64,000 nucleotides of DNA, taken from a bacterium. Its GTDB lineage: Bacteria; Armatimonadota; Zipacnadia; Zipacnadales; UBA11051. The stretch's first letter is position 1, and every line of letters begins with the position of its first letter. The notes under the pieces are model-generated. The model ran no database searches. It saw nothing but the letters and a program-made list of their open reading frames with translations, and was not told where the DNA came from. This document shows positions 1 to 64,000 of this stretch, piece after piece. The translations under genes were made by a program, and so were the position numbers. The stretch spans positions 1-64,000 of the forward strand of contig JAUVVY010000012.1 in assembly GCA_030604405.1 (NCBI GenBank), written 5' to 3'.

Positions 1-240
1 AGCCGTCGAGCCGTGATCGGTGGTCAGGCAGTATTCCGCGCCGATATACTCCCCGAACTGGGTCTCGAATTCGTAGGGGAGGCCTGTACCTGGCCCCTCG
101 CCGGATATAGCGCCCTTCTCCAGCAGCTCCCGGATAAGTTCCATTTCCTTTTCGACCGGCCGCTTCCACTGCTCAGAACTGTCTGCCGTTACCGCCTTCG
201 GTCCGCCCTTGATGGCCAGTGTCGTCGCATTCCCGCTCAT
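1..240 (-). CDS. DegT/DnrJ/EryC1/StrS-family aminotransferase, 5' part only
   Basis: The minus strand is open for 80 codons from an ATG at 240-238 to the left edge, so the gene is cut by the window. The translated start (MSGNATTLAIKGGPKAV, then W-x-RP, a helix ending ELLEKGAISG, and FGEYIGAEYCLTTDHGSTA) has the layout of the N terminus of DegT/StrS PLP-dependent aminotransferases. In that family this part precedes the cofactor-binding Ser/Thr loop and the catalytic lysine, which are not in the window. Known members make amino sugars for envelope glycans or secondary metabolites. The substrate here cannot be judged. A GGGAG lies close upstream of the ATG. Confidence 0.72.
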   Translation of the reverse strand, partial: MSGNATTLAIKGGPKAVTADSSEQWKRPVEKEMELIRELLEKGAISGEGPGTGLPYEFETQFGEYIGAEYCLTTDHGSTA

Positions 241-380
241 AATACACGCTCCCAACTATTTGCTTCGTAGCCTGCGCGAATCTTGGTCAAGCATCACCCT
301 TACACCTCCCTGGCGCCGCCGCAGTTGCCCACAGCCGGAAACTTCTGCGTTTAATTTTATCAAGTTCGGGTTTAATAATA

Positions 381-409
381 TTGACATGTGGGTAAGGTTC
401 AATTAAAAT
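381..409 (+). promoter_or_regulatory. sigma70-type promoter for the DUF2089 gene
   Basis: A perfect TTGACA (381-386) is followed after 17 bases by TAAAAT (404-409), 43 bases before the DUF2089 start codon. The surroundings are much more AT-rich than the rest of the window. This is one of the best consensus matches here. No further operator is obvious. Confidence 0.7.
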
Positions 410-451
410 GAAGTCTAGTTTGACATTGTTAAAGTCAGGTGGGGCCAGCAA

Positions 452-751
452 ATGGACAAGCAGATACCGCAGTGGCTTGCTGAATTGGACGCAGAAGACC
501 TACAGTTCCTCAAGCGCTTTCTACTCGCCTCGGGATCGCTCAAAGCTCTCGCGGCAGAATACGGAATATCCTACCCCACAATTCGCGCCAGGCTCGACCG
601 GCTCATCAGCAAAGTCGAAGCGGCGCAGGACTCATCCTTAACAGACCCTTTTCAGAGACGGCTTCAAATCCTTGTCGCCGATGGAAAGATCGCGCGCGAT
701 GCGGCCAAGGAGTTGCTCGAAGCGTACGAACACGCGACACAACAGGAATAG
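452..751 (+). CDS. DUF2089-family helix-turn-helix protein
   Basis: 99 residues. The N-terminal half (IPQWLAELDAEDLQFLKRF, then LLASGSLKALAAEYGISYP and TIRARLDRLI) matches the DUF2089 family. These are small proteins with a sigma-factor-like helix-turn-helix, around residues 25-55 here. The C-terminal 35 residues are a charged helix. DUF2089 proteins are commonly found next to genes for small membrane proteins, as here: the next gene starts 42 bases downstream. A local transcriptional regulator is the likely role; targets are unknown. A GGTGG precedes the ATG and a consensus promoter lies just upstream. Confidence 0.8.
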   Translation: MDKQIPQWLAELDAEDLQFLKRFLLASGSLKALAAEYGISYPTIRARLDRLISKVEAAQDSSLTDPFQRRLQILVADGKIARDAAKELLEAYEHATQQE

Positions 752-793
752 TCGCTTCCGCGACAGATTCAAACATAAGGAGATGAAAGAGAC

Positions 794-1207
794 ATGAACA
801 AGACGATCGGGATGGTTATGATGGCGATTGCACTCGGCTCCGTGACCTCGCCGGTGTGGGCAGATGGTCTGGATGCGCTCGCCCTGCCGCCGCAGTGGGC
901 ATGGCTCCCCGGCACGCTGTTCGGCTGCTTTGCGGGGCTTTGGGGGACGGTCTTGGGGATCCTGGCACCCAGAGGGCGCGCCCAGAGCTTCGTGATGGGC
1001 TTCGGTGCTGTGTTGATCGTGGCGATGGCTGTCATGCTGCTTCTGGGGTTGATACTGTTGCTCACCGGTCATTCGTTCTGGAGCTGGTACCCCTGGCTGC
1101 TGCCTGGCTTCATTGGCCTTTTCGTCCTACCGCCGATAATGCGCGTTGCGCGCGTGCGCTATGCGGAGGCCGAGATGCGCAAGCTGGAAGCCATGGACAT
1201 GTCGTAG
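794..1207 (+). CDS. small exported or polytopic membrane protein paired with DUF2089
   Basis: 137 residues. An N-terminal hydrophobic stretch ending in PVWADG looks like a signal peptide (about 1-23). It is followed by three hydrophobic segments, roughly 30-53, 63-92 and 95-117, and a short charged tail (RYAEAEMRKLEAMDMS). No enzymatic motif is visible. A strong AAGGAGATG ribosome site sits 8-16 bases before the ATG. It follows the DUF2089 gene on the same strand and ends at a clear terminator, so the two form a small operon. Its product may be what the regulator controls or senses. Function unknown. Confidence 0.7.
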   Translation: MNKTIGMVMMAIALGSVTSPVWADGLDALALPPQWAWLPGTLFGCFAGLWGTVLGILAPRGRAQSFVMGFGAVLIVAMAVMLLLGLILLLTGHSFWSWYPWLLPGFIGLFVLPPIMRVARVRYAEAEMRKLEAMDMS

Positions 1208-1234
1208 AGGCAATCACCTGTCCCAAGAGGTCAG

Positions 1235-1261
1235 GAAGGCGCCCTCTCAGGCGCCTTCTTT
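1235..1261 (+). terminator. rho-independent terminator after the DUF2089 operon
   Basis: Arms GAAGGCGCC (1235-1243) and GGCGCCTTC (1250-1258) enclose a six-base loop and are followed by TTT. It lies 28 bases after the membrane-protein stop codon and separates this operon from the ThDP-enzyme gene. Confidence 0.75.
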
Positions 1262-1355
1262 GCCTGTCCGCTCTCCGGTACACACAGGAAATGAACGGCC
1301 GCCGAAGAAATATGCTACGACACAGACGCCCATCAAGAGCCAAAGGAGTCACGCA

Positions 1356-3086
1356 ATGGCGCTAAAGAAAGCATCGGAAGCAGTAGTCGAGGCCCTGGCG
1401 GCCGAAGGTGTGGAATATGTATTCGGCCTGCCGGGCGGCCATTCAGTAACTATATTCTACGATGAACTCAGCAAACAGGACGAGATTAAGGCGATCCTGG
1501 CTCGTCACGAGACCGCGGGAGCCTTCGCCGCGCTGGGTTACGCGCAGTTGACCGGCAAGGCAGGCGTCTGCCAGGGCACCGCCGGGCCGGGCTTTTCGCA
1601 CATGCTCGTGGGCATCCATGAAGCGATGTACTCGCGCATCCCGCTGGTGGTGATCGCCCCCAACGCGCCCATTGCCCACTACGGCAAAGGCGAGCTGCAG
1701 GAGCTTCCCCAGATCGAAAGCGTGGTCGGGTTTGCCAAGTGGTGGTACCGTGTGGACAGGCCCGACAAGATCCCGTGGGTGATGCAGCAGGCCTTCAAGC
1801 ACGCCCTGGCACCTCCGTGCGGGCCGGTGTTCGTGGATATCCCGATAGACATCGGCGACATGGAGGCGGAGATGGATGACTACGTCCCCGCACCACGCAG
1901 CAGTTGTGTAGCCGAGCCCCAGGCGATAGCTGAAGCGGCCAAGGCGCTGGCGACGGCGAAGAATCCCGTCATGATCTGCGGCCGCGGCGTGCATCAGTCG
2001 GGTGCTTATGAAGAGGTGCGCAAGCTTGCCGAGCTTCTGGCAATGCCGGTTGTGTACACAAATCACGGCAAGACCTCCATACCTGAGAATCATCCGCTGG
2101 CCGGCGGCGGAGTGGGCTGTAACCGCACTTGTGTCAGCGAGGCGCTGCTTGATGAAGCCGACTGCTGGTTCTGGGTCGGCAGTCAGATCGAGGAGTTCGC
2201 GGTGGGCAAAGGCTGGCCGCAACTGCCGCCGGAGCGCACCTTCATTAACCTGAACATTGACCCGACGCAGTTCGGCCGCAACTGGACGCCGGACATCTGC
2301 CTGCTCGGGGACGCGAAGCTGACGCTGGCGCAACTTGTCGAGGCATGTGACGAAGATGCCGGCGAGCGCGACTTTGCCAACAGCGAGGCGGCAAGCAAGA
2401 TTGCGGAACTGAGAAAGCAGTGGCGCGCGCAAGTTGACGCCCTTGTGGCCAGCTCGAAGGGGCCGGTGCATTTCTCGCAATTCCTCACCGAACTGAACCG
2501 TCTGATGCCCGATGACGCAGTGGTAGTTGTTGGGGAGGGTGCCAATCGTGTCTGGACGGCCACCGAGCTGCAACTGACCACACCAGGCACCTGGGTTTCG
2601 GCCTCGGACTTCGGCTGCATGGGCTATGCCGTCGGTGCGTCCATCGGCGCGGCGGTTGCCCGCCCGGGCAAGAACATCTTCTGCATCACCGGCGATGGCT
2701 CGTTCCAGATGCAGATGCAGGAGATTGTGGTGGCGATGCAGTACGAACTGCCGATTACCTATGTGGTGTTCAATAACAACGCGCTGGGGTGGATCAAGTG
2801 GAGCCAGAAGCTGGGCCGCGACGAGCGCTACTACTGCACCGAATTCACTGCCAACTGGAACCATGCCGAGGCGGCCCAGGCGGCGGGCCTGGCGGGCCTG
2901 TATGTCGACAGCGCCGAAAAATGCGCATCGGCCGTCGAGAGTGCTCTGCAGGCCAATGCCGACGGCCGGCCGGCGCTGATCGAGGTGCTCGTGCCGTGGG
3001 ACGAGCAGACACCCGGCTTCCACGCCCAGCACACAGGCTGCTCCACCGCAGAGGCCTATGACACGCTGACGGGCGGAGGCAGCTAG
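1356..3086 (+). CDS. thiamine diphosphate-dependent enzyme, acetolactate-synthase-like
   Basis: 576 residues from ATG 1356, chosen because CAAAGGAG lies just upstream; the open frame extends further 5' but without family homology. It has the three-domain ThDP fold. The N-terminal PYR domain carries the activating Glu in LARHETAGAF and the GTAGPG loop. A central domain follows, and the C-terminal PP domain has GDGSFQMQ...NNN, the cofactor and Mg-binding GDG-x(n)-NN motif. This is the IlvB/glyoxylate carboligase/oxalyl-CoA decarboxylase superfamily. No regulatory subunit (ilvN) or valine-pathway gene is adjacent, so a true acetolactate synthase role is not supported. The substrate is open. It stands alone between a terminator and recG. 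Confidence 0.85.
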   Translation: MALKKASEAVVEALAAEGVEYVFGLPGGHSVTIFYDELSKQDEIKAILARHETAGAFAALGYAQLTGKAGVCQGTAGPGFSHMLVGIHEAMYSRIPLVVIAPNAPIAHYGKGELQELPQIESVVGFAKWWYRVDRPDKIPWVMQQAFKHALAPPCGPVFVDIPIDIGDMEAEMDDYVPAPRSSCVAEPQAIAEAAKALATAKNPVMICGRGVHQSGAYEEVRKLAELLAMPVVYTNHGKTSIPENHPLAGGGVGCNRTCVSEALLDEADCWFWVGSQIEEFAVGKGWPQLPPERTFINLNIDPTQFGRNWTPDICLLGDAKLTLAQLVEACDEDAGERDFANSEAASKIAELRKQWRAQVDALVASSKGPVHFSQFLTELNRLMPDDAVVVVGEGANRVWTATELQLTTPGTWVSASDFGCMGYAVGASIGAAVARPGKNIFCITGDGSFQMQMQEIVVAMQYELPITYVVFNNNALGWIKWSQKLGRDERYYCTEFTANWNHAEAAQAAGLAGLYVDSAEKCASAVESALQANADGRPALIEVLVPWDEQTPGFHAQHTGCSTAEAYDTLTGGGS

Positions 3087-3130
3087 CATGTCACCTGTGG
3101 CAGAAGCACGGACAGAGACTATCTGAGCAA

Positions 3131-5329
3131 ATGAGACGAGACACCACCAGGTCGCACAAGACAAAGCAGCCGCGCTCAAAGAAGGCCGCTCGCGCTGCAG
3201 AGGTCTCCTGGGCGGCGCCGATCACGGCATTGAAAGGTGTCGGGCCGGCGCGGGCCGATACCTTTGCCGCCGCCGGCATCAACTCCATCGGCGACCTGCT
3301 CACCTACTACCCTTACCGCTACAAGGACCGGCCGCGACTGCACCGTATTGACGAACTGACCGACGGCCAGGAAGCCTGCCTGCGGGTGCGCGTAACAGGC
3401 AAGGGCAGCAATTTCTACCGCGGCCGAATGCGGATGACGCAGGTGCCGGCCGTCGCTATGGCCCCGCAGCAGGATAGCGCATTGCCACTGGAGGACGCCG
3501 CCGAGCCCCGAATCACTCTGCGCTGGTTCAATCAGCCCTACCGCGCCGAGCAGTTCGAGCCGGGCACTGAACTCGTGATAGTGGGCAGGATGCGGCTAAG
3601 AGGCGAGAAGACAGCAGTGGTCGTCCAGGAATGTGAGCGAGCCAATCCCGACCCTACCGGCTCACCCGGGCTGGGCATCGGGAAGCTTGTGCCCGTGTAT
3701 AGTAAGATAGAGGGCATCAGTCCCACGCTGCTGCGAAAGCTGATCCGGCAGGCTCTCGATACATGCCAGGAGCTGCCCGAGGCCCTGGTGCCGCCAGAGT
3801 TGGCTAGCGACCGCGGCCTGATGTCGCTGCGGGATGCGCTCTGGCAAACTCACTTCCCTGACAGCGGCGAAGTTCAGGAGGCGGCCCGGAAGCGGCTTGT
3901 CTATCAGGAACTTTTGCTGCTGCAGCTCGAGCTGGCGCGCAGGCAGCGGGCCGTGAAGGTGCCCACCACGGGCGTGGGCCTGGCGCTTGAGGAAAGCGCA
4001 CGGGATGAATACGTGGGCGCGCTTCCGTTTGAGTTGACCGCCGCGCAAAAGCGCGTGCTTGAGGAGATATCGGCCGACCTGGCCGGCCCCGAGCCCGCGC
4101 ACCGGCTGGTGCACGGCGACGTGGGCTCCGGCAAGACCGTTGTAGCGGCCTGGGCGCTTTACTGCGCGGTGCGAGCCGGCAAGCAGGCGGCGATGATGGC
4201 GCCGACGGAGCTTCTGGCCGAGCAACATTACCGGACGTTCTGTGCTCTACTTGCACCATTGGAAGTACAGCCGCTTCTACTCACCGGCAGCTTGCCCGAG
4301 CCAACTAAAGCACAGGTACGAGAGCATCTGGCTGGTGGAGAGCCGGTTGTAGTGGTCGGGACGCATGCCCTGTTCCAGCCGGCAGTGCAGTTCTCCGACC
4401 TGGCCGTAGCTGTGATTGACGAGCAGCACCGTTTCGGCCTGCAGCAGCGGATGGCGCTGGCGGAGAAGGGACTGCGGCCCAATGTAATAGTGATGTCAGC
4501 GACGCCTATTCCGCGCACCCTGGCCTTGACCTTATACGGTGACTTCGATATTTCAGTGATTGACGAGCTGCCGCCTGGGCGCCGACCAGTGCAGACAAGG
4601 CTGCTCCCGGATCGCAAGCGCAAGACGGCGCTGAAGCTACTGGTCGAGCAGGTAGCCGCCGGCCACCAGGCCTACGTAGTCTGCCCGCTGGTGGCAGAGG
4701 GTAAGAAGACTGATGCCGAGGCCGCGACGCAGATGTACGAGAGTCTGCAGGCCGAATTAGCTGCTTTTGCGGGCGGCGAAGCGGCGGCGCTGGGGCTGGT
4801 GCACGGCCAAATGCGTGCCCAGCAGCGCGAAGATGTCATGGCACAGTTCCGGGCCGGCGAGATTCAGATACTCGTCAGCACTACGGTCGTCGAGGTCGGC
4901 GTAGATGTGCCCAATGCAACTGCGATGGTAGTATTCAACGCCGAGCGCTTCGGGCTGGCGCAGTTGCACCAGTTGCGGGGCCGTGTGGCCAGGTCCGGCG
5001 CGCAGGCGCATTGTGTGCTCCTGACCGCCAGCAAGACACCGGAGGTCATTGACCGCCTGCGAGTGCTGGAGGAGACCAGCGACGGATTCAAGATAGCGGA
5101 GGAGGACCTGAAAAGGCGTGGGCCCGGCGAGATGGTCGGGCTTGCCCAACACGGCCTGCCGGACGTGCACATGGCCGCCCTGCTCACGGACACACCGACT
5201 CTGGTCGTGGCAAGGGAGGATGCGCGCAGCCTGCTGGAGGCCGACCCGTCACTCGACGCTCCGGAGCATCGCCTGCTGCGCCGCGCTCTGCAGGCCCAGC
5301 AGCCCACGGACATTAAATGGACAGTCTAG
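3131..5329 (+). CDS. recG: ATP-dependent DNA helicase RecG
   Basis: 732 residues, slightly longer than the usual 680-700 because of a basic N-terminal extension of about 30 residues. The wedge/OB region (LKGVGPARADTFAAAGI, then LLTYYPYRYKDR) is followed by the SF2 helicase core. The core has Walker A GDVGSGKT near residue 335, DEQHRFG as motif II, SATPIPRTL as motif III, and the C-terminal QLRGRVARSG and RRGPGEMVG motifs. RecG reverses stalled replication forks and migrates Holliday junctions. The ATG has only a weak ribosome site (CTGAG). The gene starts a plus-strand run through coaD with short gaps. All motifs are intact. Confidence 0.96.
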   Translation: MRRDTTRSHKTKQPRSKKAARAAEVSWAAPITALKGVGPARADTFAAAGINSIGDLLTYYPYRYKDRPRLHRIDELTDGQEACLRVRVTGKGSNFYRGRMRMTQVPAVAMAPQQDSALPLEDAAEPRITLRWFNQPYRAEQFEPGTELVIVGRMRLRGEKTAVVVQECERANPDPTGSPGLGIGKLVPVYSKIEGISPTLLRKLIRQALDTCQELPEALVPPELASDRGLMSLRDALWQTHFPDSGEVQEAARKRLVYQELLLLQLELARRQRAVKVPTTGVGLALEESARDEYVGALPFELTAAQKRVLEEISADLAGPEPAHRLVHGDVGSGKTVVAAWALYCAVRAGKQAAMMAPTELLAEQHYRTFCALLAPLEVQPLLLTGSLPEPTKAQVREHLAGGEPVVVVGTHALFQPAVQFSDLAVAVIDEQHRFGLQQRMALAEKGLRPNVIVMSATPIPRTLALTLYGDFDISVIDELPPGRRPVQTRLLPDRKRKTALKLLVEQVAAGHQAYVVCPLVAEGKKTDAEAATQMYESLQAELAAFAGGEAAALGLVHGQMRAQQREDVMAQFRAGEIQILVSTTVVEVGVDVPNATAMVVFNAERFGLAQLHQLRGRVARSGAQAHCVLLTASKTPEVIDRLRVLEETSDGFKIAEEDLKRRGPGEMVGLAQHGLPDVHMAALLTDTPTLVVAREDARSLLEADPSLDAPEHRLLRRALQAQQPTDIKWTV

Positions 5330-5382
5330 GTCTTCCGCAACTGCCTGCGTGAGACAGGTATTAGACTAGGAGCAAGAGCGTC

Positions 5383-6468
5383 ATGGCTGTGCTTGCCTAT
5401 CGCCCCGACTGGGAAGAAGCGCGTGATCGTTTGACTCGCTGGTGGAACGGCGAGAACTTTGGGCGCGCGGCCCTGCAGATTACCGTGCCGAGGCCGCACC
5501 CGGCTGAGCATGTGGAGCCAGCCCCGATACCGGCGGGAGTGGTCTGCGAGCGCTACACAGCGCAGGACCTGGACCTGCGCGTCAACCTGGCGCGGCGCGG
5601 GTGCATCAACACTTACTACCTGGGCGAAGCGGTCCCATACCATGCCCCGGGGGACTTGGGGCCAGGCACGCTCTCGCTGTTCCTGGGCTGCCATGGGACC
5701 GAGATGCCTACGACGGTGTGGTTTGAGCCATGTATCGCAGACGCCGACGAGATCGTCCCGGAGTATGACGCGGACAATCCGTACTGGATGTTCTGCCAGG
5801 AGGCGCACAGGGGCACACTGCCGTTCAGCCGCGGACGGTTCCTGCAGCAGTTCCCTGACCTCATCGAGGGCCTGGATACTCTGGCCGCGCTACGCGGAAC
5901 CGAGGAGTTGCTGATGGACCTTCTCGACCGGCCGGAGTGGGTGCACCGGTGCCTGCACCACATTACCCAGGTGTACTTCCGTCACTATGACATGCTCTAC
6001 GACCTCATCCGCGACGAGGTGGGCGGCAGCGTGTTCTGGTGCTGGGCGCCCGGCCGACTGGTAAAGCTGCAATGCGATGTCTCGTTCAATATCTCGCCGC
6101 GAATGTTCAGGGATTTCATGGTGCCGGTGCTGCAGGAGATGACGGAGCGCACCTCCTACTCCCTGTACCACTGGGACGGCCCCGGCGCGCTCTGTCACCA
6201 GGATGCTCTCCTTTCGCTGCCCCATCTCGACATGCTGCAGTGGACACCTGGTGCGGGCGAAGAGCCGACCTGCCATCGGCGCTACTGGCCCATGTATCAT
6301 GACGCCATAGAGGCAGGTAAGCGAGTGATGATCTATGCGGAGAACGCGGAGGGGCTGCCTGCACTGAAGCGAGAATTCGGCGAGAAAACCCAGAGCTTCA
6401 TGATCAATATACCATTGCCTACTCTGGCGCAGGCTGATGAGTGCATTCGTCTCATGGAATTGGGCTGA
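5383..6468 (+). CDS. uroporphyrinogen decarboxylase-like (UroD/MtaA superfamily) protein
   Basis: 361 residues preceded by AGGAG ten bases before the ATG. The pattern LQCDVSFNISPRMFRDF followed by VPVLQEM and SLYHWDGPG, and the late MLQWTPGAGEEP, is characteristic of UroD-fold proteins distant from HemE. This branch includes cobamide-dependent methyltransferases (MtaA, CmuA types). Members are abundant in Armatimonadota- and Planctomycetota-like genomes. No other heme genes are nearby, so a HemE role is unlikely. A corrinoid protein and its activator at 29559-32131 make a methyl-transfer role possible. The rsmD start lies 7 bases after the stop, implying co-transcription. Confidence 0.75.
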   Translation: MAVLAYRPDWEEARDRLTRWWNGENFGRAALQITVPRPHPAEHVEPAPIPAGVVCERYTAQDLDLRVNLARRGCINTYYLGEAVPYHAPGDLGPGTLSLFLGCHGTEMPTTVWFEPCIADADEIVPEYDADNPYWMFCQEAHRGTLPFSRGRFLQQFPDLIEGLDTLAALRGTEELLMDLLDRPEWVHRCLHHITQVYFRHYDMLYDLIRDEVGGSVFWCWAPGRLVKLQCDVSFNISPRMFRDFMVPVLQEMTERTSYSLYHWDGPGALCHQDALLSLPHLDMLQWTPGAGEEPTCHRRYWPMYHDAIEAGKRVMIYAENAEGLPALKREFGEKTQSFMINIPLPTLAQADECIRLMELG

Positions 6469-6475
6469 GCCCTGC

Positions 6476-7012
6476 ATGCGCGTGATCGCGGGAAGTGCCA
6501 GATCAATTCGGCTGCAATACCCGAAGGGCGAAAAGATCCGCCCCAGCACCGACCGGATGCGGGAGTCGCTCTTTGGCAGCCTGGGAGACGAGGTCGTGGG
6601 CAGCCGCTTCTGCGACCTGTACGCCGGCGCCGGCACCGTCGGCATCGAAGCGCTCAGCCGTGGAGCACAAAGCGCGGTGTTCGTCGAAAAGAACCCTCGC
6701 TGTATGGAGGCTTTACAGACCAACCTCGCGAATACACATTTGGCGGAGCGGGCCACGGTGTTTCGCGGTAACCTGCCGAGGTGTCTTAAAGAGGTATGGC
6801 AAAAGTTCGCTCCATTTGATATAGTATTTGCGGGCCCGCCCTATTCTGTGGATCCCGCGCCCTTGTTGTTGATTGCCGCGAAGCTGATTTCGGGGCATGA
6901 TACGCTACTGATAGTGCAATGCGACAGCCGGACGGTTGTAGAGGCGACGGGGCTGAGGCAACTGCGCCGGCAGGAATTTGGCGGAACGGCTGTGGTCTGG
7001 TACGGGACCTGA
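6476..7012 (+). CDS. rsmD: 16S rRNA (guanine-N2)-methyltransferase RsmD-like, with altered catalytic motif
   Basis: 178 residues from the ATG at 6476, chosen because MRVIAGSARSIRL matches the usual RsmD start; an upstream ATG at 6437 would overlap the preceding gene. The family motifs IRPSTDRMRESLF, DLYAGAGTVGIEALSRGA (SAM site) and VEKN are present. RsmD methylates G966 of 16S rRNA, and its motif IV is normally DPPY or NPPY. Here it reads A-G-P-P-Y (Gly120): the codon is GGC where GAC would give Asp, a single-base difference. This may weaken or change activity, or be a sequencing error. The gene lies upstream of coaD, a common arrangement. Confidence 0.88.
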   Translation: MRVIAGSARSIRLQYPKGEKIRPSTDRMRESLFGSLGDEVVGSRFCDLYAGAGTVGIEALSRGAQSAVFVEKNPRCMEALQTNLANTHLAERATVFRGNLPRCLKEVWQKFAPFDIVFAGPPYSVDPAPLLLIAAKLISGHDTLLIVQCDSRTVVEATGLRQLRRQEFGGTAVVWYGT

Positions 7013-7078
7013 CAGTAGTGTTCTCGGGGTGCTTTGAGTGGTACTCGCGGGCTGAACGTACAGGGAGGCGATATTGCT

Positions 7079-7504
7079 GTGAAAACATGCAAAGTGTCGC
7101 TGATTGTGTTGCTATCGGCGGTGACTGCGTGTGTGCTAGGCTGCCACGGAAGCGCATTCGAGCCGCTCGGGCACAACGGAGCGAATCGGCATGACCCGGT
7201 CGCCGGCGTTTGGACACTGTTCGCCCTTGGCGCGTCATTTCAAGGCCCGTGGTCGTCGTGTGGCGAACCGACTTGTTCCGGCACCTGGACAATCAACAGC
7301 GACAACACCTGGACACGGACCGTGAAGATAGCCAACCGACCCGAGGAAAACAGCGAGGGGATGTGGGCCACAAACGGGGCCAACTACGTTTTTGCCAGTG
7401 ACACTCAACCAACCACGACGTTCTACTACTACAACGGCGACATCTATTACGCGATACAGGAGACCGGCGTGTCCATAGGCGCGCTGCGCTGGCAGCGGCA
7501 GTGA
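7079..7504 (+). CDS. small putative lipoprotein, function unknown
   Basis: The open frame begins at 7034, but a GTG at 7079 has GGGAGG about ten bases upstream and gives a proper export signal: two lysines, a hydrophobic core SLIVLLSAVTACVL, then GC. This yields 141 residues with a probable lipidated Cys22, although the lipobox V-L-G-C is not ideal. The mature part is short, with SGTWTINSDNTWTRTV and a Tyr-rich strand FYYYNGDIYYAI, suggesting a small beta-barrel or lipocalin-like fold. It sits between rsmD and coaD, which usually adjoin, and so interrupts a common housekeeping pair. Confidence 0.6.
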   Translation: MKTCKVSLIVLLSAVTACVLGCHGSAFEPLGHNGANRHDPVAGVWTLFALGASFQGPWSSCGEPTCSGTWTINSDNTWTRTVKIANRPEENSEGMWATNGANYVFASDTQPTTTFYYYNGDIYYAIQETGVSIGALRWQRQ

Positions 7505-7531
7505 ACAGGACGTGAGAGCCGAACTGATATC

Positions 7532-8017
7532 ATGGAGAAACGCATAGCGGTTTGCCCAGGCAGTTTTGACCCGATCACGCTGGGCCACGTGGACCTGGTG
7601 CGGCGGGCGGCGGGACTTTTTGACCAACTCATCGTAGCCGTGGCCGTGACCGTTGATGCCGAAAAACGGCACACGTTCTCGTTGGATGAGCGGGTCGGGA
7701 TGGCCGCAGCAGCCTGCGCAGACATCGCCAACGTCACGGTCGAGAGCTTCTGTGGCTTGCTGGTAGATTACTGCCGCCAGCAGGGCGCGGTGGCTATAGT
7801 CAAAGGGCTCCGCACTGCCGGCGATATGCCACATGAGATGCAGATGCAGGCGGTCAACGCGGACCTGGCCCCGGACATCGAGACGGTGTTTGTGCTCGCT
7901 TCGGCCCAGTATGCCCACATGAGCTCCAGCATGGTCAAGTGGCTCAACGAACTGGGCGTGGATGTTTCGAGCTATGTGCCTGACAACGTGGCGGCCCGGT
8001 TGCAGGCAGGCTGCTGA
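7532..8017 (+). CDS. coaD: phosphopantetheine adenylyltransferase
   Basis: 161 residues, normal for CoaD. CPGSFDPITLGHVDLV contains the TxGH nucleotidyl-transferase motif (T16, H19). VKGLRTAGDMPHEMQMQAVN matches the phosphopantetheine-binding region, and HMSSSMVKW is the SSS-x(2)-K signature near the C terminus. It transfers AMP to 4'-phosphopantetheine, the penultimate step of CoA synthesis. The other CoA steps CoaB and CoaC are encoded at 38028-39281. It follows rsmD and the small lipoprotein gene in an apparent operon. Confidence 0.95.
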   Translation: MEKRIAVCPGSFDPITLGHVDLVRRAAGLFDQLIVAVAVTVDAEKRHTFSLDERVGMAAAACADIANVTVESFCGLLVDYCRQQGAVAIVKGLRTAGDMPHEMQMQAVNADLAPDIETVFVLASAQYAHMSSSMVKWLNELGVDVSSYVPDNVAARLQAGC

Positions 8018-8064
8018 GCGGCTAAGGTCAACTCAACGTAGTTCTGGCTAGGGAGGGCAGCAGA

Positions 8065-8571
8065 ATGGAAATACTGCAGCTTCTGAACGAACTGGAAGAG
8101 ATGGGGGAGCGCGGCGAGAAGGCATGGTACTGCAGGATATTTCTGCTTCGCAAGCTCGTACTCGACGCTGATGCGTTCTATGATATGGTTCACAGGCTCC
8201 GCACGAGTTTGCCCGAAGAGATGACTACCGCCACCCAGGTGGCCCGCCAGCGCGAGGAGATAGTAGAACAGGCGCATGCTGAAGCCCAAAAGATCACTGA
8301 CGGCGCGCGCCAGCAGGCACAACTGCTTGTTTCCAACGATGAACTGACCAAGCAGGCTCAAGCGGAGGCCGACAGAGTCCTACAGCAGGCCCAAGTTGAG
8401 GCCAACGCAATCCGGGCCGAGGCTACTCAATGGGCTCGTGGCATAGTCGAGCGCCTGGAAAACTACGTTGGCCGCATATCGTCAACCATTGACAAGACCA
8501 AGAAGGCGCTCAGCAGCCAGGGGCCGGCAGCACCCGCAGCCGAGCCGCCGGCCACAGAACCTGAAGAATAA
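8065..8571 (+). CDS. coiled-coil protein resembling DivIVA / ATP synthase subunit b stalks
   Basis: 168 residues. After a globular N terminus with LRKLVLDADAFYDMVHRLR and SLPEEM, residues 60-140 form a long Ala/Gln/Glu-rich helix with heptad character (EIVEQAHAEAQKI, QAQAEADRVLQQAQVEA). An acidic Pro/Ala tail ends the protein. Similar proteins lie between coaD and ackA in many Firmicutes and related phyla, often called ATPase or DivIVA-like without experimental support. AGGGAGG precedes the ATG. No nucleotide-binding motif is seen, so an ATPase name is not justified. Function unknown. Confidence 0.6.
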   Translation: MEILQLLNELEEMGERGEKAWYCRIFLLRKLVLDADAFYDMVHRLRTSLPEEMTTATQVARQREEIVEQAHAEAQKITDGARQQAQLLVSNDELTKQAQAEADRVLQQAQVEANAIRAEATQWARGIVERLENYVGRISSTIDKTKKALSSQGPAAPAAEPPATEPEE

Positions 8572-8635
8572 CAGCCTGCGCGAAACATTACGGCTGCTCA
8601 CAACACCAGCGCAACTGATCTCCGCAGACAGGCTG

Positions 8636-8663
8636 GGCCGACTCGCGATTTCAGGAGTCGGCC
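8636..8663. terminator. hairpin downstream of the coiled-coil gene
   Basis: GGCCGACT (8636-8643) pairs with AGTCGGCC (8656-8663) across a 12-base loop. GAGCCGACT near 8682 could form an alternative stem with the second arm. There is no T-run, so termination is possible but not shown. Confidence 0.35.
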
Positions 8664-8727
8664 CTGTGGTGACTCGCCAGGAGCCGACTTCATTGCATGC
8701 TTGCCGGGGCGAAGTGCCAAAGCCGCT

Positions 8728-8879
8728 TATTCACGAACGCGTAGCTCGGCCTGACCTGCGCTTGGCGCAGGGCAGGTGAGAACGCGAGGGGTACCTGCGC
8801 CAGAGGCGTGGGTCAGCGTTCTCAGCTTCCCGTTCGACAGGCTCACGGCCCTGAGCAACGTCGAAGGGCAGCCCGAGGC
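8728..8879 (+). repeat. repeat A, copy 1: composite palindrome carrying two nested repeats
   Basis: The backbone is the same as at 17826-17903 (inverted) and 55997-56080. It has ACGCGTAGCTCGGCCTGACC, an inner palindrome around CTGCGC..GCGCAG, GAGAACGCGA, GCGTTCTCAGCTTC and CAGCCCGAGG. In the two simple copies GAGAAcGCGA and its complement are separated by a few bases. Here that loop holds a family-B palindrome (about 8788-8815), and the junction CAGCTTC/CAGCCCGAGG holds a 39-bp family-C element (8830-8868). The whole 372-base gap 8572-8943 shows no gene; the open frame across it is repeat read-through joined to ackA. Confidence 0.85.
8830..8868 (+). repeat. 39-bp repeat C, copy 1, inserted in repeat A
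   Basis: The element begins CCGTTCGACAGG and ends GCAACGTCGAAGGG. It is an imperfect palindrome: CCGTTCGAC pairs with GTCGAAGGG, and GCTCA with TGAGC. Removing exactly these 39 bases restores the uninterrupted repeat A seen at 56062-56078 and, inverted, at 17828-17844. Other copies are at 32679-32717 and 39301-39337 (inverted). Confidence 0.88.
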
Positions 8880-8943
8880 TTCTCTTAACCGCTTTACGAA
8901 TAATCCGTGCCGGAGCGCTTGCAAAAACAGGGGATTGAAGACA

Positions 8944-10164
8944 GTGATCGTACTGGTCGTCAACTGCGGCTCTTCGTCACTCAAGTACGAGCTGTTCGAC
9001 AGTGAGACCGAAACCTCCCTCGCCTCCGGCCTGGCTGACCGTGTCGGCATCAACGGCGGGGATGAAGCAGTTCTCGAGCACCAGGTGCCGGGGCGCGTTG
9101 AGATTGAAAAGCAAGAGCCCATGCCGGACCATGAGGTGGCCCTGGACCTGGTCCTGGCAACATTAACTGACAGCGAATGTGGCGTCATCTCCCACCTCGG
9201 TGAGATCAGCGCCGTCGGCCATCGCGTAGTGCACGGTGGAGAGAGGTTTTCAGAGTCAGTGCTCATTGACGGCGAAGTAATCGCGACCATTGAGCAAATG
9301 GCCGAGCTGGCGCCACTGCACAATCCGGCGAACTTAATGGGAATCAGGGCTTGCATCCGGAGACTTCCGGCGGTAGCGCAGGTGGCGGTCTTTGACACGG
9401 CTTTCCACCAGACAATGCAGCCGAAGGCATTCCTGTACGGGCTGCCTTACGAGATGTACCTGGAGCATGGCATCCGCCGCTACGGCTTCCACGGCACCTC
9501 GCATCGCTATGTGAGTCTGGTAGCAAGCAGGCGGCTGGCTGAGGCGGGCATTGAGTTGCCGGATCAGAAGATCGTGACCGCGCACCTGGGTAATGGTTGT
9601 AGCATGGCGGCGGTGGCGGGCGGTACCAGCATTGACACGACGATGGGATTGACACCGCTCGAGGGCTTGCTGATGGGTACCCGCTGTGGCGACCTGGACC
9701 CGGCGATCGTCCCGTATCTGCATGAGAAGCTGGGGCTGACGCCGAAAGAGGCCGACACGCTGTTGAATAACAAGTGCGGGCTGCTGGGCGTGTCCGGAGT
9801 GAGTTCGGACATGCGCGATGTCAAGGCGGCAGCGGCGGCCGGAGACATCCGGGCACAGGCAGCAATCGAGATCTTCTGCTACCGCGTCAGGAAGTACGTC
9901 GGCAGCTATTCGGCGGCCCTGGGCGGACTCAACGCAGTAGTCTTCACCGCCGGCATCGGCGAAAACGACCCGCTCGTGCGCGAAAGGTCGCTCGAGGGCC
10001 TCGAATACCTGGGAATCGCCGTTGATCCGGAGAAGAACAACAACCTCGCCAATGAGCGGGAGGGTGTTGACATATCCTGCTCCGACCGGCCGGTGCAGGT
10101 GTATGTAATCCCCACCGACGAGGAGCTGATGATCGCCCGCGACACCGCCGAACTGGTCTCTTGA
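8944..10164 (+). CDS. ackA: acetate kinase
   Basis: 406 residues from GTG 8944, chosen because it puts the invariant Asn at position 7 (MIVLVVNCGSSSLKYELF) and has AGGGGA upstream; the longer open frame runs into dispersed repeats. Family motifs are intact: GHRVVHGGERF, FDTAFHQTMQ, RYGFHGTSHRYV, HLGNGCS, LEGLLMGTRCGDLDP and FTAGIGEND. It interconverts acetyl phosphate and acetate with ATP formation. No pta gene is adjacent; the partner must be elsewhere or replaced. The gene is separated from the coaD run by a 372-base repeat-filled gap, so it probably has its own promoter. Confidence 0.95.
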   Translation: MIVLVVNCGSSSLKYELFDSETETSLASGLADRVGINGGDEAVLEHQVPGRVEIEKQEPMPDHEVALDLVLATLTDSECGVISHLGEISAVGHRVVHGGERFSESVLIDGEVIATIEQMAELAPLHNPANLMGIRACIRRLPAVAQVAVFDTAFHQTMQPKAFLYGLPYEMYLEHGIRRYGFHGTSHRYVSLVASRRLAEAGIELPDQKIVTAHLGNGCSMAAVAGGTSIDTTMGLTPLEGLLMGTRCGDLDPAIVPYLHEKLGLTPKEADTLLNNKCGLLGVSGVSSDMRDVKAAAAAGDIRAQAAIEIFCYRVRKYVGSYSAALGGLNAVVFTAGIGENDPLVRERSLEGLEYLGIAVDPEKNNNLANEREGVDISCSDRPVQVYVIPTDEELMIARDTAELVS

Positions 10165-10311
10165 CGGCAATTCCGAACGGACGACATTGGCCGACAGGCC
10201 AGCGCGGCTGCTTGCCCATAGTTGAACTATATACGGGCACTCAGCGTCGTTTTAAGAAACCGCTGACACGGGTATGCTTGGTAGTGAAATAACGTTTGCG
10301 GGAGGCCGTTC

Positions 10312-11385
10312 ATGGCTAAGGCTAGCCATCTCCTTGTTGTCGCATGGTGCTTAATGATACTGGCCGCTGCGGCTGCGATCGCGCAGCCTGCGGAGCTCCC
10401 CGGTGTGAATATCAACGCGACCGACATCAGCCTGGAGCAGTTCCTCGGCAAGGTCTCCGCGCAGACCGGCGTCGAGACATACCTGGCTGAGGACCCGGGC
10501 ATCGAGGTGAGTGTTGACCTGGTGGACGCAGACATCGAGACGGCGATCCACACCGCAGCCGAGCAAGCCAACTGCTCCTGGGTGCGCATCTATGTGCTCG
10601 AATCCCTGGAGCGGCCCGCTGAGGAAGAAGACTTTGGCACGCTTGCGCGTCTGGTTGCCGGGACCCGCGGCCAGTATTTCAGGCGGATGACCAGGGAGGA
10701 GCGGGAGGCACTGGCCGCTGAAGTCGCCGCGATGGCTCAATCAGGCAGCAACGCTCAGGATGAAGCGCCGATCGGCGGCTGGCGCGCCAGTGCTATCAGT
10801 GAAGAAGCCCAGGACGGCGGCCTCGACCGATCGGCACAGTGGGCCATGTCCGATCCGCTGCGTTTCGCCACCAGCCCCAGCTATTCCGACCCAGCCAGCT
10901 TGCAGATCGCCGACGCTGATGTTGCCGCCTTCAGCGACGCACTTGCCGACGCTTCGGGCTTTGTCGTGCTTGACCGGCTGCAGGCAACGGAGGGACAGAT
11001 AGACATTGATCTCACCGAGGTGGCGGTGGACGAGATCGTCGCGGCGGCGGCTGAGCAGCTTGGGTGCAGTTGGCGGCGAGTGTATCTCCTCGCGCATGTC
11101 CGCAAGCTCAGTAACGAAGAGATCGAACAGCGCATGGACACGTTGTTCAATGCCAGCATGGGCTACTTCTGGAGCCAGCCCCAAGAAAGGCGCGCTGAGG
11201 TTATTCAGCGCATCGTTGACGGCAGCAATCAGCTCACCGAGGAGCAGAGAGTGCAGATCAGGTCCTCGGAGATCGCCCGCAAGATGATGCAGAGATTCAT
11301 GAACCACAGCAACGCGCTGTCAATGGAACAGCGGCGCGAACTGACGCCACTGCTGCAGGCAGCGGCCAAGATCATGGGCGGCTAA
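10312..11385 (+). CDS. exported protein with two internal secretin-N (STN)-like repeats
   Basis: 357 residues. A signal peptide is clear (hydrophobic [18 protein letters not shown], cleavage near AQP). Two similar units follow. Residues about 33-105 contain [46 protein letters not shown]. Residues about 200-265 contain [48 protein letters not shown]. Both resemble the short STN/secretin N-domain found in PilQ-type proteins, but no secretin barrel follows. The C-terminal 80 residues are helical and charged. GGGAGG precedes the ATG. It lies 11 bases before a pseudopilin gene, so a pilus-related periplasmic role is a reasonable guess. Confidence 0.65.
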
Positions 11386-11396
11386 GGGAGAAAAAG

Positions 11397-11909
11397 ATGG
11401 GAGGGGTTCGACAAGTGAATTCGTCCAAGTGCTACGGTTTCACGCTGGTCGAACTTCTCACCGTGATTGCCATTATCGCTCTTCTGGCGGCGGTGTTGTT
11501 TCCGGTTTACTCGCGGGCACGTGAAAAGGGCCGTGAGGCAACGTGTATCTCAAACCTGCATCAGATAGGGCTGGCGCTCAAGGCGTATGGGAACGACTGG
11601 GCGCACTTTTTCCCACTGGCCAACAACCGACCCAGCGAAGACGGCCCGCCGGGCCTGCCGGAGGTGCTAGATAGCTACACTCGCAGCAGCAAGATATTCC
11701 GCTGTCGCAGCGACACTGACGAGATGTGGGAGACCGAGGGTACTAGCTACGACTACGCCCTTGGGATGCTGAACATCGGGATGCCGATTCAGCGGATGGA
11801 CAGGCCGTGGAACATGGAGAATTCCATGTGCCCGCTGGTCGCTGATTTTTCTGAACGCTGGCATCCCAGGGGGCCGCATGTCTTGTTCGTTGACGGGCAT
11901 GTGAAGTAG
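11397..11909 (+). CDS. type IV pilin-like / type II pseudopilin, DUF1559-type
   Basis: 170 residues. The type III signal [18 protein letters not shown] gives prepilin peptidase cleavage after Gly14, with Glu5 of the mature protein present. It continues [20 protein letters not shown] and [16 protein letters not shown], and ends [10 protein letters not shown], the H-x(n)-DG signature of the large pseudopilin families of Armatimonadota and Planctomycetota. At 170 residues it is shorter than many members. GGGAG lies 8 bases upstream. It follows the exported STN-like gene with an 11-base gap and ends at a strong terminator, so the pair is one transcript. Confidence 0.9.
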
Positions 11910-11945
11910 CATCCAGGATACATCCGCCCACCCACGAGCATACCC

Positions 11946-11980
11946 AAAAGAGCGGCTGCTGCCGAAGCAGCCGCTCTTTT
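11946..11980. terminator. strong bidirectional rho-independent terminator
   Basis: A perfect 15-bp stem, AAAAGAGCGGCTGCT (11946-11960) with AGCAGCCGCTCTTTT (11966-11980), encloses a five-base loop. It has A and T runs on either side, so it can end transcripts from both strands. It separates the plus-strand pseudopilin gene from the convergent minus-strand block. Confidence 0.9.
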
Positions 11981-12098
11981 CATGTTTGCGATGACCGGGC
12001 CTGACTCAATTGCGGCCCTCGGCCGCAGTGAATAGTGCCAGGCCGTGGCAGGCGCCCAACTACTACTGCGGGGTCGGGCGCTCTCGGTGGCGGCTCGG

Positions 12099-12362
12099 TT
12101 AGCCCCCTGCGGGCTTCTCAGGCTCCGGCGCTGTTTCGGGAGGGGGTTGCGGTGCCGTAGTATCCTCTTCAACGGCTGAATCAGGCGCCCCCTCATGCCC
12201 TGGAGGCGGCGGTGGCGGCGGCGGTATCGGGCCCGGGCCTAACTCCTCGAGCTTTTCCGCTTCAATCTCTTCTCCCGTCTGTAGCCTCGGGCACCCGCTC
12301 ACCACAACTATGGCCAACACCAGCACCATGAGCAGCACGGCTATTGCGACGAGTTTCCACAT
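12099..12362 (-). CDS. small proline-rich lipoprotein
   Basis: 87 residues from the ATG at 12362, which has AAAGGGTGAC upstream; the longer frame to 12467 lacks a site. It starts with a lysine and a hydrophobic helix LVAIAVLLMVLVLAIVVV followed by SGC, a lipobox, so Cys is probably lipidated and the protein anchored to a membrane. The mature part contains an eight-proline run and a Pro/Glu/Ala-rich acidic tail of low complexity. No conserved domain is recognised. It is last in the minus-strand block; in many genomes efp follows the aroQ-M24 peptidase pair at this place. Function unknown. Confidence 0.62.
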   Translation of the reverse strand: MWKLVAIAVLLMVLVLAIVVVSGCPRLQTGEEIEAEKLEELGPGPIPPPPPPPPGHEGAPDSAVEEDTTAPQPPPETAPEPEKPAGG

Positions 12363-12542
12363 AAATGTCACCCTTTTTCTGTTCTTGAGACCAATGGCAT
12401 AAGCACTGCTGATACTTCGTCCCATTATAACACGCTCTATCTTGTCTGCCAATCTACTTCTGCTCACTGAGCCTGTTGCGATAGAGCAGAGAGGGGGCGG
12501 AGAGGTGCAAAAGAGGGAACCATCGCAGCGCGGCGCGAATCG

Positions 12543-13607
12543 TCAATACCGCATCTTGGGTGTGTTGCTGAGAGTCTCGCAGCCGCCCGCAGTTACCACC
12601 ACCAGGTCCTCGATGCGCACTCCGCCCCAGCCCTCAATGTAAATCCCCGGCTCCACGGTTATCACCATGCCTGCAGCAAGCACCTGATCACTGCGGGCAG
12701 ATACACGAGGAGCCTCATGCACCTCCAGACCGACCCCGTGGCCCAGGCCGTGGGTGAAGTACTCGCCGAAGCCCGCTCCCTGGACGACATCGCGGGCTAT
12801 CTTATCCAATTGTGCACAGGTCACGCCGGCGGCAACCTGCTCCAGAGCAGCCTGCTGTGCATCCAGCACTACATTGTATATTTCAGAGAATTTCTCGCTC
12901 GGCTCGCCTAAGAATATCGTCCTGGTTATATCGCTGCAATATCCTTCGAGGCGACAGCCGACGTCTATCTTCAACATGTCGCCTGCGGTCAATTGCCGAT
13001 CAGTCGGCCGCGCGTGCGGACAGGCCGCCGATGGCCCTGAAGCCGCGATGGTCGGGAAGGCGATGGCGTCCGCACCGCTGACCAGGATGCGGTGGTCCAG
13101 CTCAATAGCGATCTCCTTCTCAGTCGGGCCGGGCTCCAACTCGGACAGCAGCTCAGTCAGAGCCGTGTCCACGATCTCAGCCGCATTACGGATCGCCGAT
13201 ATCTCGTCTGCGTCCTTCACGATCCGCTGCTCTTCGACCACGCCGGTGACCGGCTCCAGGCTATCTGTTGCGAATGTCTCCTCCAGCTTCTTGAACTGCG
13301 AGTAGGTGACCACATGCTCTTCGAAGGCGAGGCTGCCAGCCTCCTCTGAATGCAGGAACTCGGCTGCCGCCTCAATGTGGCCGTTCGGGCTGATGGCGAC
13401 GGACAGACCGCCGGTCTGCTCCGCCTCAATCTGAAAGCGACTATCGGAGCAGATGGCTCCGGCCTCGGCGGTCAATACCAGGTGGCCATCGCCGCTGAAC
13501 CCGGACAGGTATCTGACGTTAGCCGGTGAGCTGACCATTATCGCATCAACTGCCGCCTGCTCGAGCCAACTGCGTATTCTGTCCTGTCTGTTGCGATAGG
13601 TGCTCAC
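12543..13607 (-). CDS. M24 metallopeptidase, Xaa-Pro aminopeptidase family
   Basis: 354 residues from GTG 13607, which overlaps the aroQ stop in a GTGA of four bases. An N-terminal creatinase-like domain (RYLSGFSGDGHLVL) is followed by the pita-bread catalytic domain. All five metal ligands are present: the two Asp in KIDVGCRLEGYCSDITRT, the His in HGLGHGVGLEVHE, and the Glu in TVEPGIYIEG and GVRIEDLVVV. Such enzymes remove N-terminal residues preceding proline, probably in the cytoplasm, as no signal peptide is present. Length is normal. The aroQ-M24 order is common in Firmicutes and related phyla. Translational coupling to aroQ is likely. Confidence 0.9.
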   Translation of the reverse strand: MSTYRNRQDRIRSWLEQAAVDAIMVSSPANVRYLSGFSGDGHLVLTAEAGAICSDSRFQIEAEQTGGLSVAISPNGHIEAAAEFLHSEEAGSLAFEEHVVTYSQFKKLEETFATDSLEPVTGVVEEQRIVKDADEISAIRNAAEIVDTALTELLSELEPGPTEKEIAIELDHRILVSGADAIAFPTIAASGPSAACPHARPTDRQLTAGDMLKIDVGCRLEGYCSDITRTIFLGEPSEKFSEIYNVVLDAQQAALEQVAAGVTCAQLDKIARDVVQGAGFGEYFTHGLGHGVGLEVHEAPRVSARSDQVLAAGMVITVEPGIYIEGWGGVRIEDLVVVTAGGCETLSNTPKMRY

Positions 13608-14053
13608 GGTGTGGGTCCCTGCTCTATGATCTGTTTGGCCGCGTAAAGGGCCAGTATGTAGCTGTAGGCAGCGAAGCCGGAGATCTGCCCCACGCATGCC
13701 GAGGCGGTCACCGACTGGGTGCGGAACGGCTCTCTGGCGTGTATGTTACTCAGATGCACCTCGATGACCGGTAGCCTGACTGCGCGCAGGGCGTCGGCGA
13801 GTGCCACTGAGGTGTGTGTGTAGCCCGCCGGATTGATGATTATCGCCTCCGCCCAGGAGCGCTCGCGGTGAATGATGTCAATGAGTTCGCCCTCGTGGTT
13901 GCTCTGCTCTATGCGCAGTTCGCCCCCGAGGCTCGCGGCCTCCTCTTCAAGCATACGGTCGATCTCTTCCAGGCTGGTATCGCCGTATAGCTGCGGCTCT
14001 CTGTCGCCGAGCAGGTTGAGATTGGGGCCGTGCAGCACAAGTATCCTCGACAT
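13604..14053 (-). CDS. aroQ: type II 3-dehydroquinate dehydratase
   Basis: 149 residues from the ATG at 14053 preceded by GGGAGG; a longer frame upstream overlaps the previous gene and lacks homology. VLHGPNLNLLGDREPQLYG includes the catalytic Tyr23. QSNHEGELIDIIH, INPAGYTHTSVALADAL and EVHLSNIHAREPFR complete the family signature, with the catalytic His in VHLSN. It dehydrates 3-dehydroquinate to 3-dehydroshikimate in the shikimate pathway. No other aro gene is in the window. Confidence 0.95.
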   Translation of the reverse strand: MSRILVLHGPNLNLLGDREPQLYGDTSLEEIDRMLEEEAASLGGELRIEQSNHEGELIDIIHRERSWAEAIIINPAGYTHTSVALADALRAVRLPVIEVHLSNIHAREPFRTQSVTASACVGQISGFAAYSYILALYAAKQIIEQGPTP

Positions 14054-14090
14054 TATTTTCCTCCCGTGCGCAGCCCTTGCAGCCGGAGGC

Positions 14091-16499
14091 CTAATCCCCT
14101 GCAGTCTCTGCAGTCTCTGCGCTCTCAATCAGCTTGTGGAGTCTTTCCACGTCCACGGGCCGACGTCCTGCAGTCTCCCCGGCTTTTTCCACCGCATCCG
14201 CTGGAGCCTGCTCCACCAGGCGTAGTCCCTCGGAGTAGGCCTGCTTCGCCTCGTCATCGCGGTTACGCTGCTCGTAAAGCCGGCCCAGTTCCAGATAGGC
14301 AATTCCGCGCAGCAGCAGCTCTTCACCTTCCCCGCCGGCTTCAGATTTCGCAATAACGTCCAGCAGCAGCGTCTCCTGCTTGACCCACTGGCCCAGCCGC
14401 CGCCGCGCTTCGGCTAAACGCAGCCTGTCTGTCGGGTCCGGGTGCTCCCAGACAATGTCAGCGAGGGAGTCAACCATGGCCTCGATTTCGACCAGGTCGG
14501 CGGGGCGCTTGCCTGTCGTCTTTTGCTCCAGCTCAAAGCGCAGCTCTTCGCCGTGCAGGCGCTTGTTGACTAACAAGAGAGCATCGTAAACCATCTGCGT
14601 ACCAGTTGCCTCGTCGTCATCGGCGTATGCTGCTTTGGCCAGATAGGCCCAGGCCCACATGTAACTCAGCTCGGGCAACTCGGGCACAGCCGGGTACTTG
14701 CCGACCGCCCCATCCAGCAGCGCCACCGCCCGCTGGTAGGTCGCTTTCGCCTCATCTGCCCGCCCGGCGTGCTCCTGCAATTGGCCCAGCTCGACCAGCC
14801 CCCTGGCATTTGTAGGATAGACATCAACCGCCTTGTGCGCATATTCCAGGGATTTGTCGGTCAGCCCTCTGAACCCATACAGCCGCGCCAGAGCCATGTA
14901 AGACCTGGCAGCAGTCGGGGCCCAGCGGCAGGCCTGCAGGCGGGCATCTATGGCCTTGGGCAGAAACAGGCTCGCAGGACCACGTGTCTGCGCTTCATAG
15001 ACCTCCGCCAGTGCTTCCCAGCTCTCCGCCGAGAACGGCAGGAGCCAGGTGGCCGTCACAGCACTGTCTTCGGCATCGTAGTAACGGCCCTGGCCGAGCA
15101 AGGCCTCGGAGCGCACGGCCATCACATCGCCGCAAAGCAGCCAGCAGCCTGAGGCGAGCAAAATCAACAGGGTCGCCGCAGGCCCCCAGCGCCTCCCGAC
15201 TGTGCCCTCGCCGTTCGCCGCAGGCGCATCAACAGGACCGAGAGCCGCCCCCAGGAGGGCGAAAGCCGAGACCGCTACGGCGGGCACATAGAGGCTATAG
15301 TCGGCCAGGTTATGCACCGCCAGCGCTACCAGCCAGCCTGCCGCTGCCGCCGCGATCGCCCCGGTTCGGTCAGCGCGGCCTTGCGCTAACTTAACGCACA
15401 GCCACACTGCTGCAATACCGGCCAGCAGCGCTGCAATCAGTGCCGCAATGCCCGCCTCGGCAGCAATCTGCAGGAAGCTCTGATGAGCCATGCGGGTGAA
15501 ACCGGCCCGTGCGTAGGCCGGATAGGAGTATTCAAAGGTACCCGGGCCGCTGCCCAGAAGCGGCTTCTGCCGCACCATGTCCGTGGTCCCCAGCCAGGTG
15601 TAATAGCGGAAGGCCGCTGAGTGGCTATCCAGAGAAAAGGTGCGCTGCATGCGATTGCGCAGTGGTGGCACCGTGAAGATCGCCGCCAGCAATACAACTA
15701 GCATCGCAGCACCCATAAGAGCCGTCCGCTTGCGTCCGCGGCCACGGCCTACTTTGGCAAAGGCAAACAGGCCCAGCCCGACCATCAGCGCAATAAAGCC
15801 GGCCTTTGAGCCGGTCAGCAGTATCGCCGGACCGATGAGCAGGATGGCAAAGCCGAGGGCGATCATACCGTAACGCGGGCGCGGTTCGTCGCCCGCTTCG
15901 GCCCGCTTACTGGTCGCTTTGTCGTTGCCAGCCGGCTTTTGCCGGCTCGAAATCAGGCCAAGCGCTATCAGCAAGGGGCCGATGAGATATGATGCCAGAA
16001 TGTTTGGATTGTATAGCGGCCCGAAGATGCGCCAGGTGACGCCACCTGTGAAGAAGACGGTGCGCACGTACTCGCGCAGCCCTAACAACGCGCAGATTGC
16101 GCCGGCGACCACCAATGCAACCGGCACCGCCCATCGCCATTGCTCGTCAGTGAAAGCTTCCCGGGCCATCCAATAGACCAGCAAGCAATCCACCAGCCAT
16201 ACGATAAACAGCAAGCTCGCATATTTATATACAGAGGGGAGCATCGCAATTGTGACGATACCTAAGAAAACCAGCAGCGCCAGGTCGAGCAGCTTGTGGC
16301 GCACCAGGGCCACTTGCCGGCCATTGCGCATTTCGCCCACATACCACAGCAAGGCCGCCGCTACTACCACAACGTGCATCGCCAGGTTCTGCCAGCGGAA
16401 ATTCTTCCCGGCCAGCAGCGGATAGACGATGAGCGCAATGACCAGAAGCGCCCGGCCGATGTCCCCAATCAGATCGCGATGTTTGCTCTCGTTCGACAT
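14091..16499 (-). CDS. O-antigen ligase/polymerase-family membrane protein fused to TPR domain
   Basis: 802 residues. About ten to twelve membrane segments fill residues 15-450. The Wzy_C-type loop around residues 300-345 (HSAAFRYYTWLGTTDMVRQ, then LLGSGPGTFEYSYPAYAR and MAHQSFLQIAAEAG) is the mark of O-antigen ligase/polymerase proteins. The C-terminal 300 residues are soluble and contain TPR helices (ARGLVELGQLQEHAGRADEA, YLELGRLYEQRNRDDEA). Ligase-TPR fusions are common in Armatimonadota and Deltaproteobacteria-like genomes. It probably ligates or polymerises an envelope glycan on undecaprenyl phosphate. A GT2 gene ends 7 bases upstream of its start. Confidence 0.87.
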   Translation of the reverse strand: MSNESKHRDLIGDIGRALLVIALIVYPLLAGKNFRWQNLAMHVVVVAAALLWYVGEMRNGRQVALVRHKLLDLALLVFLGIVTIAMLPSVYKYASLLFIVWLVDCLLVYWMAREAFTDEQWRWAVPVALVVAGAICALLGLREYVRTVFFTGGVTWRIFGPLYNPNILASYLIGPLLIALGLISSRQKPAGNDKATSKRAEAGDEPRPRYGMIALGFAILLIGPAILLTGSKAGFIALMVGLGLFAFAKVGRGRGRKRTALMGAAMLVVLLAAIFTVPPLRNRMQRTFSLDSHSAAFRYYTWLGTTDMVRQKPLLGSGPGTFEYSYPAYARAGFTRMAHQSFLQIAAEAGIAALIAALLAGIAAVWLCVKLAQGRADRTGAIAAAAAGWLVALAVHNLADYSLYVPAVAVSAFALLGAALGPVDAPAANGEGTVGRRWGPAATLLILLASGCWLLCGDVMAVRSEALLGQGRYYDAEDSAVTATWLLPFSAESWEALAEVYEAQTRGPASLFLPKAIDARLQACRWAPTAARSYMALARLYGFRGLTDKSLEYAHKAVDVYPTNARGLVELGQLQEHAGRADEAKATYQRAVALLDGAVGKYPAVPELPELSYMWAWAYLAKAAYADDDEATGTQMVYDALLLVNKRLHGEELRFELEQKTTGKRPADLVEIEAMVDSLADIVWEHPDPTDRLRLAEARRRLGQWVKQETLLLDVIAKSEAGGEGEELLLRGIAYLELGRLYEQRNRDDEAKQAYSEGLRLVEQAPADAVEKAGETAGRRPVDVERLHKLIESAETAETAGD

Positions 16500-16506
16500 G
16501 CCAGTC

Positions 16507-17439
16507 TTACCTTTTGCGGAACAGGCGTCTCAGGCGCGCAAGCAGTTGCCTCGTAAGGTAGCTTGCTATCAGCAGCCCGGCGCGCAGCCAGACGCCCACA
16601 GCCACCAGTGCCCTGCTTAGGAAATTGCGTGCCAGATGCTTGCTGTATAGCCGCCGCATGCTGCGATGGGTCCTGATGATTGTGGGAATGACAACCTGGC
16701 TGGTGCTCTTGCCGATGGCATGCACGATGACCGGCTCGGGGCTGTACATGACCAGCCAGCCCGCCTGATGCAGCCGGAAGCAGTAGTCAACATCCTCCGA
16801 ACCCCAGAAAAAGCTCTCGTCCAGGTAGCCGACTTCTTCCAGAGCTTCCCGTCTAAGAAGCATACACGCGCCTGATACCCAGTCCACTTCGCGTGCGTCA
16901 TTGTGGTCCCATTCCATCATCAAGTAATAGCCTGGTGAAGCCGCCCCGGGAAATAGCCCGCCGAGCGCGGTGTTGCGAAACATCGCGGCGTTGATGGTCG
17001 GAAAGCGCCGGGCCGAGTGCTGCAGGCCACCGTCAGGATTAACCAGCTTCGGCCCTATGGCTCCGGCCCTTGGCTGAGCGTCGGCAAACTGCAAGAGCTT
17101 CGCGAAAGCGCCCTCGGGCACTACGGTGTCGGGGTTGAGCAGCAGATAGTAATCCGCGTGTGCAGCCTTCAGGCCCTGATTATTGGCCGCCGCAAAGCCC
17201 GCGTTCGTCTCATTGCAGATCAGCTTCACCAGCGGAAACTCCTGCCGCAACATCGCCACCGTGTCATCAGTGGAGGCGTTGTCAACAACCCACACCTGCA
17301 AGCCCTCTTCCGCGTTACCCTCGAGCACCGATTGCAGGCATTTGCGCAGGTCCTCCTGCACATTCCAGCTCACAATGATGACGCTCAGGCGATATTGTCT
17401 GCAGCTCTGGTTTTGCTGAGGCTGGCTGGAGTCTGCCAT
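16507..17439 (-). CDS. family 2 glycosyltransferase, rhamnosyltransferase-like
   Basis: 310 residues. The GT-A fold motifs are complete: SVIIVSWNVQEDLRKCL, VWVVDNASTDDTV, NAGFAAANNQG, LLLNPDTVVPEG (DxD equivalent), FPTINAAMFRN and FFWGSEDVDYCFRLHQAGW. The C terminus has a basic amphipathic helix (RALVAVGVWLRAGLLIA, then basic residues) that probably associates with the membrane. This subgroup resembles WbbL/rhamnosyltransferases. It stands in a glycan cluster between the O-antigen ligase gene (7 bases away) and a Trm112-like gene. The sugar donor cannot be inferred from sequence. Confidence 0.88.
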   Translation of the reverse strand: MADSSQPQQNQSCRQYRLSVIIVSWNVQEDLRKCLQSVLEGNAEEGLQVWVVDNASTDDTVAMLRQEFPLVKLICNETNAGFAAANNQGLKAAHADYYLLLNPDTVVPEGAFAKLLQFADAQPRAGAIGPKLVNPDGGLQHSARRFPTINAAMFRNTALGGLFPGAASPGYYLMMEWDHNDAREVDWVSGACMLLRREALEEVGYLDESFFWGSEDVDYCFRLHQAGWLVMYSPEPVIVHAIGKSTSQVVIPTIIRTHRSMRRLYSKHLARNFLSRALVAVGVWLRAGLLIASYLTRQLLARLRRLFRKR

Positions 17440-17513
17440 ATCGTTATTGCGAAAACAGGCGCCGACCGAGCGGCCTGCGCCTTCATGGGTCCCGTTGTGT
17501 CGGCCGGTCGGGT

Positions 17514-17690
17514 CTATTGCGCGTCCTCGACCGGGATGTCTTCGGCCTCTTCAACCAGCATGATCGGAATGTTGTCACGTATCGGGTAGCGCTTGTTGCA
17601 CGCCTTGCACAAGATCCACTCGTCTTCTTCCTGCACTGACCCCTTGCACACCGGACACGCCAGAATCTCCAACAGCTTTTCATCCAGCAT
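17514..17690 (-). CDS. Trm112/YcaR-family small protein
   Basis: 58 residues, recognised by translating the minus strand from ATG 17690; GGAGG lies 7 bases upstream. The sequence MLDEKLLEILACPVCKG, then WILCKACNKRYPIRDNIPIML, is the Trm112/YcaR family with two CxxC zinc-type pairs (ACPVC and CKAC). In bacteria such proteins are often encoded near lipid A or KDO genes, fitting the KdsC-like gene at 18786-19283. A competing 66-residue frame over the same bases is Arg/Ser-rich and has no such motif. The protein may stabilise a methyltransferase partner; its bacterial role is not settled. Confidence 0.88.
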   Translation of the reverse strand: MLDEKLLEILACPVCKGSVQEEDEWILCKACNKRYPIRDNIPIMLVEEAEDIPVEDAQ

Positions 17691-17825
17691 CTGAATACCT
17701 CCTGCGAAAGCTCGTTAATGAAGCATCTTTCGCCAAGATTATCATCTTCACCTGTGGCCTACTCGCCTGCATTATTCTTGAGTGAAATGGAATAGCTAGC
17801 AGAATTGGACAGTAATCACCCCAAC

Positions 17826-17903
17826 GACCTCGGGCTGGAAGCTGAGAATGCTATCGCATTCTCACCTGACCTGCGCTTAGCGCAGGTCAGGCCGAGCTAC
17901 GCG
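17826..17903 (-). repeat. repeat A, copy 2 (uninterrupted)
   Basis: The reverse complement reads GCGTAGCTCGGCCTGACC, the CTGCGC/GCGCAG palindrome, GAGAATGCGATAGCATTCTC and AGCTTCCAGCCCGAGGTC. It lacks both insertions found in copy 1, so it serves as an empty site. Its edge abuts the stop codon of the GT2 gene that ends at 17904. The rest of 17691-17825 shows nothing clear. Confidence 0.85.
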
Positions 17904-18773
17904 CTAGTGGATGTGGCCGGCTAGAGCCGCAGCCGCCAGCCGCGCATACAGGCTTACGTGCAATGTAGTCACAACGGCGGCATAAACCAGCGGGCAGAGC
18001 TTGACGCGATAGTGCTTGCGGTAGTAGTTGATCATGCTGCGGTGAGACTCGCGGATCATCTGCCGGCGCACCTGCCTGGTGGATGCGCCTCCCTCGTGGG
18101 TCATCTCCGCTTGGGGCGTGAACCAGATCTCCCAGCCCGCGTCCCACAGCCGCCGGCACAGGTCCACATCATTAAAGAATATCGGCAAATCCTCGTCAAA
18201 GGTTCCGATTTGCGCCAGCGCCTCCTGCCTTAGCATCAGCGCCGAGGCCATCGGCTGATCCACGCTGCGGGCGTCGTCATAGCCCCACCAGCTCATGCGG
18301 TACTTCCCGAAGCGTTTGCTCCTCGGAAAAAGCCGGCTGAGGCCGAGCGCTTCATAGAATATGACATCCGGGTCCGGGAAGCTGCGGCAGGAAAGTTGCA
18401 CTGAGCCGTCCTTGTGCCGCAAGCGCGGTGCGACGGCTGCGGCTGCAGGGCGCTCATCGAGGAAGCCGGCCAGCGTCTCGACCGAGCCGGGCTTTATCAC
18501 TATGTCGGGATTCAGCAGTAGGCGATATTTACCGCTCGCCTCGCGCAGTGCCAGGTTGTTGCCCGCTGCATAGCCGGTGTTCTCATCCAGCGCGAACAGC
18601 CGCACCTCCGGATATTCTTCCCTGACCATCTCCGCGCTGCCGTCGGCCGAGGCGTTGTCAACCACCAGCACCTCAGCATCGAGCTGACTGGCATGATCCT
18701 GCAGGCTGCGCAGACACGCACGCAGATGATCGGCGGTGTTCCAGTTGACTATGCAGACCGAAACGTCGGGCAT
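17904..18773 (-). CDS. family 2 glycosyltransferase
   Basis: 289 residues with SVCIVNWNTADHLRACL, EVLVVDNASADGSAEMV, NTGYAAGNNLAL, RLLLNPDIVIKPGS, ADVDLCRR-type FFNDVDLCRRLWDAGW and MTHEGGASTRQVRR. It is the same GT2 subgroup as the gene at 16507-17439 but clearly diverged, so the two probably add different sugars to one envelope glycan. The C-terminal hydrophobic helix (LVYAAVVTTLHVSLYARLAAAALAG) may anchor it. The stop codon coincides with the edge of a dispersed repeat, so the last residues may be repeat-derived. The KdsC-like gene ends 12 bases upstream. Confidence 0.88.
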   Translation of the reverse strand: MPDVSVCIVNWNTADHLRACLRSLQDHASQLDAEVLVVDNASADGSAEMVREEYPEVRLFALDENTGYAAGNNLALREASGKYRLLLNPDIVIKPGSVETLAGFLDERPAAAAVAPRLRHKDGSVQLSCRSFPDPDVIFYEALGLSRLFPRSKRFGKYRMSWWGYDDARSVDQPMASALMLRQEALAQIGTFDEDLPIFFNDVDLCRRLWDAGWEIWFTPQAEMTHEGGASTRQVRRQMIRESHRSMINYYRKHYRVKLCPLVYAAVVTTLHVSLYARLAAAALAGHIH

Positions 18774-18785
18774 AGGACTATCTGC

Positions 18786-19283
18786 CTATCTCAGCTTCTT
18801 GTTGTGCTCAATGATGGCCTCGCACACTTCGCGCACGGCTCCGTGGCCGCCGGCGGCTTGTGTGACCGCGCCGGCTTTCTGCAGCACCTCCGCAACTGCA
18901 TCGGCGGGCGCAACGAATGTGCCAACCATTGCGGCCACCGGCAGGTCGTTTAGATCGTCGCCGACATACACGATCTCTTCCACACCGCATCCTGCCTTTG
19001 CCGCCACCACTTGCAGCGCCTCCGCCTTGTCACCGACGCCGTCATAGAGCATATCCAGGCCCAGAGCCTTGAACCGCGCTTGAGTGATGGCCGATTCGTC
19101 GATCGTAATCCAAGCGACCAGGACGCCGCTTCTCTGCAGCAGCTTTAACCCGTAGCCGTCCTTGACGTCGAAGCGCTTCATGGCCTGTCCGTTGGGCCCG
19201 AAGTACATTCCCCCATCGGTCATCACGCCGTCAACGTCAGTCACCAGCATCTTCACGCGACCCGTATTGCGAAGCTCAATCAT
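18786..19283 (-). CDS. KdsC-like HAD-superfamily phosphatase (KDO-8-P phosphatase family)
   Basis: 165 residues from the ATG at 19283, which has GGAGGAG upstream; a longer frame overlaps the GT39 gene. HAD motif I is DVDGVMTDGGMYFG. Motif III lies in DGVGDKAEALQVV, and motif IV is VYVGDDLNDLPVAAMVG, as in KdsC. Motif II, normally ITGR in this family, reads ITIDES, keeping the Thr but losing GR. KdsC removes phosphate from KDO-8-P, though related enzymes act on other acylneuraminate-type 9-phosphates. The neighbouring envelope genes fit such a role. No kdsA or kdsB is in the window, so KDO as substrate is unproven. Confidence 0.78.
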   Translation of the reverse strand: MIELRNTGRVKMLVTDVDGVMTDGGMYFGPNGQAMKRFDVKDGYGLKLLQRSGVLVAWITIDESAITQARFKALGLDMLYDGVGDKAEALQVVAAKAGCGVEEIVYVGDDLNDLPVAAMVGTFVAPADAVAEVLQKAGAVTQAAGGHGAVREVCEAIIEHNKKLR

Positions 19284-20949
19284 CGTGCTCTCCTCCAAGG
19301 GCTGGGTCATCTCCCGCGAACACCCATACAAGCGCAACGCCGTCGAGTTGTTCGGTAAATAGCGGCGTGCCCTCAGCAGCCAGATGGTGCATCAACGGGG
19401 TCATCTCGTTTTGCTTGTGCTGCACCACCACATAGTCGGCCTCCGGCAGGGCCGCATCACCTGCAGTTATCTGCAAGTCGTCCCGCAGCATCCCAAACGG
19501 CTTGTACAGCTCCACCGAGCTGGCGAAGCCCACGACGTTTATCCACACTTTCGCGCCATGCTCAGCCTCTCGGTTCAGCCAGCCCGCAGCGGCCAGGTAG
19601 GTATCACCCCAGTAGGTCGGCTCCATGCCCAGCCCGTACGCGCCACTCAGTCCGCCGGCGATGCTATTATAATACGACATGCCAAAGGGGTGCGAATTCC
19701 CGACCGCCAGCACCAGCGCAAAGATCACCAGCACCGCCAGACCCACGCGCAACTTGACGGGAAAGCTTATGAACTCAGCGCCCCAATTATCCTTGCCACG
19801 CTCGATGATGCGCTCACTGAGCCAGAAAAAGCCTACGCCGCCCATGACTGCCAGATACGGAAACATCGGCAGAAAAAGCCGCACCCCACCATACTTGGGA
19901 GCCCATGGCAGCATACTGGGAACGATGTTGGCCACAAGGCCCCAGACCACCAGTAGCAGACACGCGCCCTGCCAGTATGTAGTATGCTCTGTGGTTTCGT
20001 CCAGCGGCTGTCTCAGGTTCTGGCCGCGCACTATTTTTACGAACAAGTATATCCCCAACACAGCCAGTGCTAAGATAACCGGCGGGGTAGTAATCAGCGT
20101 CATGACCGGCGCGTAATGCCACGGCGCCAACTCCCAGGTCGTCCCGAAGTATGTCGTGGCAACGTGGTAATGGTGCAGATGAAACTCGAAGTACTCCGCG
20201 GCGCGTGCCCAGGTGTCATGCCAGAGCCAGGGCCAGGTGGCCCAAAAGGTCAGTGGCCCGACGATCGCCAGTGATGCCGTCGTCCAGGCGATGATGCGGA
20301 CGTTGTAGGTGTCAAAGACCGCCGGCAGGCAAAACAGCCACGGCAGGACGATCAACGGGATGAAAAAGCTGTTGAGTTTGGTGCCCAGCGCCAGGCCGAA
20401 GACCACACCCGCCGCCACACAGAGCCAGGGCCGATCATATCTGGCGGCCAGGAATATCAGCACTACCGTAACGAAGCTCAGCGCCATGATCGGGGCATCG
20501 AGCGCGGCCAGGTGCATGTGCGTCCACACCCGGGGCATCAGCAGTAGCCCACCCGCTGTCACCGCACCGGCCGCGCTCCCCCACAAGCCGGCCACAAACC
20601 AGTACAGTACCCCCACCAGCAGCGCCGAAAGCAGCATCGTCCCCAGCCGTCCTGCCGTCAGGACGGGAACTGGCAGCACCCCGCCGAGTAGCCTGGTGAC
20701 TGTCCCGAATAACAACTTGATGGACCCCGGCTGTTGGTCCCTGGTCGCGTCCCAGTACATCCGCACCGCGGCATCGCTGGTGGCATCAGCACCTCTGAGC
20801 AGCGCGTCCAGCCACTCATAGGCCAGCAGCGACTTGGACATGTAGATCGGCTCATCGTAGGTCAGCCCAATGTGGTGTCCGGTTGCCACCAAGAGCACGA
20901 ATGTGACCAGGCCGACAATGACTGCGACCAGCGCGTTAGATTTCCGCAT
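19276..20949 (-). CDS. GT39/ArnT-like polytopic glycosyltransferase
   Basis: 557 residues with about ten membrane segments. The first extracytoplasmic loop carries LTYDEPIY (Asp32-Glu33), the acidic pair typical of GT-C/PMT_2 enzymes that use polyprenyl-phosphate sugars. VWTHMHLAALDAPIM and GLALGTKLNSFFIPLIVLPW fit the PMT_2 pattern, and the C terminus is a soluble extracytoplasmic domain. It probably transfers a sugar outside the cytoplasmic membrane. It overlaps the KdsC-like start by 8 bases and the upstream YfhO gene by 14, so all three are translationally coupled. GGAG lies 8 bases before the ATG. Confidence 0.85.
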   Translation of the reverse strand: MRKSNALVAVIVGLVTFVLLVATGHHIGLTYDEPIYMSKSLLAYEWLDALLRGADATSDAAVRMYWDATRDQQPGSIKLLFGTVTRLLGGVLPVPVLTAGRLGTMLLSALLVGVLYWFVAGLWGSAAGAVTAGGLLLMPRVWTHMHLAALDAPIMALSFVTVVLIFLAARYDRPWLCVAAGVVFGLALGTKLNSFFIPLIVLPWLFCLPAVFDTYNVRIIAWTTASLAIVGPLTFWATWPWLWHDTWARAAEYFEFHLHHYHVATTYFGTTWELAPWHYAPVMTLITTPPVILALAVLGIYLFVKIVRGQNLRQPLDETTEHTTYWQGACLLLVVWGLVANIVPSMLPWAPKYGGVRLFLPMFPYLAVMGGVGFFWLSERIIERGKDNWGAEFISFPVKLRVGLAVLVIFALVLAVGNSHPFGMSYYNSIAGGLSGAYGLGMEPTYWGDTYLAAAGWLNREAEHGAKVWINVVGFASSVELYKPFGMLRDDLQITAGDAALPEADYVVVQHKQNEMTPLMHHLAAEGTPLFTEQLDGVALVWVFAGDDPALGGEHDD

Positions 20950-23341
20950 CGCACTCGCTCCGTCGCCGCGAATAAGCCATTACGAAACCCAGCGCGCCGA
21001 TGCTGAGTGCCGTCAGAAATGCGCCCAGAAGAAAACTGGCCGGATAGTAGATGAAACTGACCCGCCCGCCCCCTGGTGGCATCTGAAAGCCTCGCAGCGA
21101 ATGGTTGGCCGGCACGATCCGAATTTCACTATCGCCACAATACGCATGCCAGCCGGGATAGTAAGTGTCGGCAAGCGCCCACCAGCGGCCGTCGCCGTCT
21201 GCCTCGATGCTCACCGCATTGGGCGACCATGACACAACCCGGCCCGTCTTGTACTCGCCCTGCTCTGCCGGCTCAGCCCCGACCAGCACCAGCTCGTCGC
21301 GCGGGAGGTAGTCGCCGGCCGTCACCCACTGCCTGGCCAGGTCGAAGCTTGCTACCGATACCACCGCCGAGGGGCTATAGACACGGGGCAGCGCGGCGGT
21401 GTTCTCGTACACGTTCGTTTCGTAGTCAGTAATCAGCTTCCAGCGCCCGGAGAACTCTCGCGGACTAAGCGCGTATTTCGTATTCAGGGCATCCCAGATC
21501 GGCAAATCCGGGTCGAGCTGATCGTCTTTGCCCCGTGCATCGTTGACGAGAGTGTCATAAGAGCGGACAGTCAAAGAATCCGAGCTTTCCACGTTCTCCA
21601 GGTCGAAAGCCATTGGGAGGTTCGCAGGCATGCGCGTCAGCCAGCCACCCGGCCCCGTGATCGACATCATGCGGAAGCTGCCCGGCTCACCTGCCATCGC
21701 TGCAAGCGCCCGCGTCTCGATGTGCAGGTATTCGGCAGGGGCTGCCGGCATGAACTTGTTGGCGAAGTGGCCCAGGTCCGCGGCCAGCACCACTGCCAAC
21801 AGCACCAGCGCGATCTGCTTGTGCCGAACAAGTAGCCACAACGCCGTGCACGACAGCGCTACCAACAGCACATATAGGCCAACCTGGGTGAGCGTATAGC
21901 TGCCGATGGCGGGCAGTTCTTGCTCGAGCTGCCCGGTAAAAAACCACACGCCGCCGCCACCAATTACTCCGATAATCAGCGCAATCGGCAGCGCCCATAA
22001 GACGAAGCTTGCGATGCTCTTGCCGGCCCCGCTGTCGAGTTTGCGCAGGATTGCCTCCGCACCCAGCCCGGCCAGCACCGCCAGGGCGATGTCAATCATG
22101 ATGACTGCGCGCCCGACACCCGGTAGCGACCGTAAGGGCGGAATCAGATGATAGGCCAGCCAGTAAAGCCCGGTTCCCCAGGCCAGCCCGAATCCGGCCA
22201 GCGCTGCACCTGCCCAGAACCATTCCAGGCGCAACCGCCGGTAACACAGCGCCGCCGCAGCTAATAGCAGCGTCGCCACACCGACATACCAGGCCGTTTC
22301 CACGTAGGCGCGCAGTGCGCCGAACAGGTGCTGGCCCCAGTGGTTGTAGTCCACCGGGTTGCCGAAGATATCGGGCATCAAGCCAGCCAGCAGATACGAC
22401 GGGATCATGGCGTGCTTCATCATGAATTCGTAGGCGTGCTGGGGCCGGCTGCCCATCAGGGCCAGCTCCATGACCGGCATAAGCTGCACCGCGCCGATTA
22501 ACACACCGAGGCCCAGAGCCGCCAGACCATAAAGCGCACTTGGCCAATCGCGCTGAGCATCGCGGGCGCACTCATTTGACCCACTCCTTCGGAGTGGGTG
22601 CCCAGGCGGGTACGCAGCCCGGAATGCTACATAGCCTGCAAATATCAGCAATATGAAAAACGATATGTGCAGGTTACCGGCTAGAAACTGCATCCCGATG
22701 GCAAACGCTGAAAGCAGCCACCAGGGGCCGCGTGATGAAGCCGGGTTCATCCGGCCCTGTAGCATCTTTTCATGGCCCACTAACATCAGCGGCAGCCAGG
22801 CCGGCACCGACCGGAAACTCGGAAAAGCCAGCCAGCCCACGGCAAAGCCGCAGAGCATGAATGGCAGCGCCCCGAGCATGGCGGCCACCGGTCGGCAGCC
22901 GACTGTGCGCAGATACCAGTACATGAACCCGCCGGCCAGCAGCAGGTACAAGAGCGTTGCCCAGCCGAAGGCGCGCTCCGGGCTGATGAGGTAAAACACG
23001 GATGTCTCTGGATAGAAGACGGCCGATTGGTTGTTGGCCACAAACGGCGCGCCGCACGAGGAGTACGGGTTCCATAGCGGTACCTGGTCCTGGCGCACCT
23101 GCTGGGCGGCAAAGCGCCGCCAGGGGTAGAACTGCTGCACGGCGTCGAGAATGGGATTCTGGACGCGCTCAAAGCCGTACTCGCTCGCATGCGCGTGCCA
23201 CGGCTCCATCCGCAGCAGCAAATCCGTCGGCAGCATGACCTTCTCGCCCAGCGTCACCGGCCACAAAACCACCAGCGCCACAGCGGCCAGAAAGCCCAGC
23301 GCGGCCAGGTCCGCGTTATACCAGCCGCTAGTCTTAGTCAA
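20936..23341 (-). CDS. YfhO-family polytopic membrane protein
   Basis: 801 residues with about twelve membrane helices and a soluble C-terminal domain ending in one more helix. The YfhO/GT-C features are AVQQFYPWRRFA, VPLWNPYSSCGAPF and NNQSAVFYPETS near the N terminus, and DTYYPGWHAYCGD near the C terminus. Such proteins are putative glycosyltransferases for wall or envelope glycans. It is a paralogue of 26699-28900. The start is a TTG (TTGACTAA) overlapping the upstream stop by 8 bases, giving coupling but no good ribosome site. Around residues 247-258 the coding DNA contains an in-frame family-B palindrome (22578-22608) encoding a loop not expected in relatives. Confidence 0.85.
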   Translation of the reverse strand: MTKTSGWYNADLAALGFLAAVALVVLWPVTLGEKVMLPTDLLLRMEPWHAHASEYGFERVQNPILDAVQQFYPWRRFAAQQVRQDQVPLWNPYSSCGAPFVANNQSAVFYPETSVFYLISPERAFGWATLLYLLLAGGFMYWYLRTVGCRPVAAMLGALPFMLCGFAVGWLAFPSFRSVPAWLPLMLVGHEKMLQGRMNPASSRGPWWLLSAFAIGMQFLAGNLHISFFILLIFAGYVAFRAAYPPGHPLRRSGSNECARDAQRDWPSALYGLAALGLGVLIGAVQLMPVMELALMGSRPQHAYEFMMKHAMIPSYLLAGLMPDIFGNPVDYNHWGQHLFGALRAYVETAWYVGVATLLLAAAALCYRRLRLEWFWAGAALAGFGLAWGTGLYWLAYHLIPPLRSLPGVGRAVIMIDIALAVLAGLGAEAILRKLDSGAGKSIASFVLWALPIALIIGVIGGGGVWFFTGQLEQELPAIGSYTLTQVGLYVLLVALSCTALWLLVRHKQIALVLLAVVLAADLGHFANKFMPAAPAEYLHIETRALAAMAGEPGSFRMMSITGPGGWLTRMPANLPMAFDLENVESSDSLTVRSYDTLVNDARGKDDQLDPDLPIWDALNTKYALSPREFSGRWKLITDYETNVYENTAALPRVYSPSAVVSVASFDLARQWVTAGDYLPRDELVLVGAEPAEQGEYKTGRVVSWSPNAVSIEADGDGRWWALADTYYPGWHAYCGDSEIRIVPANHSLRGFQMPPGGGRVSFIYYPASFLLGAFLTALSIGALGFVMAYSRRRSECDAEI
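22578..22608. repeat. repeat B copy 3, inside the YfhO coding sequence
   Basis: GACCCACTCCTTCGGAGTGG followed by GTGCCCAGGCG matches 25090-25120 (GACCCACGCCTTTGGCGTGG followed by GTGCCCACGCG) at nearly every position outside the loop. It forms the hairpin CCACTCC-TTC-GGAGTGG. It lies in frame and adds no stop codon. Confidence 0.8.
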
Positions 23342-25142
23342 GATAGAAACTCGCTTTCAGCACCGTCACATCCCCTGATGTGAACACCGGCTCCAAGAAC
23401 CCCGCGGTCGCGTCCAATAGGTCAGCATCGTCTTGCGAGCCTGCGTAGCTCCCGCCGATCAGCCGCTCATACGGCCCGACTATAACATAGTCGGGCAAGA
23501 TTCTCGTTGCGACCAGACCCAATCGCTCATCTGCATTCGAAGCCGTGTCATAGAAGCGTCGCACATCGCGCAGCTTACCCACGAAATCCAACGTCTCGGC
23601 CCAGTGGCCGGCATAGACCTTGCATGGAGCAGCCGCCGGAATGTGGTTACCGAACAGCGAGGAACTCAGCACAACATCATCCTCTGTAGTATGGTCTGCC
23701 AGCCAGCTTGCCACGTTTGCATAATCTGCGCTCAGGTACACGGGCGGGGCCAGCACGTGCAGCAGCAGCCCATTGTTCGTCTTCACATTCTCCATGCACT
23801 GGCTTACGAGTAGCGTATTGCTGGGCAGGCAGATGACTATCGCGGCAACAACAGTCAGCGCCATCCGCTCCTTGACGGTCTGCAGCTTGCCGGCAGCGGC
23901 TGCGCGGTTTGTTATCAGACGCGCCAGATACACCACACCCACGCCGGCCAGAATTGCAATCGGCATGTGCAGCCCCTCAACCAGCTTGCGCTGAAACGAC
24001 ACCGGCAATCCGAGCATTACGGAATTCGCCGCTGCCCAGAAGATCGCAAATCTGAGAAGTCCTGGGCTGAGCGGCGCTGTTGTGCCGTTCACAGGGGCGT
24101 GCGAAGCATCCGGCCCGGCCGTTCCGCCAGGCCCGCTGAAAACCTCAGCCGCGCCAATAGTGCCAAACACGACCAGCAGCCCATATCCCACCAGGTAATT
24201 CACAAAGCCAGCCGACGGCGTCGGCGTCATCGCTTTGACTACGTAGGAGGGGTCCAGATTGGCGGCCCAGTAGGACCACAGCGGCGCTGGCGCGCTGATA
24301 AAGAATATTGCAGCGTACGCAAGTGCCGCCTGGCCGAAACTGTATCTCCGGGTCAGCAGGCCATAGATGATCCAGAGACCCAGCGTGGCATGGATCGCGA
24401 AAACGTCGTAGGAGTGGATATTACCAAGGATCAGTAGCAGCACGCCGGCGCCAACCGCCGACCGCAGCCGCTTCTGCTCCAGAGCAATTAGCGCATGGCC
24501 CAACGTCAGGCAGATAAGCCCCATTGAGGTGATAAACAGCGGGTTGAGCAGTGCCGACAGGAAGGTCACCGCCTCCGGCTGCACCTGCCAGTTGACACCA
24601 ACATCTACGGGATGGATGCCGAGGCGGGTGCCGGCTGCGTCAACCAACACCACCACCCAGCCAAGCCCTGACCCTAAAGCCGCAAGACCCAGAGCCGCCC
24701 AGCGCACCCAGCGGTCGGCAGTCAGCAGCGACACCAGCCAATAGAAGCTGGACAGCATGAACACACCGCCGAGGATGCGCAGGCCGTGGAATACATAGAT
24801 GGGCGCCAGGCCGGTGATGCGGCAAAGCAGACCCGCGAAAAGCAAAAAGAGGTTGAAAAAATGGGGGTTCTGCGGATCGGTGGTGTACTGATTGGCCAGA
24901 AGAATGTGACCCTCGGAGGCCTGCCTGATCCACGACAGATAGACATTCCCGTCATCCACGCCCCAGATGAAGCCGCTGAAGACATCGCCCGGTTCCGCAA
25001 GCTGAAGCGCCGCCAGATACGGCAGCAGCGTGAGGGCCATTACCGCTGCGGCTACTGCCAGTACAGCGACGGAGTCGGGCAGGATGCCTGACCCACGCCT
25101 TTGGCGTGGGTGCCCACGCGATGATAGTTGAGGAGGCTGCAT
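23334..25142 (-). CDS. polytopic membrane protein, GT-C-like, function uncertain
   Basis: 602 residues from ATG 25142 (AAGGTGG upstream); an in-frame GTG lies three codons earlier. About ten to twelve membrane helices are followed by a soluble C-terminal domain of about 120 residues (ADYANVASWLADHTTEDDVV, DYVIVGPYERLIGG). The first loop has GVDDGNVYLSWIRQASEGH, resembling the acidic first loop of GT-C transferases. The first 30 residues are largely encoded by family-B/F repeats (25071-25120), so the N terminus seems remodelled. The downstream YfhO start overlaps the stop by 8 bases. A role in envelope-glycan assembly is inferred from context only. Confidence 0.68.
   Translation of the reverse strand: MQPPQLSSRGHPRQRRGSGILPDSVAVLAVAAAVMALTLLPYLAALQLAEPGDVFSGFIWGVDDGNVYLSWIRQASEGHILLANQYTTDPQNPHFFNLFLLFAGLLCRITGLAPIYVFHGLRILGGVFMLSSFYWLVSLLTADRWVRWAALGLAALGSGLGWVVVLVDAAGTRLGIHPVDVGVNWQVQPEAVTFLSALLNPLFITSMGLICLTLGHALIALEQKRLRSAVGAGVLLLILGNIHSYDVFAIHATLGLWIIYGLLTRRYSFGQAALAYAAIFFISAPAPLWSYWAANLDPSYVVKAMTPTPSAGFVNYLVGYGLLVVFGTIGAAEVFSGPGGTAGPDASHAPVNGTTAPLSPGLLRFAIFWAAANSVMLGLPVSFQRKLVEGLHMPIAILAGVGVVYLARLITNRAAAAGKLQTVKERMALTVVAAIVICLPSNTLLVSQCMENVKTNNGLLLHVLAPPVYLSADYANVASWLADHTTEDDVVLSSSLFGNHIPAAAPCKVYAGHWAETLDFVGKLRDVRRFYDTASNADERLGLVATRILPDYVIVGPYERLIGGSYAGSQDDADLLDATAGFLEPVFTSGDVTVLKASFYLD
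25071..25120 (-). repeat. repeats F and B copy 2, at the N terminus of a membrane-protein gene
   Basis: On the minus strand 25120-25090 is the B palindrome (CACGCC-AAA-GGCGTG). It runs into TGGGTCAGGCATCCTGCCCG plus ACTCC, which recurs with one mismatch at 44467-44491. Both are hairpin-forming. Together they encode most of residues 8-24 of the gene at 23334-25142. Confidence 0.78.
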
Positions 25143-25172
25143 TAGCCCCACCTTGATCGTTCCCGTGTAGGA

Positions 25173-25200
25173 GGGGACAGTCCCTAAGGGGACTGTCCCC
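25173..25200. repeat. perfect 12-bp-arm palindrome upstream of the membrane-protein gene
   Basis: GGGGACAGTCCC (25173-25184) and GGGACTGTCCCC (25189-25200) flank a four-base loop. There is a C-run but no T-run, so it is more likely a dispersed repeat than a terminator. Only one copy was seen in this window. Confidence 0.7.
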
Positions 25201-25241
25201 CGGGTTCCGAGCTACGCAATAGCAAGGTTATGAAACACCCT

Positions 25242-26606
25242 TTAGAACCGCTGCACCTTTAGCAGCATCTTCCTGACGCCGCTTACACCCAGCACTGACT
25301 GTATGGTCCGCCAGAGGCGCTTGCGCCCCAGGTAGAATTGCAGGTACGCTGATTTCTTGATCCGGTCCAGCTTGCGGCTATCAACTACCGTCCCGTCGCG
25401 GTACACGGGATTTTTGTAATAGTCGAACTCTGAGAACTCCTTGGCGATCAGGTGCCGGGTTTTATCGTACAGGTGCGTGTGCGGCAGCGGCGTGGTGATG
25501 CTGAAGGTCACGTCATCCAGCGGCAGCTCATTGGCCAGCCGCACCGTCGCCCGCAGTTCCTCCTCCGTCTCGGTGGGTGCCCCTAACATGAAATAGCCAC
25601 GCACATTCAGCCCCAGGTCATGAGCATCGCCGACGGCCTGCCTCACCTGCTGTATGGTAATTCCCTTCTGATAGACCTCGTCTAGAATCCGCTGGCTGGC
25701 CGATTCGATGCCAACATGCACGATGCGCAGGCCGGCTTTCTGCATGTATGCCAGCATTTCCTTATCTGCCACATCAGCCCGGATGTTGCAGCCCCAGATG
25801 ATATCCAGGTCGGCTTCTGTGAGCCGGTCGCAAAGCTGCGTCATCCAGCCGTTGTCCAGTAAGAAGGTATCGTCCAGCCACATCACCCCATCGGGGTTGT
25901 AATCTCGTTTGAGCTCCACCAGCTCGGCTACCATGTTTTGTGCCGAGCGCCGCCGCACCCGCTTGCCGAACATCATCCGCAGGGTCGGCTGGCAGTAGGC
26001 GCAGTTGTACGGGCACCCGCGCGAGGCGATGATCGAGGTCCCACGCAGGCCGTACTTAACCGCGTCAAGCTGATACCAGATCGCCATGTAGCGGCGCATG
26101 TCGAGCAGATCGCGCGCCGGAAATGGCACCTGGTCGAGGTCCTGTACAAGCTGCGCCGGTTCATTCTTCACCACTCGCTGCCCATCGAGGTAGCAGACCC
26201 CCTTGACCTGCGAGAGGTCGCCACCGGCTGCGGCCAGGTCGGCGATTATGCTTTCTCCCTCGCCTATCGCCACCGCGTCAACGCCCTCCAGCGCGAGGGT
26301 GCCTTCGGGTTCCACGGTCGCATGCGGGCCGCCTGCAATCACCGGCGCATCGCTGTACTGCCGGCAGATTCTGGCCACTTCTGCCGCGCCCGCCAGCATC
26401 GAGGTCATCACGCTGATACCGATGAGGTCAAACTTCCGGCTCTTCAGCGTGGCCTCCAGCTCGGCGAGCGGCCGCTTCATGAAGGTGGTGTCAAATATCT
26501 CCACCTCATGGCCTGCATGCCGCAGCACAGCCGCCAGATATCCCACGCCCAGCGGCGGGTCGCCAGACGGGTATCTGAATCTCGGAAATATCAATAAGAA
26601 GCGCAA
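25242..26606 (-). CDS. B12-binding-domain radical SAM protein
   Basis: 454 residues. The N-terminal 140 residues form a cobalamin-binding-like Rossmann domain (PPLGVGYLAAVLRHAGHEVE, GGPHATVEPE) without the DxHxxG axial-ligand motif. The radical SAM core starts at SRGCPYNCAYC, the CxxxCxxC cluster site, and continues with MWLDDTFLLDN and GIESASQRILDEVYQKGIT. This class (BchE/HpnR-like) performs methylations or other radical chemistry on lipids and natural products. It lies among envelope-glycan genes, but the substrate cannot be named. The start is TTG 26606 because MRFLLIFPRFRYPSGDPPLG fits the family there; no good ribosome site is visible. Confidence 0.88.
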   Translation of the reverse strand: MRFLLIFPRFRYPSGDPPLGVGYLAAVLRHAGHEVEIFDTTFMKRPLAELEATLKSRKFDLIGISVMTSMLAGAAEVARICRQYSDAPVIAGGPHATVEPEGTLALEGVDAVAIGEGESIIADLAAAGGDLSQVKGVCYLDGQRVVKNEPAQLVQDLDQVPFPARDLLDMRRYMAIWYQLDAVKYGLRGTSIIASRGCPYNCAYCQPTLRMMFGKRVRRRSAQNMVAELVELKRDYNPDGVMWLDDTFLLDNGWMTQLCDRLTEADLDIIWGCNIRADVADKEMLAYMQKAGLRIVHVGIESASQRILDEVYQKGITIQQVRQAVGDAHDLGLNVRGYFMLGAPTETEEELRATVRLANELPLDDVTFSITTPLPHTHLYDKTRHLIAKEFSEFDYYKNPVYRDGTVVDSRKLDRIKKSAYLQFYLGRKRLWRTIQSVLGVSGVRKMLLKVQRF

Positions 26607-26663
26607 TCAGTTAACACTCGTTTCGCCAACGACCTTTGCATCGTCCGAAACCGTCATCTATCT

Positions 26664-26700
26664 CGCGTGGGACAGGCTTTCCAGCCTGTCAATGCCGTTC
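26664..26700. repeat. repeat E copy 1 (uninterrupted)
   Basis: GACAGGCT (26671-26678) pairs with AGCCTGTC (26683-26690) across TTCC. The reverse complement GCATTGACAGGCTGGAAAGC plus CTGTCCCACGC matches the flanks of the 39-bp element at 32679-32717. It lies between the radical SAM start and the YfhO stop and just enters the YfhO 3' end. Confidence 0.8.
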
Positions 26701-28900
26701 ATTCGTGCCTTTGGCGCTCGATCTTCACCGCCGTCCAAACCATCACAATCATCATCATGGCAAGCAGTGTGAAGAAGCCGCCCACCACCACACTGGCCGG
26801 GTAATAGACCAACTCGATGTGCTGCTCCCCCGCAGGCACGTCAAGCTGCATGAAAGTAGTGTTGCACAGCCTGGGACGCTGCAACTGCCCGCCCACTGAG
26901 GCGATCCAGCCGGGATAAAAGCCTTCTGCGATTCGCAGTGGCCCCGGCTCGTCAGTGCTGAAGTCTATTGCAATGCAGTTTGCACCGACATGACGAGAAT
27001 CTGCCCGCTGCCAACTGAATAATGATGCCAATTGCCCTGGGAGTGGTGGCACACGCCTGCCAGCATAAGGAAACGCTGCCGGCCCATCGCGATAAACATA
27101 GCCTTCAGGCCCGCTGTGAACCAGGCTGAATCGTTTTGATCTGCGCAACTCGTCTTCCGAAAGTAGCGACTCTGTGCTCACATAGTAATCGCACGCGGCA
27201 GCGACAGCCGCAAACGGCCGCGATATGGTCACCATATTCCCGTTAGCCGCCGGCGAGGCGATGCCCTGCTGAATCTGATTGGCGAATTTCCGGTACGTGT
27301 TCGTGAACAACGAGTCATAGCCGTTGATGCTGTAATAGCCATACACGGTGGCAGAATTGGGCGGCAGCATCGCCTCCGGCAGATCGTAAAGCGTCCACTT
27401 GTGCGGATCGGTTATCGCCAGCACGCGCGAGTCGCCGGCGACCTCGATTATCTTGTCAATCAGCTCCGTACGCGGGTAAAGCTCCGCCGCTGGAGTACGC
27501 GGGTTAAATCGGTACGCCCACGGCAGCGCCTGCACCAAAGCCACCGCCAGCAGCGCCCATACTGCTGCTGTGCCACATGGGGCCAGTATATCGGTGCGCT
27601 TTCTGGCGCGTTCTTGCACCGCATGGCAGCCCAGTCCGGCCAGCACTGCCGCGCCTAATGTAAAAACGGACAAAAGCCGCGAGAATCCTCCTGCCAGGCC
27701 CACTTTGGGGATACAAAAGTAGTATATGTATGCCGGCCAGCCGCCTGCAGCAGCCCACAAAGCCAACGCCCCCATGGCCGCAAACAGCCACACGATCTTG
27801 CGCCGGTAGCCGACGATCAGCGCCAGCAGCACGCCGATGGCGGCGGCTATGCCAATATATGCGCAGTGCTCGGAATAGCTGATGCGGTGCGCCGGATAGT
27901 CCATGGTCACGGGGCTGCCGATGATGTCGGGGTCCACGATGGTCAGCAACTCCACCGGCAGCATTGCGCGCGCCAGGTGGAACTGAAAGCCTTCTGCCGA
28001 AACCGTCTCGGAGCCGCGCGGCGACAGTCCTCCAAGCTCCAGCGTTGGCAGCAACTGAACCGCGCCCAGTCCCAGCCCCAGCACGAATGCCGTCAGCAGC
28101 GCGACAACTGGCCATGCCTCTTGCCGCGCGAATTCCCTTTCCCTTACATTCCGCCGCTGCGCCGCAAGCCAGTAGAGCACGTGTGCCGCCCCGCCGGCAA
28201 GCGATACCAGCCAGACGTAGGCGGCTATCTGGAGGTGGCCTGCCAGCAGACTGGCCCCCAGTGCTACTGATAGCGTGGTTGCACCCAGAACAGGCCGGCC
28301 TCTGAAAATCAATTCCACGCCGAGCAACCCGGCCGGCAGCCATGTCGCAGTCTCAATCAGGCTGGGGAGCGCTGTCCATGTGACCATGAACCCGCCGAAG
28401 GCGTAGGTGACCGCGCCAAGCGCCGCAGACGCCGTTCCGGCGCCCAGGACCCGTATCAGCAGAAAGGTGAAAAACGCGGCCAGGAAGAAGTGCAACGCAT
28501 TCAAAAGACCCATCGCCCGGCCGGTATCCAGCCAGGCCAGCAGCCAGTGCGGCGGATAGAAAAGCGCGCTCTGGCCGTTGCCCACCAATGGCGTGCCGCA
28601 GAACTGGTGCGGGTTCCACAGTGGGAACTCGCCATGCTCCGAGAAGCTGCGGTGCGTCAGTTCCCGCCAGGGGTAGAACTGGGCGACACTGTCCCACAGA
28701 AGCGAGTCCCATTGCCGGCTTAGTTCGGGGGCGCCGTGTGCGTTGTAGGGCGCGAAATGTTGCTGATAAACGCCGGCGACCGGGACCTGGTCGCCAAAGA
28801 TGCAGCTTCCCCAGAACGCCACGACCACGATGCCGATGCCCAGCAGGCATAATACGTCGGCTCGTGTTACGCGGTAGGCGGGTGTTCTCATCGCTGTCAT
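26699..28900 (-). CDS. YfhO-family polytopic membrane protein, second paralogue
   Basis: 733 residues from ATG 28900; a TTG lies three codons upstream and a second ATG three codons downstream, none with a clear ribosome site. It has about twelve membrane helices. The paralogue at 20936-23341 shares SVAQFYPWRELTHRSF, FPLWNPHQFCGTPLVG and GNGQSALFYPP at the N terminus, and the late FYPGWIASVGG and IELVYYPASVVVGG. It is a putative GT-C transferase involved in glycosylation of lipid-linked or wall glycans. Its transcript begins right after a minus-strand terminator at 28908-28933, so it probably has a weak or distant promoter, or depends on read-through. Confidence 0.85.
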   Translation of the reverse strand: MTAMRTPAYRVTRADVLCLLGIGIVVVAFWGSCIFGDQVPVAGVYQQHFAPYNAHGAPELSRQWDSLLWDSVAQFYPWRELTHRSFSEHGEFPLWNPHQFCGTPLVGNGQSALFYPPHWLLAWLDTGRAMGLLNALHFFLAAFFTFLLIRVLGAGTASAALGAVTYAFGGFMVTWTALPSLIETATWLPAGLLGVELIFRGRPVLGATTLSVALGASLLAGHLQIAAYVWLVSLAGGAAHVLYWLAAQRRNVREREFARQEAWPVVALLTAFVLGLGLGAVQLLPTLELGGLSPRGSETVSAEGFQFHLARAMLPVELLTIVDPDIIGSPVTMDYPAHRISYSEHCAYIGIAAAIGVLLALIVGYRRKIVWLFAAMGALALWAAAGGWPAYIYYFCIPKVGLAGGFSRLLSVFTLGAAVLAGLGCHAVQERARKRTDILAPCGTAAVWALLAVALVQALPWAYRFNPRTPAAELYPRTELIDKIIEVAGDSRVLAITDPHKWTLYDLPEAMLPPNSATVYGYYSINGYDSLFTNTYRKFANQIQQGIASPAANGNMVTISRPFAAVAAACDYYVSTESLLSEDELRRSKRFSLVHSGPEGYVYRDGPAAFPYAGRRVPPLPGQLASLFSWQRADSRHVGANCIAIDFSTDEPGPLRIAEGFYPGWIASVGGQLQRPRLCNTTFMQLDVPAGEQHIELVYYPASVVVGGFFTLLAMMMIVMVWTAVKIERQRHE

Positions 28901-28907
28901 AATAAAC

Positions 28908-28933
28908 AAAAAAGCCGGCTTGTGCCAGCTTTT
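28908..28933 (-). terminator. rho-independent terminator after the EamA-like gene
   Basis: Read on the minus strand: AAAAGCTGGC, loop ACAA, GCCGGCTTTTTT. The stem has ten pairs, one T-G. It lies about 40 bases after the stop codon at 28972 and just upstream of the YfhO start. Confidence 0.72.
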
Positions 28934-28971
28934 CGGGGTCTTCTGAATGTTCGGATGGCCCGCAGAGACTA

Positions 28972-29403
28972 CTAATTCGGACCATCGCCGGCGTCGGCAG
29001 GCAATTCTATTGGCGGCGGCGGATCGTGGGCGGATGCCTTCGGTTCGTGGCTGAAGGCGACCAGCGTCACACCTATGATTATTACGATAATGCCGGCGAT
29101 GCGGGTCGCAGGCAGCCCTTCACCCAGGTATTTCCAGGACAAGATCGCCACTATGACATAGCTCAGAGCGATCATCGGGTAGGCGTAGCTCAGGCTCAGC
29201 TTGGACAGACATACCAGGTAGAACATGGAGCTGAGACCGTAGCACAAAAAGCCCAGCAGAATCAGAGGCGTCGTCGGGATAGACTTCAGTATGAAAGCCG
29301 CTGATGCACCTTCGCCCAAGCTGGTGACCCCGCTTTTGAGGAATAGCTGCCCCACTGCGCCCAGGGCGATCGCTACCAGAAGTATCCCAAGAGCAAACAG
29401 CAT
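28972..29403 (-). CDS. EamA/SMR-like small transporter (ArnE/F type)
   Basis: 143 residues from ATG 29403, which has AAGGGG nine bases upstream; the frame also runs to a TTG at 29430. Four membrane helices are evident (MLFALGILLVAIALGAVGQL, TPLILLGFLCYGLSSMFYLV, SYAYPMIALSYVIVAILSW, IAGIIVIIIGVTLVAFS). The motif L-S-L-S-Y-A-Y-P is typical of half-size EamA proteins such as the ArnE/ArnF flippase subunits. The C-terminal tail is Pro-rich. Half-size proteins usually dimerise. With the glycan cluster next to it, export or flipping of an undecaprenyl-linked sugar is plausible. Confidence 0.8.
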   Translation of the reverse strand: MLFALGILLVAIALGAVGQLFLKSGVTSLGEGASAAFILKSIPTTPLILLGFLCYGLSSMFYLVCLSKLSLSYAYPMIALSYVIVAILSWKYLGEGLPATRIAGIIVIIIGVTLVAFSHEPKASAHDPPPPIELPADAGDGPN

Positions 29404-29470
29404 ATTGCGCTGCCCCTTCTGTTCGGTCAACTCAAGAGCCGCCCTTTTTGAGGGTCATTGTCTCATGCAA

Positions 29471-29512
29471 ACTGGGTCGCCCGGCTGTTGGCACCATAGC
29501 AGGCGACCCAGT
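29471..29512. repeat. inverted repeat between the EamA and corrinoid-protein genes
   Basis: ACTGGGTCGCC (29471-29481) and GGCGACCCAGT (29502-29512) are perfect 11-bp arms around a 20-base loop. It lies 47 bases after the corrinoid-protein stop on the minus strand. No T-run follows, so it could be a weak terminator, a processing site or another repeat. Confidence 0.55.
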
Positions 29513-29558
29513 CTCTGTTGGCTTGGTGTACACACGCTCTGTCGGGTAGCTAGCCCCT

Positions 29559-30188
29559 CTACATCAGGCTAGCGACCAGATCAACCGCCGAGGCGGCGTC
29601 CGGAGCATACCCATCGGCGCCGATCTCGTCGGCGTAGTTCTGGGTCACAGGCGCGCCCCCGATGATCACCTTGACGCTGTCTCTCGCCCCGGCTTCGGAT
29701 ATAGCGTCAATAGTGTCCTTCATGCCGGGCATGGTGGTGGTAAGCAGCGCGGACAGGGCTAGCACATCGGCGTTCTCGGCCTGGATCGCTTCCACGAACT
29801 TCTCAGGCGGCACGTCAACCTCCAGATCTACCACGTCGTAGCCACCGCCCTCAAGCATCATGGACACCAGGTTCTTTCCGATGTCGTGCAGGTCGCCCTT
29901 GACCGTGCCGATGACAACCTTGCCTCTGGAGGCGATGTCGGCGTCCGCCAGCAGCGGCTTGACGATGTCCATGCCGGCGTGCATGGCACGGGCGGCGATC
30001 AGTACCTCCGGTACGTAGAACTCGTTGGCCTTGAACTTCACTCCCACGACGTTCATGCCGGCGATGAGACCCTCGTTAATGATATCCTCGGGCTTGACAC
30101 CCTCGTCAATCGCTCCCTGCGCCAACTCTGCTACGGTGTCGCGGTCCCCGCCGATGACGGCATCAGCAATTACCTGTAGATCTGCCAT
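29559..30188 (-). CDS. corrinoid (methyl-B12) protein of a methyltransferase system
   Basis: 209 residues from ATG 30188, with AGGAGG seven bases upstream. The N-terminal helical cap (about 1-85: VAELAQGAIDEGVKPEDIIN, GVKFKANEFYVPEVL) is followed by the cobalamin Rossmann domain with GDLHDIGKNLV. His101 in D-x-H-x-x-G is the expected lower axial ligand. LSALLTTTMPGM and VIIGGAPVTQNYADEIGADG complete the fold. Such MtaC/MtbC/MttC-type proteins carry a methyl group between a substrate methyltransferase and an acceptor. Its activator RACo is the upstream gene. No substrate methyltransferase (MttB, MtaB) is adjacent. Confidence 0.93.
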   Translation of the reverse strand: MADLQVIADAVIGGDRDTVAELAQGAIDEGVKPEDIINEGLIAGMNVVGVKFKANEFYVPEVLIAARAMHAGMDIVKPLLADADIASRGKVVIGTVKGDLHDIGKNLVSMMLEGGGYDVVDLEVDVPPEKFVEAIQAENADVLALSALLTTTMPGMKDTIDAISEAGARDSVKVIIGGAPVTQNYADEIGADGYAPDAASAVDLVASLM

Positions 30189-30272
30189 TTCCAATCCTCC
30201 TGTTGAACACTAGCCCAATAGGCCATTTGCCAGGTTTGGTATTTCGCGCCCTGCGTCAAACAATTGGGTGCT

Positions 30273-30300
30273 ATTATAACCGACTTGTCAAACTATGCAA
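30273..30300 (-). promoter_or_regulatory. possible promoter for the corrinoid-protein gene
   Basis: On the minus strand TTGCAT (30300-30295), a 16-base spacer and TATAAT (30278-30273) lie 85 bases before the start codon. They overlap the last codons of RACo. The region is distinctly AT-rich. It would allow the corrinoid protein to be made in excess of its activator. Confidence 0.45.
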
Positions 30301-32131
30301 AGAGCATAGCTTCCATAAACTTGTTCTGGAAATTCGCAGAGCTAGCCAGCTCGATATGTTCGGCCACTGCGGCCAGCTCGCAGGCCAAGGCACGCTCCTG
30401 CTCCGAGCAAAGCGCCATCACCCCTCCCACGCCGGCGGCATTGCCCACGCCCTTGATCTTCTCCACGGGCACCTCCGGCAGAATTCCCATACGGACGGCA
30501 CTTTCCGGACGAATGTGATTGCCAAAGGCACCCGCCAGCAGCACCCCTTCCAGATCATCTACCGATATACCTGCTTCTTCCAAAAGAATTTCTACACCTG
30601 CACGCACCGCACCTTTAGCCAATTGAATCTCTCTGATGTCGCGCTGCGTCAGATACACCGACTGACCGTTATGCGCCTGCTCTGCATCGGCCAGCAGCAC
30701 CTTGCGGCCATTGCCCTCGCCCGACATGCGGGCCGCTATGCTGGCCGGCAGGCCAGCATCACTCTCGGCCAGGCGACCGCTGACACCCAGAGCGCCGGTT
30801 ACCAGCAACATAGCAGTAATGTCAAAAAGCGCTGAGCCGCAAATTCCTCTGGCCGGCTCATCATCAATAGTGCCTATGTGCAGATCACCGTCGGCCAGGT
30901 CAACCTTTGAGATAGCCCCGGGTGCCGCGTACATGCCCTGGCTGATCTTCGCGCCCTCGAATGCCGGCCCGGCAGCGGTGGACGCGCACAGCAGTCGCTC
31001 ACCCGACCACACCATGACCTCGCCATTTGTGCCGATATCCAACGCCAGAGTCGGCCCGCGCTTGCAGATGTCGGCCGCGGTCATTACGCCTACGCTGTCG
31101 GCCCCGACGAAGCCGGCCACTATCGGCAGTGCGAATACCTGCCCGCCGGCGTGCGTGTTGATGCCCAGGTCGCTGGCATATAGCGTAAGCGGCTGGGAAG
31201 CTACCGGAATATAGGGCGCTTGTGCTATGTATTGCGGGTCCAGCCCCAGCAGCAGATGGTGCATAGCCGTATTGCCTACCACAGTAATCTCATAAAGCTG
31301 CTCGATACTTGCTCCGATGTCGGCCAGCGCGCTGCTGATCAGGCTGTTTATGGCCCCCACTACCTCGGCCTGCAAAGTGGCCAGACCACCCGGCTCGTCC
31401 CTGCCGTATTCAATCCGAGATATGATATCAGCACCGTGTACCGTCTGGGGGTTGAGAGTTGAACTCGTCGCTTCCAGCTCGCCGGTAGTCAGGTTCATCA
31501 GGTAGGCCACGATGGTGGTGGTGCCGATATCTACAGCCGCCCCCAGCGCAGCCTTTGCCTCGGCAAGCGTCTCCACCTCTACCAGCAGATCGTCCATCAT
31601 GGTGACAACTACCTGGAACTGCCCGTCGCGCAATACTGCCGGCAGCTTTTGCAGAACAGAGAGCAGCGCGCGACAGTCACAGTGTTGCAGGTCAGCGCCC
31701 TCCCAGAGCCGCAGCAGGTCACTGCGCTGGTCCTCCAGAGCCGGCGGGGCAAGCGAAAGTTCGAGGCGCTTCACGCGTGGGCTGAGCTCAAATTCGCGGA
31801 ACATAGCTTCGGAAAGGTCCTTGCGCACGACCACCTGCTGCTGCTCGGTGACCTCAACCTCGACATCACCCAGCGCCCGCGTTTGACAGGCCAGACGGAC
31901 GCCGCTGCTCAACTGCGCCTCGGTCAGAAGCTTCTTTTCGGCAGCGGTAACCTCGCTCACTGCTCCGGACCGCACCAGCACCTGGCACTTTCCGCACATG
32001 CCCTTGCCGCCGCAGAGAGTGCTGATGGTCACTTCGGCCAGATGAGCGGCCTCTGACAAATTGATGCCGGCGGCAGCCTTGGCCGTCACGCCGGCGGGAT
32101 GGAATCGCACTTCAATTGTGTCGCTGCTCAC
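30293..32131 (-). CDS. RACo-type reductive activator of corrinoid proteins (2Fe-2S + ASKHA/DUF4445)
   Basis: 612 residues from GTG 32131; a TTG two codons earlier is an alternative. The N-terminal plant-type ferredoxin domain has Cys40, 46, 49 and 82 (LCGGKGMCGKCQV, LACQTRA), a C-x5-C-x2-C-x32-C pattern. A linker leads to an ASKHA ATPase fold with AAVDIGTTTIVAYL, LNPQTVHGADIISRI, ALDIGTNGEVMVW and LAGAFGNHIRPESA. RACo proteins use ATP and an electron to rescue oxidised Co(II) corrinoid to Co(I). The corrinoid protein gene follows after 104 bases on the same strand, so the pair is functionally coherent. Confidence 0.92.
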   Translation of the reverse strand: MSSDTIEVRFHPAGVTAKAAAGINLSEAAHLAEVTISTLCGGKGMCGKCQVLVRSGAVSEVTAAEKKLLTEAQLSSGVRLACQTRALGDVEVEVTEQQQVVVRKDLSEAMFREFELSPRVKRLELSLAPPALEDQRSDLLRLWEGADLQHCDCRALLSVLQKLPAVLRDGQFQVVVTMMDDLLVEVETLAEAKAALGAAVDIGTTTIVAYLMNLTTGELEATSSTLNPQTVHGADIISRIEYGRDEPGGLATLQAEVVGAINSLISSALADIGASIEQLYEITVVGNTAMHHLLLGLDPQYIAQAPYIPVASQPLTLYASDLGINTHAGGQVFALPIVAGFVGADSVGVMTAADICKRGPTLALDIGTNGEVMVWSGERLLCASTAAGPAFEGAKISQGMYAAPGAISKVDLADGDLHIGTIDDEPARGICGSALFDITAMLLVTGALGVSGRLAESDAGLPASIAARMSGEGNGRKVLLADAEQAHNGQSVYLTQRDIREIQLAKGAVRAGVEILLEEAGISVDDLEGVLLAGAFGNHIRPESAVRMGILPEVPVEKIKGVGNAAGVGGVMALCSEQERALACELAAVAEHIELASSANFQNKFMEAMLFA

Positions 32132-32174
32132 TTCCAAAACCCCGGATGCAGTCGCGCCCGATCAGGCGTCTGTC

Positions 32175-32534
32175 TTAGTAGTACGAAAGCTGCGTGGCGG
32201 CGTCGGCGCCCTCGCGAGAATCCGCATCGAGCGCTAGCACCTGCTCGTAGGCGGCCCTCGCCTCATCGTCCATACCCAGCATAGCATAATGCTTGCCCAG
32301 GTCCAGCACATACGACTGGTTGTCAGGGGCCAGTTCAGCCGCCTTTTTCAGGCACTCGATAGATTCGTCGAACTCGCCCTGATTCATGACCGTCAGCCCC
32401 AAACCCCACCATCCCTCTGCACAATCCGGGCTGGCGTCCAGAAGCTGCTGATAGCACGGGCGGGCCTCGTCATACTTGCCGTCTATCCGACAAGCGTGAG
32501 CCTGGTCGAGCAAAGCCTGGTCAATGTCCGCCAT
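32175..32534 (-). CDS. tetratricopeptide-repeat protein
   Basis: 119 residues consisting almost entirely of three TPR units: about 5-38 (DQAHACRIDGKYDEARPCYQ), 39-72 (GWWGLGLTVMNQGEFDESIE) and 73-106 (YVLDLGKHYAMLGMDDEARA). No signal peptide is present, so it is probably a cytoplasmic protein-interaction module. GGAGGA precedes the ATG. It lies 43 bases upstream of RACo on the same strand, so it may belong to that transcript, but no functional link is evident. Confidence 0.8.
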   Translation of the reverse strand: MADIDQALLDQAHACRIDGKYDEARPCYQQLLDASPDCAEGWWGLGLTVMNQGEFDESIECLKKAAELAPDNQSYVLDLGKHYAMLGMDDEARAAYEQVLALDADSREGADAATQLSYY

Positions 32535-32663
32535 GAGCGTCCTCCACCTATCTCCCCACTACCAGCAAACCCAACGGAGCAACGAACCTTTATGACATCT
32601 GCAAGATACCCAAAAACATCACTATTTGTCAACATCACTACTACAATAACTCAATGGATCAAC

Positions 32664-32733
32664 AGCATTGACAGGCTGCGGTTCGGCAGGCTCACCGCCC
32701 TGAGCAACGTCGAAGGGGAAAGCCTGTCCTGCG
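32664..32733. repeat. repeat E copy 2, interrupted by repeat C
   Basis: GCATTGACAGGCTG (to 32678) and GAAAGCCTGTCC (from 32718) are the two halves of the palindrome found intact at 26664-26700. They are separated by exactly 39 bases. The remainder of 32535-32739 shows no gene. Confidence 0.85.
32679..32717 (+). repeat. 39-bp repeat C, copy 2, inserted in repeat E
   Basis: It begins CGGTTCGGCAGG and ends GCAACGTCGAAGGG. It has the same length as copy 1 and differs at about three positions. It sits in the loop of the GACAGGCT/AGCCTGTC palindrome. Confidence 0.88.
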
Positions 32734-32739
32734 CTAATA

Positions 32740-33678
32740 TTAAGACAATAGCGTGCCGGCCTCAATGCGGGCACCGCGCAGCCATTCGACCGCACTCATC
32801 TCCCGCCGCCCCTCCGGCTGCACTCGTCTGACTAGCAGCACCCCTTCACCGGTCCTGACTAGCGGCCCGCTGTCCGAGTCAATTTCCACAATCATGCCCG
32901 GTTCACCTGCCGGCTTATGAAAATCTTCGACAATTTCTGCTGCGGTGATTTTCAGCCGCCGGCCCTCAAGTAGGCAATACGCTGCCGGCCTTGGTGCGAA
33001 TGCCCTGATGCGGTTGCGCACAGCCTCAGCGCTTTGCGTGAAATCCAGTTGCATATCGGCCTTGGTCAACAGCGGTGCATAGGTGGCCTGGGCGTGGTTC
33101 TGCGGACGACCCACCAGCTCGCCGGCGGCTATCTCGGGCAGCGCGGCGGTGACCATGCCCGTGCCCACTTCGGTCAGCTTGCGGCACAGTGTATCGGCAT
33201 TGTCATCCGGCTCGATGGCCGCCGCTTCCTGCACCAGAATATCGCCGGCATCCACTTCCGCTGCCATCTCCTGCAGCGTCACTCCGGTCCGCTCCATGCC
33301 TTGCAGCAGGGCGTGCTGCACTGGTGCCGGCCCGCGCAATTCCGGCAGCAGCGAATAGTGCACATTCAGCGCCGCCAGCCTCGGCAGTGCCAGCAGCCGC
33401 TTCCCAAGTATCTGCCCGTAGGCCACTGTCAGCAGCACATCCGGCTCTGTCGCCCTGATCTGCGCCAGCGCCTCCTCGGAGTTAACCTTCTCCGGCTGCA
33501 TCACCGCCAGCCCCATCTCCAGCGCGGCTTGCTTGACGGGTGTCGGCTGCAGTTTGCGCCCGCGGCTGCGGGGACGATCCGGCTGGGAGATGACCAATGC
33601 GATTTCGCTGCCAGCCTGTTGTATCGCAGGCAGGTAAGCCGCCGCCCAGATTGGCGTTCCCAGGAAAACGACCCGCAT
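32740..33678 (-). CDS. fmt: methionyl-tRNA formyltransferase
   Basis: 312 residues, normal length. The N-terminal formyltransferase domain has VVFLGTPIWAAAYLPAI and the catalytic triad region ALNVHYSLLPELRG (Asn and His) with EVDAGDIL (Asp). The C-terminal Fmt domain begins near FTQSAEAVRNRIRAFAP. It formylates initiator Met-tRNA for translation start. The start ATG shares one base with the def stop codon (TGATG), the classical def-fmt coupling, so formylation and deformylation genes are co-translated. The 3' end is immediately followed by repeats. Confidence 0.95.
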   Translation of the reverse strand: MRVVFLGTPIWAAAYLPAIQQAGSEIALVISQPDRPRSRGRKLQPTPVKQAALEMGLAVMQPEKVNSEEALAQIRATEPDVLLTVAYGQILGKRLLALPRLAALNVHYSLLPELRGPAPVQHALLQGMERTGVTLQEMAAEVDAGDILVQEAAAIEPDDNADTLCRKLTEVGTGMVTAALPEIAAGELVGRPQNHAQATYAPLLTKADMQLDFTQSAEAVRNRIRAFAPRPAAYCLLEGRRLKITAAEIVEDFHKPAGEPGMIVEIDSDSGPLVRTGEGVLLVRRVQPEGRREMSAVEWLRGARIEAGTLLS

Positions 33679-34259
33679 CAGTTCTCCGCCCTTGCCTTTT
33701 CCACTAGCCGCTGAAACATCGCCAGCGCCTCTGCCAGCGAGACGTTCTGCAAACGGTAACCTCTTTCGTCCTCTTCGTCGGGAATCATCCAGGCCAAACT
33801 GTCTGGTTCAGCGCGGTCAATGAACAGCTTACCATTGAGGTGGTCAATTTCGTGACACAGCGCGCGCGCTGTCCAGCCTTCCGCCTCGATGGATACCGGC
33901 TCCTCATCAGGCCCGAGCGCTTCCACCACCACCTGCTGTGGCCGCAGTACAATCGCCTGCAGCGTCGGCAGGCTCAGACAGCCCTCGCTGCCTTCAACCT
34001 CCCCCTCCGCTTCGACGATGCGCGGGTTAATCAGCTTGTGGACGACCATTTGTTCGTCATCCTCGCCGACCTCCCCTATCACGATAGCGCGCACGCTTTC
34101 CCCCACCTGCGGAGCGGCAAGGCCGATGCCCGGCGCCTCGCGCAGCGTCTCAGCCATATCATCCAGCAGTTTGACCAGTTCATCATCTACTCGGCGAACC
34201 CGCTTGGCCTTTTTTCGCAGGATCGGCTCGCCACAAAAGTAGATTTTTCTCGCAGCCAT
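33678..34259 (-). CDS. def: peptide deformylase
   Basis: 193 residues. The three metal-site motifs are intact: GIGLAAPQVG, EGCLSLP (Cys ligand) and HEIDHLNGKLF (two His ligands and catalytic Glu). It removes the formyl group from nascent proteins in the cytoplasm. A C-terminal extension of about 45 residues (DEEDERGYRLQNVSLAEAL) follows the core. The gene lies between priA and fmt on the same strand, 32 bases from the priA stop, a conserved bacterial order. Confidence 0.95.
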   Translation of the reverse strand: MAARKIYFCGEPILRKKAKRVRRVDDELVKLLDDMAETLREAPGIGLAAPQVGESVRAIVIGEVGEDDEQMVVHKLINPRIVEAEGEVEGSEGCLSLPTLQAIVLRPQQVVVEALGPDEEPVSIEAEGWTARALCHEIDHLNGKLFIDRAEPDSLAWMIPDEEDERGYRLQNVSLAEALAMFQRLVEKARAEN

Positions 34260-34291
34260 GCTTCTTCATTCCAGAAAACTTCAGTATCAGA

Positions 34292-36871
34292 CTACATCAT
34301 ATTCAAGGGATCAACATCCACGCTCAGGGCGACTGCATCCGGCAGCTTGATCTTCGCCAGCAGCCGGCTTACCGCCGATGCCAGTTGCTCGCCGTCAGGC
34401 CCTTTGAGCAACAGGCTGAAGCGGTAGCGCCCACGTAGCTTGCGTAGCGCGCACTCAGCCGGGCCCGAAAAGTGCATCTCATCGGCCGTGGCTTCCCCGC
34501 CTTTCCTATGATAGACCCCTTCTTCATCCAGCGCAACCGCTACATTCTGGGCTGCCGCCCATCCCTGCTGCTGGTCCTGGCAGGAAATCACTAGCCGCAC
34601 CAGCTCCACAAACGGCGGGTAGAGGCTGCGCCGGCGGGTTTCCAGTTCCAGGGCATAGAATGCCACATAGTCGTGAGTGGCAGCGGTGCGAATCGCGTAA
34701 TGGTCCGCGTTGTAGGTCTGTACCAGCACCTGCCCCGGCTTTTCTGCCCGCCCGGGCCTGCCTGACACCTGGGTCAGCAACTGAAATGTCCGCTCGGCTG
34801 CTCGAAAATCAGGCCGGTGCAGACCGGTATCTGCATTCAGCACCCCGACCAGCGTCAGGTTGGGAAAATCGTGACCGGTCGCGATCATCTGCGTGCCGAC
34901 GAGAATATCCGCCTCCCCGCGCGCGAACTTGCCCAGTATCTTCCCGTACGCACCCCTGGTCGTGGTGGTGTCGCGGTCCATCCGCAGCACCCGGGCCGCA
35001 GACAAGGCCCGCTGCACCTGGTCGGCCACCCGCTCGGTGCCTAAGCCCAAAAAGCCCACATCCAGATCGCCACATTCAGGGCATTTTTCAGGCACGGTAA
35101 TCCGGTAATCGCAGTGGTGACACTTGAGCACTTGCTCACCGTAATGGTGCGTCAGCGACACGGCGCAGTCGGGGCATCTGGGAGTATGCCCACACTCGCG
35201 GCAGATCAGGAAGGTTGAGAACCCGCGCCGGTTGAGAAACAGCATACTCTGCTCCCCGGCGGCCAGTCGCGCCTGGAGTCCCTCCAACAGCTCCTGGCTG
35301 AACGTGGTGCCGGTGCCGGTTTTCACTTCACCCCGCAGATCAATGATCTTGACCGCCGGCATCGGCCTATCATCAATCCGCTGCGGCAGCTCCATCAATT
35401 CGGCATCTTCCGAGGCCCTGGCGGCGTAGTAGCACTCCAGGCTCGGCGTGGCGCTGCCCGAAACCAGCACCGCCCCGGCCGCCTTTGCGCGGTGCCGGGC
35501 CACCTCAACGGCATTGTAGCGCGGCGAGCTGTCCTGCTTGTACGCCGGGTCGTACTCCTCATCAACGATGATAACGCCCAGGTTCTGCAGCGGCGCAAAC
35601 ACCGCCGATCGCGCGCCGATGACGATACTGGCTTCCCCAATCGCAGCTCGCCGCCATTCATCAAACCGCTCGCCGACGCCCAGGGCACTGTGCTGCAGGG
35701 CCAGCCGCTCGCCAAAACGCGCCTCAAACCGACCGACCATCTGCGGCGTCAGCGATATCTCCGGGACCAGTACTATCGCCGACTTGCCCTGCCTCAGCGC
35801 CTTGCTGATGCAGTGCAGATAGACCTCCGTCTTCCCGCTGCCGGTGACGCCGTGGATCAGCACCTCGAGGAATTCGTCATTGTCAATGGCGGTGGCGATG
35901 TCGTCGTAGATGCGCTGCTGGTCAGGGGTCAGCTTCAAGAATTCGCTGCCGGCACCTTCCCATTTCTCGCTGTAGGGCACTCGCCGCACTGCCTGCTCTT
36001 CGACAGCAACCAGGCCCTTTTTCTGCAGTGCCGACACCGCGCTGCGGCTCAATTCGGCTACCGGCACAGCTTCATCAGCGGCCATCAATTCCTCGATGAC
36101 TTCGGCCTGCCGGGGCGCTTTGGCGGCGACCTCCGCCAAGACATCTTCCCATGGCTCCTCGGGCTCTGCGAGGTGCGCAACTTGCCGGTGCACAGTCGCA
36201 GCGGCCGGCCGCTGCAGCTCTCGCACCTGCACGACGTAGCCTCTTTGCTCCAAGCTATCCAGCGCGCTGGAAACCGACGCCCGCTTCACACCCTTCTCAG
36301 CAGCGGCGATAGCCTGGCATAGTCCCTCGAACTCCATCGGCCCGTCCAGCAGCGTGCCCAGCACCTGCTTTTGCCGAGACGCCCTGTCCACTAGTCCTTG
36401 CTCGTATGCTTTGCGGCCCACTTCGGTGGGCGACACCTGTCGCAGGACCTTTTGGCTCTTGCCGGGAGGCAGCAGCAAACGCAGCGCATCGGCGCGGGAA
36501 CACAGGTAGCGGCGGGAGATCCATTCGGCAAGCGCCGCCTCGGCCTCTCCGAACACGGGCTTGTCCAGCAGCGTGGCGATGATATCCCTTAGCCTTGCAG
36601 GGGGCTTTTCGGAGGTGAAACCTATGACATATCCGGGCAGTCGTTGCTTGCCGAACGGCACCAGCACATAGCTGCCGACCTGCACTTCCTCGGCCAGCCG
36701 TTCTGGCACCGAGTACGTAAAGGCCCGCCCCAGGCCGTCTTCCCCCCGACCTCTTACATCCACAACGACCTCAGCGTAGCGCCCTTGCGGCTGTAGTTCG
36801 GGGAAAAGAGTGTCGTTAGCTACAGTCCTGCCTCTTCCTCGATCATCTCGACCGCGTCCAGCTTCTCCCAC
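34292..36871 (-). CDS. priA: primosomal replication restart helicase PriA
   Basis: 859 residues if started at GTG 36871, giving a 52-base overlap with metK; GGAG lies five bases upstream. Conserved homology only begins around residue 32 ([28 protein letters not shown]). The helicase core has Walker [13 protein letters not shown], motif II DEEY where DEEH is usual, [11 protein letters not shown], and [10 protein letters not shown]. Between them the zinc region [13 protein letters not shown] and [17 protein letters not shown] supplies all eight cysteines. PriA reloads the replisome at repaired forks. It sits in the gmk-coaBC-metK-priA-def-fmt run. Confidence 0.94.
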
Positions 36872-37965
36872 GTGAACTCCGGCTCCAAACGACCAAAGTG
36901 CCCGTACGCGGCGGTGTTCTTGTAGATCGGCCGCCGCAGGTCGAGCTTCTCGATCATGCCCTTCGGGCTCAGGTCGAAATTGTCAATCACGATCTCGGCG
37001 ATCTGCTCATCAGCTAGCTTGCCGGTGCCGAAGGTAAACGCCGCTACTGAGAACGGCTGCGGATCGCCGATGGCGTACGACACCTGCAGCTCGCATCTGT
37101 CGGCCACACCAGCGGCCACCAGGTTCTTGGCGATGTAGCGCATCATGTACGAGCCGGACCGGTCAACCTTGGTCGGGTCCTTGCCGGAGAAGCACCCGCC
37201 GCCGTGGCGGGCCAGGCCACCGTAGCTATCAACGATGATCTTGCGGCCCGTCATACCGGTATCAGCCTGCGGCCCACCTACGACGAACCTGCCCGTGCGG
37301 TTCACCAGAATTTCCATCCCATCAGCCTGCAACTCAGCGGGAATAATCGGCTCGACCACATACTCCTTCAGGTCCGCCTCAATCTCCTCGGCGCCAACCT
37401 CCGGGCTGTGCTGTGCCGCCAGCAGCACCTTCGTCACCGCTTGCGGCCTACCGTCCTCATACTCCACCGTTACCTGCGTCTTGCCATCAGGCCGCAGGTA
37501 TTCCACCTGGTCATTCTTGCGCACCTCGGCCAACTGCCTTGCCAGCTTATGCGCCAGCATTATCGGCAGCGGCATGTACTCCGGCGTCTCGGTGCAGGCG
37601 TACCCGAACATCATGCCCTGGTCTCCGGCGCCACCGACATCTACGCCCTGCTTAATATCAGGCGACTGCTCGTGGATCGCCGTCAGCACGCCGATGGTTT
37701 CACAATCAAACCCGTACTTCGCCCGCGTATAGCCGATCTCGCGCACTGTATCCCGCACGATGTGTTCCACAGGAATGTAGCATTCGGTCGTCACCTCGCC
37801 TGCCACCAGACAGGTACCCGTGGTGACCAGCGTTTCTATTGCCACGCGTCCTGTGGGATCGTGCGCCATCACATGATCCAGCAGCGCGTCGGAGACCTGG
37901 TCGCATATCTTGTCCGGGTGTCCCTCGGTCACGGATTCTGAGGTCAGTCCATAAACAGCAGCCAC
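36820..37965 (-). CDS. metK: S-adenosylmethionine synthase
   Basis: 381 residues. Motifs [33 protein letters not shown] (methionine and ATP site) and [17 protein letters not shown] (P-loop-like; Cys replaces the more usual Ala) are present, as are the C-terminal [11 protein letters not shown] features. It forms SAM from ATP and methionine and so supplies methyl groups for RsmD and the radical SAM enzyme. The start is GTG 37965 with AAGGAGG seven bases upstream. Its 3' end overlaps the priA frame. It is placed between coaBC and priA, which adjoin in many genomes. Confidence 0.96.
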
Positions 37966-38027
37966 TACGCGGCCTCCTTACAAGATGAAATCCTACAAAC
38001 TCATTGCTACCGTTATCGGCAAGCTTC

Positions 38028-39281
38028 TTACGGCAAGCGCCGTGCCACTTCATCCAGTACCGCGCCGGCCACTGCCCACTTGCTCATCAGCGGCAGATCG
38101 GCGCGGAAATCGTCCGGCCCCAGAATACTCACACGGTTGGTGTCAGCCCCGAAGCCGGAACCAGGCTCCACGATACTGTTGGCAACGATCAAATCCAGCT
38201 TCTTATCGGCCAGTTTCGCCGCTGCGTTGCTTACCACGTCCTGGCTTTCCGCCGCGAAGCCCACCACCATCTGCGGCCGCTGCGGGCTTGCGGCCACCCA
38301 TTTTACTGTATCGCGCGTCCGCCCCAGTTCCACGGTCAGTCTTTCTGCGGTCTTCTTAATCTTCTGCTCGGCGATCTCGGCGAAGGTGTAGTCAACCACT
38401 GCCGCGGCCGCGATAAAGACATCAACGCCGGCGATGTTGTCCTGCACAGCGGCCAGCATCTCGGCCGCGCTGGCTACTTCAACAGTCTCAAATTCGCCGG
38501 CAAAGCCGAGGGCTTCGGCGATCTGCTGCGACGCCCCGCTTATCAGCGTGACCTCCGCGCCGGCGGCGGCAGCCTGCTCGGCAAGTGCGTGGCCCATCTT
38601 GCCTGACGAGGCGTTGCTCAGGAATCGCACCGGGTCCATGTACTCGCGCGTGGGACCGCCGGTAATAAGTACCTTGCGCCCGCGCAGGTCAATGCCCGGC
38701 GGCTGCTGCTCCAGGAGCATTCTTTCGAGGCATGCAATAAGCTGCTGCGAACCGACCAGCCGCCCCTCGCCGACCGCACCGGACGCCAGAGCGCCATAGC
38801 AGGGCCCGACTATCCAGCAGCCTCGCTCCCGCAGCTTGGCCACGTTGTCCTGCACCGCCGGCTTGTGCCACATCTCGCAGTTCATCGCCGGAGCAAATCC
38901 TACCGGACAGCTCGCAGCCATGATGCCGGCGGTTAGCAAGTCGTCGGCAATCCCGTTGGCCACCTTGCCCATGATGTTGGCCGTCGCCGGGCATACCAGT
39001 AACGCCTCGGCGAACTCCTGCAGCGATATGTGCGTGAGGGCGTCTTCTGCACGCTCGGCCCACATGTCGTATTCGACCGCAGCGCCCGTCAGCACGGAAA
39101 ACGTCAGCGGCGTGACGAACCTGGTGGCGTTTTCGGTCATCACCACGCGCACCTCGGCGCCGCGCTTTTTCAGCGCCGAGACCAGGCCGCATGTCTTGTA
39201 TGCCGCAATCCCACCGCTTACACCGATGACGATTCTACGGCCCTCCAGCAGATCGTGCCCCACCTGGGGATACTCTGCCAT
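38028..39281 (-). CDS. coaBC: bifunctional phosphopantothenoylcysteine decarboxylase / phosphopantothenate-cysteine ligase
   Basis: 417 residues from ATG 39281, with AGGAGGAGG upstream; a longer frame (to 39383) only reads through the gmk 3' end and its repeat. The CoaC half (1-190) has IGVSGGIAAYKTCGLV, THISLQEFAEALLVCPATAN (catalytic His) and APAMNCEMWH. The CoaB half starts near LRGRKVLITGGPTREYMDPV, with SGKMGHALAEQA and the AAAVVDY and K-I-K-K-T region. Together they convert phosphopantothenate to phosphopantetheine, the substrate of CoaD (7532-8017). It starts 2 bases after the gmk stop. Confidence 0.95.
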   Translation of the reverse strand: MAEYPQVGHDLLEGRRIVIGVSGGIAAYKTCGLVSALKKRGAEVRVVMTENATRFVTPLTFSVLTGAAVEYDMWAERAEDALTHISLQEFAEALLVCPATANIMGKVANGIADDLLTAGIMAASCPVGFAPAMNCEMWHKPAVQDNVAKLRERGCWIVGPCYGALASGAVGEGRLVGSQQLIACLERMLLEQQPPGIDLRGRKVLITGGPTREYMDPVRFLSNASSGKMGHALAEQAAAAGAEVTLISGASQQIAEALGFAGEFETVEVASAAEMLAAVQDNIAGVDVFIAAAAVVDYTFAEIAEQKIKKTAERLTVELGRTRDTVKWVAASPQRPQMVVGFAAESQDVVSNAAAKLADKKLDLIVANSIVEPGSGFGADTNRVSILGPDDFRADLPLMSKWAVAGAVLDEVARRLP

Positions 39282-39283
39282 CC

Positions 39284-39946
39284 TCAGTCCTCCTCCTGTG
39301 CTTCGACGTTGCTCAGCACCGTGAGCTTGTCGAACGGCAGCCTCGCCTGAAGCTGCCGCCATTGGGTCCTGTTCAGCCGACATCTTTCGGCTTCGAGGAT
39401 TGCCTCAAGCTGCGTCACCGCGTCATCCAGATCGTCGTTCACCACAATGTATTCAAACATGCCTATATGCTTGAACTCTTTGCGGGCGCTGTCCAAGCGT
39501 CTGGCCGTCGCATCTTCCGACTCGGTGCTGCGCCCCTGTAGGCGTCGGACTAATTCCTCCCACGACGGCGGTGCGATAAATACCAACGCCGCCCGGCCGC
39601 CCATGAGCTGCCGAACACTACGCGCGCCCTGGTAGTCTATCTCCAGGGTGATATCCGTCCCGGACGCAAGCGCCGCTTCGACCGGCCCGCGTGGGGTCCC
39701 GTACCAGAGGTCCTGGTGCACCCGGGCGTATTCCAACAACTCGCCCGCCGCGATCATTCGCCTGAATTCCTGTAGGCTCACAAAGCGATATTCCCGGCCG
39801 TCCTGCTCACCGGGTCGTGGCTGCCGCGTCGTGCACGACACCGATCTGGCAACTTCGGAATGCCGGGCCAGCACGCGCTCGATCACGGTGCCTTTGCCCA
39901 CACCCGAAGGCCCTGATACGACCAGCAATACTCCGCTCTTACGCAC
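39284..39946 (-). CDS. gmk: guanylate kinase with repeat-derived C terminus
   Basis: 220 residues from GTG 39946, with AGGAGAAAGGG upstream. Walker A is SGPSGVGKGT; SCTTRQPRPGEQDGREY binds GMP; the lid has LQGRSTESEDATARRL. It phosphorylates GMP to GDP. The usual protein ends soon after the ILEAERCRL-type helix. Here the final residues LPFDKLTVLSNVEAQEED are encoded by the 39-bp repeat C (39301-39337 on this strand) plus a few codons. The repeat has thus supplied a new C terminus and stop without hitting the catalytic core. The coaBC ribosome site lies over the last codons. Confidence 0.95.
   Translation of the reverse strand: MRKSGVLLVVSGPSGVGKGTVIERVLARHSEVARSVSCTTRQPRPGEQDGREYRFVSLQEFRRMIAAGELLEYARVHQDLWYGTPRGPVEAALASGTDITLEIDYQGARSVRQLMGGRAALVFIAPPSWEELVRRLQGRSTESEDATARRLDSARKEFKHIGMFEYIVVNDDLDDAVTQLEAILEAERCRLNRTQWRQLQARLPFDKLTVLSNVEAQEED
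39301..39337 (-). repeat. repeat C, copy 3, within the gmk 3' end
   Basis: The reverse complement begins CCGTTCGACAAGC and ends GCAACGTCGAAG. Thirty-seven bases align with copies 1 and 2, with the final GG replaced by CA. As in copy 2 the left flank reads AGGCTG. Confidence 0.85.
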
Positions 39947-39984
39947 TATCGGCCCTTTCTCCTATGCGGGACCTGCCGAAAGCT

Positions 39985-40989
39985 CTATAGCTCCGGAACT
40001 GCCATATCGCGCTGCCCGCTCTCAGCCGCCTCCTGGCCGGCCAGTGAAGCCATCTGCGCCCTGAAGCAATCCCCCATGCTCAGCCAGCGCTCGGTGCCGT
40101 TTTCCAGATGAGAGGCAAAATCCTCAAGCGGGCTGTCGAACTCAGTTGCCGCCTCGATCTCTACCGGCACATCGCCCTCGCCGGCCCGCTGCCAGATCAA
40201 CTCCTCGCCGCAAAGATGCACGTGCCCCTCCGTACCCCACAGGAAAAACTGCCAGGGCGCAGGGGCTTTCTCAGGCGCCAGATACGAGCAATCCCCCATC
40301 AGCTTCGACCCGTTGCTCATCTCATAGACAATCTGGGCCGAATCCTGGAAAAACGGCGCCCAGTCGGCCCTGGCGTTCCATGCCTCGGCAGCGATGACCT
40401 TGACAAACTCCAGCCCCGTCGTCCACCGCATCACATCCGTGCCGTGGATGAACAGGTCATTGATGGTGCCGCCGTGCTTGCCCTCTTCGAAGTACCACAT
40501 CGGCCGCGAGCCGTAGGCAAGCGGGTGCTGAGCCAGGACGATGCCGGTGCAGAATTCCCCGATTCCGCCGTCGCGCACGATCCTGACCATGCTCTGGTAG
40601 CCGGCCCCATAGCGCATGGTCAGGGCGATCTGCACTTCCAAATCATTCTGCTCGCAAAGCTGCATTATCCGCTCCAACTCGTCCCGCTTGGTGCACATCG
40701 GCTTGTCGGTGATTACGTGCTTGCCGGCTTCGAGAGCTTGGATGGCGATCTTGCCGCGCTTGCCGTAATAGTCCACGCAGCACAGTACGTCGAAATCAAC
40801 ATCGTCCATCATCTCGTCCATGGTCTCGTGGGTGATTTCCACGCCCAGTGGCTCGACGAATGCCGCCCGCGCCTGCACGTCTTCTTCAACTGCTGCAACT
40901 ATCTCGACGTAGTCCAGCTCCTGTGCCGTCTGATAGACGCTGGCCACGTGTCCATGTCTGAAACCAACACACGCGATGCGCAATGACAT
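39985..40989 (-). CDS. Gfo/Idh/MocA-family oxidoreductase
   Basis: 334 residues. The N-terminal Rossmann domain starts RIACVGFRHGHVASVY, a variant of the usual GxGxxG nucleotide motif, and continues with GKHVITDKPMCT, containing the family EKP-like motif (here D-K-P with the conserved Lys). The C-terminal domain has HGGTINDLFIHGTDVMRW, with the catalytic-type Asp and His of this family. Members oxidise or reduce sugar hydroxyls with NAD(P). GGGAG precedes the ATG by nine bases. It lies 38 bases before gmk, so it may drive the housekeeping run, but no functional link is implied. Confidence 0.88.
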   Translation of the reverse strand: MSLRIACVGFRHGHVASVYQTAQELDYVEIVAAVEEDVQARAAFVEPLGVEITHETMDEMMDDVDFDVLCCVDYYGKRGKIAIQALEAGKHVITDKPMCTKRDELERIMQLCEQNDLEVQIALTMRYGAGYQSMVRIVRDGGIGEFCTGIVLAQHPLAYGSRPMWYFEEGKHGGTINDLFIHGTDVMRWTTGLEFVKVIAAEAWNARADWAPFFQDSAQIVYEMSNGSKLMGDCSYLAPEKAPAPWQFFLWGTEGHVHLCGEELIWQRAGEGDVPVEIEAATEFDSPLEDFASHLENGTERWLSMGDCFRAQMASLAGQEAAESGQRDMAVPEL

Positions 40990-41159
40990 AACAAAAAGCT
41001 CCCTTCAGTTCACGTCCGACTCAGGCCTTCAGCCCTCGAGCGCCACTTCTTCGACACCAGGGGATACAAGGATACCGCGAGGGCGTTGCTGGGTCAAGGT
41101 GCTGATGTAGGCAAGCGTCACCCCGGCCGGGCAGCTCACTGATGTCCGTTACGCGGGGT

Positions 41160-43085
41160 CTAGATGGTCCTCGCCGCGTTGGCGCCCTCGTAGATTGCCG
41201 CCTGCATGTGCCGCGGCTTGGATGCGTCGCCTACGACCAGCGGCTCATGCCCCACCGCCCGTAGCTCCTCAACCAGCTCTGTTACCGGCTCGCGACCCAC
41301 GGCCACAACCACGCTGCCCACCTCAAAGGTCTTTTCCTCGCCGTTGACAACGGCGGTGACCTGTCCACGACCGGCCGCAATTACCTCCGCGCCCGTAGTC
41401 AGTTGCACTCCCAGCTCTTCGAGAGCTTGCAGTAGGAAGGTCCGGGCGCCGCCCGCAACGCCGCCAGCCATCGCCTCGCTCTTTTCGAATATGATGACTT
41501 CTTTGCCGCCTTCAGCCAGCAGGTGCGCGGCGTTGGTCCCGCTCACATCGCCACCGATAATCGCCACCGGCTGCTGCAGTTCTGCTGCGCCGGCCAGTAC
41601 GTCATCCGCGCTGACAAACTCGTCGTCCCACTGACCGGGCAGTGAGGCAAGATCACGCGGCCGCGCTCCGGTGGCAATGATGACGGTGTCGAACTCGCCG
41701 GCCGCCGCGAACTCAGCCGTAACTTCCTCGCCCAGGTGCACATCCACCTCGGTATTCGCTATCTGGTCGGTCAGATATTCGATCGGGCGCTCAAGTTCCT
41801 GCTTACCCGGTGCGGCCGCGGCCAGCCAGAACGCCCCGCCCAGCCGGTCGCTTTTCTCGCACAGGGTCACATCATGCCCGCGCAGCGAGGCAGTCAGCGC
41901 CGCCTGCATGCCGGCTGGCCCGCCGCCTGCCACCAGCACGCGTTTCCGCTGTGTAGCCGGTGGCCCGGCCGGCCAGTCCGGCCAGTCGTTTTCGCGCCCG
42001 GTGTACGGGTTGATGGCGCACTGCACCTGCCCATCGGAGAACGACCGCTCCTGGCAGCCCTGGCCGCACAGGTAGCAGGGGATGATGTCATCCGCGCGGC
42101 CTGTTTGCAGCTTCTTGACAATTTCGGGGTCCGTCAGCGCCTGCCGGCCCATTGCGATCAGGTCACAGACGCCGTCGGCGATGGCCTGCTCGGCCAGTTC
42201 CGCCCTGTTGATATTACCCACGCCGATTACCGGCACTTCAACTACTTCCTTCACTCCCGCCGCCAGCGGCAGCAGGTGCCCCGGGGTCACATAGTACGGC
42301 ACCGAGGCCATGGCCGAGCCGGTCGAGACATGAATCATCGCATAGCCGTACGATTCCAGAATCGGAGCGACTTTTTGCATCTCCTCCAGGTGCATCCCCT
42401 CCTCGACATACTCCTCAGCCGACACGCGGCACCAGACCGGGAGTTCAGGCCCGCAGTACTTTCTGATCGAGGCGATGACCTCCTTGCCAAATCGTGTGCG
42501 CCGCTGTATGTCACCACCCCATTGGTCATCGCGGCAGTTCAGCCACGGCGACAGAAACGAATTCCCGAGATAGCCGTGGGCCATGTGCACTTCGACCCCA
42601 TCCATGCCGGCTTCCTGGCAGCGCCGGGCGGCCTTTCCGAATGCCTCGACGACCTCCCAGATCTCGTCCTCGGTCATTTCGCGGGCCACGCGACGGTCGC
42701 GACCGGCGGAACATTCCGAGGCCGACAGACACTCTTGTCCAATTACCTCCGGACTCGCCTGTCGCCCGCCGTGCTGGAGCTGCATGGCAATCCGCCCGCC
42801 GGCCTGATGCACTGCCGCCGTCAGCCGCGCCCAGCCCTCGGTCTGCTCATCCGAATAGACCCCCGGCATCGTCGGGCCGGTCAGCCCCAGCGGATGCACC
42901 GCCGAATGTTCGATGATGTTCAGCGCCATCCCGCCCCGTGCCCGGGCCACATGGTAGGCGATCAGCCGTGGTGTCACCCGGTGCTGTGTATCCGCGTAGC
43001 CGCTCCCCATCGGCGCCATGACCAGACGGTTCGGCAGCTTGAGAGCCCCGACCTGAATCGGCTCCAAGATATGCTCGTATGCCAC
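41160..43085 (-). CDS. NADH:flavin oxidoreductase / 2,4-dienoyl-CoA reductase-like enzyme
   Basis: 641 residues from GTG 43085, with GAGGTGG upstream; the open frame extends further but without homology. Domain order is that of FadH. An Old Yellow Enzyme barrel spans about 1-340 (LPNRLVMAPMGSGYAD, MQLQHGGRQASPEV, HMAHGYLGNSFLSPWLNCR). A 4Fe-4S site follows in CYLCGQGCQERSFSDG plus QVQC. Then come FAD and NAD Rossmann domains (VLVAGGGPAGMQAALTA, VIIATGARPRDL, VAIIGGDVSGTNAAHLLAEG). It reduces enoyl or dienoyl bonds, but relatives also act on bile acids, trimethylamine and enones. No fatty-acid genes are nearby, so the substrate is open. Confidence 0.9.
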   Translation of the reverse strand: MAYEHILEPIQVGALKLPNRLVMAPMGSGYADTQHRVTPRLIAYHVARARGGMALNIIEHSAVHPLGLTGPTMPGVYSDEQTEGWARLTAAVHQAGGRIAMQLQHGGRQASPEVIGQECLSASECSAGRDRRVAREMTEDEIWEVVEAFGKAARRCQEAGMDGVEVHMAHGYLGNSFLSPWLNCRDDQWGGDIQRRTRFGKEVIASIRKYCGPELPVWCRVSAEEYVEEGMHLEEMQKVAPILESYGYAMIHVSTGSAMASVPYYVTPGHLLPLAAGVKEVVEVPVIGVGNINRAELAEQAIADGVCDLIAMGRQALTDPEIVKKLQTGRADDIIPCYLCGQGCQERSFSDGQVQCAINPYTGRENDWPDWPAGPPATQRKRVLVAGGGPAGMQAALTASLRGHDVTLCEKSDRLGGAFWLAAAAPGKQELERPIEYLTDQIANTEVDVHLGEEVTAEFAAAGEFDTVIIATGARPRDLASLPGQWDDEFVSADDVLAGAAELQQPVAIIGGDVSGTNAAHLLAEGGKEVIIFEKSEAMAGGVAGGARTFLLQALEELGVQLTTGAEVIAAGRGQVTAVVNGEEKTFEVGSVVVAVGREPVTELVEELRAVGHEPLVVGDASKPRHMQAAIYEGANAARTI

Positions 43086-43282
43086 AAGTACCACCTCGAA
43101 TTGCAATTCTACATTCGCGCGTAAAGCAGTGTTGTTTAGTCTTCGTGTTAGGACAGCATATTCCTGCCCCGCTTTCCTATCTTGCAGGAAATCATTGCCC
43201 TGATGTCGAATGAGTCCTATAGTTTGCACAACACCGCCCGGCTTACTCGGACGAGAATTCACGTTTAGAGGAAGTGTGTATC

Positions 43283-44392
43283 GTGCAGTATCGTGAATAC
43301 GGAACTACCGGAGAAAAGCTTTCTGCTCTGGGCTTTGGCGCTATGCGCCTGCCCGATGATGACGATTATGGAATCGAGGTGATGCGCAGGAGTTTCGAGC
43401 TGGGCGTCAACTACATTGACACCGCCTCCGGCTATACCACAGGCACCGACGAATCCAGCGAGGTAGTCGTCGGCAGGGCGCTCAAGGGCTGGCGCGATAA
43501 GGTCAAGCTCGCCACCAAGAACCCCAAGTACGCAGCACCAGCAACCGCCGATGACTGGTGGGCGAACCTGGAGCAATCCCTCGAGCGTCTCGACACCGAC
43601 CACATAGATTTCTACAAGGTGTGCCACTTCTTGAGCCTGGAGGCTTTCGAAGATAATGTCCGGCCCAACCTCTGGGACACGATAATGAAGGCCAAAGACC
43701 AGGGCATCTTCACCTACACCTGCTTCTCATCCCATGACACGCCCGAAAACATCATGACGCTCATAAACACCGGTCTCTTCGACGGCATGTTGGTGCAGTA
43801 CAACCTCCTCGACCGCGCCAACGAGGAGGCCATCGCCCTGGCCGCCGAAAAGGGCATGGGTGTGGAGATCATGGGCCCGATCGGTGGTGGGCGGCTGGGC
43901 CTTGCCTCGGCCCAGCTCCAGGGCGTGCTTGACGATGTCGCATCCACGCCCGACCTGGCGCTGCGCTTCGTCCTCAGCAACCCTAACATCTCCCTCGCGC
44001 TGTCCGGCATGAACACATTGGATATGGTCGAGGAGAATTGCGCCTCCGCGTCGCGCGAGGAGCCGCTGACAGACCAGGAGCGCGAGCAAGTGTTGGCTGC
44101 GGTCAAGGAAAACGAGCGGCTCTCGGAGCTGTACTGTACGGGCTGCGATTACTGCATGCCTTGCCAGGAGAGCGTGGGCATCCCGCAGGCGTTCGCGGCG
44201 ATGAATCTGCACAAGGTCTGGGGGCTGACCGAACTGGCCAAGCAGAACTATGCCCGGTTGGGGCCGGACCACAAAGATGGGTTACTGCAGGCGGATGCTT
44301 GCGTCGAGTGCGGGGAGTGCGAGGGCAAGTGTCCGCAGAACCTCCCCATCATCGAGCAGCTCGCCGAGACCCACGCAGCCCTCGGCGAGTGA
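43283..44392 (+). CDS. aldo/keto reductase with C-terminal 4Fe-4S ferredoxin domain
   Basis: 369 residues from GTG 43283, with GAGGA ten bases upstream; another GTG at 43274 is too close to that site. The AKR barrel contains YGTTGEKLSALGFGAMRLP, NYIDTASGYTTGTDESS (catalytic Asp and Tyr) and VKLATKNP (Lys). The C-terminal 100 residues carry CTGCDYCMPC and CVECGECEGKCPQNLPI, two clustered cysteine sets like those of predicted AKR-ferredoxin fusions. Electron input through Fe-S clusters is likely. It is divergent from the FadH-like gene across a 197-base gap, which must hold both promoters; none is clear. Confidence 0.88.
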   Translation: MQYREYGTTGEKLSALGFGAMRLPDDDDYGIEVMRRSFELGVNYIDTASGYTTGTDESSEVVVGRALKGWRDKVKLATKNPKYAAPATADDWWANLEQSLERLDTDHIDFYKVCHFLSLEAFEDNVRPNLWDTIMKAKDQGIFTYTCFSSHDTPENIMTLINTGLFDGMLVQYNLLDRANEEAIALAAEKGMGVEIMGPIGGGRLGLASAQLQGVLDDVASTPDLALRFVLSNPNISLALSGMNTLDMVEENCASASREEPLTDQEREQVLAAVKENERLSELYCTGCDYCMPCQESVGIPQAFAAMNLHKVWGLTELAKQNYARLGPDHKDGLLQADACVECGECEGKCPQNLPIIEQLAETHAALGE

Positions 44393-44420
44393 CCTGGACA
44401 GATCATCGCCCGCCTCCGCC

Positions 44421-44491
44421 ATGCCAAATGGCATCGCGTAGGTCGGGCTTTCCAAGAGTTATCCCGTGGGTCGGGCATCCTGCCCGACTCC
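44421..44491. repeat. short palindromes in the convergent gap
   Basis: ATGCC-AAAT-GGCAT (44421-44434) is followed by TGGGTCGGGCATCCTGCCCG plus ACTCC at 44467-44491. The latter matches the family-F segment at 25071-25095 on the opposite strand with one mismatch. Its GTCGGGCA/TGCCCGAC hairpin sits between convergent stops and could act as a terminator. Nothing else is seen between 44393 and 44526. Confidence 0.65.
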
Positions 44492-44526
44492 ATTGCCGTT
44501 GCCCCGTATGGACGGCCCGCTCAGGA

Positions 44527-45666
44527 TCAGGGCGCTACCGTCTCCAGACCGGCCATTAAGCGTTGCGCCACCGACGCCCACGAGAAGTCGTCTATTGCTC
44601 GCTTGCGGCCCAGCTTGCCCAGCATTTCCGCATAATCCCGGTCCTCCAGCAGCCTGATTAGCGCGTTAGCCACGGCTTCAGGATCACGCGGCGGCACCAG
44701 CAGCCCCGACTCCCGGTCCCCTACCGCCTCAGGGATGCCCCCGGTCCGGGTGCCGATTACCGGCGTACCGCAGGCATTGGCTTCCAGGAAGCTGAGGCCG
44801 AAGCCCTCGGCGGGATGGCCCAGCAGGTCAAAGCTGGCTAGTATCATGACCTCGGCCATCGTGTAGAATTGGCGCAATTGCTCCAGCGGCACCTGGCCGG
44901 CGAAGACTACTCGTTGCTCTACTTTGTAGGCCCGCGCGTACTTTTCAAGCCGCTGCCGGTACGGGCCCTCGCCCACTATCACGTACTTCACCTCCGGCAC
45001 CTCCTCGGCGACTATCGCTAGCGCCTCCAGCACATATCTGTGGCCCTTGTGCGCGGCCAGGCGCGACACGGTGCATATCACTCGCACGTCTTCGAGGCCA
45101 AGTTGCTTGCGCAGTTTCTCCGCACCCTCGATGTCGGGGTAAAACTGCTCGGCGTCGAGCCCGGTGCCCAATCGGTAGATATTGACCCGCGCCACACCCA
45201 TTTTCCGCAACTGCTTCACCGTAAAGCCGCTGATGGCAAAGATGATGTCACAGTTGCCAAGAACATGCTTCTGCATCCCCCACTTGACGAGGTTGAGCCC
45301 GTGCAGGGCGAATTCGCGGTCATAGCCGATCATTGCGCTGACGCCGCCGATGCTACGGGCCGCCTGGAGTGCCGCCGGGCCTTCGGGGAACCACTTGGTC
45401 GCCACGACGGCTGTCTCGGCACTGCCGCCGGCCAGCTCCACCGCGGCTGCTTCCATCTGCTGCCAGACCTGCCGTTTGCCGCCGCCTGCCACGCGCAGGA
45501 CTTCGTAGCTCGCCGCCGCGTCGAACTGCTGGCTTTGCGGCTGCGCTGTGGCGACCACGTGCACATCCGCGCCGGCGTTGGCCAAGGCCTTGACGAGCGA
45601 GGCTACGTACTGCTGAATCCCTCCGAGGCAGGGCGGGAAATCCGCAGCTAGCAGGATTATTTTCAT
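44527..45666 (-). CDS. family 4 glycosyltransferase
   Basis: 379 residues with the GT-B layout. The N-terminal acceptor domain begins IILLAADFPPCLGGIQQYV. The C-terminal donor domain has ICTVSRLAAHKGHRYVLEAL, YVIVGEGPYRQRL and EGFGLSFLEANACGTPVIG, the E-x7-E nucleotide-sugar motif. GGGAAG precedes the ATG. Unlike the GT2 genes at 16-19 kb it is isolated from other glycan genes, lying between an oxidoreductase and a truncated peptidase. The sugar and acceptor are unknown. It is divergent from the fragment starting at 45735. Confidence 0.92.
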   Translation of the reverse strand: MKIILLAADFPPCLGGIQQYVASLVKALANAGADVHVVATAQPQSQQFDAAASYEVLRVAGGGKRQVWQQMEAAAVELAGGSAETAVVATKWFPEGPAALQAARSIGGVSAMIGYDREFALHGLNLVKWGMQKHVLGNCDIIFAISGFTVKQLRKMGVARVNIYRLGTGLDAEQFYPDIEGAEKLRKQLGLEDVRVICTVSRLAAHKGHRYVLEALAIVAEEVPEVKYVIVGEGPYRQRLEKYARAYKVEQRVVFAGQVPLEQLRQFYTMAEVMILASFDLLGHPAEGFGLSFLEANACGTPVIGTRTGGIPEAVGDRESGLLVPPRDPEAVANALIRLLEDRDYAEMLGKLGRKRAIDDFSWASVAQRLMAGLETVAP

Positions 45667-45734
45667 TTCATTTGCTTCCCGCTGTCCAAATCTCTTACCA
45701 TATCGGCGAAACTCTATTACGCGAAGGAAACTCC

Positions 45735-45887
45735 ATGTTCGATGCAGACAAGATTGCAGACGAGTTGTGCGAATTCGTGCGCATAGACAGCCTTTCCGGG
45801 CGCAAATTGAACGTGGCTCAACTGCTCAGCCAACGCCTGGAAGAGCTCGGGTTATCTTCCACGGAGGTGCGGAGTTACCTCCAATGA
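45735..45887 (+). pseudogene. N-terminal fragment of an M20-type peptidase
   Basis: Fifty codons starting at an ATG with GAAGGAAA upstream encode MFDADKIADELCEFVRIDSL, then SGRKLNVAQLLSQRLEELGL. This matches the first helix and strand of M20/M42 peptidases (FVxIDSxSG...V...L...LEELG). The frame then stops at 45885-45887, before the metal-binding residues. None of the following frames continues the family. The fragment keeps a usable start, so it is likely the stub of a recently truncated gene. Bases 45888-46121 hold only a 68-codon frame of unrecognised content, which I do not call. Confidence 0.6.
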
Positions 45888-46121
45888 TTGGAATACGTCG
45901 TTGCAACTCGTTGCCACAACGGCGTTGAAAAAGCACCAGATGTGGCCGGCTTGAACCCCAGAGGAGGATTCGTCACGCCTGCGGAAATAATACAAGCACA
46001 TGTTCCAGCTTTCAGCCCAACGCTCAACACATTTTGGGATGTCTTACGCAGCGCGAGGGGCGGCGTTTCAACGGAGGAAGCTACGAATCGGTAAGACAGC
46101 CTCGCCGCGGAGGAACGCTTC

Positions 46122-48158
46122 GTGACCGAACTGAGAGTGGAGCCGTATGTAGTGCCGGCGGCTGACCTGGGGCCGGAGAACCCCCTGCCGATGTTCCGAG
46201 CCGCCAATCCGGACTCAGCGATAGACTTTGAGGCCAACAACATACCTGAGCAAGATCGGCCCGGACTGGGGTGGCAAACTGGCCGGCGAGTGCTGCCGTA
46301 TCGTATGCAGGACGGCTACAACCGCGAGCAGCGCCCGAGGGCGTTTGTCTCTGCGGTGCTCGAAAACGAGTTTGTCAAAGTAACCGTACTTCCGGAAATC
46401 GGCGGGCTGGTTACTTCTATCATTCATAAGCCGCTGAACAGAGAGTTGTTGTACTGCAACCCCGTATTTCAGCCCGGCAACCTGGCCCTGCGCAATGCGT
46501 GGGTAAGCGGCGGCATAGAGTGGAACACACCTCACGTCGGTCATCATTACTTGACCTGCTCCCCGATCCACGCGGCTCGCGTCACAGGCAGCGGCGGTGA
46601 TCCCGTACTTCGGCTTTACGCCTGGGACCGGGTCAAGGGTTTTCCCTATCAAATAGATTTGCATTTGCCGTCCGCATCTCGGTTCCTGTTTGCGCACGTT
46701 CGCCTGATAAACCCTCACGACTACGAAATACCGATGTACTGGTGGACGAATATCGGTGTGCCTGAGTATCCCGGGGGGCGCGTGCTCTGTCCCACCGATA
46801 CGACATACAAGGGCATGACCGTGATGGACTGTCCTGTCATCAACGGGCTTGATTACAGCTATTGCACGCGCATCAACAATGCCTACGATCTGTTTTTCAG
46901 AATTCCACAAGGACACCGTCCCTGGGAAGCCATCATAGACGAGGACGGAAGGGGATTGATCCATACCTCTACCTGGCGACTCAAGGGCCGGAAGTTGTTT
47001 GCCTGGGGAATGGGGCAGGGCAGCCGACGCTGGAACGACTACTTGTCGGTGCCAGACAATCCTTTCCAGGAAATTCAGGCCGGACTGGCCTACACTCAGT
47101 CTCATTCGGTTCCCATGCCCGCAAGAACCGAGTGGACGTGGACTGAAGCCTGCGGATACTTCGAGTCCGACCCGGCGATAACACATTCCACGAACTGGCA
47201 GGAAGCGTATTCTGAGGCTGAAAGGCTCCTGGAGGCAATGCTGCCAACAAAGGCAGTTGATCGTTTCCATGAGGAAGTGACGGAAGTCGCCCGCCGCGGC
47301 CCTGATGAGGTACTTTTCAGGGGGCTGGGATGGGGCGCTCTTGAGAATCGGCGCTGTGCCGCGGCGGAACAGGCAAGCGGCATACCAGAAGAGTTGTCGT
47401 TTGAGGACACCGATCTCGGGGAGGAGCAGGAACCGTGGCTCGCCTTGCTTGAAACCGGTCGCCTGCCTGCCCGTGACCCTCTGGAGGACCCGGGCCAGTA
47501 CCAGACGCAGGATGAATGGCGGGCGCTGCTTGAGCACAGCCTGGCGAATGGCAAGGGCGATGACTGGCTCGCGTGGCTGCACCTCGGTGTGATGAGACTG
47601 GAAGCAAACGACCCCGGCGGCGCAAGAGAAGCCTGGAATGAGTCGCTGCAGCGTGCTGAAAACGGCTGGGCGCTGCGGAATCTGTCCGTTCTACAGACCC
47701 GTGACGGGAACACTGACGCTGCCTGCGAACTCCTGGCGCAGGCGTTGGCTGTCGGGCCCGTGGTGCCCGCACTGGCGGCGGAGTACGCTGGTCTGCTGCT
47801 GCAGCTTGAACGCTACGAAACGTGCCGCGATCTCCTTGCAGGCCTGCCTGAGGCGGTGCGATCGCACGAGCGCATCCGGCTTGTGGCTGCCCGAGTTGCG
47901 CTTCATTTCGGCCGCTTTGAGGAAGTTGAAGCGGTACTGCAGCAGGAGTTTGCGACCATCCGGGAGGGCGAGGTCACGCTCACCGAGCTCTGGTTTGCCA
48001 TGCACGAAAAGAAAGTCGCGGCTGCCGAGAATATCCCGATAGACGATGATTTGCGCGCCCGCGTCAGGGCAGACTTCCCCCCGCCCGCCGAGATAGATTT
48101 CCGCATGTCTCTGTCCGAGACTGACAAATACATACCTCCACAGCAACGCCAGCAATAG
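46122..48158 (+). CDS. DUF5107-domain protein with C-terminal TPR-like helices
   Basis: 678 residues from GTG 46122, with GGAGGA seven bases upstream. Residues 1-350 match DUF5107, a galactose-mutarotase/beta-sandwich-like domain: VTVLPEIGGLVTSIIHKPL, REWVSGGIEWN-type WVSGGIEWNTPHVGHH, YWWTNIGVPEYPGGRVLCPT and KLFAWGMGQGSRRWNDYLS. The remaining 300 residues are helical repeats (WLAWLHLGVMRLEANDPGGA, NLSVLQTRDGNTDAACELLA). No signal peptide is present, so it is probably cytoplasmic. The family is associated with carbohydrate use in Armatimonadota, Firmicutes and Lentisphaerae, and its reaction is not established. It stands alone, followed by a TA operon. Confidence 0.85.
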   Translation: MTELRVEPYVVPAADLGPENPLPMFRAANPDSAIDFEANNIPEQDRPGLGWQTGRRVLPYRMQDGYNREQRPRAFVSAVLENEFVKVTVLPEIGGLVTSIIHKPLNRELLYCNPVFQPGNLALRNAWVSGGIEWNTPHVGHHYLTCSPIHAARVTGSGGDPVLRLYAWDRVKGFPYQIDLHLPSASRFLFAHVRLINPHDYEIPMYWWTNIGVPEYPGGRVLCPTDTTYKGMTVMDCPVINGLDYSYCTRINNAYDLFFRIPQGHRPWEAIIDEDGRGLIHTSTWRLKGRKLFAWGMGQGSRRWNDYLSVPDNPFQEIQAGLAYTQSHSVPMPARTEWTWTEACGYFESDPAITHSTNWQEAYSEAERLLEAMLPTKAVDRFHEEVTEVARRGPDEVLFRGLGWGALENRRCAAAEQASGIPEELSFEDTDLGEEQEPWLALLETGRLPARDPLEDPGQYQTQDEWRALLEHSLANGKGDDWLAWLHLGVMRLEANDPGGAREAWNESLQRAENGWALRNLSVLQTRDGNTDAACELLAQALAVGPVVPALAAEYAGLLLQLERYETCRDLLAGLPEAVRSHERIRLVAARVALHFGRFEEVEAVLQQEFATIREGEVTLTELWFAMHEKKVAAAENIPIDDDLRARVRADFPPPAEIDFRMSLSETDKYIPPQQRQQ

Positions 48159-48239
48159 GCCGCATTCCCTCTATCAATTGGGCTACCTGGACGTTCTCTC
48201 GGGACTCTGCGACATAGCCACCGATTCAATAATGCGGAC

Positions 48240-48297
48240 TTGACAACCGATACTGTGAGTGTATAATGCATATAAAAGCGCATATATTTTATATGCA
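48240..48297 (+). promoter_or_regulatory. consensus promoter and palindromic operator of the MazEF-like operon
   Basis: TTGACA (48240-48245), 16 bases, then TATAAT (48262-48267) match consensus perfectly. TGCATATAAAA (48267-48277) and TTTTATATGCA (48287-48297) form a perfect 11-bp inverted repeat around nine bases, overlapping the transcription start. GCGCATA recurs at 48278-48284 and nearby at 48301-48307. The position fits autorepression by the ribbon-helix-helix antitoxin. Confidence 0.82.
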
Positions 48298-48324
48298 ATA
48301 GCGCATACAAGCGGGGTGTCAGCA

Positions 48325-48570
48325 GTGGGCGATACATCAGTCCGTGTCAGTGAGGAAACTCATCAGATCTTCAGCAAGCTGGCCCAGCAGCACCACACTT
48401 CGATCAGGGGCTATCTTGCGCGCGTTGCGGAGGACCTCCGCCGCCAGCACATGCTCGAAGAGACGAACAAGGCTTATGCTGCACTTCAGACAGGCGGGCA
48501 GGCGACTAAATCACTGCAGGAAGAGCGCGAGCTGTGGGATGCGACGCTAGCTGACGGGTTGGATGAGTGA
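48325..48570 (+). CDS. ribbon-helix-helix antitoxin of a MazEF-like pair
   Basis: 81 residues from GTG 48325, with GGGGTG upstream; the longer frame starts inside the operator. The N terminus GDTSVRVSEETHQIFSKLAQ followed by TSIRGYLARVAEDLRR is a MetJ/Arc-type ribbon-helix-helix DNA-binding domain. The C-terminal half (NKAYAALQTGGQATKSLQEE) is a likely toxin-binding segment containing the W-D-A-T-L-A-D-G-L tail common in such antitoxins. The stop codon shares a base with the toxin start (TGATG), so the pair is co-translated. It probably represses its own promoter through the palindrome at 48267-48297. Confidence 0.85.
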   Translation: MGDTSVRVSEETHQIFSKLAQQHHTSIRGYLARVAEDLRRQHMLEETNKAYAALQTGGQATKSLQEERELWDATLADGLDE

Positions 48571-48905
48571 TGCCTGATCGTGGCGAGATCTGGCTTGTAG
48601 ATTTGAGTCCTACGAGGGGACATGAGCAGGGCGGCGAACGGCCCGCTCTCATAGTCTCCGTCAACACCTACAACCACGGTCCGGCGGGCTTGGTTGTTGT
48701 GCTTCCTGTGACCAGCGTGGACCGGGGCATCCCGATTCACGTTCCAATCAAAGCCCCGGAGGGTGGGCTGGATAAGGACTCCGTTATCCTGTGTGATCAC
48801 ATTCGCGCCATATCCAGACAGCGCCTCGTGCACTGCTTTGGGTCGGTGTCGGCCCAGACCATGGCCGATGTTGAAGACCGCCTGTGCGCGCTGCTAGGAC
48901 TATGA
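48570..48905 (+). CDS. MazF/PemK-family toxin
   Basis: 111 residues. PDRGEIWLVDLSPTRGHEQG followed by GERPALIVSVN is the hallmark of the MazF/PemK fold. VVLPVTSVDRGIPIHVPI and DSVILCDHIRAISRQRLV supply the later strands and helix. MazF proteins are sequence-specific endoribonucleases that cleave mRNA and are held by the antitoxin. The start is ATG 48570 overlapping the antitoxin stop by one base. The gene ends 27 bases from the convergent oxidoreductase gene. All core residues look intact, so the system is probably active. Confidence 0.93.
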   Translation: MPDRGEIWLVDLSPTRGHEQGGERPALIVSVNTYNHGPAGLVVVLPVTSVDRGIPIHVPIKAPEGGLDKDSVILCDHIRAISRQRLVHCFGSVSAQTMADVEDRLCALLGL

Positions 48906-48932
48906 TGGCACTAGCGACACGTGTCGGGCTTA

Positions 48933-50003
48933 TCAGAATGTGATGACCTCTCCGGTGCGGGCCGACTCGAAGCACCTGAGGATGAAGCGGGTGGTGCGCG
49001 CGCCGTTAACCGCAGTCGCTATCGGCTGCTCGTCCTTCAGGATAGACCTGGCGAACGCGGGCAGGATGTCAGGCACGCCGCCTGCACCTCTCTTACCGAG
49101 CCTCTCCCCATACTCGCAGGAGTCGTAGGGAGGCTTCCACTCCTCCTCCGGGACACATGACTCGAAGCGGGCATCTTCTCCGTGGTCAATGGCGATGGCG
49201 CTACGGCCCTTGTCTATCACCATGACAAAGAACGGACAGCGGTTGGGCAAGGGGTGGTGCATCATCAGATTGCCCGTTCCACCATCGCCGCCGAGAAAGG
49301 CCCCGACACTGCCATTCTTGAAGCGAATGGCGGCGTTGATAGTATCTATCACATCCGGGTGCGAGTGGTGAAACACGCCGCCAGTGGCATACACCGACTC
49401 CGGCTCTGCGCCCGCCAGGTAGAGCATCATATCCACGACATGGCAGCCCTGGGAGAGAATCTGCCCGCCGCCTTTGACGGGGTCCTGTGCCCAGATCGTC
49501 TCCGGCCAGATGCTGTGGAAGCGGGCGTGCGCGATGATATTGTCGGGGCTGGGAATCTCGCGCTTAACGTCCTGCGCGCCTTTGGCGAAGCGGCAGCGGA
49601 AAGCCACCATGTATTTCAGCCCGGTACGCTCCTCGGCGGCGACGATGTCGTCACATTCCTTCTCGGTCATCGCCATGGGCTTTTCGATCAGCACGTGCTT
49701 GCCGCACTCCATAGCCCGCAGAGAATACGGCGCATGGGTGTCGTGCCACGTCGTAATGAGCACCGCATCAATGTCCGGGTCCTGAAAAATCCGCTCGGGG
49801 TCGTCGGTCACGTATTCCCCGCCGTAGGTCTCACGGTAGGCCTCAGCCTTCGACAGGTCAATGTCGGCCAGACCGCGGACCTCGATCTGTGCCACAAACG
49901 GACGTAGTTGCTCCGAGACGGTTTCCTGTTTGCCCGCGAGGGAAGCCAGATGCGCGCCGCACATGTGTCCACAACCGATTACGCCTAATCTTACCTTGTC
50001 CAC
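48933..50003 (-). CDS. Gfo/Idh/MocA-family oxidoreductase, second copy
   Basis: 356 residues from GTG 50003. The Rossmann domain has RLGVIGCGHMCGAHLASL (GxGxxG-type) and GKHVLIEKPMAMTEKEC with the canonical E-K-P. The substrate domain has GGGQILSQGCHVVDMMLYLAG, supplying the conserved His and Asp. It is more canonical than the copy at 39985-40989 and not closely similar to it, so the two likely act on different sugars or cyclitols. It follows a sialidase remnant and a beta-propeller gene in the same orientation, within a carbohydrate-related cluster. Confidence 0.9.
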   Translation of the reverse strand: MDKVRLGVIGCGHMCGAHLASLAGKQETVSEQLRPFVAQIEVRGLADIDLSKAEAYRETYGGEYVTDDPERIFQDPDIDAVLITTWHDTHAPYSLRAMECGKHVLIEKPMAMTEKECDDIVAAEERTGLKYMVAFRCRFAKGAQDVKREIPSPDNIIAHARFHSIWPETIWAQDPVKGGGQILSQGCHVVDMMLYLAGAEPESVYATGGVFHHSHPDVIDTINAAIRFKNGSVGAFLGGDGGTGNLMMHHPLPNRCPFFVMVIDKGRSAIAIDHGEDARFESCVPEEEWKPPYDSCEYGERLGKRGAGGVPDILPAFARSILKDEQPIATAVNGARTTRFILRCFESARTGEVITF

Positions 50004-50028
50004 AGTTGTCTCTCACCCTCATTCACAA

Positions 50029-50134
50029 TTACGGTATCCTTGCATCTATCTCTTCGAGCTTGAAGCGGACGCCGGCGCTGAAGGGCTCTTCGCCCTGGAC
50101 CCAGTGCCCGTAGGTCGTGGCGACGATAGTGCCG
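50029..50134 (-). pseudogene. C-terminal fragment of a sialidase gene
   Basis: About 35 minus-strand codons ending in TAA at 50029-50031 read GTIVATTYGHWVQGEEPFSA, then GVRFKLEEIDARIP. The intact sialidase at 51346-53478 ends GTIVVTTYGHWVEGEEPFIA, then SVRFKMEELDARAAAW. The similarity starts abruptly at 50134, five bases from the propeller-gene stop codon at 50140, and has no start of its own. It is the remnant of a second sialidase copy. It fills most of the gap between the propeller and oxidoreductase genes. Confidence 0.88.
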
Positions 50135-50139
50135 GCAAT

Positions 50140-51246
50140 CTAGGGTTCGATGATATACAGATACGGATGCATGCCTGCCTCGATGTCGCCGGATGCGGCG
50201 TCGAAGCGGCTGTGTGTGGCGCCGGTCTCACCAGCGTAGATGGTGCCGTCGAGCCCGACCGTCATGGCGTGCACTCGTGCGGCTTCGATCCCGGCCTGCT
50301 CGTCCACAATGGCACCGACCTCGCGATAGGCGTTTTTCCGCGGATCATACTCAAACATAAACGCGCCGCGCGTCTCGTACTGGCTTCCGCCGCCCGCTGC
50401 ACCATACAGCAGGCCGTCGCGTTCGACCAGGGCGGGGAGGCGCGGGCCGTCATTCGGCTGGCATAACTCCGTAATCGTCAGCGACCCGGGTTCCACTGAG
50501 AACACGATCCCCGTCTCCCAGATGCCGCCATAGATCATCCCATCTTCGGCCGCCAGCAGCGCGTCAATGCGGTAGGAGCCTTCGCCCGGCAGCTTCGCAT
50601 CCGTCTCGGTCAGCTTCTGCTTCGCGCTGTCATAGGTAAAGAGATAGCCCTCGGAACACGACCCGTACACCGTCCCGTCTTGGTCGCAGACGATGGTGTG
50701 GCTGCAGGCGCTGTCGCCCCAGACGCCGGCGTGCACCTGGTCGGCGAAAACAACCTCGCCCGACTCCAGGTCCATCGCGAAGAAGTCGTTGTGAAAGTAC
50801 GTCATCCCGAATACCATCTGGCCGTCAGGGCTAACCGTCGTGGCGATGATCCACATGTGCGGCACCGGCACACCGAGGTCGCGCCCCTGGTCCGTCGCGG
50901 GGTCATAGGCAAACACATGCCCGCCGTCGTCCTCGCTGATCTTGCGATGACGCGAGCCATAGCCCATATTTTGCCCGGTGCCGCCCACGATGCGGCCGTC
51001 GGCCAAGGTGCTGAGCGCATGGTGTATCTTCTGGCTGATGGGCGCTCCCTGGCGGTCGAAAAGCTGGTTGGAGGGGACGATCTTGGATCCCAGATCGCGC
51101 ACTGCTTCGGTATCGGGCGCGTATTCAAAAAGCAGATGCTCCCTGGCCCCGGTCATGCCGCCGTAGATGCGGCCGTTCATTCCGGCGGTCAGCGAAACGA
51201 CCTCCGACCCGCCCGGCAACTCGACTTCATAAGCCTTCACACGCAT
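50140..51246 (-). CDS. predicted beta-propeller protein of unknown function
   Basis: 368 residues from ATG 51246, with AAAGGAGAA upstream. Repeated short units of about 50 residues carry G-x-I-Y-G-G or similar strands: MNGRIYGGMTGAREH, ADGRIVGGTGQNMGYG, PDGQMVFGMTYFHND, QDGTVYGSCSEGYLF, EDGMIYGGIWETGIVF, RDGLLYGAAGGGSQYET and LDGTIYAGETGATHSRF. That makes about seven blades. No signal peptide or catalytic motif is seen. It lies between a sialidase and its decayed 3' fragment, so it may have been placed there by the rearrangement that deleted the second sialidase. A ligand-binding or lyase role is possible but unsupported. Confidence 0.7.
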   Translation of the reverse strand: MRVKAYEVELPGGSEVVSLTAGMNGRIYGGMTGAREHLLFEYAPDTEAVRDLGSKIVPSNQLFDRQGAPISQKIHHALSTLADGRIVGGTGQNMGYGSRHRKISEDDGGHVFAYDPATDQGRDLGVPVPHMWIIATTVSPDGQMVFGMTYFHNDFFAMDLESGEVVFADQVHAGVWGDSACSHTIVCDQDGTVYGSCSEGYLFTYDSAKQKLTETDAKLPGEGSYRIDALLAAEDGMIYGGIWETGIVFSVEPGSLTITELCQPNDGPRLPALVERDGLLYGAAGGGSQYETRGAFMFEYDPRKNAYREVGAIVDEQAGIEAARVHAMTVGLDGTIYAGETGATHSRFDAASGDIEAGMHPYLYIIEP

Positions 51247-51345
51247 GTCACGTTCTCCTTTGTGGCGGATTTACTCGTTCTGTGTTTCAACGAGAAGCAG
51301 TAATACCTCGTACCAGCCTGCGCCGCCGACCCCTGTGCATCTCAG

Positions 51346-53478
51346 TTACCACGCAGCGGCGCGGGCGTCTAGTTCCTCCATCTTGAAGCGGACACTTGCG
51401 ATGAACGGCTCTTCGCCCTCCACCCAGTGCCCGTAGGTCGTGACGACGATAGTGCCGTCAGGCAGCAACTCCAGCGCGGGATAGGTGCAATCGCCACCTT
51501 TGTGATTCTCCATCAGCCGCACCCGGCACTGGCCCTCGTGCCCCTCGACAATGTCTTCGTATGTGCCCACCCAGCCGACCCAGTCGCCTGGAGTGGGCGT
51601 GATGTGTGTTGTATCGCGGAAGGAAATGAACAGCCGGCCATCAGGCGCATAAACTGCCTGATGGCGATCACCGGTCAAGGCGGCAGGCAGCTCGCGCGGC
51701 TCTGACCATGTCTCCCCCTCATCGTCGCTGAAGGTGACAAACGAGTTGAATGTCCGGCTGTTTTCGCGCAGCAGCATGGCTATCTGACCGCCGTCAGGTG
51801 AACGGATCAGGCCGGGCTCACACAGGTGCGCCGTGGCATGCGTCGTGACCGCCTCCGGCTCACCCCATGTCAATCCGCCGCCCTCGGAGATCGCTTTATA
51901 GACAATGAACTTCACGCTCTTGCCCTCATTGCGCAGGAACCGCCCATCATCATGGAATACGGCCATGTAGCGGCCATCTTTCAGCCGCATCAGGTCAGCC
52001 ATGGCAACAACGCCGCCGAAATTGCCGATCGGCTCCAGCTCCGACCAGATCTCGCCATCGTCTTCCGACACCGCCATGCGAATCGGATACAGGCCCGAGA
52101 ACATGATGAGCCGTTTGACACCTTGCGGGTCAATGACGCGGTAGAGTGTGGGCACTTCCAGGGAGGTCTCCCAGCTTGCGGGCGTCGGCAGCCGCTCGCT
52201 CCAGCTAAGGCCCGCGTCGGCGCTCCTTTTCATCACGATAGCGCCGCGGCCGTGGCCCTTCGGATACACCGCAATCATCGTCTTGTTATCTTCAAGCAAC
52301 ACGGTGGTCGGGTGCCCAAGGTACTGGCCCGCCTCCCTGTCCACTGTGACCTGGCGATCAGTTTCTCGGGAAAGGTCAATCGTGGGGATGCTATAGCTCT
52401 TCGGCTCCGGGCCATCTGGCGCGCCTGCGGACAGTGTGTCCTTTTCGTCAGTCAGCCATTCGAGGGTGAACCTGGCGAATGTGATTCTCTGGTAGTCATC
52501 GCGCTCGTAGAGCAGGCCGATGCTGTTGTCCGGCAGTACGGTCAGGCACGAATAGGCGAAAGATCCCTCCCAGATCGTCTTTGCCACGGGCCAGGTCTTG
52601 CCTTCGTCGTAGCTCACCCGCACGGTTCCGTTGACGCGGTTCTGCGGCGAGGCGGGGTTGGCAAACAGCAGGCGGTTCGTACCATCGCCGTCTCGCTGCT
52701 CTGCATATCTTATGAAACTTGCCTGGCACCCCGGCTCGACCAAAGCCGGTTCCTCCCAGGTGTCCGACCACGTCTCGCCGCCGTCATTGCTGGTGGCGAT
52801 GAGCCGGTGGCCTTTGTCCGGCGACTGCCGCACGATACTCATCAGCGAGCCGTCAGCCAGCTCCACAACCTGATGTTCATTGTGCTTTGATGCGACGCCG
52901 GCACCGATCTGCCATGTCTCGCCATGGTCATCGCTATGGACCACGTGGCACATACTGGGCTCTCCGGTCTCGTGCCTGGAATACACGGGAGCCACCAGCC
53001 GACCGCTGCGCATCTGTATGCCCATCCCGGGGCCCGCATACAGACTCATCCCTTCCGGCGGCTGCAGCGTCACCGTCAGGTCCACCGGCTCAGACCACGT
53101 CTCGCCGTGGTCCTCGCTCTTTATGACGTGCAGCATGAGCCTTCGGCCCTCGCGCAAGTCCGGTTCGGGAATCGCATAATCATAGAATACCCAGATGATG
53201 TCGGTGTCGCGATCCATGAGCATGCACGGATCACAGGCGGCCTCATCTCCGGGGTATCGCTGTATGAGCTGCATTTGCGTCCAGGTTTTTCCGCCATCGA
53301 AGCTGCGCTTCATGACCAGGTCTATGTTGTTGGGGGCATCTCCGGGTCTGTCCACGCGCGCATCGCACACCGCGACCAGCGTGCCCTCGTTTGTGACCAC
53401 CAGAGCGGGGATACGGTACTCACACACCCCATCCTCGCCACTGACGAATACGTCTATGTGTTGCGGCTCTGCGGACAT
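51346..53478 (-). CDS. tandem sialidase/BNR-repeat protein without a signal peptide
   Basis: 710 residues from ATG 53478 (GGAGG upstream). The first half is sialidase-like: EYRIPALVVTNEGTLVAVCD contains the FRIP-type Arg and a conserved Asp. Asp boxes S-x-D-x-G-x-T-W occur as SFDGGKTW, SEDHGETW, SDDHGETW, SNDGGETW and SYDEGKTW. From about residue 370 a second BNR array follows (SADAGLSW, SEDDGEIW, SDDEGETW), making two fused propellers. Secreted sialidases need a signal peptide; none is present, so it probably acts in the cytoplasm on imported glycans or is not a true sialidase. A 3' fragment of a paralogue lies at 50029-50134. Confidence 0.85.
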   Translation of the reverse strand: MSAEPQHIDVFVSGEDGVCEYRIPALVVTNEGTLVAVCDARVDRPGDAPNNIDLVMKRSFDGGKTWTQMQLIQRYPGDEAACDPCMLMDRDTDIIWVFYDYAIPEPDLREGRRLMLHVIKSEDHGETWSEPVDLTVTLQPPEGMSLYAGPGMGIQMRSGRLVAPVYSRHETGEPSMCHVVHSDDHGETWQIGAGVASKHNEHQVVELADGSLMSIVRQSPDKGHRLIATSNDGGETWSDTWEEPALVEPGCQASFIRYAEQRDGDGTNRLLFANPASPQNRVNGTVRVSYDEGKTWPVAKTIWEGSFAYSCLTVLPDNSIGLLYERDDYQRITFARFTLEWLTDEKDTLSAGAPDGPEPKSYSIPTIDLSRETDRQVTVDREAGQYLGHPTTVLLEDNKTMIAVYPKGHGRGAIVMKRSADAGLSWSERLPTPASWETSLEVPTLYRVIDPQGVKRLIMFSGLYPIRMAVSEDDGEIWSELEPIGNFGGVVAMADLMRLKDGRYMAVFHDDGRFLRNEGKSVKFIVYKAISEGGGLTWGEPEAVTTHATAHLCEPGLIRSPDGGQIAMLLRENSRTFNSFVTFSDDEGETWSEPRELPAALTGDRHQAVYAPDGRLFISFRDTTHITPTPGDWVGWVGTYEDIVEGHEGQCRVRLMENHKGGDCTYPALELLPDGTIVVTTYGHWVEGEEPFIASVRFKMEELDARAAAW

Positions 53479-53526
53479 CTCGACGGCCTCCTCCAAAGTC
53501 AACCGGACGCTCAATGAAGCAACAGT

Positions 53527-55863
53527 TCAGATGTTGCCAGGTACGAAGCGCACAATCTCCCGCTGCCCGCCGGGTCCGGTGACTGTGAATCGCACACAAT
53601 CGCTGCCTTCGGGCAAACCTACAGTACTGTCGCGCACTTGTGCCGGTGTACCGTTGACCGCAAGTTTCGCGCCGGGTTCGAGATATACCTTCGCCATGAA
53701 CCCATCGGCTGCGGGCACTATGTATATGAGGGCGGCAGGCCCGTCGGCAGCACTGCCGATTTCCTTAATGATGCTTTCGCGGACATCCTCAATCAGCTCG
53801 GCGTCGGGGTTGAACTGCAACTCGGTATTGCCCCAGACCACCGGCGCCAGTATCGAGGCGAGTACAATAGCGGAGTCGTAGGTTTCCCCGATGCCGAGTG
53901 CATCGGCCTGCTGCTTGAGGGTATCGGCCAACATCCGTATCAGACCCCAGTCCTCGACTCCATCGCGCATCGCCTCCCAGCGCAATGACGGCCATACTTG
54001 CGTGATGTCGTCGGGATCAGGATAAAGAAGGTTGCCCGAGCCGGGTCGTGTGCCCGCCCGATCTGGACTTGCGGGAATGTCCCAGGGGTCGCCACGGCCA
54101 TACACTAGCACCGACCACCAGCCGGTATGCTCAAGCCCGTACATGGCAAGTGTCCAGCCCCACAGGCGCATATAGGCAGTGGGGTTGTCGAGGGCATAGC
54201 GGTTATTGCCATAAGCGCCGACTTCTTCGCCGAGTGCTTGACGCTCCCTTATGGTACTCAGCAGAGACGGCTTCATGACGCTCTGGCGCAGATTAACACA
54301 CCAGATGTCCACAAGCCCGTAGAGTTCGGGGCAGGGAGTGGCCCCGCCGGCCACCGCCTGTTTCAGCTCAGGCGCACCGGCCTTGGCAAGCTCCAGAAGC
54401 TGTTTGTAGCTGGCGATCTCCTTGAGATTCGGCTCATCCCACAGGTACATGAAGGCTTTGTCCAGCCAGCCCTTTTCGCGCAAGTGAGCGGCCATTTTCT
54501 CGCAGTACTTCGGGAAAACAGCATTGAACTGCGGGCTCAGCGGCTCCAGTCCCAGCCACTCGTTCAGGCGCGTCCCAGGGCCTCCCGCTTGACGCACGCG
54601 CCTGCGCAGCCCTAGCGGCGGGATAGAGATCTTGCCCGCGCCCTGGCTCAATGCGCTCGCCATCGCCTGGTCAAAAGCGGCGAAATCTATAACGACGTCA
54701 TCGCCCTGCTGGCGGACCCACTCCACATCGGCCAGTGCCCTTACCAAGGCCCAGTCTTCGTAGCATCCGTGGCTATAGACTTCAGCAGAGAGCGCCGACT
54801 GGAGCTGTTCCAGTTGCTCCCCTGCAAGATTGCGGGGCAGACGGACATGTGCCATGGACGGCAGCAACCGATCACGACCCAGGACGATGTCGGCGACATT
54901 CAGCGCCAGCGGCACCTCAACACCGATACCGTCAAGATGGATAGTGCCAGTGTATTGGCCGGCGGGCAGGTCTTCCGATATGTGCACGCGGATCAAAAAT
55001 GCGCTGTTGTTGGCGGGTGTGAGACTGAGCGTGCCATCCGCCTCCAGCGGATCGGGATTGGGCCCGGCGACGGCGTAAGGGCTGGTCAATGCTGCCGGCG
55101 GCAAGTCAATGTCGCGCACCGCAAAAACGGCAATGTCGTCGACCGCAATGACTCCCGGGCCATCCAACCCATTGAGTGATGCGCTCACCTCGGCGGCTTG
55201 CTTGCCCCGCAACACAAGCTGCAAGCTGGCGTACTCGCCTCTGACCGCTGTGACCACAACGCTGTCGGCCTGCGGGGCGTCGGCTGGACGGCTCTCGGCA
55301 TAGATACGGGCGGCGGGGGAGACCTGATAGACCGCAGCAGCAGAGCCGTCATAGACCAGCGCGCGCGGGCGGAACTCCGCCGGCGGCAAGAAGGCGTCCG
55401 GGGCCTCGATGATTTGCAGGTCGTCCACCAGAGCGCCGCCCGGCCCATTGACAATGCACAGCAGACCGATCCGGTCCTCGCCGTCCAGTGTGGCGAAGTG
55501 AACCTGGCCGCTTTGCCAGTCGGTATCGCCGGCGAAATTAGTGGATTCGAAGCTGACCGCCCGCTCGCCGCACCGCACAGCCCATTGCAGGCGCCCGTCG
55601 AGCTTGACGCCGCGGACCTTGTAGCTGAAACGGTAGCTGGTGCCCGGCTGCACGGGTATCGGATCAGCCAGCCAGCGACCGCGCTCGCGCTCGGCAGCGG
55701 TGATGCTTAGAACCTTGCCCTGCACGGCGTCCGCGACCACCTCACCGCCACGCCATCTGACAGCGCTCTGGCCCTCGAAGTCCTCCTGATACACCGCATC
55801 AGCGCCGGTCGCTACCACTGGCAGCAACAGCAGCAATAAGCACAAGTACCTGCGGGTGAACAT
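53527..55863 (-). CDS. exported DUF4091-type glycoside hydrolase-like protein
   Basis: 778 residues from ATG 55863, with GGAGGG seven bases upstream. A signal peptide (RRYLCLLLLLLPVVATGADA) is followed by a carbohydrate-binding-like beta-sandwich (about 20-150: YQEDFEGQSAVRWRGGE, VDDLQIIEAPDAF). A second beta domain comes next, then a TIM-barrel-like region with KAFMYLWDEPN. The C-terminal DUF4091 signature is PSLRWEAMRDGVEDWGLIRM. Such proteins are abundant in polysaccharide-degrading Armatimonadota and Planctomycetota and are thought to act outside the cytoplasm. The acidic WDEPN is the best candidate active-site element. The sialidase gene begins 49 bases after its stop. Confidence 0.85.
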   Translation of the reverse strand: MFTRRYLCLLLLLLPVVATGADAVYQEDFEGQSAVRWRGGEVVADAVQGKVLSITAAERERGRWLADPIPVQPGTSYRFSYKVRGVKLDGRLQWAVRCGERAVSFESTNFAGDTDWQSGQVHFATLDGEDRIGLLCIVNGPGGALVDDLQIIEAPDAFLPPAEFRPRALVYDGSAAAVYQVSPAARIYAESRPADAPQADSVVVTAVRGEYASLQLVLRGKQAAEVSASLNGLDGPGVIAVDDIAVFAVRDIDLPPAALTSPYAVAGPNPDPLEADGTLSLTPANNSAFLIRVHISEDLPAGQYTGTIHLDGIGVEVPLALNVADIVLGRDRLLPSMAHVRLPRNLAGEQLEQLQSALSAEVYSHGCYEDWALVRALADVEWVRQQGDDVVIDFAAFDQAMASALSQGAGKISIPPLGLRRRVRQAGGPGTRLNEWLGLEPLSPQFNAVFPKYCEKMAAHLREKGWLDKAFMYLWDEPNLKEIASYKQLLELAKAGAPELKQAVAGGATPCPELYGLVDIWCVNLRQSVMKPSLLSTIRERQALGEEVGAYGNNRYALDNPTAYMRLWGWTLAMYGLEHTGWWSVLVYGRGDPWDIPASPDRAGTRPGSGNLLYPDPDDITQVWPSLRWEAMRDGVEDWGLIRMLADTLKQQADALGIGETYDSAIVLASILAPVVWGNTELQFNPDAELIEDVRESIIKEIGSAADGPAALIYIVPAADGFMAKVYLEPGAKLAVNGTPAQVRDSTVGLPEGSDCVRFTVTGPGGQREIVRFVPGNI

Positions 55864-55996
55864 GCCAACTCCCTCCAAGTTCCCAGAGTCCTGTGCAATT
55901 ATGCACAATGACGAATCGGCAATGGCGATATTTCGTAGTATTGCCGTGAAATCCTGGCCTCACTCCGGCAATCAACTAGCCTGAATAATTCACAAA

Positions 55997-56080
55997 ACGC
56001 GTGGCTCGGCCTGACCTGTGCTAAGCGCAGGTCAGGTGAGAACGCGACTTATCGCGTTCTCAGCTTCCAGCCCGAGGTCC
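55997..56080 (+). repeat. repeat A, copy 3 (uninterrupted)
   Basis: ACGCGTGGCTCGGCCTGACC, the CTGTGC/GCGCAG palindrome, GAGAACGCGA-CTTA-TCGCGTTCTC and AGCTTCCAGCCCGAGGTCC. It has neither nested insertion. The upstream AATAATTCAC also resembles the flank of copy 1. The 403-base gap 55864-56266 contains only this and repeats B and D. Confidence 0.87.
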
Positions 56081-56130
56081 TTGGCTGTGTGTTGCCATGT
56101 GCAGGCGCAGACAAAGCCACCCTCTCAAGA

Positions 56131-56165
56131 CGCGTGGGCACCCAGGCCTTTGGCGTAGGTCAGGC
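56131..56165 (+). repeat. repeat B, copy 4
   Basis: CGCGTGGGCACCCAGGCC, then TTTGGCGTAGGTCAGGC. It aligns with the reverse complement of 25085-25120 (CGCGTGGGCACCCACGCC, then AAAGGCGTGGGTCAGGC). A few differences weaken the hairpin. Confidence 0.72.
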
Positions 56166-56175
56166 TTTCGGGTCC

Positions 56176-56226
56176 TATCCCCCTTTGATTCCCCCTTCCC
56201 TGGTAGGGAAGGGGGCGGGGGTTAGG
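56176..56226. repeat. repeat D, copy 1
   Basis: CCCCCTTCCCT and AGGGAAGGGGG form an 11-bp stem around GGT, flanked by TATCCCCCT and GGGGGTTAGG. The whole unit recurs at 61520-61570. It lies 41 bases downstream of the AAC(3)-like stop and might stop that transcript, but the repeat nature is clear. Confidence 0.82.
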
Positions 56227-56266
56227 CAATGCACGCGCCGATTCAGTCGCCGCCTGCAGCCTCCGC

Positions 56267-57061
56267 CTAGAGCAAGGTTTTTTTTGACTCCGCCGTCAGC
56301 AGAAACCCGATGTCCTTTTTCATATACGCCACGGCGATGTCGAAGAGGTCCCTTATGCGGATGTTGATTACCTCCGCCTCGCCGATCTTAGTGGTATTCA
56401 GCACGCCGTGGCCGGCATAGATGTCCTTCATCTTGGCAAAATCGTTGCGATAGCCGCTATCCGGCAGACTGAGGTATTCCACCGATTGCGAGGGTATTTC
56501 AGTTCCGTCCGCGAGAATGACCGTCGAACCCTTGAAGTCGCGATGGCGGCGGTAGGGCACCTGCATATACTCCTCGACCGCGTGCAGCCCCGTACATGAG
56601 CCGAACGTAGCGCCCAGAAACAAGTACCAGGCATTCAGCTTGTAGAGCTGGTGAAAGGTGCTGCCCTTGCCGAAGCTGCGTATGCCCTCGCCCATCACAT
56701 CATCGCGGTGCGGGCCGATGGCCGCCACCGAATGGCAGATGTGGGTGCTTCTTTTGGCTTCAGGGCGCTTGCGGAAGGTCTCCGGGATGATGCCGACCTC
56801 GTCCTTGACCGGGGTATTTGCCAGATCCAGGACCACCTTCTCCGCAGCATGGAAAGGCCCCCAGGTGAAGGTCGGCACAACGACGGTGCCGGTCGGGCCG
56901 ACTGTTTCCAGCAGCGCATCAATGACCGTATCCGCCCCGCCTTCGACATACCCGAAGGCGCTGAGCGACGAATGTACGAGCACAACATCGCCCTGCTGCA
57001 GGCCAACCTGGGTCAGGCCCTTGTCTATGTCTTGTTTGGTTACGCGGCCCTTTTGCTGCAT
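56267..57061 (-). CDS. AAC(3)-family N-acetyltransferase-like protein
   Basis: 264 residues from ATG 57061 (AAGGTGA upstream). The family features are VVLVHSSLSAFGYVEGGADT, LLETVGPTGTVVVPTFTWGP, THICHSVAAIGPHRDDVMGE, FGKGSTFHQLYKLNAWYLFL and GSCTGLHAVEE. AAC(3) enzymes transfer acetyl from acetyl-CoA to the 3-amino group of aminoglycosides. However, many chromosomal homologues, including YokD-like ones, have no resistance role and may act on amino sugars. In this carbohydrate-related region a non-resistance substrate is at least as likely. It is isolated by repeats on one side and a divergent TA promoter on the other. Confidence 0.88.
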   Translation of the reverse strand: MQQKGRVTKQDIDKGLTQVGLQQGDVVLVHSSLSAFGYVEGGADTVIDALLETVGPTGTVVVPTFTWGPFHAAEKVVLDLANTPVKDEVGIIPETFRKRPEAKRSTHICHSVAAIGPHRDDVMGEGIRSFGKGSTFHQLYKLNAWYLFLGATFGSCTGLHAVEEYMQVPYRRHRDFKGSTVILADGTEIPSQSVEYLSLPDSGYRNDFAKMKDIYAGHGVLNTTKIGEAEVINIRIRDLFDIAVAYMKKDIGFLLTAESKKTLL

Positions 57062-57185
57062 GGTCAATTCACCTTCGGCTTGCGCGGTCTTTTCTCATCA
57101 TAAGCCGCGCCCGTTCAACCGTCAACTCTTTCGGACGCGGCCCGGCTTTCCTGCCATCCGAGTGGAATGCAGCAGCAGCTTCCCC

Positions 57186-57214
57186 TTGTTTGCAGACAGG
57201 GGCTGCGGTATAAT
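57186..57214 (+). promoter_or_regulatory. promoter for the MntA-HepT operon
   Basis: TTGTTT (57186-57191), 17 bases, then a perfect TATAAT (57209-57214), 106 bases before the MntA start. No operator-like palindrome is evident nearby. The remaining 57062-57320 gap shows nothing else. Confidence 0.55.
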
Positions 57215-57320
57215 CGAAAGCGACGCCGCCAGAGCCCGCAAGAGCTGGGCCGACGGATGTCGCAAGCGCCCTTGACGGGGCGCAGCCGGCGCAATAGCAA
57301 CCGCACAGGAGAATACCAGG

Positions 57321-57611
57321 ATGGCGAGTGACGCAATTCTACAAGCGAGGCGGGATGAGATACTGCGGATTGCCACGAAGCATGGGGCACGCAACGTCCG
57401 TGTCTTCGGTTCCGTGGCACGCGGCGAGGCCGACGAGGACAGCGACGTGGACATCCTGGTGGATCTCGACCCGGGGCGCAGCTTGCTGGACCTTGCGGCC
57501 TTGATGCTCGAACTGCAGGAGTTGATCGGCAGACCGGTTGATGTGGGCACCGCCGCTGGACTCAAGGAGCGTTACCGAGAGCGGATTCTGGCGGAAGCGG
57601 TTCCTCTATGA
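57321..57611 (+). CDS. MntA-type minimal nucleotidyltransferase antitoxin
   Basis: 96 residues, with AGGAG upstream. [20 protein letters not shown] followed by VDILVDL is the GS-x(n)-DxD nucleotidyltransferase core with both metal-binding Asp; the third acidic residue is expected in RPVDVGT. MntA AMPylates tyrosine in the HepT partner and so neutralises it. It overlaps the HepT start by four bases (ATGA), the standard gene order and coupling of this system. All catalytic residues are present, indicating a functional pair. Confidence 0.93.
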
Positions 57612-57952
57612 GACGGATTGAAAACCGACTTGAGGACATCCTGGAAGCGATCCAGAGAATCGAAGAAGCAGCGGCGCGAGGATATGAGGTCTTCGTTTCT
57701 GATCCCTATGTGCAGGTCTGGATGCTTTACCATATACAACTCATCGGAGAGGCAGTGCGCAGCGTTTCTGACGAGTTGAAGAGCCTTCGGCCTGATGTTC
57801 CCTGGCCCGAGATCGTCGCCATGCGCAACATCCTCGTGCATCACTACTTCGGGGTCGAACTCGACGACGTCTGGGCGGTCGTCGAGAGGGATATTCCGGA
57901 TCTGAAGGCCGCAGTGCAAGCTATGTTGGCCGACCTGGAACCGGAAACGTGA
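57608..57952 (+). CDS. HepT-family RNase toxin
   Basis: 114 residues, all helical. [20 protein letters not shown] and [17 protein letters not shown] match HepT, and [18 protein letters not shown] contains the catalytic R-x4-H-x-Y motif (Arg, His, Tyr). The Tyr is the known target of MntA AMPylation. HepT toxins act on RNA in the cytoplasm. The gene overlaps mntA by four bases. The following 290 bases hold no gene apart from a ThuA fragment. Confidence 0.93.
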
Positions 57953-58183
57953 CGGCCTACTTCTTGGGAAGTCAGTCTTACTCGCAGCAAGTCACCGACC
58001 CTCCCGCGCTGTTCACATAAGTTGCAGTCCCCACTGTCCACGCCTCGCCCCGACGAGTTCGCAGGAACCGGTAGTAGCCTGCTGTAGTTGCCCCGTTAGC
58101 GTGTGGCCCAAAGCCTGCCGCGCAATCCGTTCATTTTTTGTGTTACACCGTTTGCGATTTCCCGCTTTGGCGGCAAGTGCGCA

Positions 58184-58246
58184 TCAGCGCCTCGCCCAGA
58201 GCATTCCGCGTTGGACGATGGTGCGGGTTCCCAGTTTGAAGTCTTC
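58184..58246 (-). pseudogene. ThuA C-terminal fragment 1
   Basis: The minus strand reads EDFKLGTRTIVQRGMLWARR and stops. The intact ThuA protein at 60724-61368 ends [20 protein letters not shown]. The DNA over GACGATGGTGCGG is identical in both. The similarity ends where the unrelated lipoprotein gene's stop begins (58245). No start belongs to it. The rest of 57953-58183 shows nothing recognisable. Confidence 0.8.
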
Positions 58247-59582
58247 ACGGCGCCCGTGCGGGCACCGTCCATTCGCGCATGTCGTTATCGTCCAGTGCCC
58301 AGAGCAGCCACTTGACGACCAGCTTAGGCTGGCCGACTACATCGTCCGCTATGAAAACAGCAACCTCGCGCCTCTCCGAGCTCATCGCTATCCCGCCGGA
58401 GGCCAATGGCTCTCCGTCCTGGTACAAGACGTGCTCAGCCCTGTAGTCAAGGAAGGCCCCGCCCGGCGGGGGGAGACGGTAGGCGACGCAGTCCACTCGC
58501 GCGCTCTCTCCTGGCTCAGGACCACCGTACAACACCGCGACAGTGTTTCTGTCGTCACTGCTCGCCACCGCCCGCATGTTCCATCCATATACCATGAGCC
58601 TCGCGGATGGACCCCCATGGCTGGCGTCGGGCTGGCGCAGACCGACGTCCAGTGGCACTAGGCGATGCGCGGGACTGACGACGTGGAAACTGCTACCGTC
58701 CGGCCCCGGAGGCATAGCATGCCGGTAGCCCGTGTCGGCAGCGCACCAGAGAGTTGAGCCTGTGGCGTCAACGAAGAAGAAGTCTCCCTGGAACAAGCCG
58801 CCCGCATCGGTCTCCAACTGCCAGCCTGCCCTGCGCACACCGTCCGCCGGCCAGTCGTGCCACTTCCATTCCTGCTGCCCAGGCGTCACGCTGGCGTATT
58901 GCCAACACTCTCTGTCCACGTCATACGCGGCAAAGGATCCATGGTCTGACGAGACCAGCACTACTCTCGGGTCGGCGCCGCAAATGTGAGGTTGCGAAGC
59001 CACGTCTGCCACAAATCCGGCGGGGAGCCCAACGCTAAGCAAACGGTCAGTCTCTGGCCACCATAGCTTGAGAGTCTGCCCCTCGCCCGATTCGAGAAGC
59101 AGCACCACCAGGTCCAGTTGACGATTGTACGACAACCTGCCGCCCGGTTGGCTGGGGAACACGGGCGACTGACCGAATATGTTTCCGTTGAGGCCTAGTT
59201 CCACTATGCCCGCGTTCTCGGCATCCCCTTGCGTCACATAGACGCCATCAGCGCTGGCATTCCACGCCGCGGAAGCGGAACTGCAGCGACCGATGATTCG
59301 TGGCTGTCCCTCTGCCACGCTGAATGGAAAGACCATCACCTCGTATGGCGACCCACTCCCATCGCCCGTCTCCGCAGGACTCCAAACGACGATCAGTCGA
59401 TTGACGCTCGGGTCGAAAGACACGTGTTGAGGCAAGCCTTGGTTCGCCGCGACCCGTGACCTGGTCGGCGCTCGGGATAGTCCCGCTGCTGCGCCGCCCT
59501 CCTGTCGTTCGCACGAACAGCCTAATATCATCGAGGCGATACAAAGCAAGGTCGATCCAATGCGCAGGACTGTGGTGCGCAT
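58245..59582 (-). CDS. putative lipoprotein, possible beta-propeller, function unknown
   Basis: 445 residues from ATG 59582, with AAGGGGGAG upstream; the open frame extends to 59714 without support. The signal RTTVLRIGSTLLCIASMILG is followed by Cys in I-L-G-C, a good lipobox, so the protein should be membrane-anchored on the outside. The mature part has repeated short strands (SFDPSVNRLIVVWSPAETGD, RLSYNRQLDLVVLLLESGEG, LMVYGWNMRAVASSDDRNTV, AMSSERREVAVFIADDVVGQ) of the kind seen in WD40/TolB-like propellers. No family is recognised. It lies between two ThuA fragments, with a stop codon next to one of them, which suggests insertion into a former ThuA locus. Confidence 0.65.
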   Translation of the reverse strand: MRTTVLRIGSTLLCIASMILGCSCERQEGGAAAGLSRAPTRSRVAANQGLPQHVSFDPSVNRLIVVWSPAETGDGSGSPYEVMVFPFSVAEGQPRIIGRCSSASAAWNASADGVYVTQGDAENAGIVELGLNGNIFGQSPVFPSQPGGRLSYNRQLDLVVLLLESGEGQTLKLWWPETDRLLSVGLPAGFVADVASQPHICGADPRVVLVSSDHGSFAAYDVDRECWQYASVTPGQQEWKWHDWPADGVRRAGWQLETDAGGLFQGDFFFVDATGSTLWCAADTGYRHAMPPGPDGSSFHVVSPAHRLVPLDVGLRQPDASHGGPSARLMVYGWNMRAVASSDDRNTVAVLYGGPEPGESARVDCVAYRLPPPGGAFLDYRAEHVLYQDGEPLASGGIAMSSERREVAVFIADDVVGQPKLVVKWLLWALDDNDMREWTVPARAP

Positions 59583-59764
59583 TGTCACTCCCCCTTCCGT
59601 CGTCGCCTGCTCCCGGTTCCTTGCCAAGTCGCGAGAGCGGTCGCACTGCTGTACACAATGACCGCGCTTAACGTCCAGAAAGCCCCCTTCCCCCGCCCGC
59701 ACGATCCGTACCATCTAACCTTCCCATTCTGGCCTCACTGCGCTCGCGTGCTTGCTGGCAGGTA

Positions 59765-59799
59765 CTAGCGGCTCGCCCAGAGCATGCCTCGCTCGACTT
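59765..59799 (-). pseudogene. ThuA C-terminal fragment 2
   Basis: Eleven minus-strand codons read [11 protein letters not shown] followed by TAG, the same as the end of ThuA ([10 protein letters not shown]). The DNA aligns with 60724-60756 with about six differences. It is short, but lies in the same orientation and only about 1 kb from the intact gene. No extension beyond it is convincing. Confidence 0.6.
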
Positions 59800-59964
59800 C
59801 CCGCCCATTTCTCCCAGAAAGAAGTGTTTCCCTTCTCCTGGCAAAGACAAGCCAATCATGATCTGTGCTGTATTGCCAAGGTATCATAGCGTACGAGTAG
59901 GCCAAGTGCAATGCCCGTTTATGGGGCAACGAGTACGCAAGACCCTTGCAGGCGGGCTTTTATG

Positions 59965-59993
59965 TTGACTGAAGGGGCAATATGGGGTAAAAT
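59965..59993 (+). promoter_or_regulatory. promoter for the HTH-RelE operon
   Basis: TTGACT (59965-59970), 17 bases and TAAAAT (59988-59993) lie 43 bases before the antitoxin start. Upstream, GCGTAC near 59889 and GTACGC near 59933 flank TGCCC/GGGCA, a possible extended hairpin or operator. The 454-base gap 59583-60036 holds otherwise only ThuA fragment 2. Confidence 0.62.
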
Positions 59994-60036
59994 CAGCATG
60001 ATATCAGACAGAACAGGACGAAAGCGGTGTTTTACC

Positions 60037-60318
60037 ATGCAAGAGGTGATGACCTCTCAGCAAGCAGCAGACTTCCTCCAGACCAGCCGCGATACCCTGA
60101 TTCGCAAGGCCCGCGCCGGGCAAGTGCCGGCGGCCAAGTTCGGGCGCGAATGGCGCTTCCGCAAAGCTGACCTGGACGCCTGGCTGGCAGCAGGAGGGGA
60201 CCTCGGCGAAGCCCTGGTCAACGAGGGCATGGACCTGGAGCTTGCCGAAAGAAAGGCAGACCCGGCTAACGAGGCGACCCGCCCGCTTGAGGAAGTGCTC
60301 GAGGAGCAGGGCCTTTGA
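60037..60318 (+). CDS. excisionase/MerR-type HTH antitoxin
   Basis: 93 residues from ATG 60037; ATG 60049 is an alternative. TSQQAADFLQTSRDTLIRKA, then AGQVPAAKFGREWRFRKADLDAWL, is the excisionase-like winged helix-turn-helix (HTH_17). The C-terminal acidic part (NEGMDLELAERKAD, EEVLEEQGL) probably binds the toxin. The next gene, a RelE homologue, overlaps it by four bases (TTGA), so this is an antitoxin rather than a phage excisionase; no integrase is present. It likely represses its own promoter. Confidence 0.85.
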   Translation: MQEVMTSQQAADFLQTSRDTLIRKARAGQVPAAKFGREWRFRKADLDAWLAAGGDLGEALVNEGMDLELAERKADPANEATRPLEEVLEEQGL

Positions 60319-60593
60319 GCTATCAAGTTCGCATGACTCCGGCAGCGGAGAAGGACCTCAAGGGGCTTCCCAAAGCGGTGCAGGTTCAGGTTGCGAAGCA
60401 GCTCCGGAGGTTGGCGGAAGACCCCCGTCCGTCGGGAGCGGCCCCCGTCAAGAACCGGCCACAGGGACACTACCGTGTGCGGGCAGGTGACTACCGCGTG
60501 GGCTACGAGGTAAATGACAAGCAGCACACCGTGACGGTCTGGCAGATAGGTGACCGCAAGCGCTTCTACGACAGGGCCAAGCGCCGGCGATAG
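60315..60593 (+). CDS. RelE/ParE-family toxin
   Basis: 92 residues, starting at TTG 60315 within the antitoxin stop. YQVRMTPAAEKDLKGLPKAV, a middle LRRLAEDPRPSG, PVKNRPQGHYRVRAGDYRVG and VWQIGDRKRFYDRAKRR form the RelE fold: two helices, then a beta sheet with the basic C terminus. RelE proteins cut mRNA at the ribosome. The conserved Arg in YRVRAGDYRVGYEV and the C-terminal basic residues are present. Nothing suggests inactivation. The next gene is convergent. Confidence 0.92.
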   Translation: MSYQVRMTPAAEKDLKGLPKAVQVQVAKQLRRLAEDPRPSGAAPVKNRPQGHYRVRAGDYRVGYEVNDKQHTVTVWQIGDRKRFYDRAKRRR

Positions 60594-60723
60594 TGGCATC
60601 CCCAAGTAAAAGTAGGGAGGCCGACTGGGACGACCAGAGCGCCGCCCATTGTCTTCCCACCGGCACGAAGCACGGGCAAAGACACCGCATCGAGAACCTG
60701 AAGCCGTAAGCGGCCTCTGCGAT

Positions 60724-61368
60724 CTACCGACTCGCCCACAGCATCCCGCGCTCGACGATGGTGCGGACCTCCGGGACATCGAAGTCGGCGGCCACGTGGC
60801 CGACTGAGCTGTAAAACACCCGGCCCGCGCCGTACCTCTTCTTCCACACTACCGGCATCACGCAGCCGTCTATCCATGCGGCGTGCTCGCCGGTGAAAGT
60901 AGTGGTAGCCAGGACCTCGTTGGCCGGGTCCACGTGCAGGTAGTACTGCTCGGAGTGCATCTTGAAATCGGACAGGCCGGCGACAATCGGGTCATCGGGT
61001 TTGATGATGTTGACCTCATAGTCAATGACGCCGCCCGGGTGAGACACCCACTGGCCGCCGCTCATGAACTGGTAGCCGGTGCTGTCGTGGAACGAATCGC
61101 ACATGCCGCCGTGCCAGCCGGCCATGCCGACACCGCCGCTGACGGCAGCCATCAGACCGTCGGCCTGCTCACGGGTAATATCGCCCATGGTCCAGCACTG
61201 CACGATCAGGCTCAGCGAGTTGAGGTAGTCGGTTTCGAGATAGACATCCAGCGTGTTTTCCATCCGCACCTCGTAGCCCTCGGCATTGAGAAATGGCGCG
61301 AAAACGTCCACACACTGTTTCGGCTCGTGGCCTTCCCATCCGCCCCAGACGATTAGTGCTTTCTTCAT
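60724..61368 (-). CDS. ThuA-domain protein
   Basis: 214 residues. [20 protein letters not shown] begins a class I glutamine amidotransferase-like Rossmann fold. The family signature follows: [81 protein letters not shown] and [14 protein letters not shown]. ThuA proteins occur with trehalose or other sugar oxidation genes; their reaction is not firmly known. No signal peptide is present. Two fragments of its 3' end lie at 58184 and 59765, so it is probably the survivor of a tandem set. Confidence 0.92.
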
Positions 61369-61519
61369 TGTTTGGCCTCCTGATGTGGCATTGCGGGTGA
61401 TTTGCTAAGATTGGGCTAAAACAGTAGTTACACAGATTTTGGGCAACTCAAGTTGTAGGCTGATGGTGTGGCGTCGTCAGCCGTAATGGAGGGGCCCCTC
61501 CGAAAAGCAACGGCACTCC

Positions 61520-61570
61520 TATCCCCCTAGCCCCCTTCCCTGACAGGGAAGGGGGAATCAGGGGGTTAGG
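61520..61570. repeat. repeat D, copy 2
   Basis: TATCCCCCTAGCCCCCTTCC, CTGACAGGGAAGGGGG, then GGGGGTTAGG. The core hairpin and both flanks match 56176-56226. It lies 13 bases from the exoprotein stop codon. The rest of 61369-61519 shows nothing else. Confidence 0.82.
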
Positions 61571-61583
61571 TTGATGTCCCTCG

Positions 61584-64000
61584 CTACTTGATATCGCCAT
61601 AGATGAAGCCGTCGTCACAGCCGGCGGCGATCTGGATATTGCCATCGCCGTTGAAGTCGGCCGCGACAAGCTTCGTCACATTGCCGCCGGTCGCCAGCGT
61701 GCTCAGGATGTTGCCCTTGGCATCAACGACGCGCACCATGCCGCCCTCGGTGGCTACGATTATCTCCGGCGTGCCGTCGCCATCGAGGTCGGCGATAACC
61801 AGGTCCTTTATCGCCTCGCCGACGTTCTTGCTCCAGAGAATCTCACCCTCGGCATCCGTCACCAGCAGGTGGAAGTTCTTGGAGCCGGCGACCAGTTCCA
61901 GCCTGCCGTCACCGGTAAGGTCGCTGAGCGCCACCTGGCTAACCTCGGCGCCCATGAATTTGGCCCAGGCTTTCTTAGTGCCGAGCTCCTTGCAATGCAC
62001 ACCGCCGACGCGAGAGCCGGCGATGAGTTCCCAGTTGCCGTTGCCATCCATGTCGCCGGCGGCAACGCTCATGGCCGCACCGTGATAGCCGACGCTGACC
62101 ACATGCACGCCCTTGCCGTCCGGACCGAAGGCGTTGGCCGAATTGTAGGTGTTGCCGATAAAGGCGGCCAGCTTGGCCTCGCCCATCTCGGCGAAGGCGA
62201 TGGAGGTGGGCTGATGCGCCCAGTTGAGCGTGCCCCATATCTTCTCGCCGGTATGGTCATAGCAGTAGGCGAACCAGTTGCTGCTGCCGATGACGATTTC
62301 ACCATCGCCATCGCCGTCAGTATCGGCGCATCCGACTACCTTTATCTCGCCGGTCGCAGGCTCGACTTCCGGGAAATACGGGTCAGCCGGCGTCAGCACC
62401 GACCACCGTTCATTGCCCTGGTAGTCGAAGCAGTAGAGCTTGTGGTCCCTGCTGCCTACTACCACTTCGCCCTTGCCATCATTGTCCAGGTCATAGGCGT
62501 CAACACAGAGAGCGTCCTTCTCCAGTTCCACCTGCCACACAAGCGAGCCGTCGGCCTTCAGGCACTTGACGGAGGTGCCGGTGGCGGCAAGGATTTCGAC
62601 CTGGCCATCGCCGTCCACATCGAACGCCGCGAGGCCGTTGGTGCCGAAGGGGACACGGTACTGCTGTTCCTGGCGCGTGGCGCGTTCGGGGAATATCCGC
62701 ATCTCCGCAATGGCAGTTCGCGACGGGTTGAACTCGGTGATGAAGACCCGGATGCGAGTGGTTTCAATCGGCTCGAATGTGTAGGTCCAGTTCGCGCCGG
62801 TCTCGTCCTTCTCAATCTCGGCTGCGATGGGATACCAGTCCTCGCCGTCCCATCCCTGCAACTGCTGGCCTGCGTCGGTAGGCGCGTAGCTGGCGTCGTA
62901 ATAATCAATCTGGAAGCAGCCGACCTGAACCGGGTCGCTCCACTCCACGCCCAGGTCCTTGGGCAGCTCACTGGTCCACGCGATGCCGCTGGATACGGCG
63001 GAGTAGGTTTCCGGGTTGCCGTCAACCGCCTTGCGGGCACTGGCACCGCGCTGCGCCTCGGTCCAGTACTTCGCGGTGCCGGCCTTGTGGAGGCGCTTTA
63101 CCTCCTCACCGGCTTCGTTCACGTAGATCGTCCTGGTCTTCATCTCGGCGGATTCCACTTTCCAGGCCGCCTGGATCTGTTTGCCCTCGACGGCGTCGCC
63201 GGCCAGAACTGCCAGCTTCTCCCTGTGCTGTTTTTCAAACTCCGCATAAACGTCCTGCCAGGGGCCGATATCTACTCTCGCCGCAGCAGGCGTGAAGCTC
63301 AACGTGTGCTTACCCGCAGGCACGTCGAACTCGACCCCGTCGGGTCCTGTCCGCGTCTTGACCGCCTTGTCGTCCAGCTTCACCTCGTCGCCTTTGGCGT
63401 AAAGCCGCACGACGGCGTCCTGCTTCGCTTCGATGGTCCCGGCGCCGCTTGTAAGGTTCACCTCGATATTGACCGGCTTATCCGAAACAAACCAGGTCAT
63501 CTTGGCAGTCAGTGTCTGCCCAGCCGTCAGCGCGAAGCCGTTCTCCTCGACATAAAAGACAGCGGCATCTACCGTCATCTGCGGCAAGGGCTCGGCCTTA
63601 CCGGTGCCCGCCAGAGCGTAGCCGTCAGGCGACTTGATCATCACCGCCCCGCCGCCGACCGAGACGATTTCATACGGCCACGCGCCCTCTTCAGCGGCTA
63701 CATAGAGCAGATTCATGAAGTACTGCTTGTCACCCGGCTGCATCTGTACTGATTTGGATTCGACCACCGCGTGTCTGTTCCCGGAATAAGGTGTAGTCGT
63801 CGTGGTCTTAAGGGGAGTGTGGCTGGCGCTGACGATGTTGAACGGCTTGCCGCTCTGCACGGCGCTGACGCGGTCTTCGCCGATTTCCGGGGCGTCGTCG
63901 GAGAGCGTCCGGAATATGGCGTTCATTCCGTAGTTGCCAGCCTCTTCGGCCTCCACCTCATCAATGATCAGGAAGTACTTTTCCTTGTTCCAGATGATGT
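61584..64000 (-). CDS. large exoprotein with discoidin-like and seven-repeat FG-GAP propeller domains, 5' end beyond the window
   Basis: 805 codons are open to the right edge, so the N terminus is missing. The visible N-terminal part (NKEKYFLIIDEVEAEEAGNY, GDKQYFMNLLYVAAEEG) resembles the beta-sandwich of heparinase II/III-type or related polysaccharide lyases. A discoidin/F5-8C-like domain follows (AVDGNPETYSAVSSG, FQIDYYDASYAPTDAGQQL, TTRIRVFITEFNPSRTAI). The C-terminal 300 residues have seven calcium-type repeats: DVDGDGQVEI, DLDNDGKGEV, DTDGDGDGEI, DMDGNGNWEL, DLTGDGRLEL, DLDGDGTPEI and DFNGDGNIQI. This matches a seven-bladed integrin-like propeller. It is probably secreted and carbohydrate-active. 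Confidence 0.82.
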   Translation of the reverse strand, partial: IIWNKEKYFLIIDEVEAEEAGNYGMNAIFRTLSDDAPEIGEDRVSAVQSGKPFNIVSASHTPLKTTTTTPYSGNRHAVVESKSVQMQPGDKQYFMNLLYVAAEEGAWPYEIVSVGGGAVMIKSPDGYALAGTGKAEPLPQMTVDAAVFYVEENGFALTAGQTLTAKMTWFVSDKPVNIEVNLTSGAGTIEAKQDAVVRLYAKGDEVKLDDKAVKTRTGPDGVEFDVPAGKHTLSFTPAAARVDIGPWQDVYAEFEKQHREKLAVLAGDAVEGKQIQAAWKVESAEMKTRTIYVNEAGEEVKRLHKAGTAKYWTEAQRGASARKAVDGNPETYSAVSSGIAWTSELPKDLGVEWSDPVQVGCFQIDYYDASYAPTDAGQQLQGWDGEDWYPIAAEIEKDETGANWTYTFEPIETTRIRVFITEFNPSRTAIAEMRIFPERATRQEQQYRVPFGTNGLAAFDVDGDGQVEILAATGTSVKCLKADGSLVWQVELEKDALCVDAYDLDNDGKGEVVVGSRDHKLYCFDYQGNERWSVLTPADPYFPEVEPATGEIKVVGCADTDGDGDGEIVIGSSNWFAYCYDHTGEKIWGTLNWAHQPTSIAFAEMGEAKLAAFIGNTYNSANAFGPDGKGVHVVSVGYHGAAMSVAAGDMDGNGNWELIAGSRVGGVHCKELGTKKAWAKFMGAEVSQVALSDLTGDGRLELVAGSKNFHLLVTDAEGEILWSKNVGEAIKDLVIADLDGDGTPEIIVATEGGMVRVVDAKGNILSTLATGGNVTKLVAADFNGDGNIQIAAGCDDGFIYGDIK

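Follow-up and report, generated by a model that had tools for sequence, protein, structure and literature searches.

A 39-bp double hairpin of Armatimonadota as a probable, very small non-autonomous mobile element inserted into hairpin loops 3' of CTG

In the 64,000-nucleotide stretch of DNA analysed here (the window), one copy of a repeat, repeat A, is interrupted by a unit of exactly 39 bp, and two other copies of the same repeat read straight through the corresponding junction. Is this unit a mobile element in its own right, or is it a part or a cargo of the repeat that harbours it? The stretch is part of a metagenome-assembled genome of 4.37 Mb in 96 contigs (G000; class Ca. Zipacnadia, Armatimonadota), which was compared with a congener (G001), also a metagenome assembly, with flanks ~93% identical to those of G000. 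The features of the window are the following (^ marks the junction).

8830..8868, plus strand: 39-bp unit, subfamily 1; two half-hairpins, with stem covariation over 72 copies
8830-8848, plus strand: half-hairpin 1, CCGT-TCGACAGGCTC-ACGG
8849-8868, plus strand: half-hairpin 2, CCCT-GAGCAACGTCGA-AGGG
8741..8878, plus strand: repeat A core around the unit, consisting of GTAGCTCGG, arm P2, arm P3 and CAGCTTC^CAGCCCGAGG; the junction lies in the mini-hairpin loop GCT-TC^C-AGC
8721..8913, plus strand: composite of 193 bp, wholly absent at the orthologous site of G001 (contig C43)
17826..17903, minus strand: repeat A copy without the unit, reading through the junction
55997..56080, plus strand: repeat A copy without the unit, reading through the junction
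32679..32717, plus strand: subfamily 2 copy of the 39-bp unit (CGG/CCG stem), lodged in the loop of a hairpin of GTRG-REP type
32670..32728, plus strand: host hairpin arms GACAGGCTG ... GAAAGCCTGTC around the subfamily 2 copy
39299..39337, minus strand: subfamily 3 copy of the 39-bp unit (TGCT/AGCA as its second stem), lying in frame at the 3' terminus of the gene for guanylate kinase
39284..39946, minus strand: guanylate kinase gene (gmk); the Pfam domain ends at residue 187 and the insert starts from about residue 203

The unit at 8830-8868, CCGTTCGACAGGCTCACGGCCCTGAGCAACGTCGAAGGG, is situated between CAGCTTC and CAGCCCGAGG and splits CAGCTTC^CAGCCCGAGG with single-base precision, while both copies without it, at 17826-17903 (minus strand) and 55997-56080, read through as CAGCTTCCAGCCCGAGG; the initial annotation had described the split junction and the two unfilled copies in the same way. 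Of the two further occurrences of the unit that it had listed, the one at 32679-32717 (plus strand, 3 mismatches) stands, and the one given from 39301 had been started 2 bp short, its true extent being 39299-39337 on the minus strand (5 mismatches). The best match to the unit in 20 first-order Markov windows, used as a chance control, had 12 mismatches. Genome-wide, the full unit is present in 40 copies (none with the reversed-pattern control), and its 13-base core, TTCGRCARGCTCA, occurs 196 times (once for the reversed pattern), of which a subset was read. The filled junction at 8830 is real, but it is not unique, since 11 of the 45 parsed repeat A cores carry the plain unit at this point, and 4 more carry a larger insert at the same junction. 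The notion that the unit is a mere part of repeat A was rejected, the 40 copies being spread over several hosts. A search of Rfam with seven repeat A loci gave no match to a known RNA family, and TTCGACAAGCTCAG, CTGAGCTTGTCGAA and TTCGACAGGCTCAG, looked up by their letters in the literature, were found in no paper.

The 39-bp unit is composed of two abutting half-hairpins with stems of 4 bp and conserved loops of 11-12 nt, and its ends are fixed, CCG or CGG on one side and GGG or GCA on the other in nearly all of 72 copies. The stems covary among these 72 copies from two genomes: pair 2-18 is C-G in 51 and G-C in 19, pair 20-39 is C-G in 60 and T-A in 7, and pair 21-38 is C-G in 62 and G-C in 7, counts that do not stand for independent events, as related copies share changes. 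The two conserved loops are also complementary to each other, so that a single long hairpin is possible as well, and this long form is indeed what is predicted for a lone 39-mer (folding energy of one variant -9.4 kcal/mol; another variant has z near 0); the double-hairpin form therefore rests on the covariation in related copies.

The unit occurs in four settings: for the most part within repeat A or the loop of a second hairpin, and otherwise inside other unit copies or in gmk. The junction reads TTCTCAGCTTC^CAGCCCGAGG in repeat A (e.g. at 8830), GGGCTG^GAAAGCCC or, in reverse, CGGGCTTTC^CAGCCCG in the loop of the second hairpin (e.g. at 32679), and CCGTTCGA^CAGGCTC inside another unit copy, whereas the fourth setting is the in-frame copy at the end of the guanylate kinase gene (39299). 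This second hairpin is made up of GTRG and GTCGGGCT-TTCC-AGCCCGAC (e.g. GCGTAGGTCGGGCTTTCCAGCCCGAC), with 23 unfilled examples in the stretches read, and we classify it as a GTRG-REP because it begins with GTRG. The reverse complement of the repeat A junction is GGGCTG^GAAGCT, which means that the first two settings share one target in opposite orientations. The insertion point lies 3' of CTG on one strand (CTG to the left or CAG to the right) in 66/72 copies, which correspond to about nine distinct contexts rather than to 66 independent events, many hosts being copies of the same repeats. This rule spans hosts as unlike as the REP hairpin in both orientations, repeat A, the unit's own loops and gmk. 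When the flanks are joined, the junction falls in an apical loop in 61/72 copies versus 56% of nearby positions, an excess that is modest because the surroundings are rich in hairpins.

Nested units were found at L105, L121, L122, L190 and L211, the inner site of L105 being empty in G001. At three of these loci (L121, L122 and L211) a 23-bp monomer (CCTGCCCTGAGCTTGCCGAAGGG) is lodged in the second loop of a 39-mer at CCCTG^AGCAACG, which amounts to three-level nesting.

G001 was searched with the right flanks of 30 filled loci and with the unit itself. Between the two assemblies, both of many contigs and of metagenomic origin so that repeats can be misjoined, a difference of exactly 39 bp was seen at seven orthologous sites where both genomes retain the host repeat, and none of them shows target duplication. 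Five sites are filled in G000 and empty in G001 (L124/L169, L113/L160, L103/L168, L105/L173 and L118/L159), and the converse holds for two others (L197/L027 and L198/L263), the direction, gain or loss, being deduced from the rarity of the filled state. L105/L173 involves a nested pair, of which G001 lacks the inner copy. Some of these sites differ further between the genomes, in the third arm (L113/L160), the right-hand arm of the host (L118/L159) or the second arm (L198/L263). Three sites, gmk among them, are filled in both genomes, and the gmk insert consists of 13 in-frame codons (PFDKLTVLSNVEA) near the C-terminus. The same loop can also carry different inserts: at L125/L165 it is occupied by the 39-mer in one genome and by a 26-bp relative in its counterpart, at L209/L015 the 39-mer is opposed to a second repeat A core, and at the site of 32679-32717 G001 has a different short loop; the pairs of L110, L112 and L126 were left out as evidence on account of their poor alignments.

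These exact differences at orthologous loci that lack the unit and retain the host repeat, together with the consistent ends and the gain or loss of precisely 39 bp in both directions without target duplication, bear out the mobile element that the initial annotation had suggested, and we consider the unit itself to be very probably mobile. The same annotation had taken the contrast of filled and empty copies within the window as the record of an insertion at 8830, a reading which did not survive the comparison: G001 lacks the entire 193-bp composite (8721-8913), and a fresh insertion at 8830 was consequently rejected.

Judged by its sequence, repeat A appears to derive from the host GTRG-REP (GTAGCTCGG ... 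GCTTCCAGCCCGAG) by the addition of two further hairpin arms. The empty core of repeat A is predicted to fold at -30.3 kcal/mol (z -8.2), with the mini-hairpin GCT-TCC-AGC still at the junction. The copies of the window (8741-8878, 17826-17903 and 55997-56080) fold so that covarying arms meet at a junction. Among repeat A copies, P2 and P3 are exchanged as whole arms; the hairpins substituted at these positions in different copies (CCTG-hairpin-CAGG) are unrelated, even between the orthologs L198/L263. Repeat A at 8721-8913, L106 and L122 has TAGCCCGAATAATTC-like ends and their inverse, and the empty orthologs of L106 and L122 show TA on both sides, a pattern less evident at other sites; repeat A may thus be a TA-targeting miniature transposon.

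We propose that the 39-bp unit is probably a very small non-autonomous mobile double hairpin that is inserted into hairpin loops 3' of CTG. Its target would be the point immediately 3' of CTG, which is GGCTG^GAA in both the GTRG-REP host and repeat A, and CCTG^TCGA in the first loop of the unit itself. Hairpins would extrude from single-stranded DNA during replication or repair, and a trans-acting nuclease or strand-transferase would cut the loop of the host and join in an excised or copied unit, a cut-and-join reaction that would resemble those of the single-strand Y1 (HUH) enzymes. It is from the lack of target duplication together with the location in loops that we infer a single-strand nuclease or strand-transferase acting on loops, and this single-strand loop mechanism is put forward tentatively, as a conjecture somewhat short of an even chance. 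Once inserted, the unit would be copied as cargo whenever its host repeat moves (repeat A seems to act like a miniature transposon), and exchange among repeats would probably copy it as well.

Exchange alone could be imagined to account for the present distribution: after a few ancient insertions, conversion or template switching between ectopic repeats would now shift the 39 bp along with the arms, and the unit would be immobile today. We regard this as possible, though rather unlikely. It agrees with the joint change of unit and third arm at L113/L160, the second arm differing at L198/L263 and the right half of the host at L118/L159, with the wholesale swapping of P2 and P3 among copies and with the identity of every repeat A junction. 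However, L124/L169 keeps its unusual arms to either side of the unit, and among the other filled copies even the best matches the empty site L169 exactly over just 9 bp to the left and 12 bp to the right of the junction. Exact homology of 9 + 12 bp is below the need of ordinary homologous exchange. Moreover, conversion leaves unexplained why the same CTG rule applies in gmk, in the unit's own loops and in both orientations of the REP hairpin. Since the donor homology at L169 is too short and unlike hosts share the CTG rule, real insertion accompanied by secondary exchange between repeats is favoured. The swapped arms and the arm differences in several of the seven pairs imply that exchange between repeats does occur or that the assemblies are misjoined.

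Which enzyme would carry out the insertion? The initial annotation had noted no transposase in the window; the only Y1_Tnp match of the genome, a RAYT-like gene, indeed sits elsewhere, on contig C2 (L009:1242-2123). Downstream of this gene a tandem array of a GTAG-tagged repeat with a 33-bp period was observed. The initial annotation had raised the possibility of mobilization in trans by a RAYT, the Y1 transposase that serves GTRG-REPs. In accordance with such a role, two exact copies of the host hairpin, itself a GTRG-REP, lie just upstream of the single Y1_Tnp gene; TnpAREP proteins need folded single strands, which they cut at CT or CA near a hairpin and transfer (PMC8266576), a specificity that is compatible with a cut after CTG without proving one; and the lack of target duplication fits movement of the IS200/IS605 type (PMC2817692). 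The unit, however, has no GTRG head, and neither GTAG nor GTRG adjoins the unit hairpin, the ends being those given above in nearly all of the 72 copies. The core motif was found within about 1.5 kb of Y1 in 0/30 fetched Y1_Tnp loci (31 genomes), and one further Y1 stretch, among five of G001, has a single core motif. G030, a genome 84% complete, holds 86 core motifs and gave no Y1 match, and the counts of Y1 and of the motif are uncorrelated (Spearman 0.17, p 0.37). The direct link to RAYT is thus not supported and appears unlikely; an indirect one may exist, since the hairpin that hosts the unit is a GTRG-REP and stands next to the one RAYT-like gene of the genome.

A route by way of RNA and reverse transcription, reportedly proposed for the small dispersed repeats (SDR elements) of cyanobacteria, would be consistent with the compensatory stem changes, the loop-to-loop insertion and the nesting, all reminiscent of that proposal. 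The reverse transcriptase domain PF00078 is nevertheless absent from the five motif-rich genomes G000, G001, G017, G026 and G030, and we hold this route to be very improbable. Least credible is that repeat A alone moves as a miniature transposon with the unit as its passive cargo: the congener lacks the whole composite at 8830, L106 and L122 and TA repeats mark the ends at L106 and L122, but the seven orthologous sites that differ by 39 bp with the host repeat in both genomes refute this as a full account, while it remains true for part of the copies.

Insertion into loops might extend beyond the 39-bp unit. One single-strand activity would then insert unrelated short palindromes (the unit, the 19-23-bp monomers and arms P2/P3) 3' of CTG in hairpin loops, a generalization that we consider doubtful. 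If true, such a hairpin-into-loop system would build nested hairpins and move elements shorter than any transposon end.

In a scan of public genomes, close matches fall in Ca. Zipacnadia of the Armatimonadota. The core is found 196 times in G000, 155 times in G001, 86 times in G030, 54 times in G017 and 26 times in G026, and other congeners have 2 to 5, near background. Its distribution is patchy: scattered relatives have many cores and three congeners almost none, and neither Y1 nor reverse transcriptase is a correlate. G017 belongs to another bacterial family, and there too hairpin loops contain nested monomers of the element family. The assemblies of the Phycisphaerae SM23_33 (L221:3094-3128) and the Proteobacteria SZUA-178 (L224:3708-3742) each hold a single exact match of 35 bases to the unit, which may be due to transfer or contamination.

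Among known elements, the SDRs come closest in size, nesting and precision, and the double-hairpin elements of organelles in structure; the unit is probably a mobile double hairpin like the cyanobacterial SDRs and the mitochondrial double-hairpin elements. SDRs are reportedly 21-27 nt long, as opposed to 39 bp for the unit, and they share with it a length of tens of bp, compensatory hairpin changes, precise insertion, self-nesting and embedding in miniature transposons. PMC4390886 cites Elhai et al. 2008 for the precise insertion of SDR5 within HIP1. The unit is likewise precisely present or absent at seven orthologous sites and nested in its own copies. In contrast to SDRs, it consists of two half-hairpins, has its CTG site in the loops of GTRG-REP hairpins and occurs in Armatimonadota instead of cyanobacteria, and no reverse transcriptase was found in the five motif-rich genomes.

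The organelle double-hairpin elements suited to comparison include those of Allomyces. According to PMC2670323, PMC2800124 and PMC4478555, organelle elements and palindromes resemble the unit in having two adjacent small hairpins, in being optional in relatives and in being non-coding, whereas the unit resides in a bacterial chromosome and follows a hairpin-loop target rule. Two adjacent hairpins with conserved pairing are evident in the unit from covariation, while single-copy folds prefer one long hairpin.

The GTAG/CGTC REPs (PMC3733652) and the RAYT-linked REPs (PMC2817692) are, like the unit, short and abundant palindromes, and REP dimers inside other palindromes as well as CGTC REPs without a known transposase have been described (PMC3733652). 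Unlike them, the unit has no terminal GTAG or CGTC and was not near Y1 in 30 loci; the host hairpin is a GTRG-REP, the guest is not. A CGTC-tagged REP has a terminal CGTC and an 8-9-bp stem, whereas the CGTC of the unit is internal (positions 30-33) and its stems are 4 bp. Nor does the unit have the 15-30 bp terminal inverted repeats and target duplication of a MITE, duplication being absent at the seven exact sites. Rickettsia palindromic elements (RPE; PMC3733652) share in-frame insertion into genes with the gmk copy, the one coding copy of the unit examined, but differ from the unit in size and sequence.

The 39-bp unit is a candidate for one of the smallest mobile elements. Research on REPs, SDRs and organelle palindromes has yet to explain how sequences a few tens of bases long can move when they have no transposase of their own. 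To this question the unit of Ca. Zipacnadia brings exact filled and empty pairs in both directions between close species, a constant rule for the target and a host hairpin associated with a RAYT, a combination with which single-stranded hairpin loops can be tested biochemically as targets.

Follow-up and report, generated by a model that had tools for sequence, protein, structure and literature searches.

Gain and loss of a 39-bp palindromic element at the apex of tagged REPs in a Candidatus Zipacnadia (Armatimonadota) genome

IS200/IS605 enzymes recognise hairpins at the ends of their own element. TnpA-REP (RAYT) proteins cut and join single-stranded REP DNA; they cut beside REPs, outside the stem-loop and mainly at C|T, which is the cleavage site in E. 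coli and S. maltophilia, and the Marinomonas protein cuts CT and CA with the GTAG tag, and CC after a change of the tag (PMC8266576). The superfamily of GTAG-tagged REPs was defined by Di Nocera et al. 2013 (PMC3733652). According to the available part of that paper, long self-complementary REP loops, as in Bradyrhizobium GTAG-14, and REPs inserted in palindromes, as in T. roseum (GTAG-23), A. variabilis and H. neapolitanus, are already known; a clean loop insertion proven by orthologous empty sites is not described in that part.

We analysed a window of 64,000 nucleotides, the whole stretch of DNA under study, in which a palindrome (E) occurs both intact and split by a 39-bp element (C). Among named relatives, a Candidatus Zipacnadia bacterium (Armatimonadota) is the closest to the window locus, with 91.5% DNA identity. 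The features are listed by coordinates, strand, description and basis.

8736-8878, plus strand: composite nested palindrome with outer REP arms CTCGG/CCGAG, inner palindromes and C (sequence; comparison with the sister species G001).
8830-8868, plus strand: second of the C copies in the window; its host is a composite D-type REP, and the junction is GCTTC^CAG (sequence, copy alignment).
17821-17912, minus strand: D-type composite without C, its GCTTCCAGCCCGAG apex intact (sequence).
26664-26690, plus strand: intact GTGG-tagged REP with tag CGCGTGG (26664-26670), stem GACAGGC, loop TTTCCA and stem GCCTGTC (sequence).
32670-32678, plus strand: left arm GACAGGCTG of the split E-type REP (sequence; uninterrupted orthologous hairpin in G001).
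32679-32717, plus strand: the 39 bp of element C, which consists of two mini-hairpin modules in head-to-head arrangement (sequence, copy alignment, G001 empty site).
32718-32728, plus strand: right arm GAAAGCCTGTC of the split REP (sequence).
32729-32735, minus strand: degenerate REP tag AGCGCAG, canonical CGCGTRG (compared with other REP tags).
39299-39337, minus strand: third C copy, in frame, 13 codons (PFDKLTVLSNVEA), near the C-terminal end of the guanylate kinase ORF 39284-39946 (congener comparison).
55996-56084, plus strand: D-type composite without C (sequence).

Palindrome E, which hosts C, belongs to the GTAG/GTGG-tagged REPs, and hundreds of its relatives occur in this Candidatus Zipacnadia genome. 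In E-type REPs the tag, CGCGTAG or CGCGTGG (the latter in intact E), directly abuts the stem; the stems vary with compensation (GTCGGGC, GTCAGGC, CACAGGC, CTCGGGC, GCCAGGC, GACAGGC), and the loop is TTTCCA or TTCCA. Matches to GGCTGGAAAGCC with at most two mismatches number 629 in the genome versus 227 for the reversed control, and YACGCG, which is complementary to the tag, comes next in most of the close ones. Within a 429-kb sample the full stem pairs at 17 of the 32 exact apex sites. A scan for tag plus stem returned 38 REP-like structures against 15-18 in controls; its long-loop entries lacking REP stems were discarded as chance. E resembles the GTAG superfamily of PMC3733652 in tag, 7-8 bp stem, compensatory variants, short loop, high copy number and RAYT neighbour. 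Unlike the REPs described there, its loop is the site of gain and loss of a defined 39-bp palindrome.

The initial annotation held that the halves of E are parted by 39 bases of C and nothing else, and this was confirmed. Positions 32670-32728 read GACAGGCTG, CGGTTCGGCAGGCTCACCGCCCTGAGCAACGTCGAAGGG (39 nt, 32679-32717) and GAAAGCCTGTC, with no other change, and joining GACAGGCTG to GAAAGCCTGTC gives back the palindrome that occurs unbroken on the minus strand at 26671-26690. At the orthologous intergenic site of the sister species (G001) the hairpin is unbroken, without the 39 bp, between closely matching flanks. This empty site, together with the presence of C at some 50 places in the genome, indicates that the split is not due to chance. 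The outgroups G002-G004 have not retained the intergenic region at 32.67 kb; therefore, gain or loss at 32670 is not polarisable with them. The two split hairpins had been taken as unrelated, which does not hold: E, like the repeat split at 8830-8868, is REP-type, and the two have the same apex, GCTT(T)C^CAG (the caret marks the junction).

Our analysis revealed that C is a non-autonomous 39-bp palindromic element made of two inverted copies of one mini-hairpin (CGGTTCGRCARGCTCACCG or CCGTTCGRCARGCTCACGG, then CCCTGAGCAACGTCGAAGGG). The mini-hairpin loop is conserved (TTCGACNNGCTCA or TTCGACNNNGCTCA), and its 3-base stems covary freely (CCC/GGG, CCG/CGG, CGG/CCG, TGC/GCA); they are paired in 28 of 37 matches in the 429-kb sample, for which the reversed sequence gave 4 matches in all. 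As an inverted doublet of two short hairpins, C resembles a miniature REPIN. Of the two properties of a REPIN, which consists of two tagged inverted REPs, it shows the inverted arrangement and lacks the tags, no GTAG tag being present in any aligned copy. In contrast to REPINs and BIMEs, its units are untagged, measure about 19-20 bp and lie inside other REPs. The folding energy of C alone as DNA was not unusual (z about 0), so its stability is not the explanation. Rfam gave no match anywhere in the window, and the mini-hairpin sequence was not found in the literature searched.

To describe where C lies, we gathered 49 distinct full-length copies from this genome (G000) and G001 without conditioning on their flanks. 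The REP apex GCTT(T)C^CAG (complement GGCTG^GAA) is the site of 43 copies; five are nested in C-type sequence after a TTCGA or TTTGA stretch, and the remaining one is in guanylate kinase (GGCTG^CAGG). Nearly all 49 have CTG at the left or CAG at the right, and both orientations of C relative to the REP tag are found. The outcome named in the initial annotation as contrary, most copies lying in non-palindromic DNA, thus did not occur. In 25 D-type hosts, about half of the copies, further palindromes break up the REP arm itself, and as a result no more than 2-3 bp of the flanks pair. This short pairing and the guanylate-kinase copy outside any REP suggest a role for a sequence motif, either alongside a hairpin or in its place; the junction sequence does not vary, whereas an intact hairpin is not always evident. 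The proposal of hairpin or loop targeting is borne out only in part; the concentration of C at REP apices, the exact 39-bp presence/absence and a RAYT next to E-type REPs agree with it, and the weakly paired D-type flanks and the guanylate-kinase copy do not.

The sister species provided the before and after states. Many loci are common to G000 and G001, at 83-95% identity, and their alignments contain eight sites of C presence/absence, four filled in each species. Inserts of 39 bp are present in G000 and absent from G001 at 32670, L004, L016 and L028, and the reverse holds at L079, L084 and L090. In all seven of these clean events, once the insert is taken out, the joined flanks and the orthologue agree across the junction at 88-98% identity; target duplication is absent and the junction is fixed. 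The eighth event is a 63-bp insert in the G001 orthologue of intact E, between the equivalents of 26681 and 26682; it consists of C with a 24-bp palindrome nested inside and uses the same junction. That 24-bp palindrome is itself present/absent at L086/L164, and palindromes are nested to at least three levels. C is common to both species at L018/L098 and L022/L122. Five of the eight polymorphic sites are D-type, and the other three, 32670, 26671 and L084, are short REPs of E type surrounded by unique DNA. These results demonstrate that gain and loss of C directed to the REP apex is real. The 429-kb sample contains 2,104 GGCTG sites, about 205 of them outside long ORFs (by a crude mask), 49 of which are REP apices; if any non-coding GGCTG were equal (a pentamer-only model), the location of all eight polymorphic sites at REP apices would have p about 1e-5, a value that is conservative if anything, since the 429-kb stretches were picked partly around repeats.

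Other kinds of difference were observed between the two species. At L013/L102, L022/L122 and L090/L166, one REP-type hairpin carries different inner palindromes in each species, that is, loop contents are exchanged in kind. At L021/L114, a filled REP with mismatched 5' and 3' arms, a chimera broken at the apex, corresponds to a matched empty REP in the sister. Some whole composites of 100-200 bp are found in just one of the two species: the window region 8722-8916, missing from the G001 orthologue, and L007, L008, L020, L025 and L089. Some of these present/absent composites lie between direct repeats of about 5 to 35 bp, which suggests a second kind of gain and loss.

Rickettsia palindromic elements are small palindromes inserted in frame in coding sequence, and C resembles them in being in frame in guanylate kinase and apparently in another gene in genomes of family f3. 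C differs from those elements in its main target, the REP apex. The guanylate-kinase copy is common to G000 and G001 and missing from three more distant congeners (G002-G004); thus, it represents a gain. The f3 copies seem to be in frame in another protein-coding sequence (L057, L058 and L045, in G037 and G036), at the same site in two genera.

The only Y1 transposase gene of the genome encodes a RAYT (G000:C2:14111-14515), which scores over the cut-off of NCBIfam NF047646 (REP-associated tyrosine transposase). Two E-type REPs lie immediately upstream, and together they constitute a REPtron. The gene is followed downstream by about 30-bp units (GGCGCGGTACAAGCCCGCGCCCTACAACA; L031 1940-2123) repeated in tandem. 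In the alignment the protein keeps the HUH motif, as HVH, and its putative catalytic Y135 is aligned with the tyrosine of E. coli TnpA-REP (4er8) that we take to be the catalytic Y115. Y115 of the E. coli protein is named in PMC8266576. RAYT genes are present in 33 of the 41 genomes of the order; because they are nearly everywhere, their co-occurrence with the C module across these genomes is uninformative.

We propose RAYT-catalysed single-strand insertion as the likeliest mechanism, with belief and doubt in about equal measure; it is favoured because the events are clean, without target duplication and at a fixed junction, in a genome with a resident REPtron. The REP hairpin would be exposed as single-stranded DNA, and the RAYT would cut and join strands at the apex, where C would be inserted. 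C is gained cleanly, without target duplication, at one fixed apical-loop junction of GTAG/GTGG-tagged REPs. On the REP strand the junctions read GCTTTC^CAGCC and GCTTC^CAGCC, with GTTCTC^CAACC in another family, so that the junction is TC^CA; its register is ambiguous by one base, being C|C or C|A on the REP strand and CT|G or CTG| on the opposite one. Repeated use of the apex site and half-exchanges there may produce the nested and chimeric REPs. By analogy, the CA and CC cutting of the Marinomonas protein may be loosely compatible with RAYT action at this junction. More broadly, and tentatively, tiny untagged palindromic doublets may specifically target the apical loop of RAYT-linked REPs and, mobilised in trans in single-stranded form, build up matryoshka palindromes; this is a possibility that we hold with slightly more doubt than confidence.

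The proposal shares with IS200/IS605 and TnpA-REP single-strand transposition the presence of an HUH/Y1 enzyme, the lack of target duplication and a constant junction. It differs in the hairpin-loop target, in both orientations of C and in a REP-strand junction at C|C or C|A rather than the usual C|T. The initial annotation described insertion into hairpin loops as known for Y1 transposition, but it is not an established property of these enzymes. Several observations stand against RAYT action: C has no GTAG tag, known TnpA-REP proteins cut outside the stem-loop and mostly at C|T, D-type flanks form no long hairpin, and at L021/L114 the 5' arm changed too, for which recombination is simpler. 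The two orientations are also hard to reconcile with a strictly strand-specific transposon, unless the near-palindrome can serve with either of its strands.

The main rival is template switching between REPs, in which a fork stalled at a REP hairpin would reach another REP via short arm homology, copy its loop content and return, making a transposase unnecessary. It would explain why loop contents differ in kind at the same REP and why arm and loop changed together at L021/L114, and chimeric-arm REPs also exist without C. However, both arms are unchanged up to the junction in most clean events; at 32670, the GACAGGC arms occur in no other filled copy listed and the homology is about 6-8 bp per side; and the insertion in guanylate kinase, where REP arms are lacking, is unexplained. 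We consider template switching unlikely, although it deserves serious weight. Homologous gene conversion between long D-type composites, carrying C as a passenger, draws on the tens of bases that these composites have in common on either side of the site and on the D-type character of five polymorphic sites, but the homology is too short at the three E-type sites in unique DNA, and we regard it as improbable.

The opposite direction of change was also considered, namely that the ancestral state is the long, C-containing hairpin, from which precise loss of the tip yields the short REP. Hairpin tips can be lost during replication, and most polymorphic sites have no assigned direction, the intergenic ones not being polarisable with the genomes compared. 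In contrast, the apex at empty sites is that of a canonical REP, even though no more than a 1-nt repeat bounds the C insert, filled REPs are far rarer than empty ones, and guanylate kinase shows gain; precise loss thus has little probability. C is small, palindromic and repeated like an ordinary MITE inserted by a DDE transposase, but every clean event has a fixed junction and no target duplication, and we rejected this highly improbable origin on the absence of the duplication. RAYT-catalysed insertion remains our preferred reading.

A defined palindrome gained and lost at a REP apex with orthologous empty sites, and nested to three levels, was not found in the literature searched. The sister species give clean before and after states with a defined insert, a defined junction and a resident RAYT, so that joint tests of junction, substrate and enzyme are possible and the unsolved question of how REP-type repeats move becomes directly testable. 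The stepwise growth of long nested palindromes in a genome is also illustrated. If doublets do target apices, REP apices would be hot spots of site-specific recombination across the order.

Our study also covered another family of the order. In G030 and G038, a related C (CGGTTCGGCAGGCTCACCGCCCTGAGCAAAGCCGAAGGG) lies at the apex of a GTAG-tagged REP, CGCGTAG-GCGAGGTT-CTC^C-AACCTCGC, whose stem is unrelated to that of E and whose junction is CTC^CAACC. Empty copies of this GCGAGGTT/AACCTCGC REP are abundant in both genomes, and the reversed control gave no match. The common denominator of C sites across families is a REP loop with TC^CA. Separately, a composite in a genome of another family (G026:C207:5818-5877) is almost identical to one of this genome, which may reflect horizontal transfer or MAG contamination.
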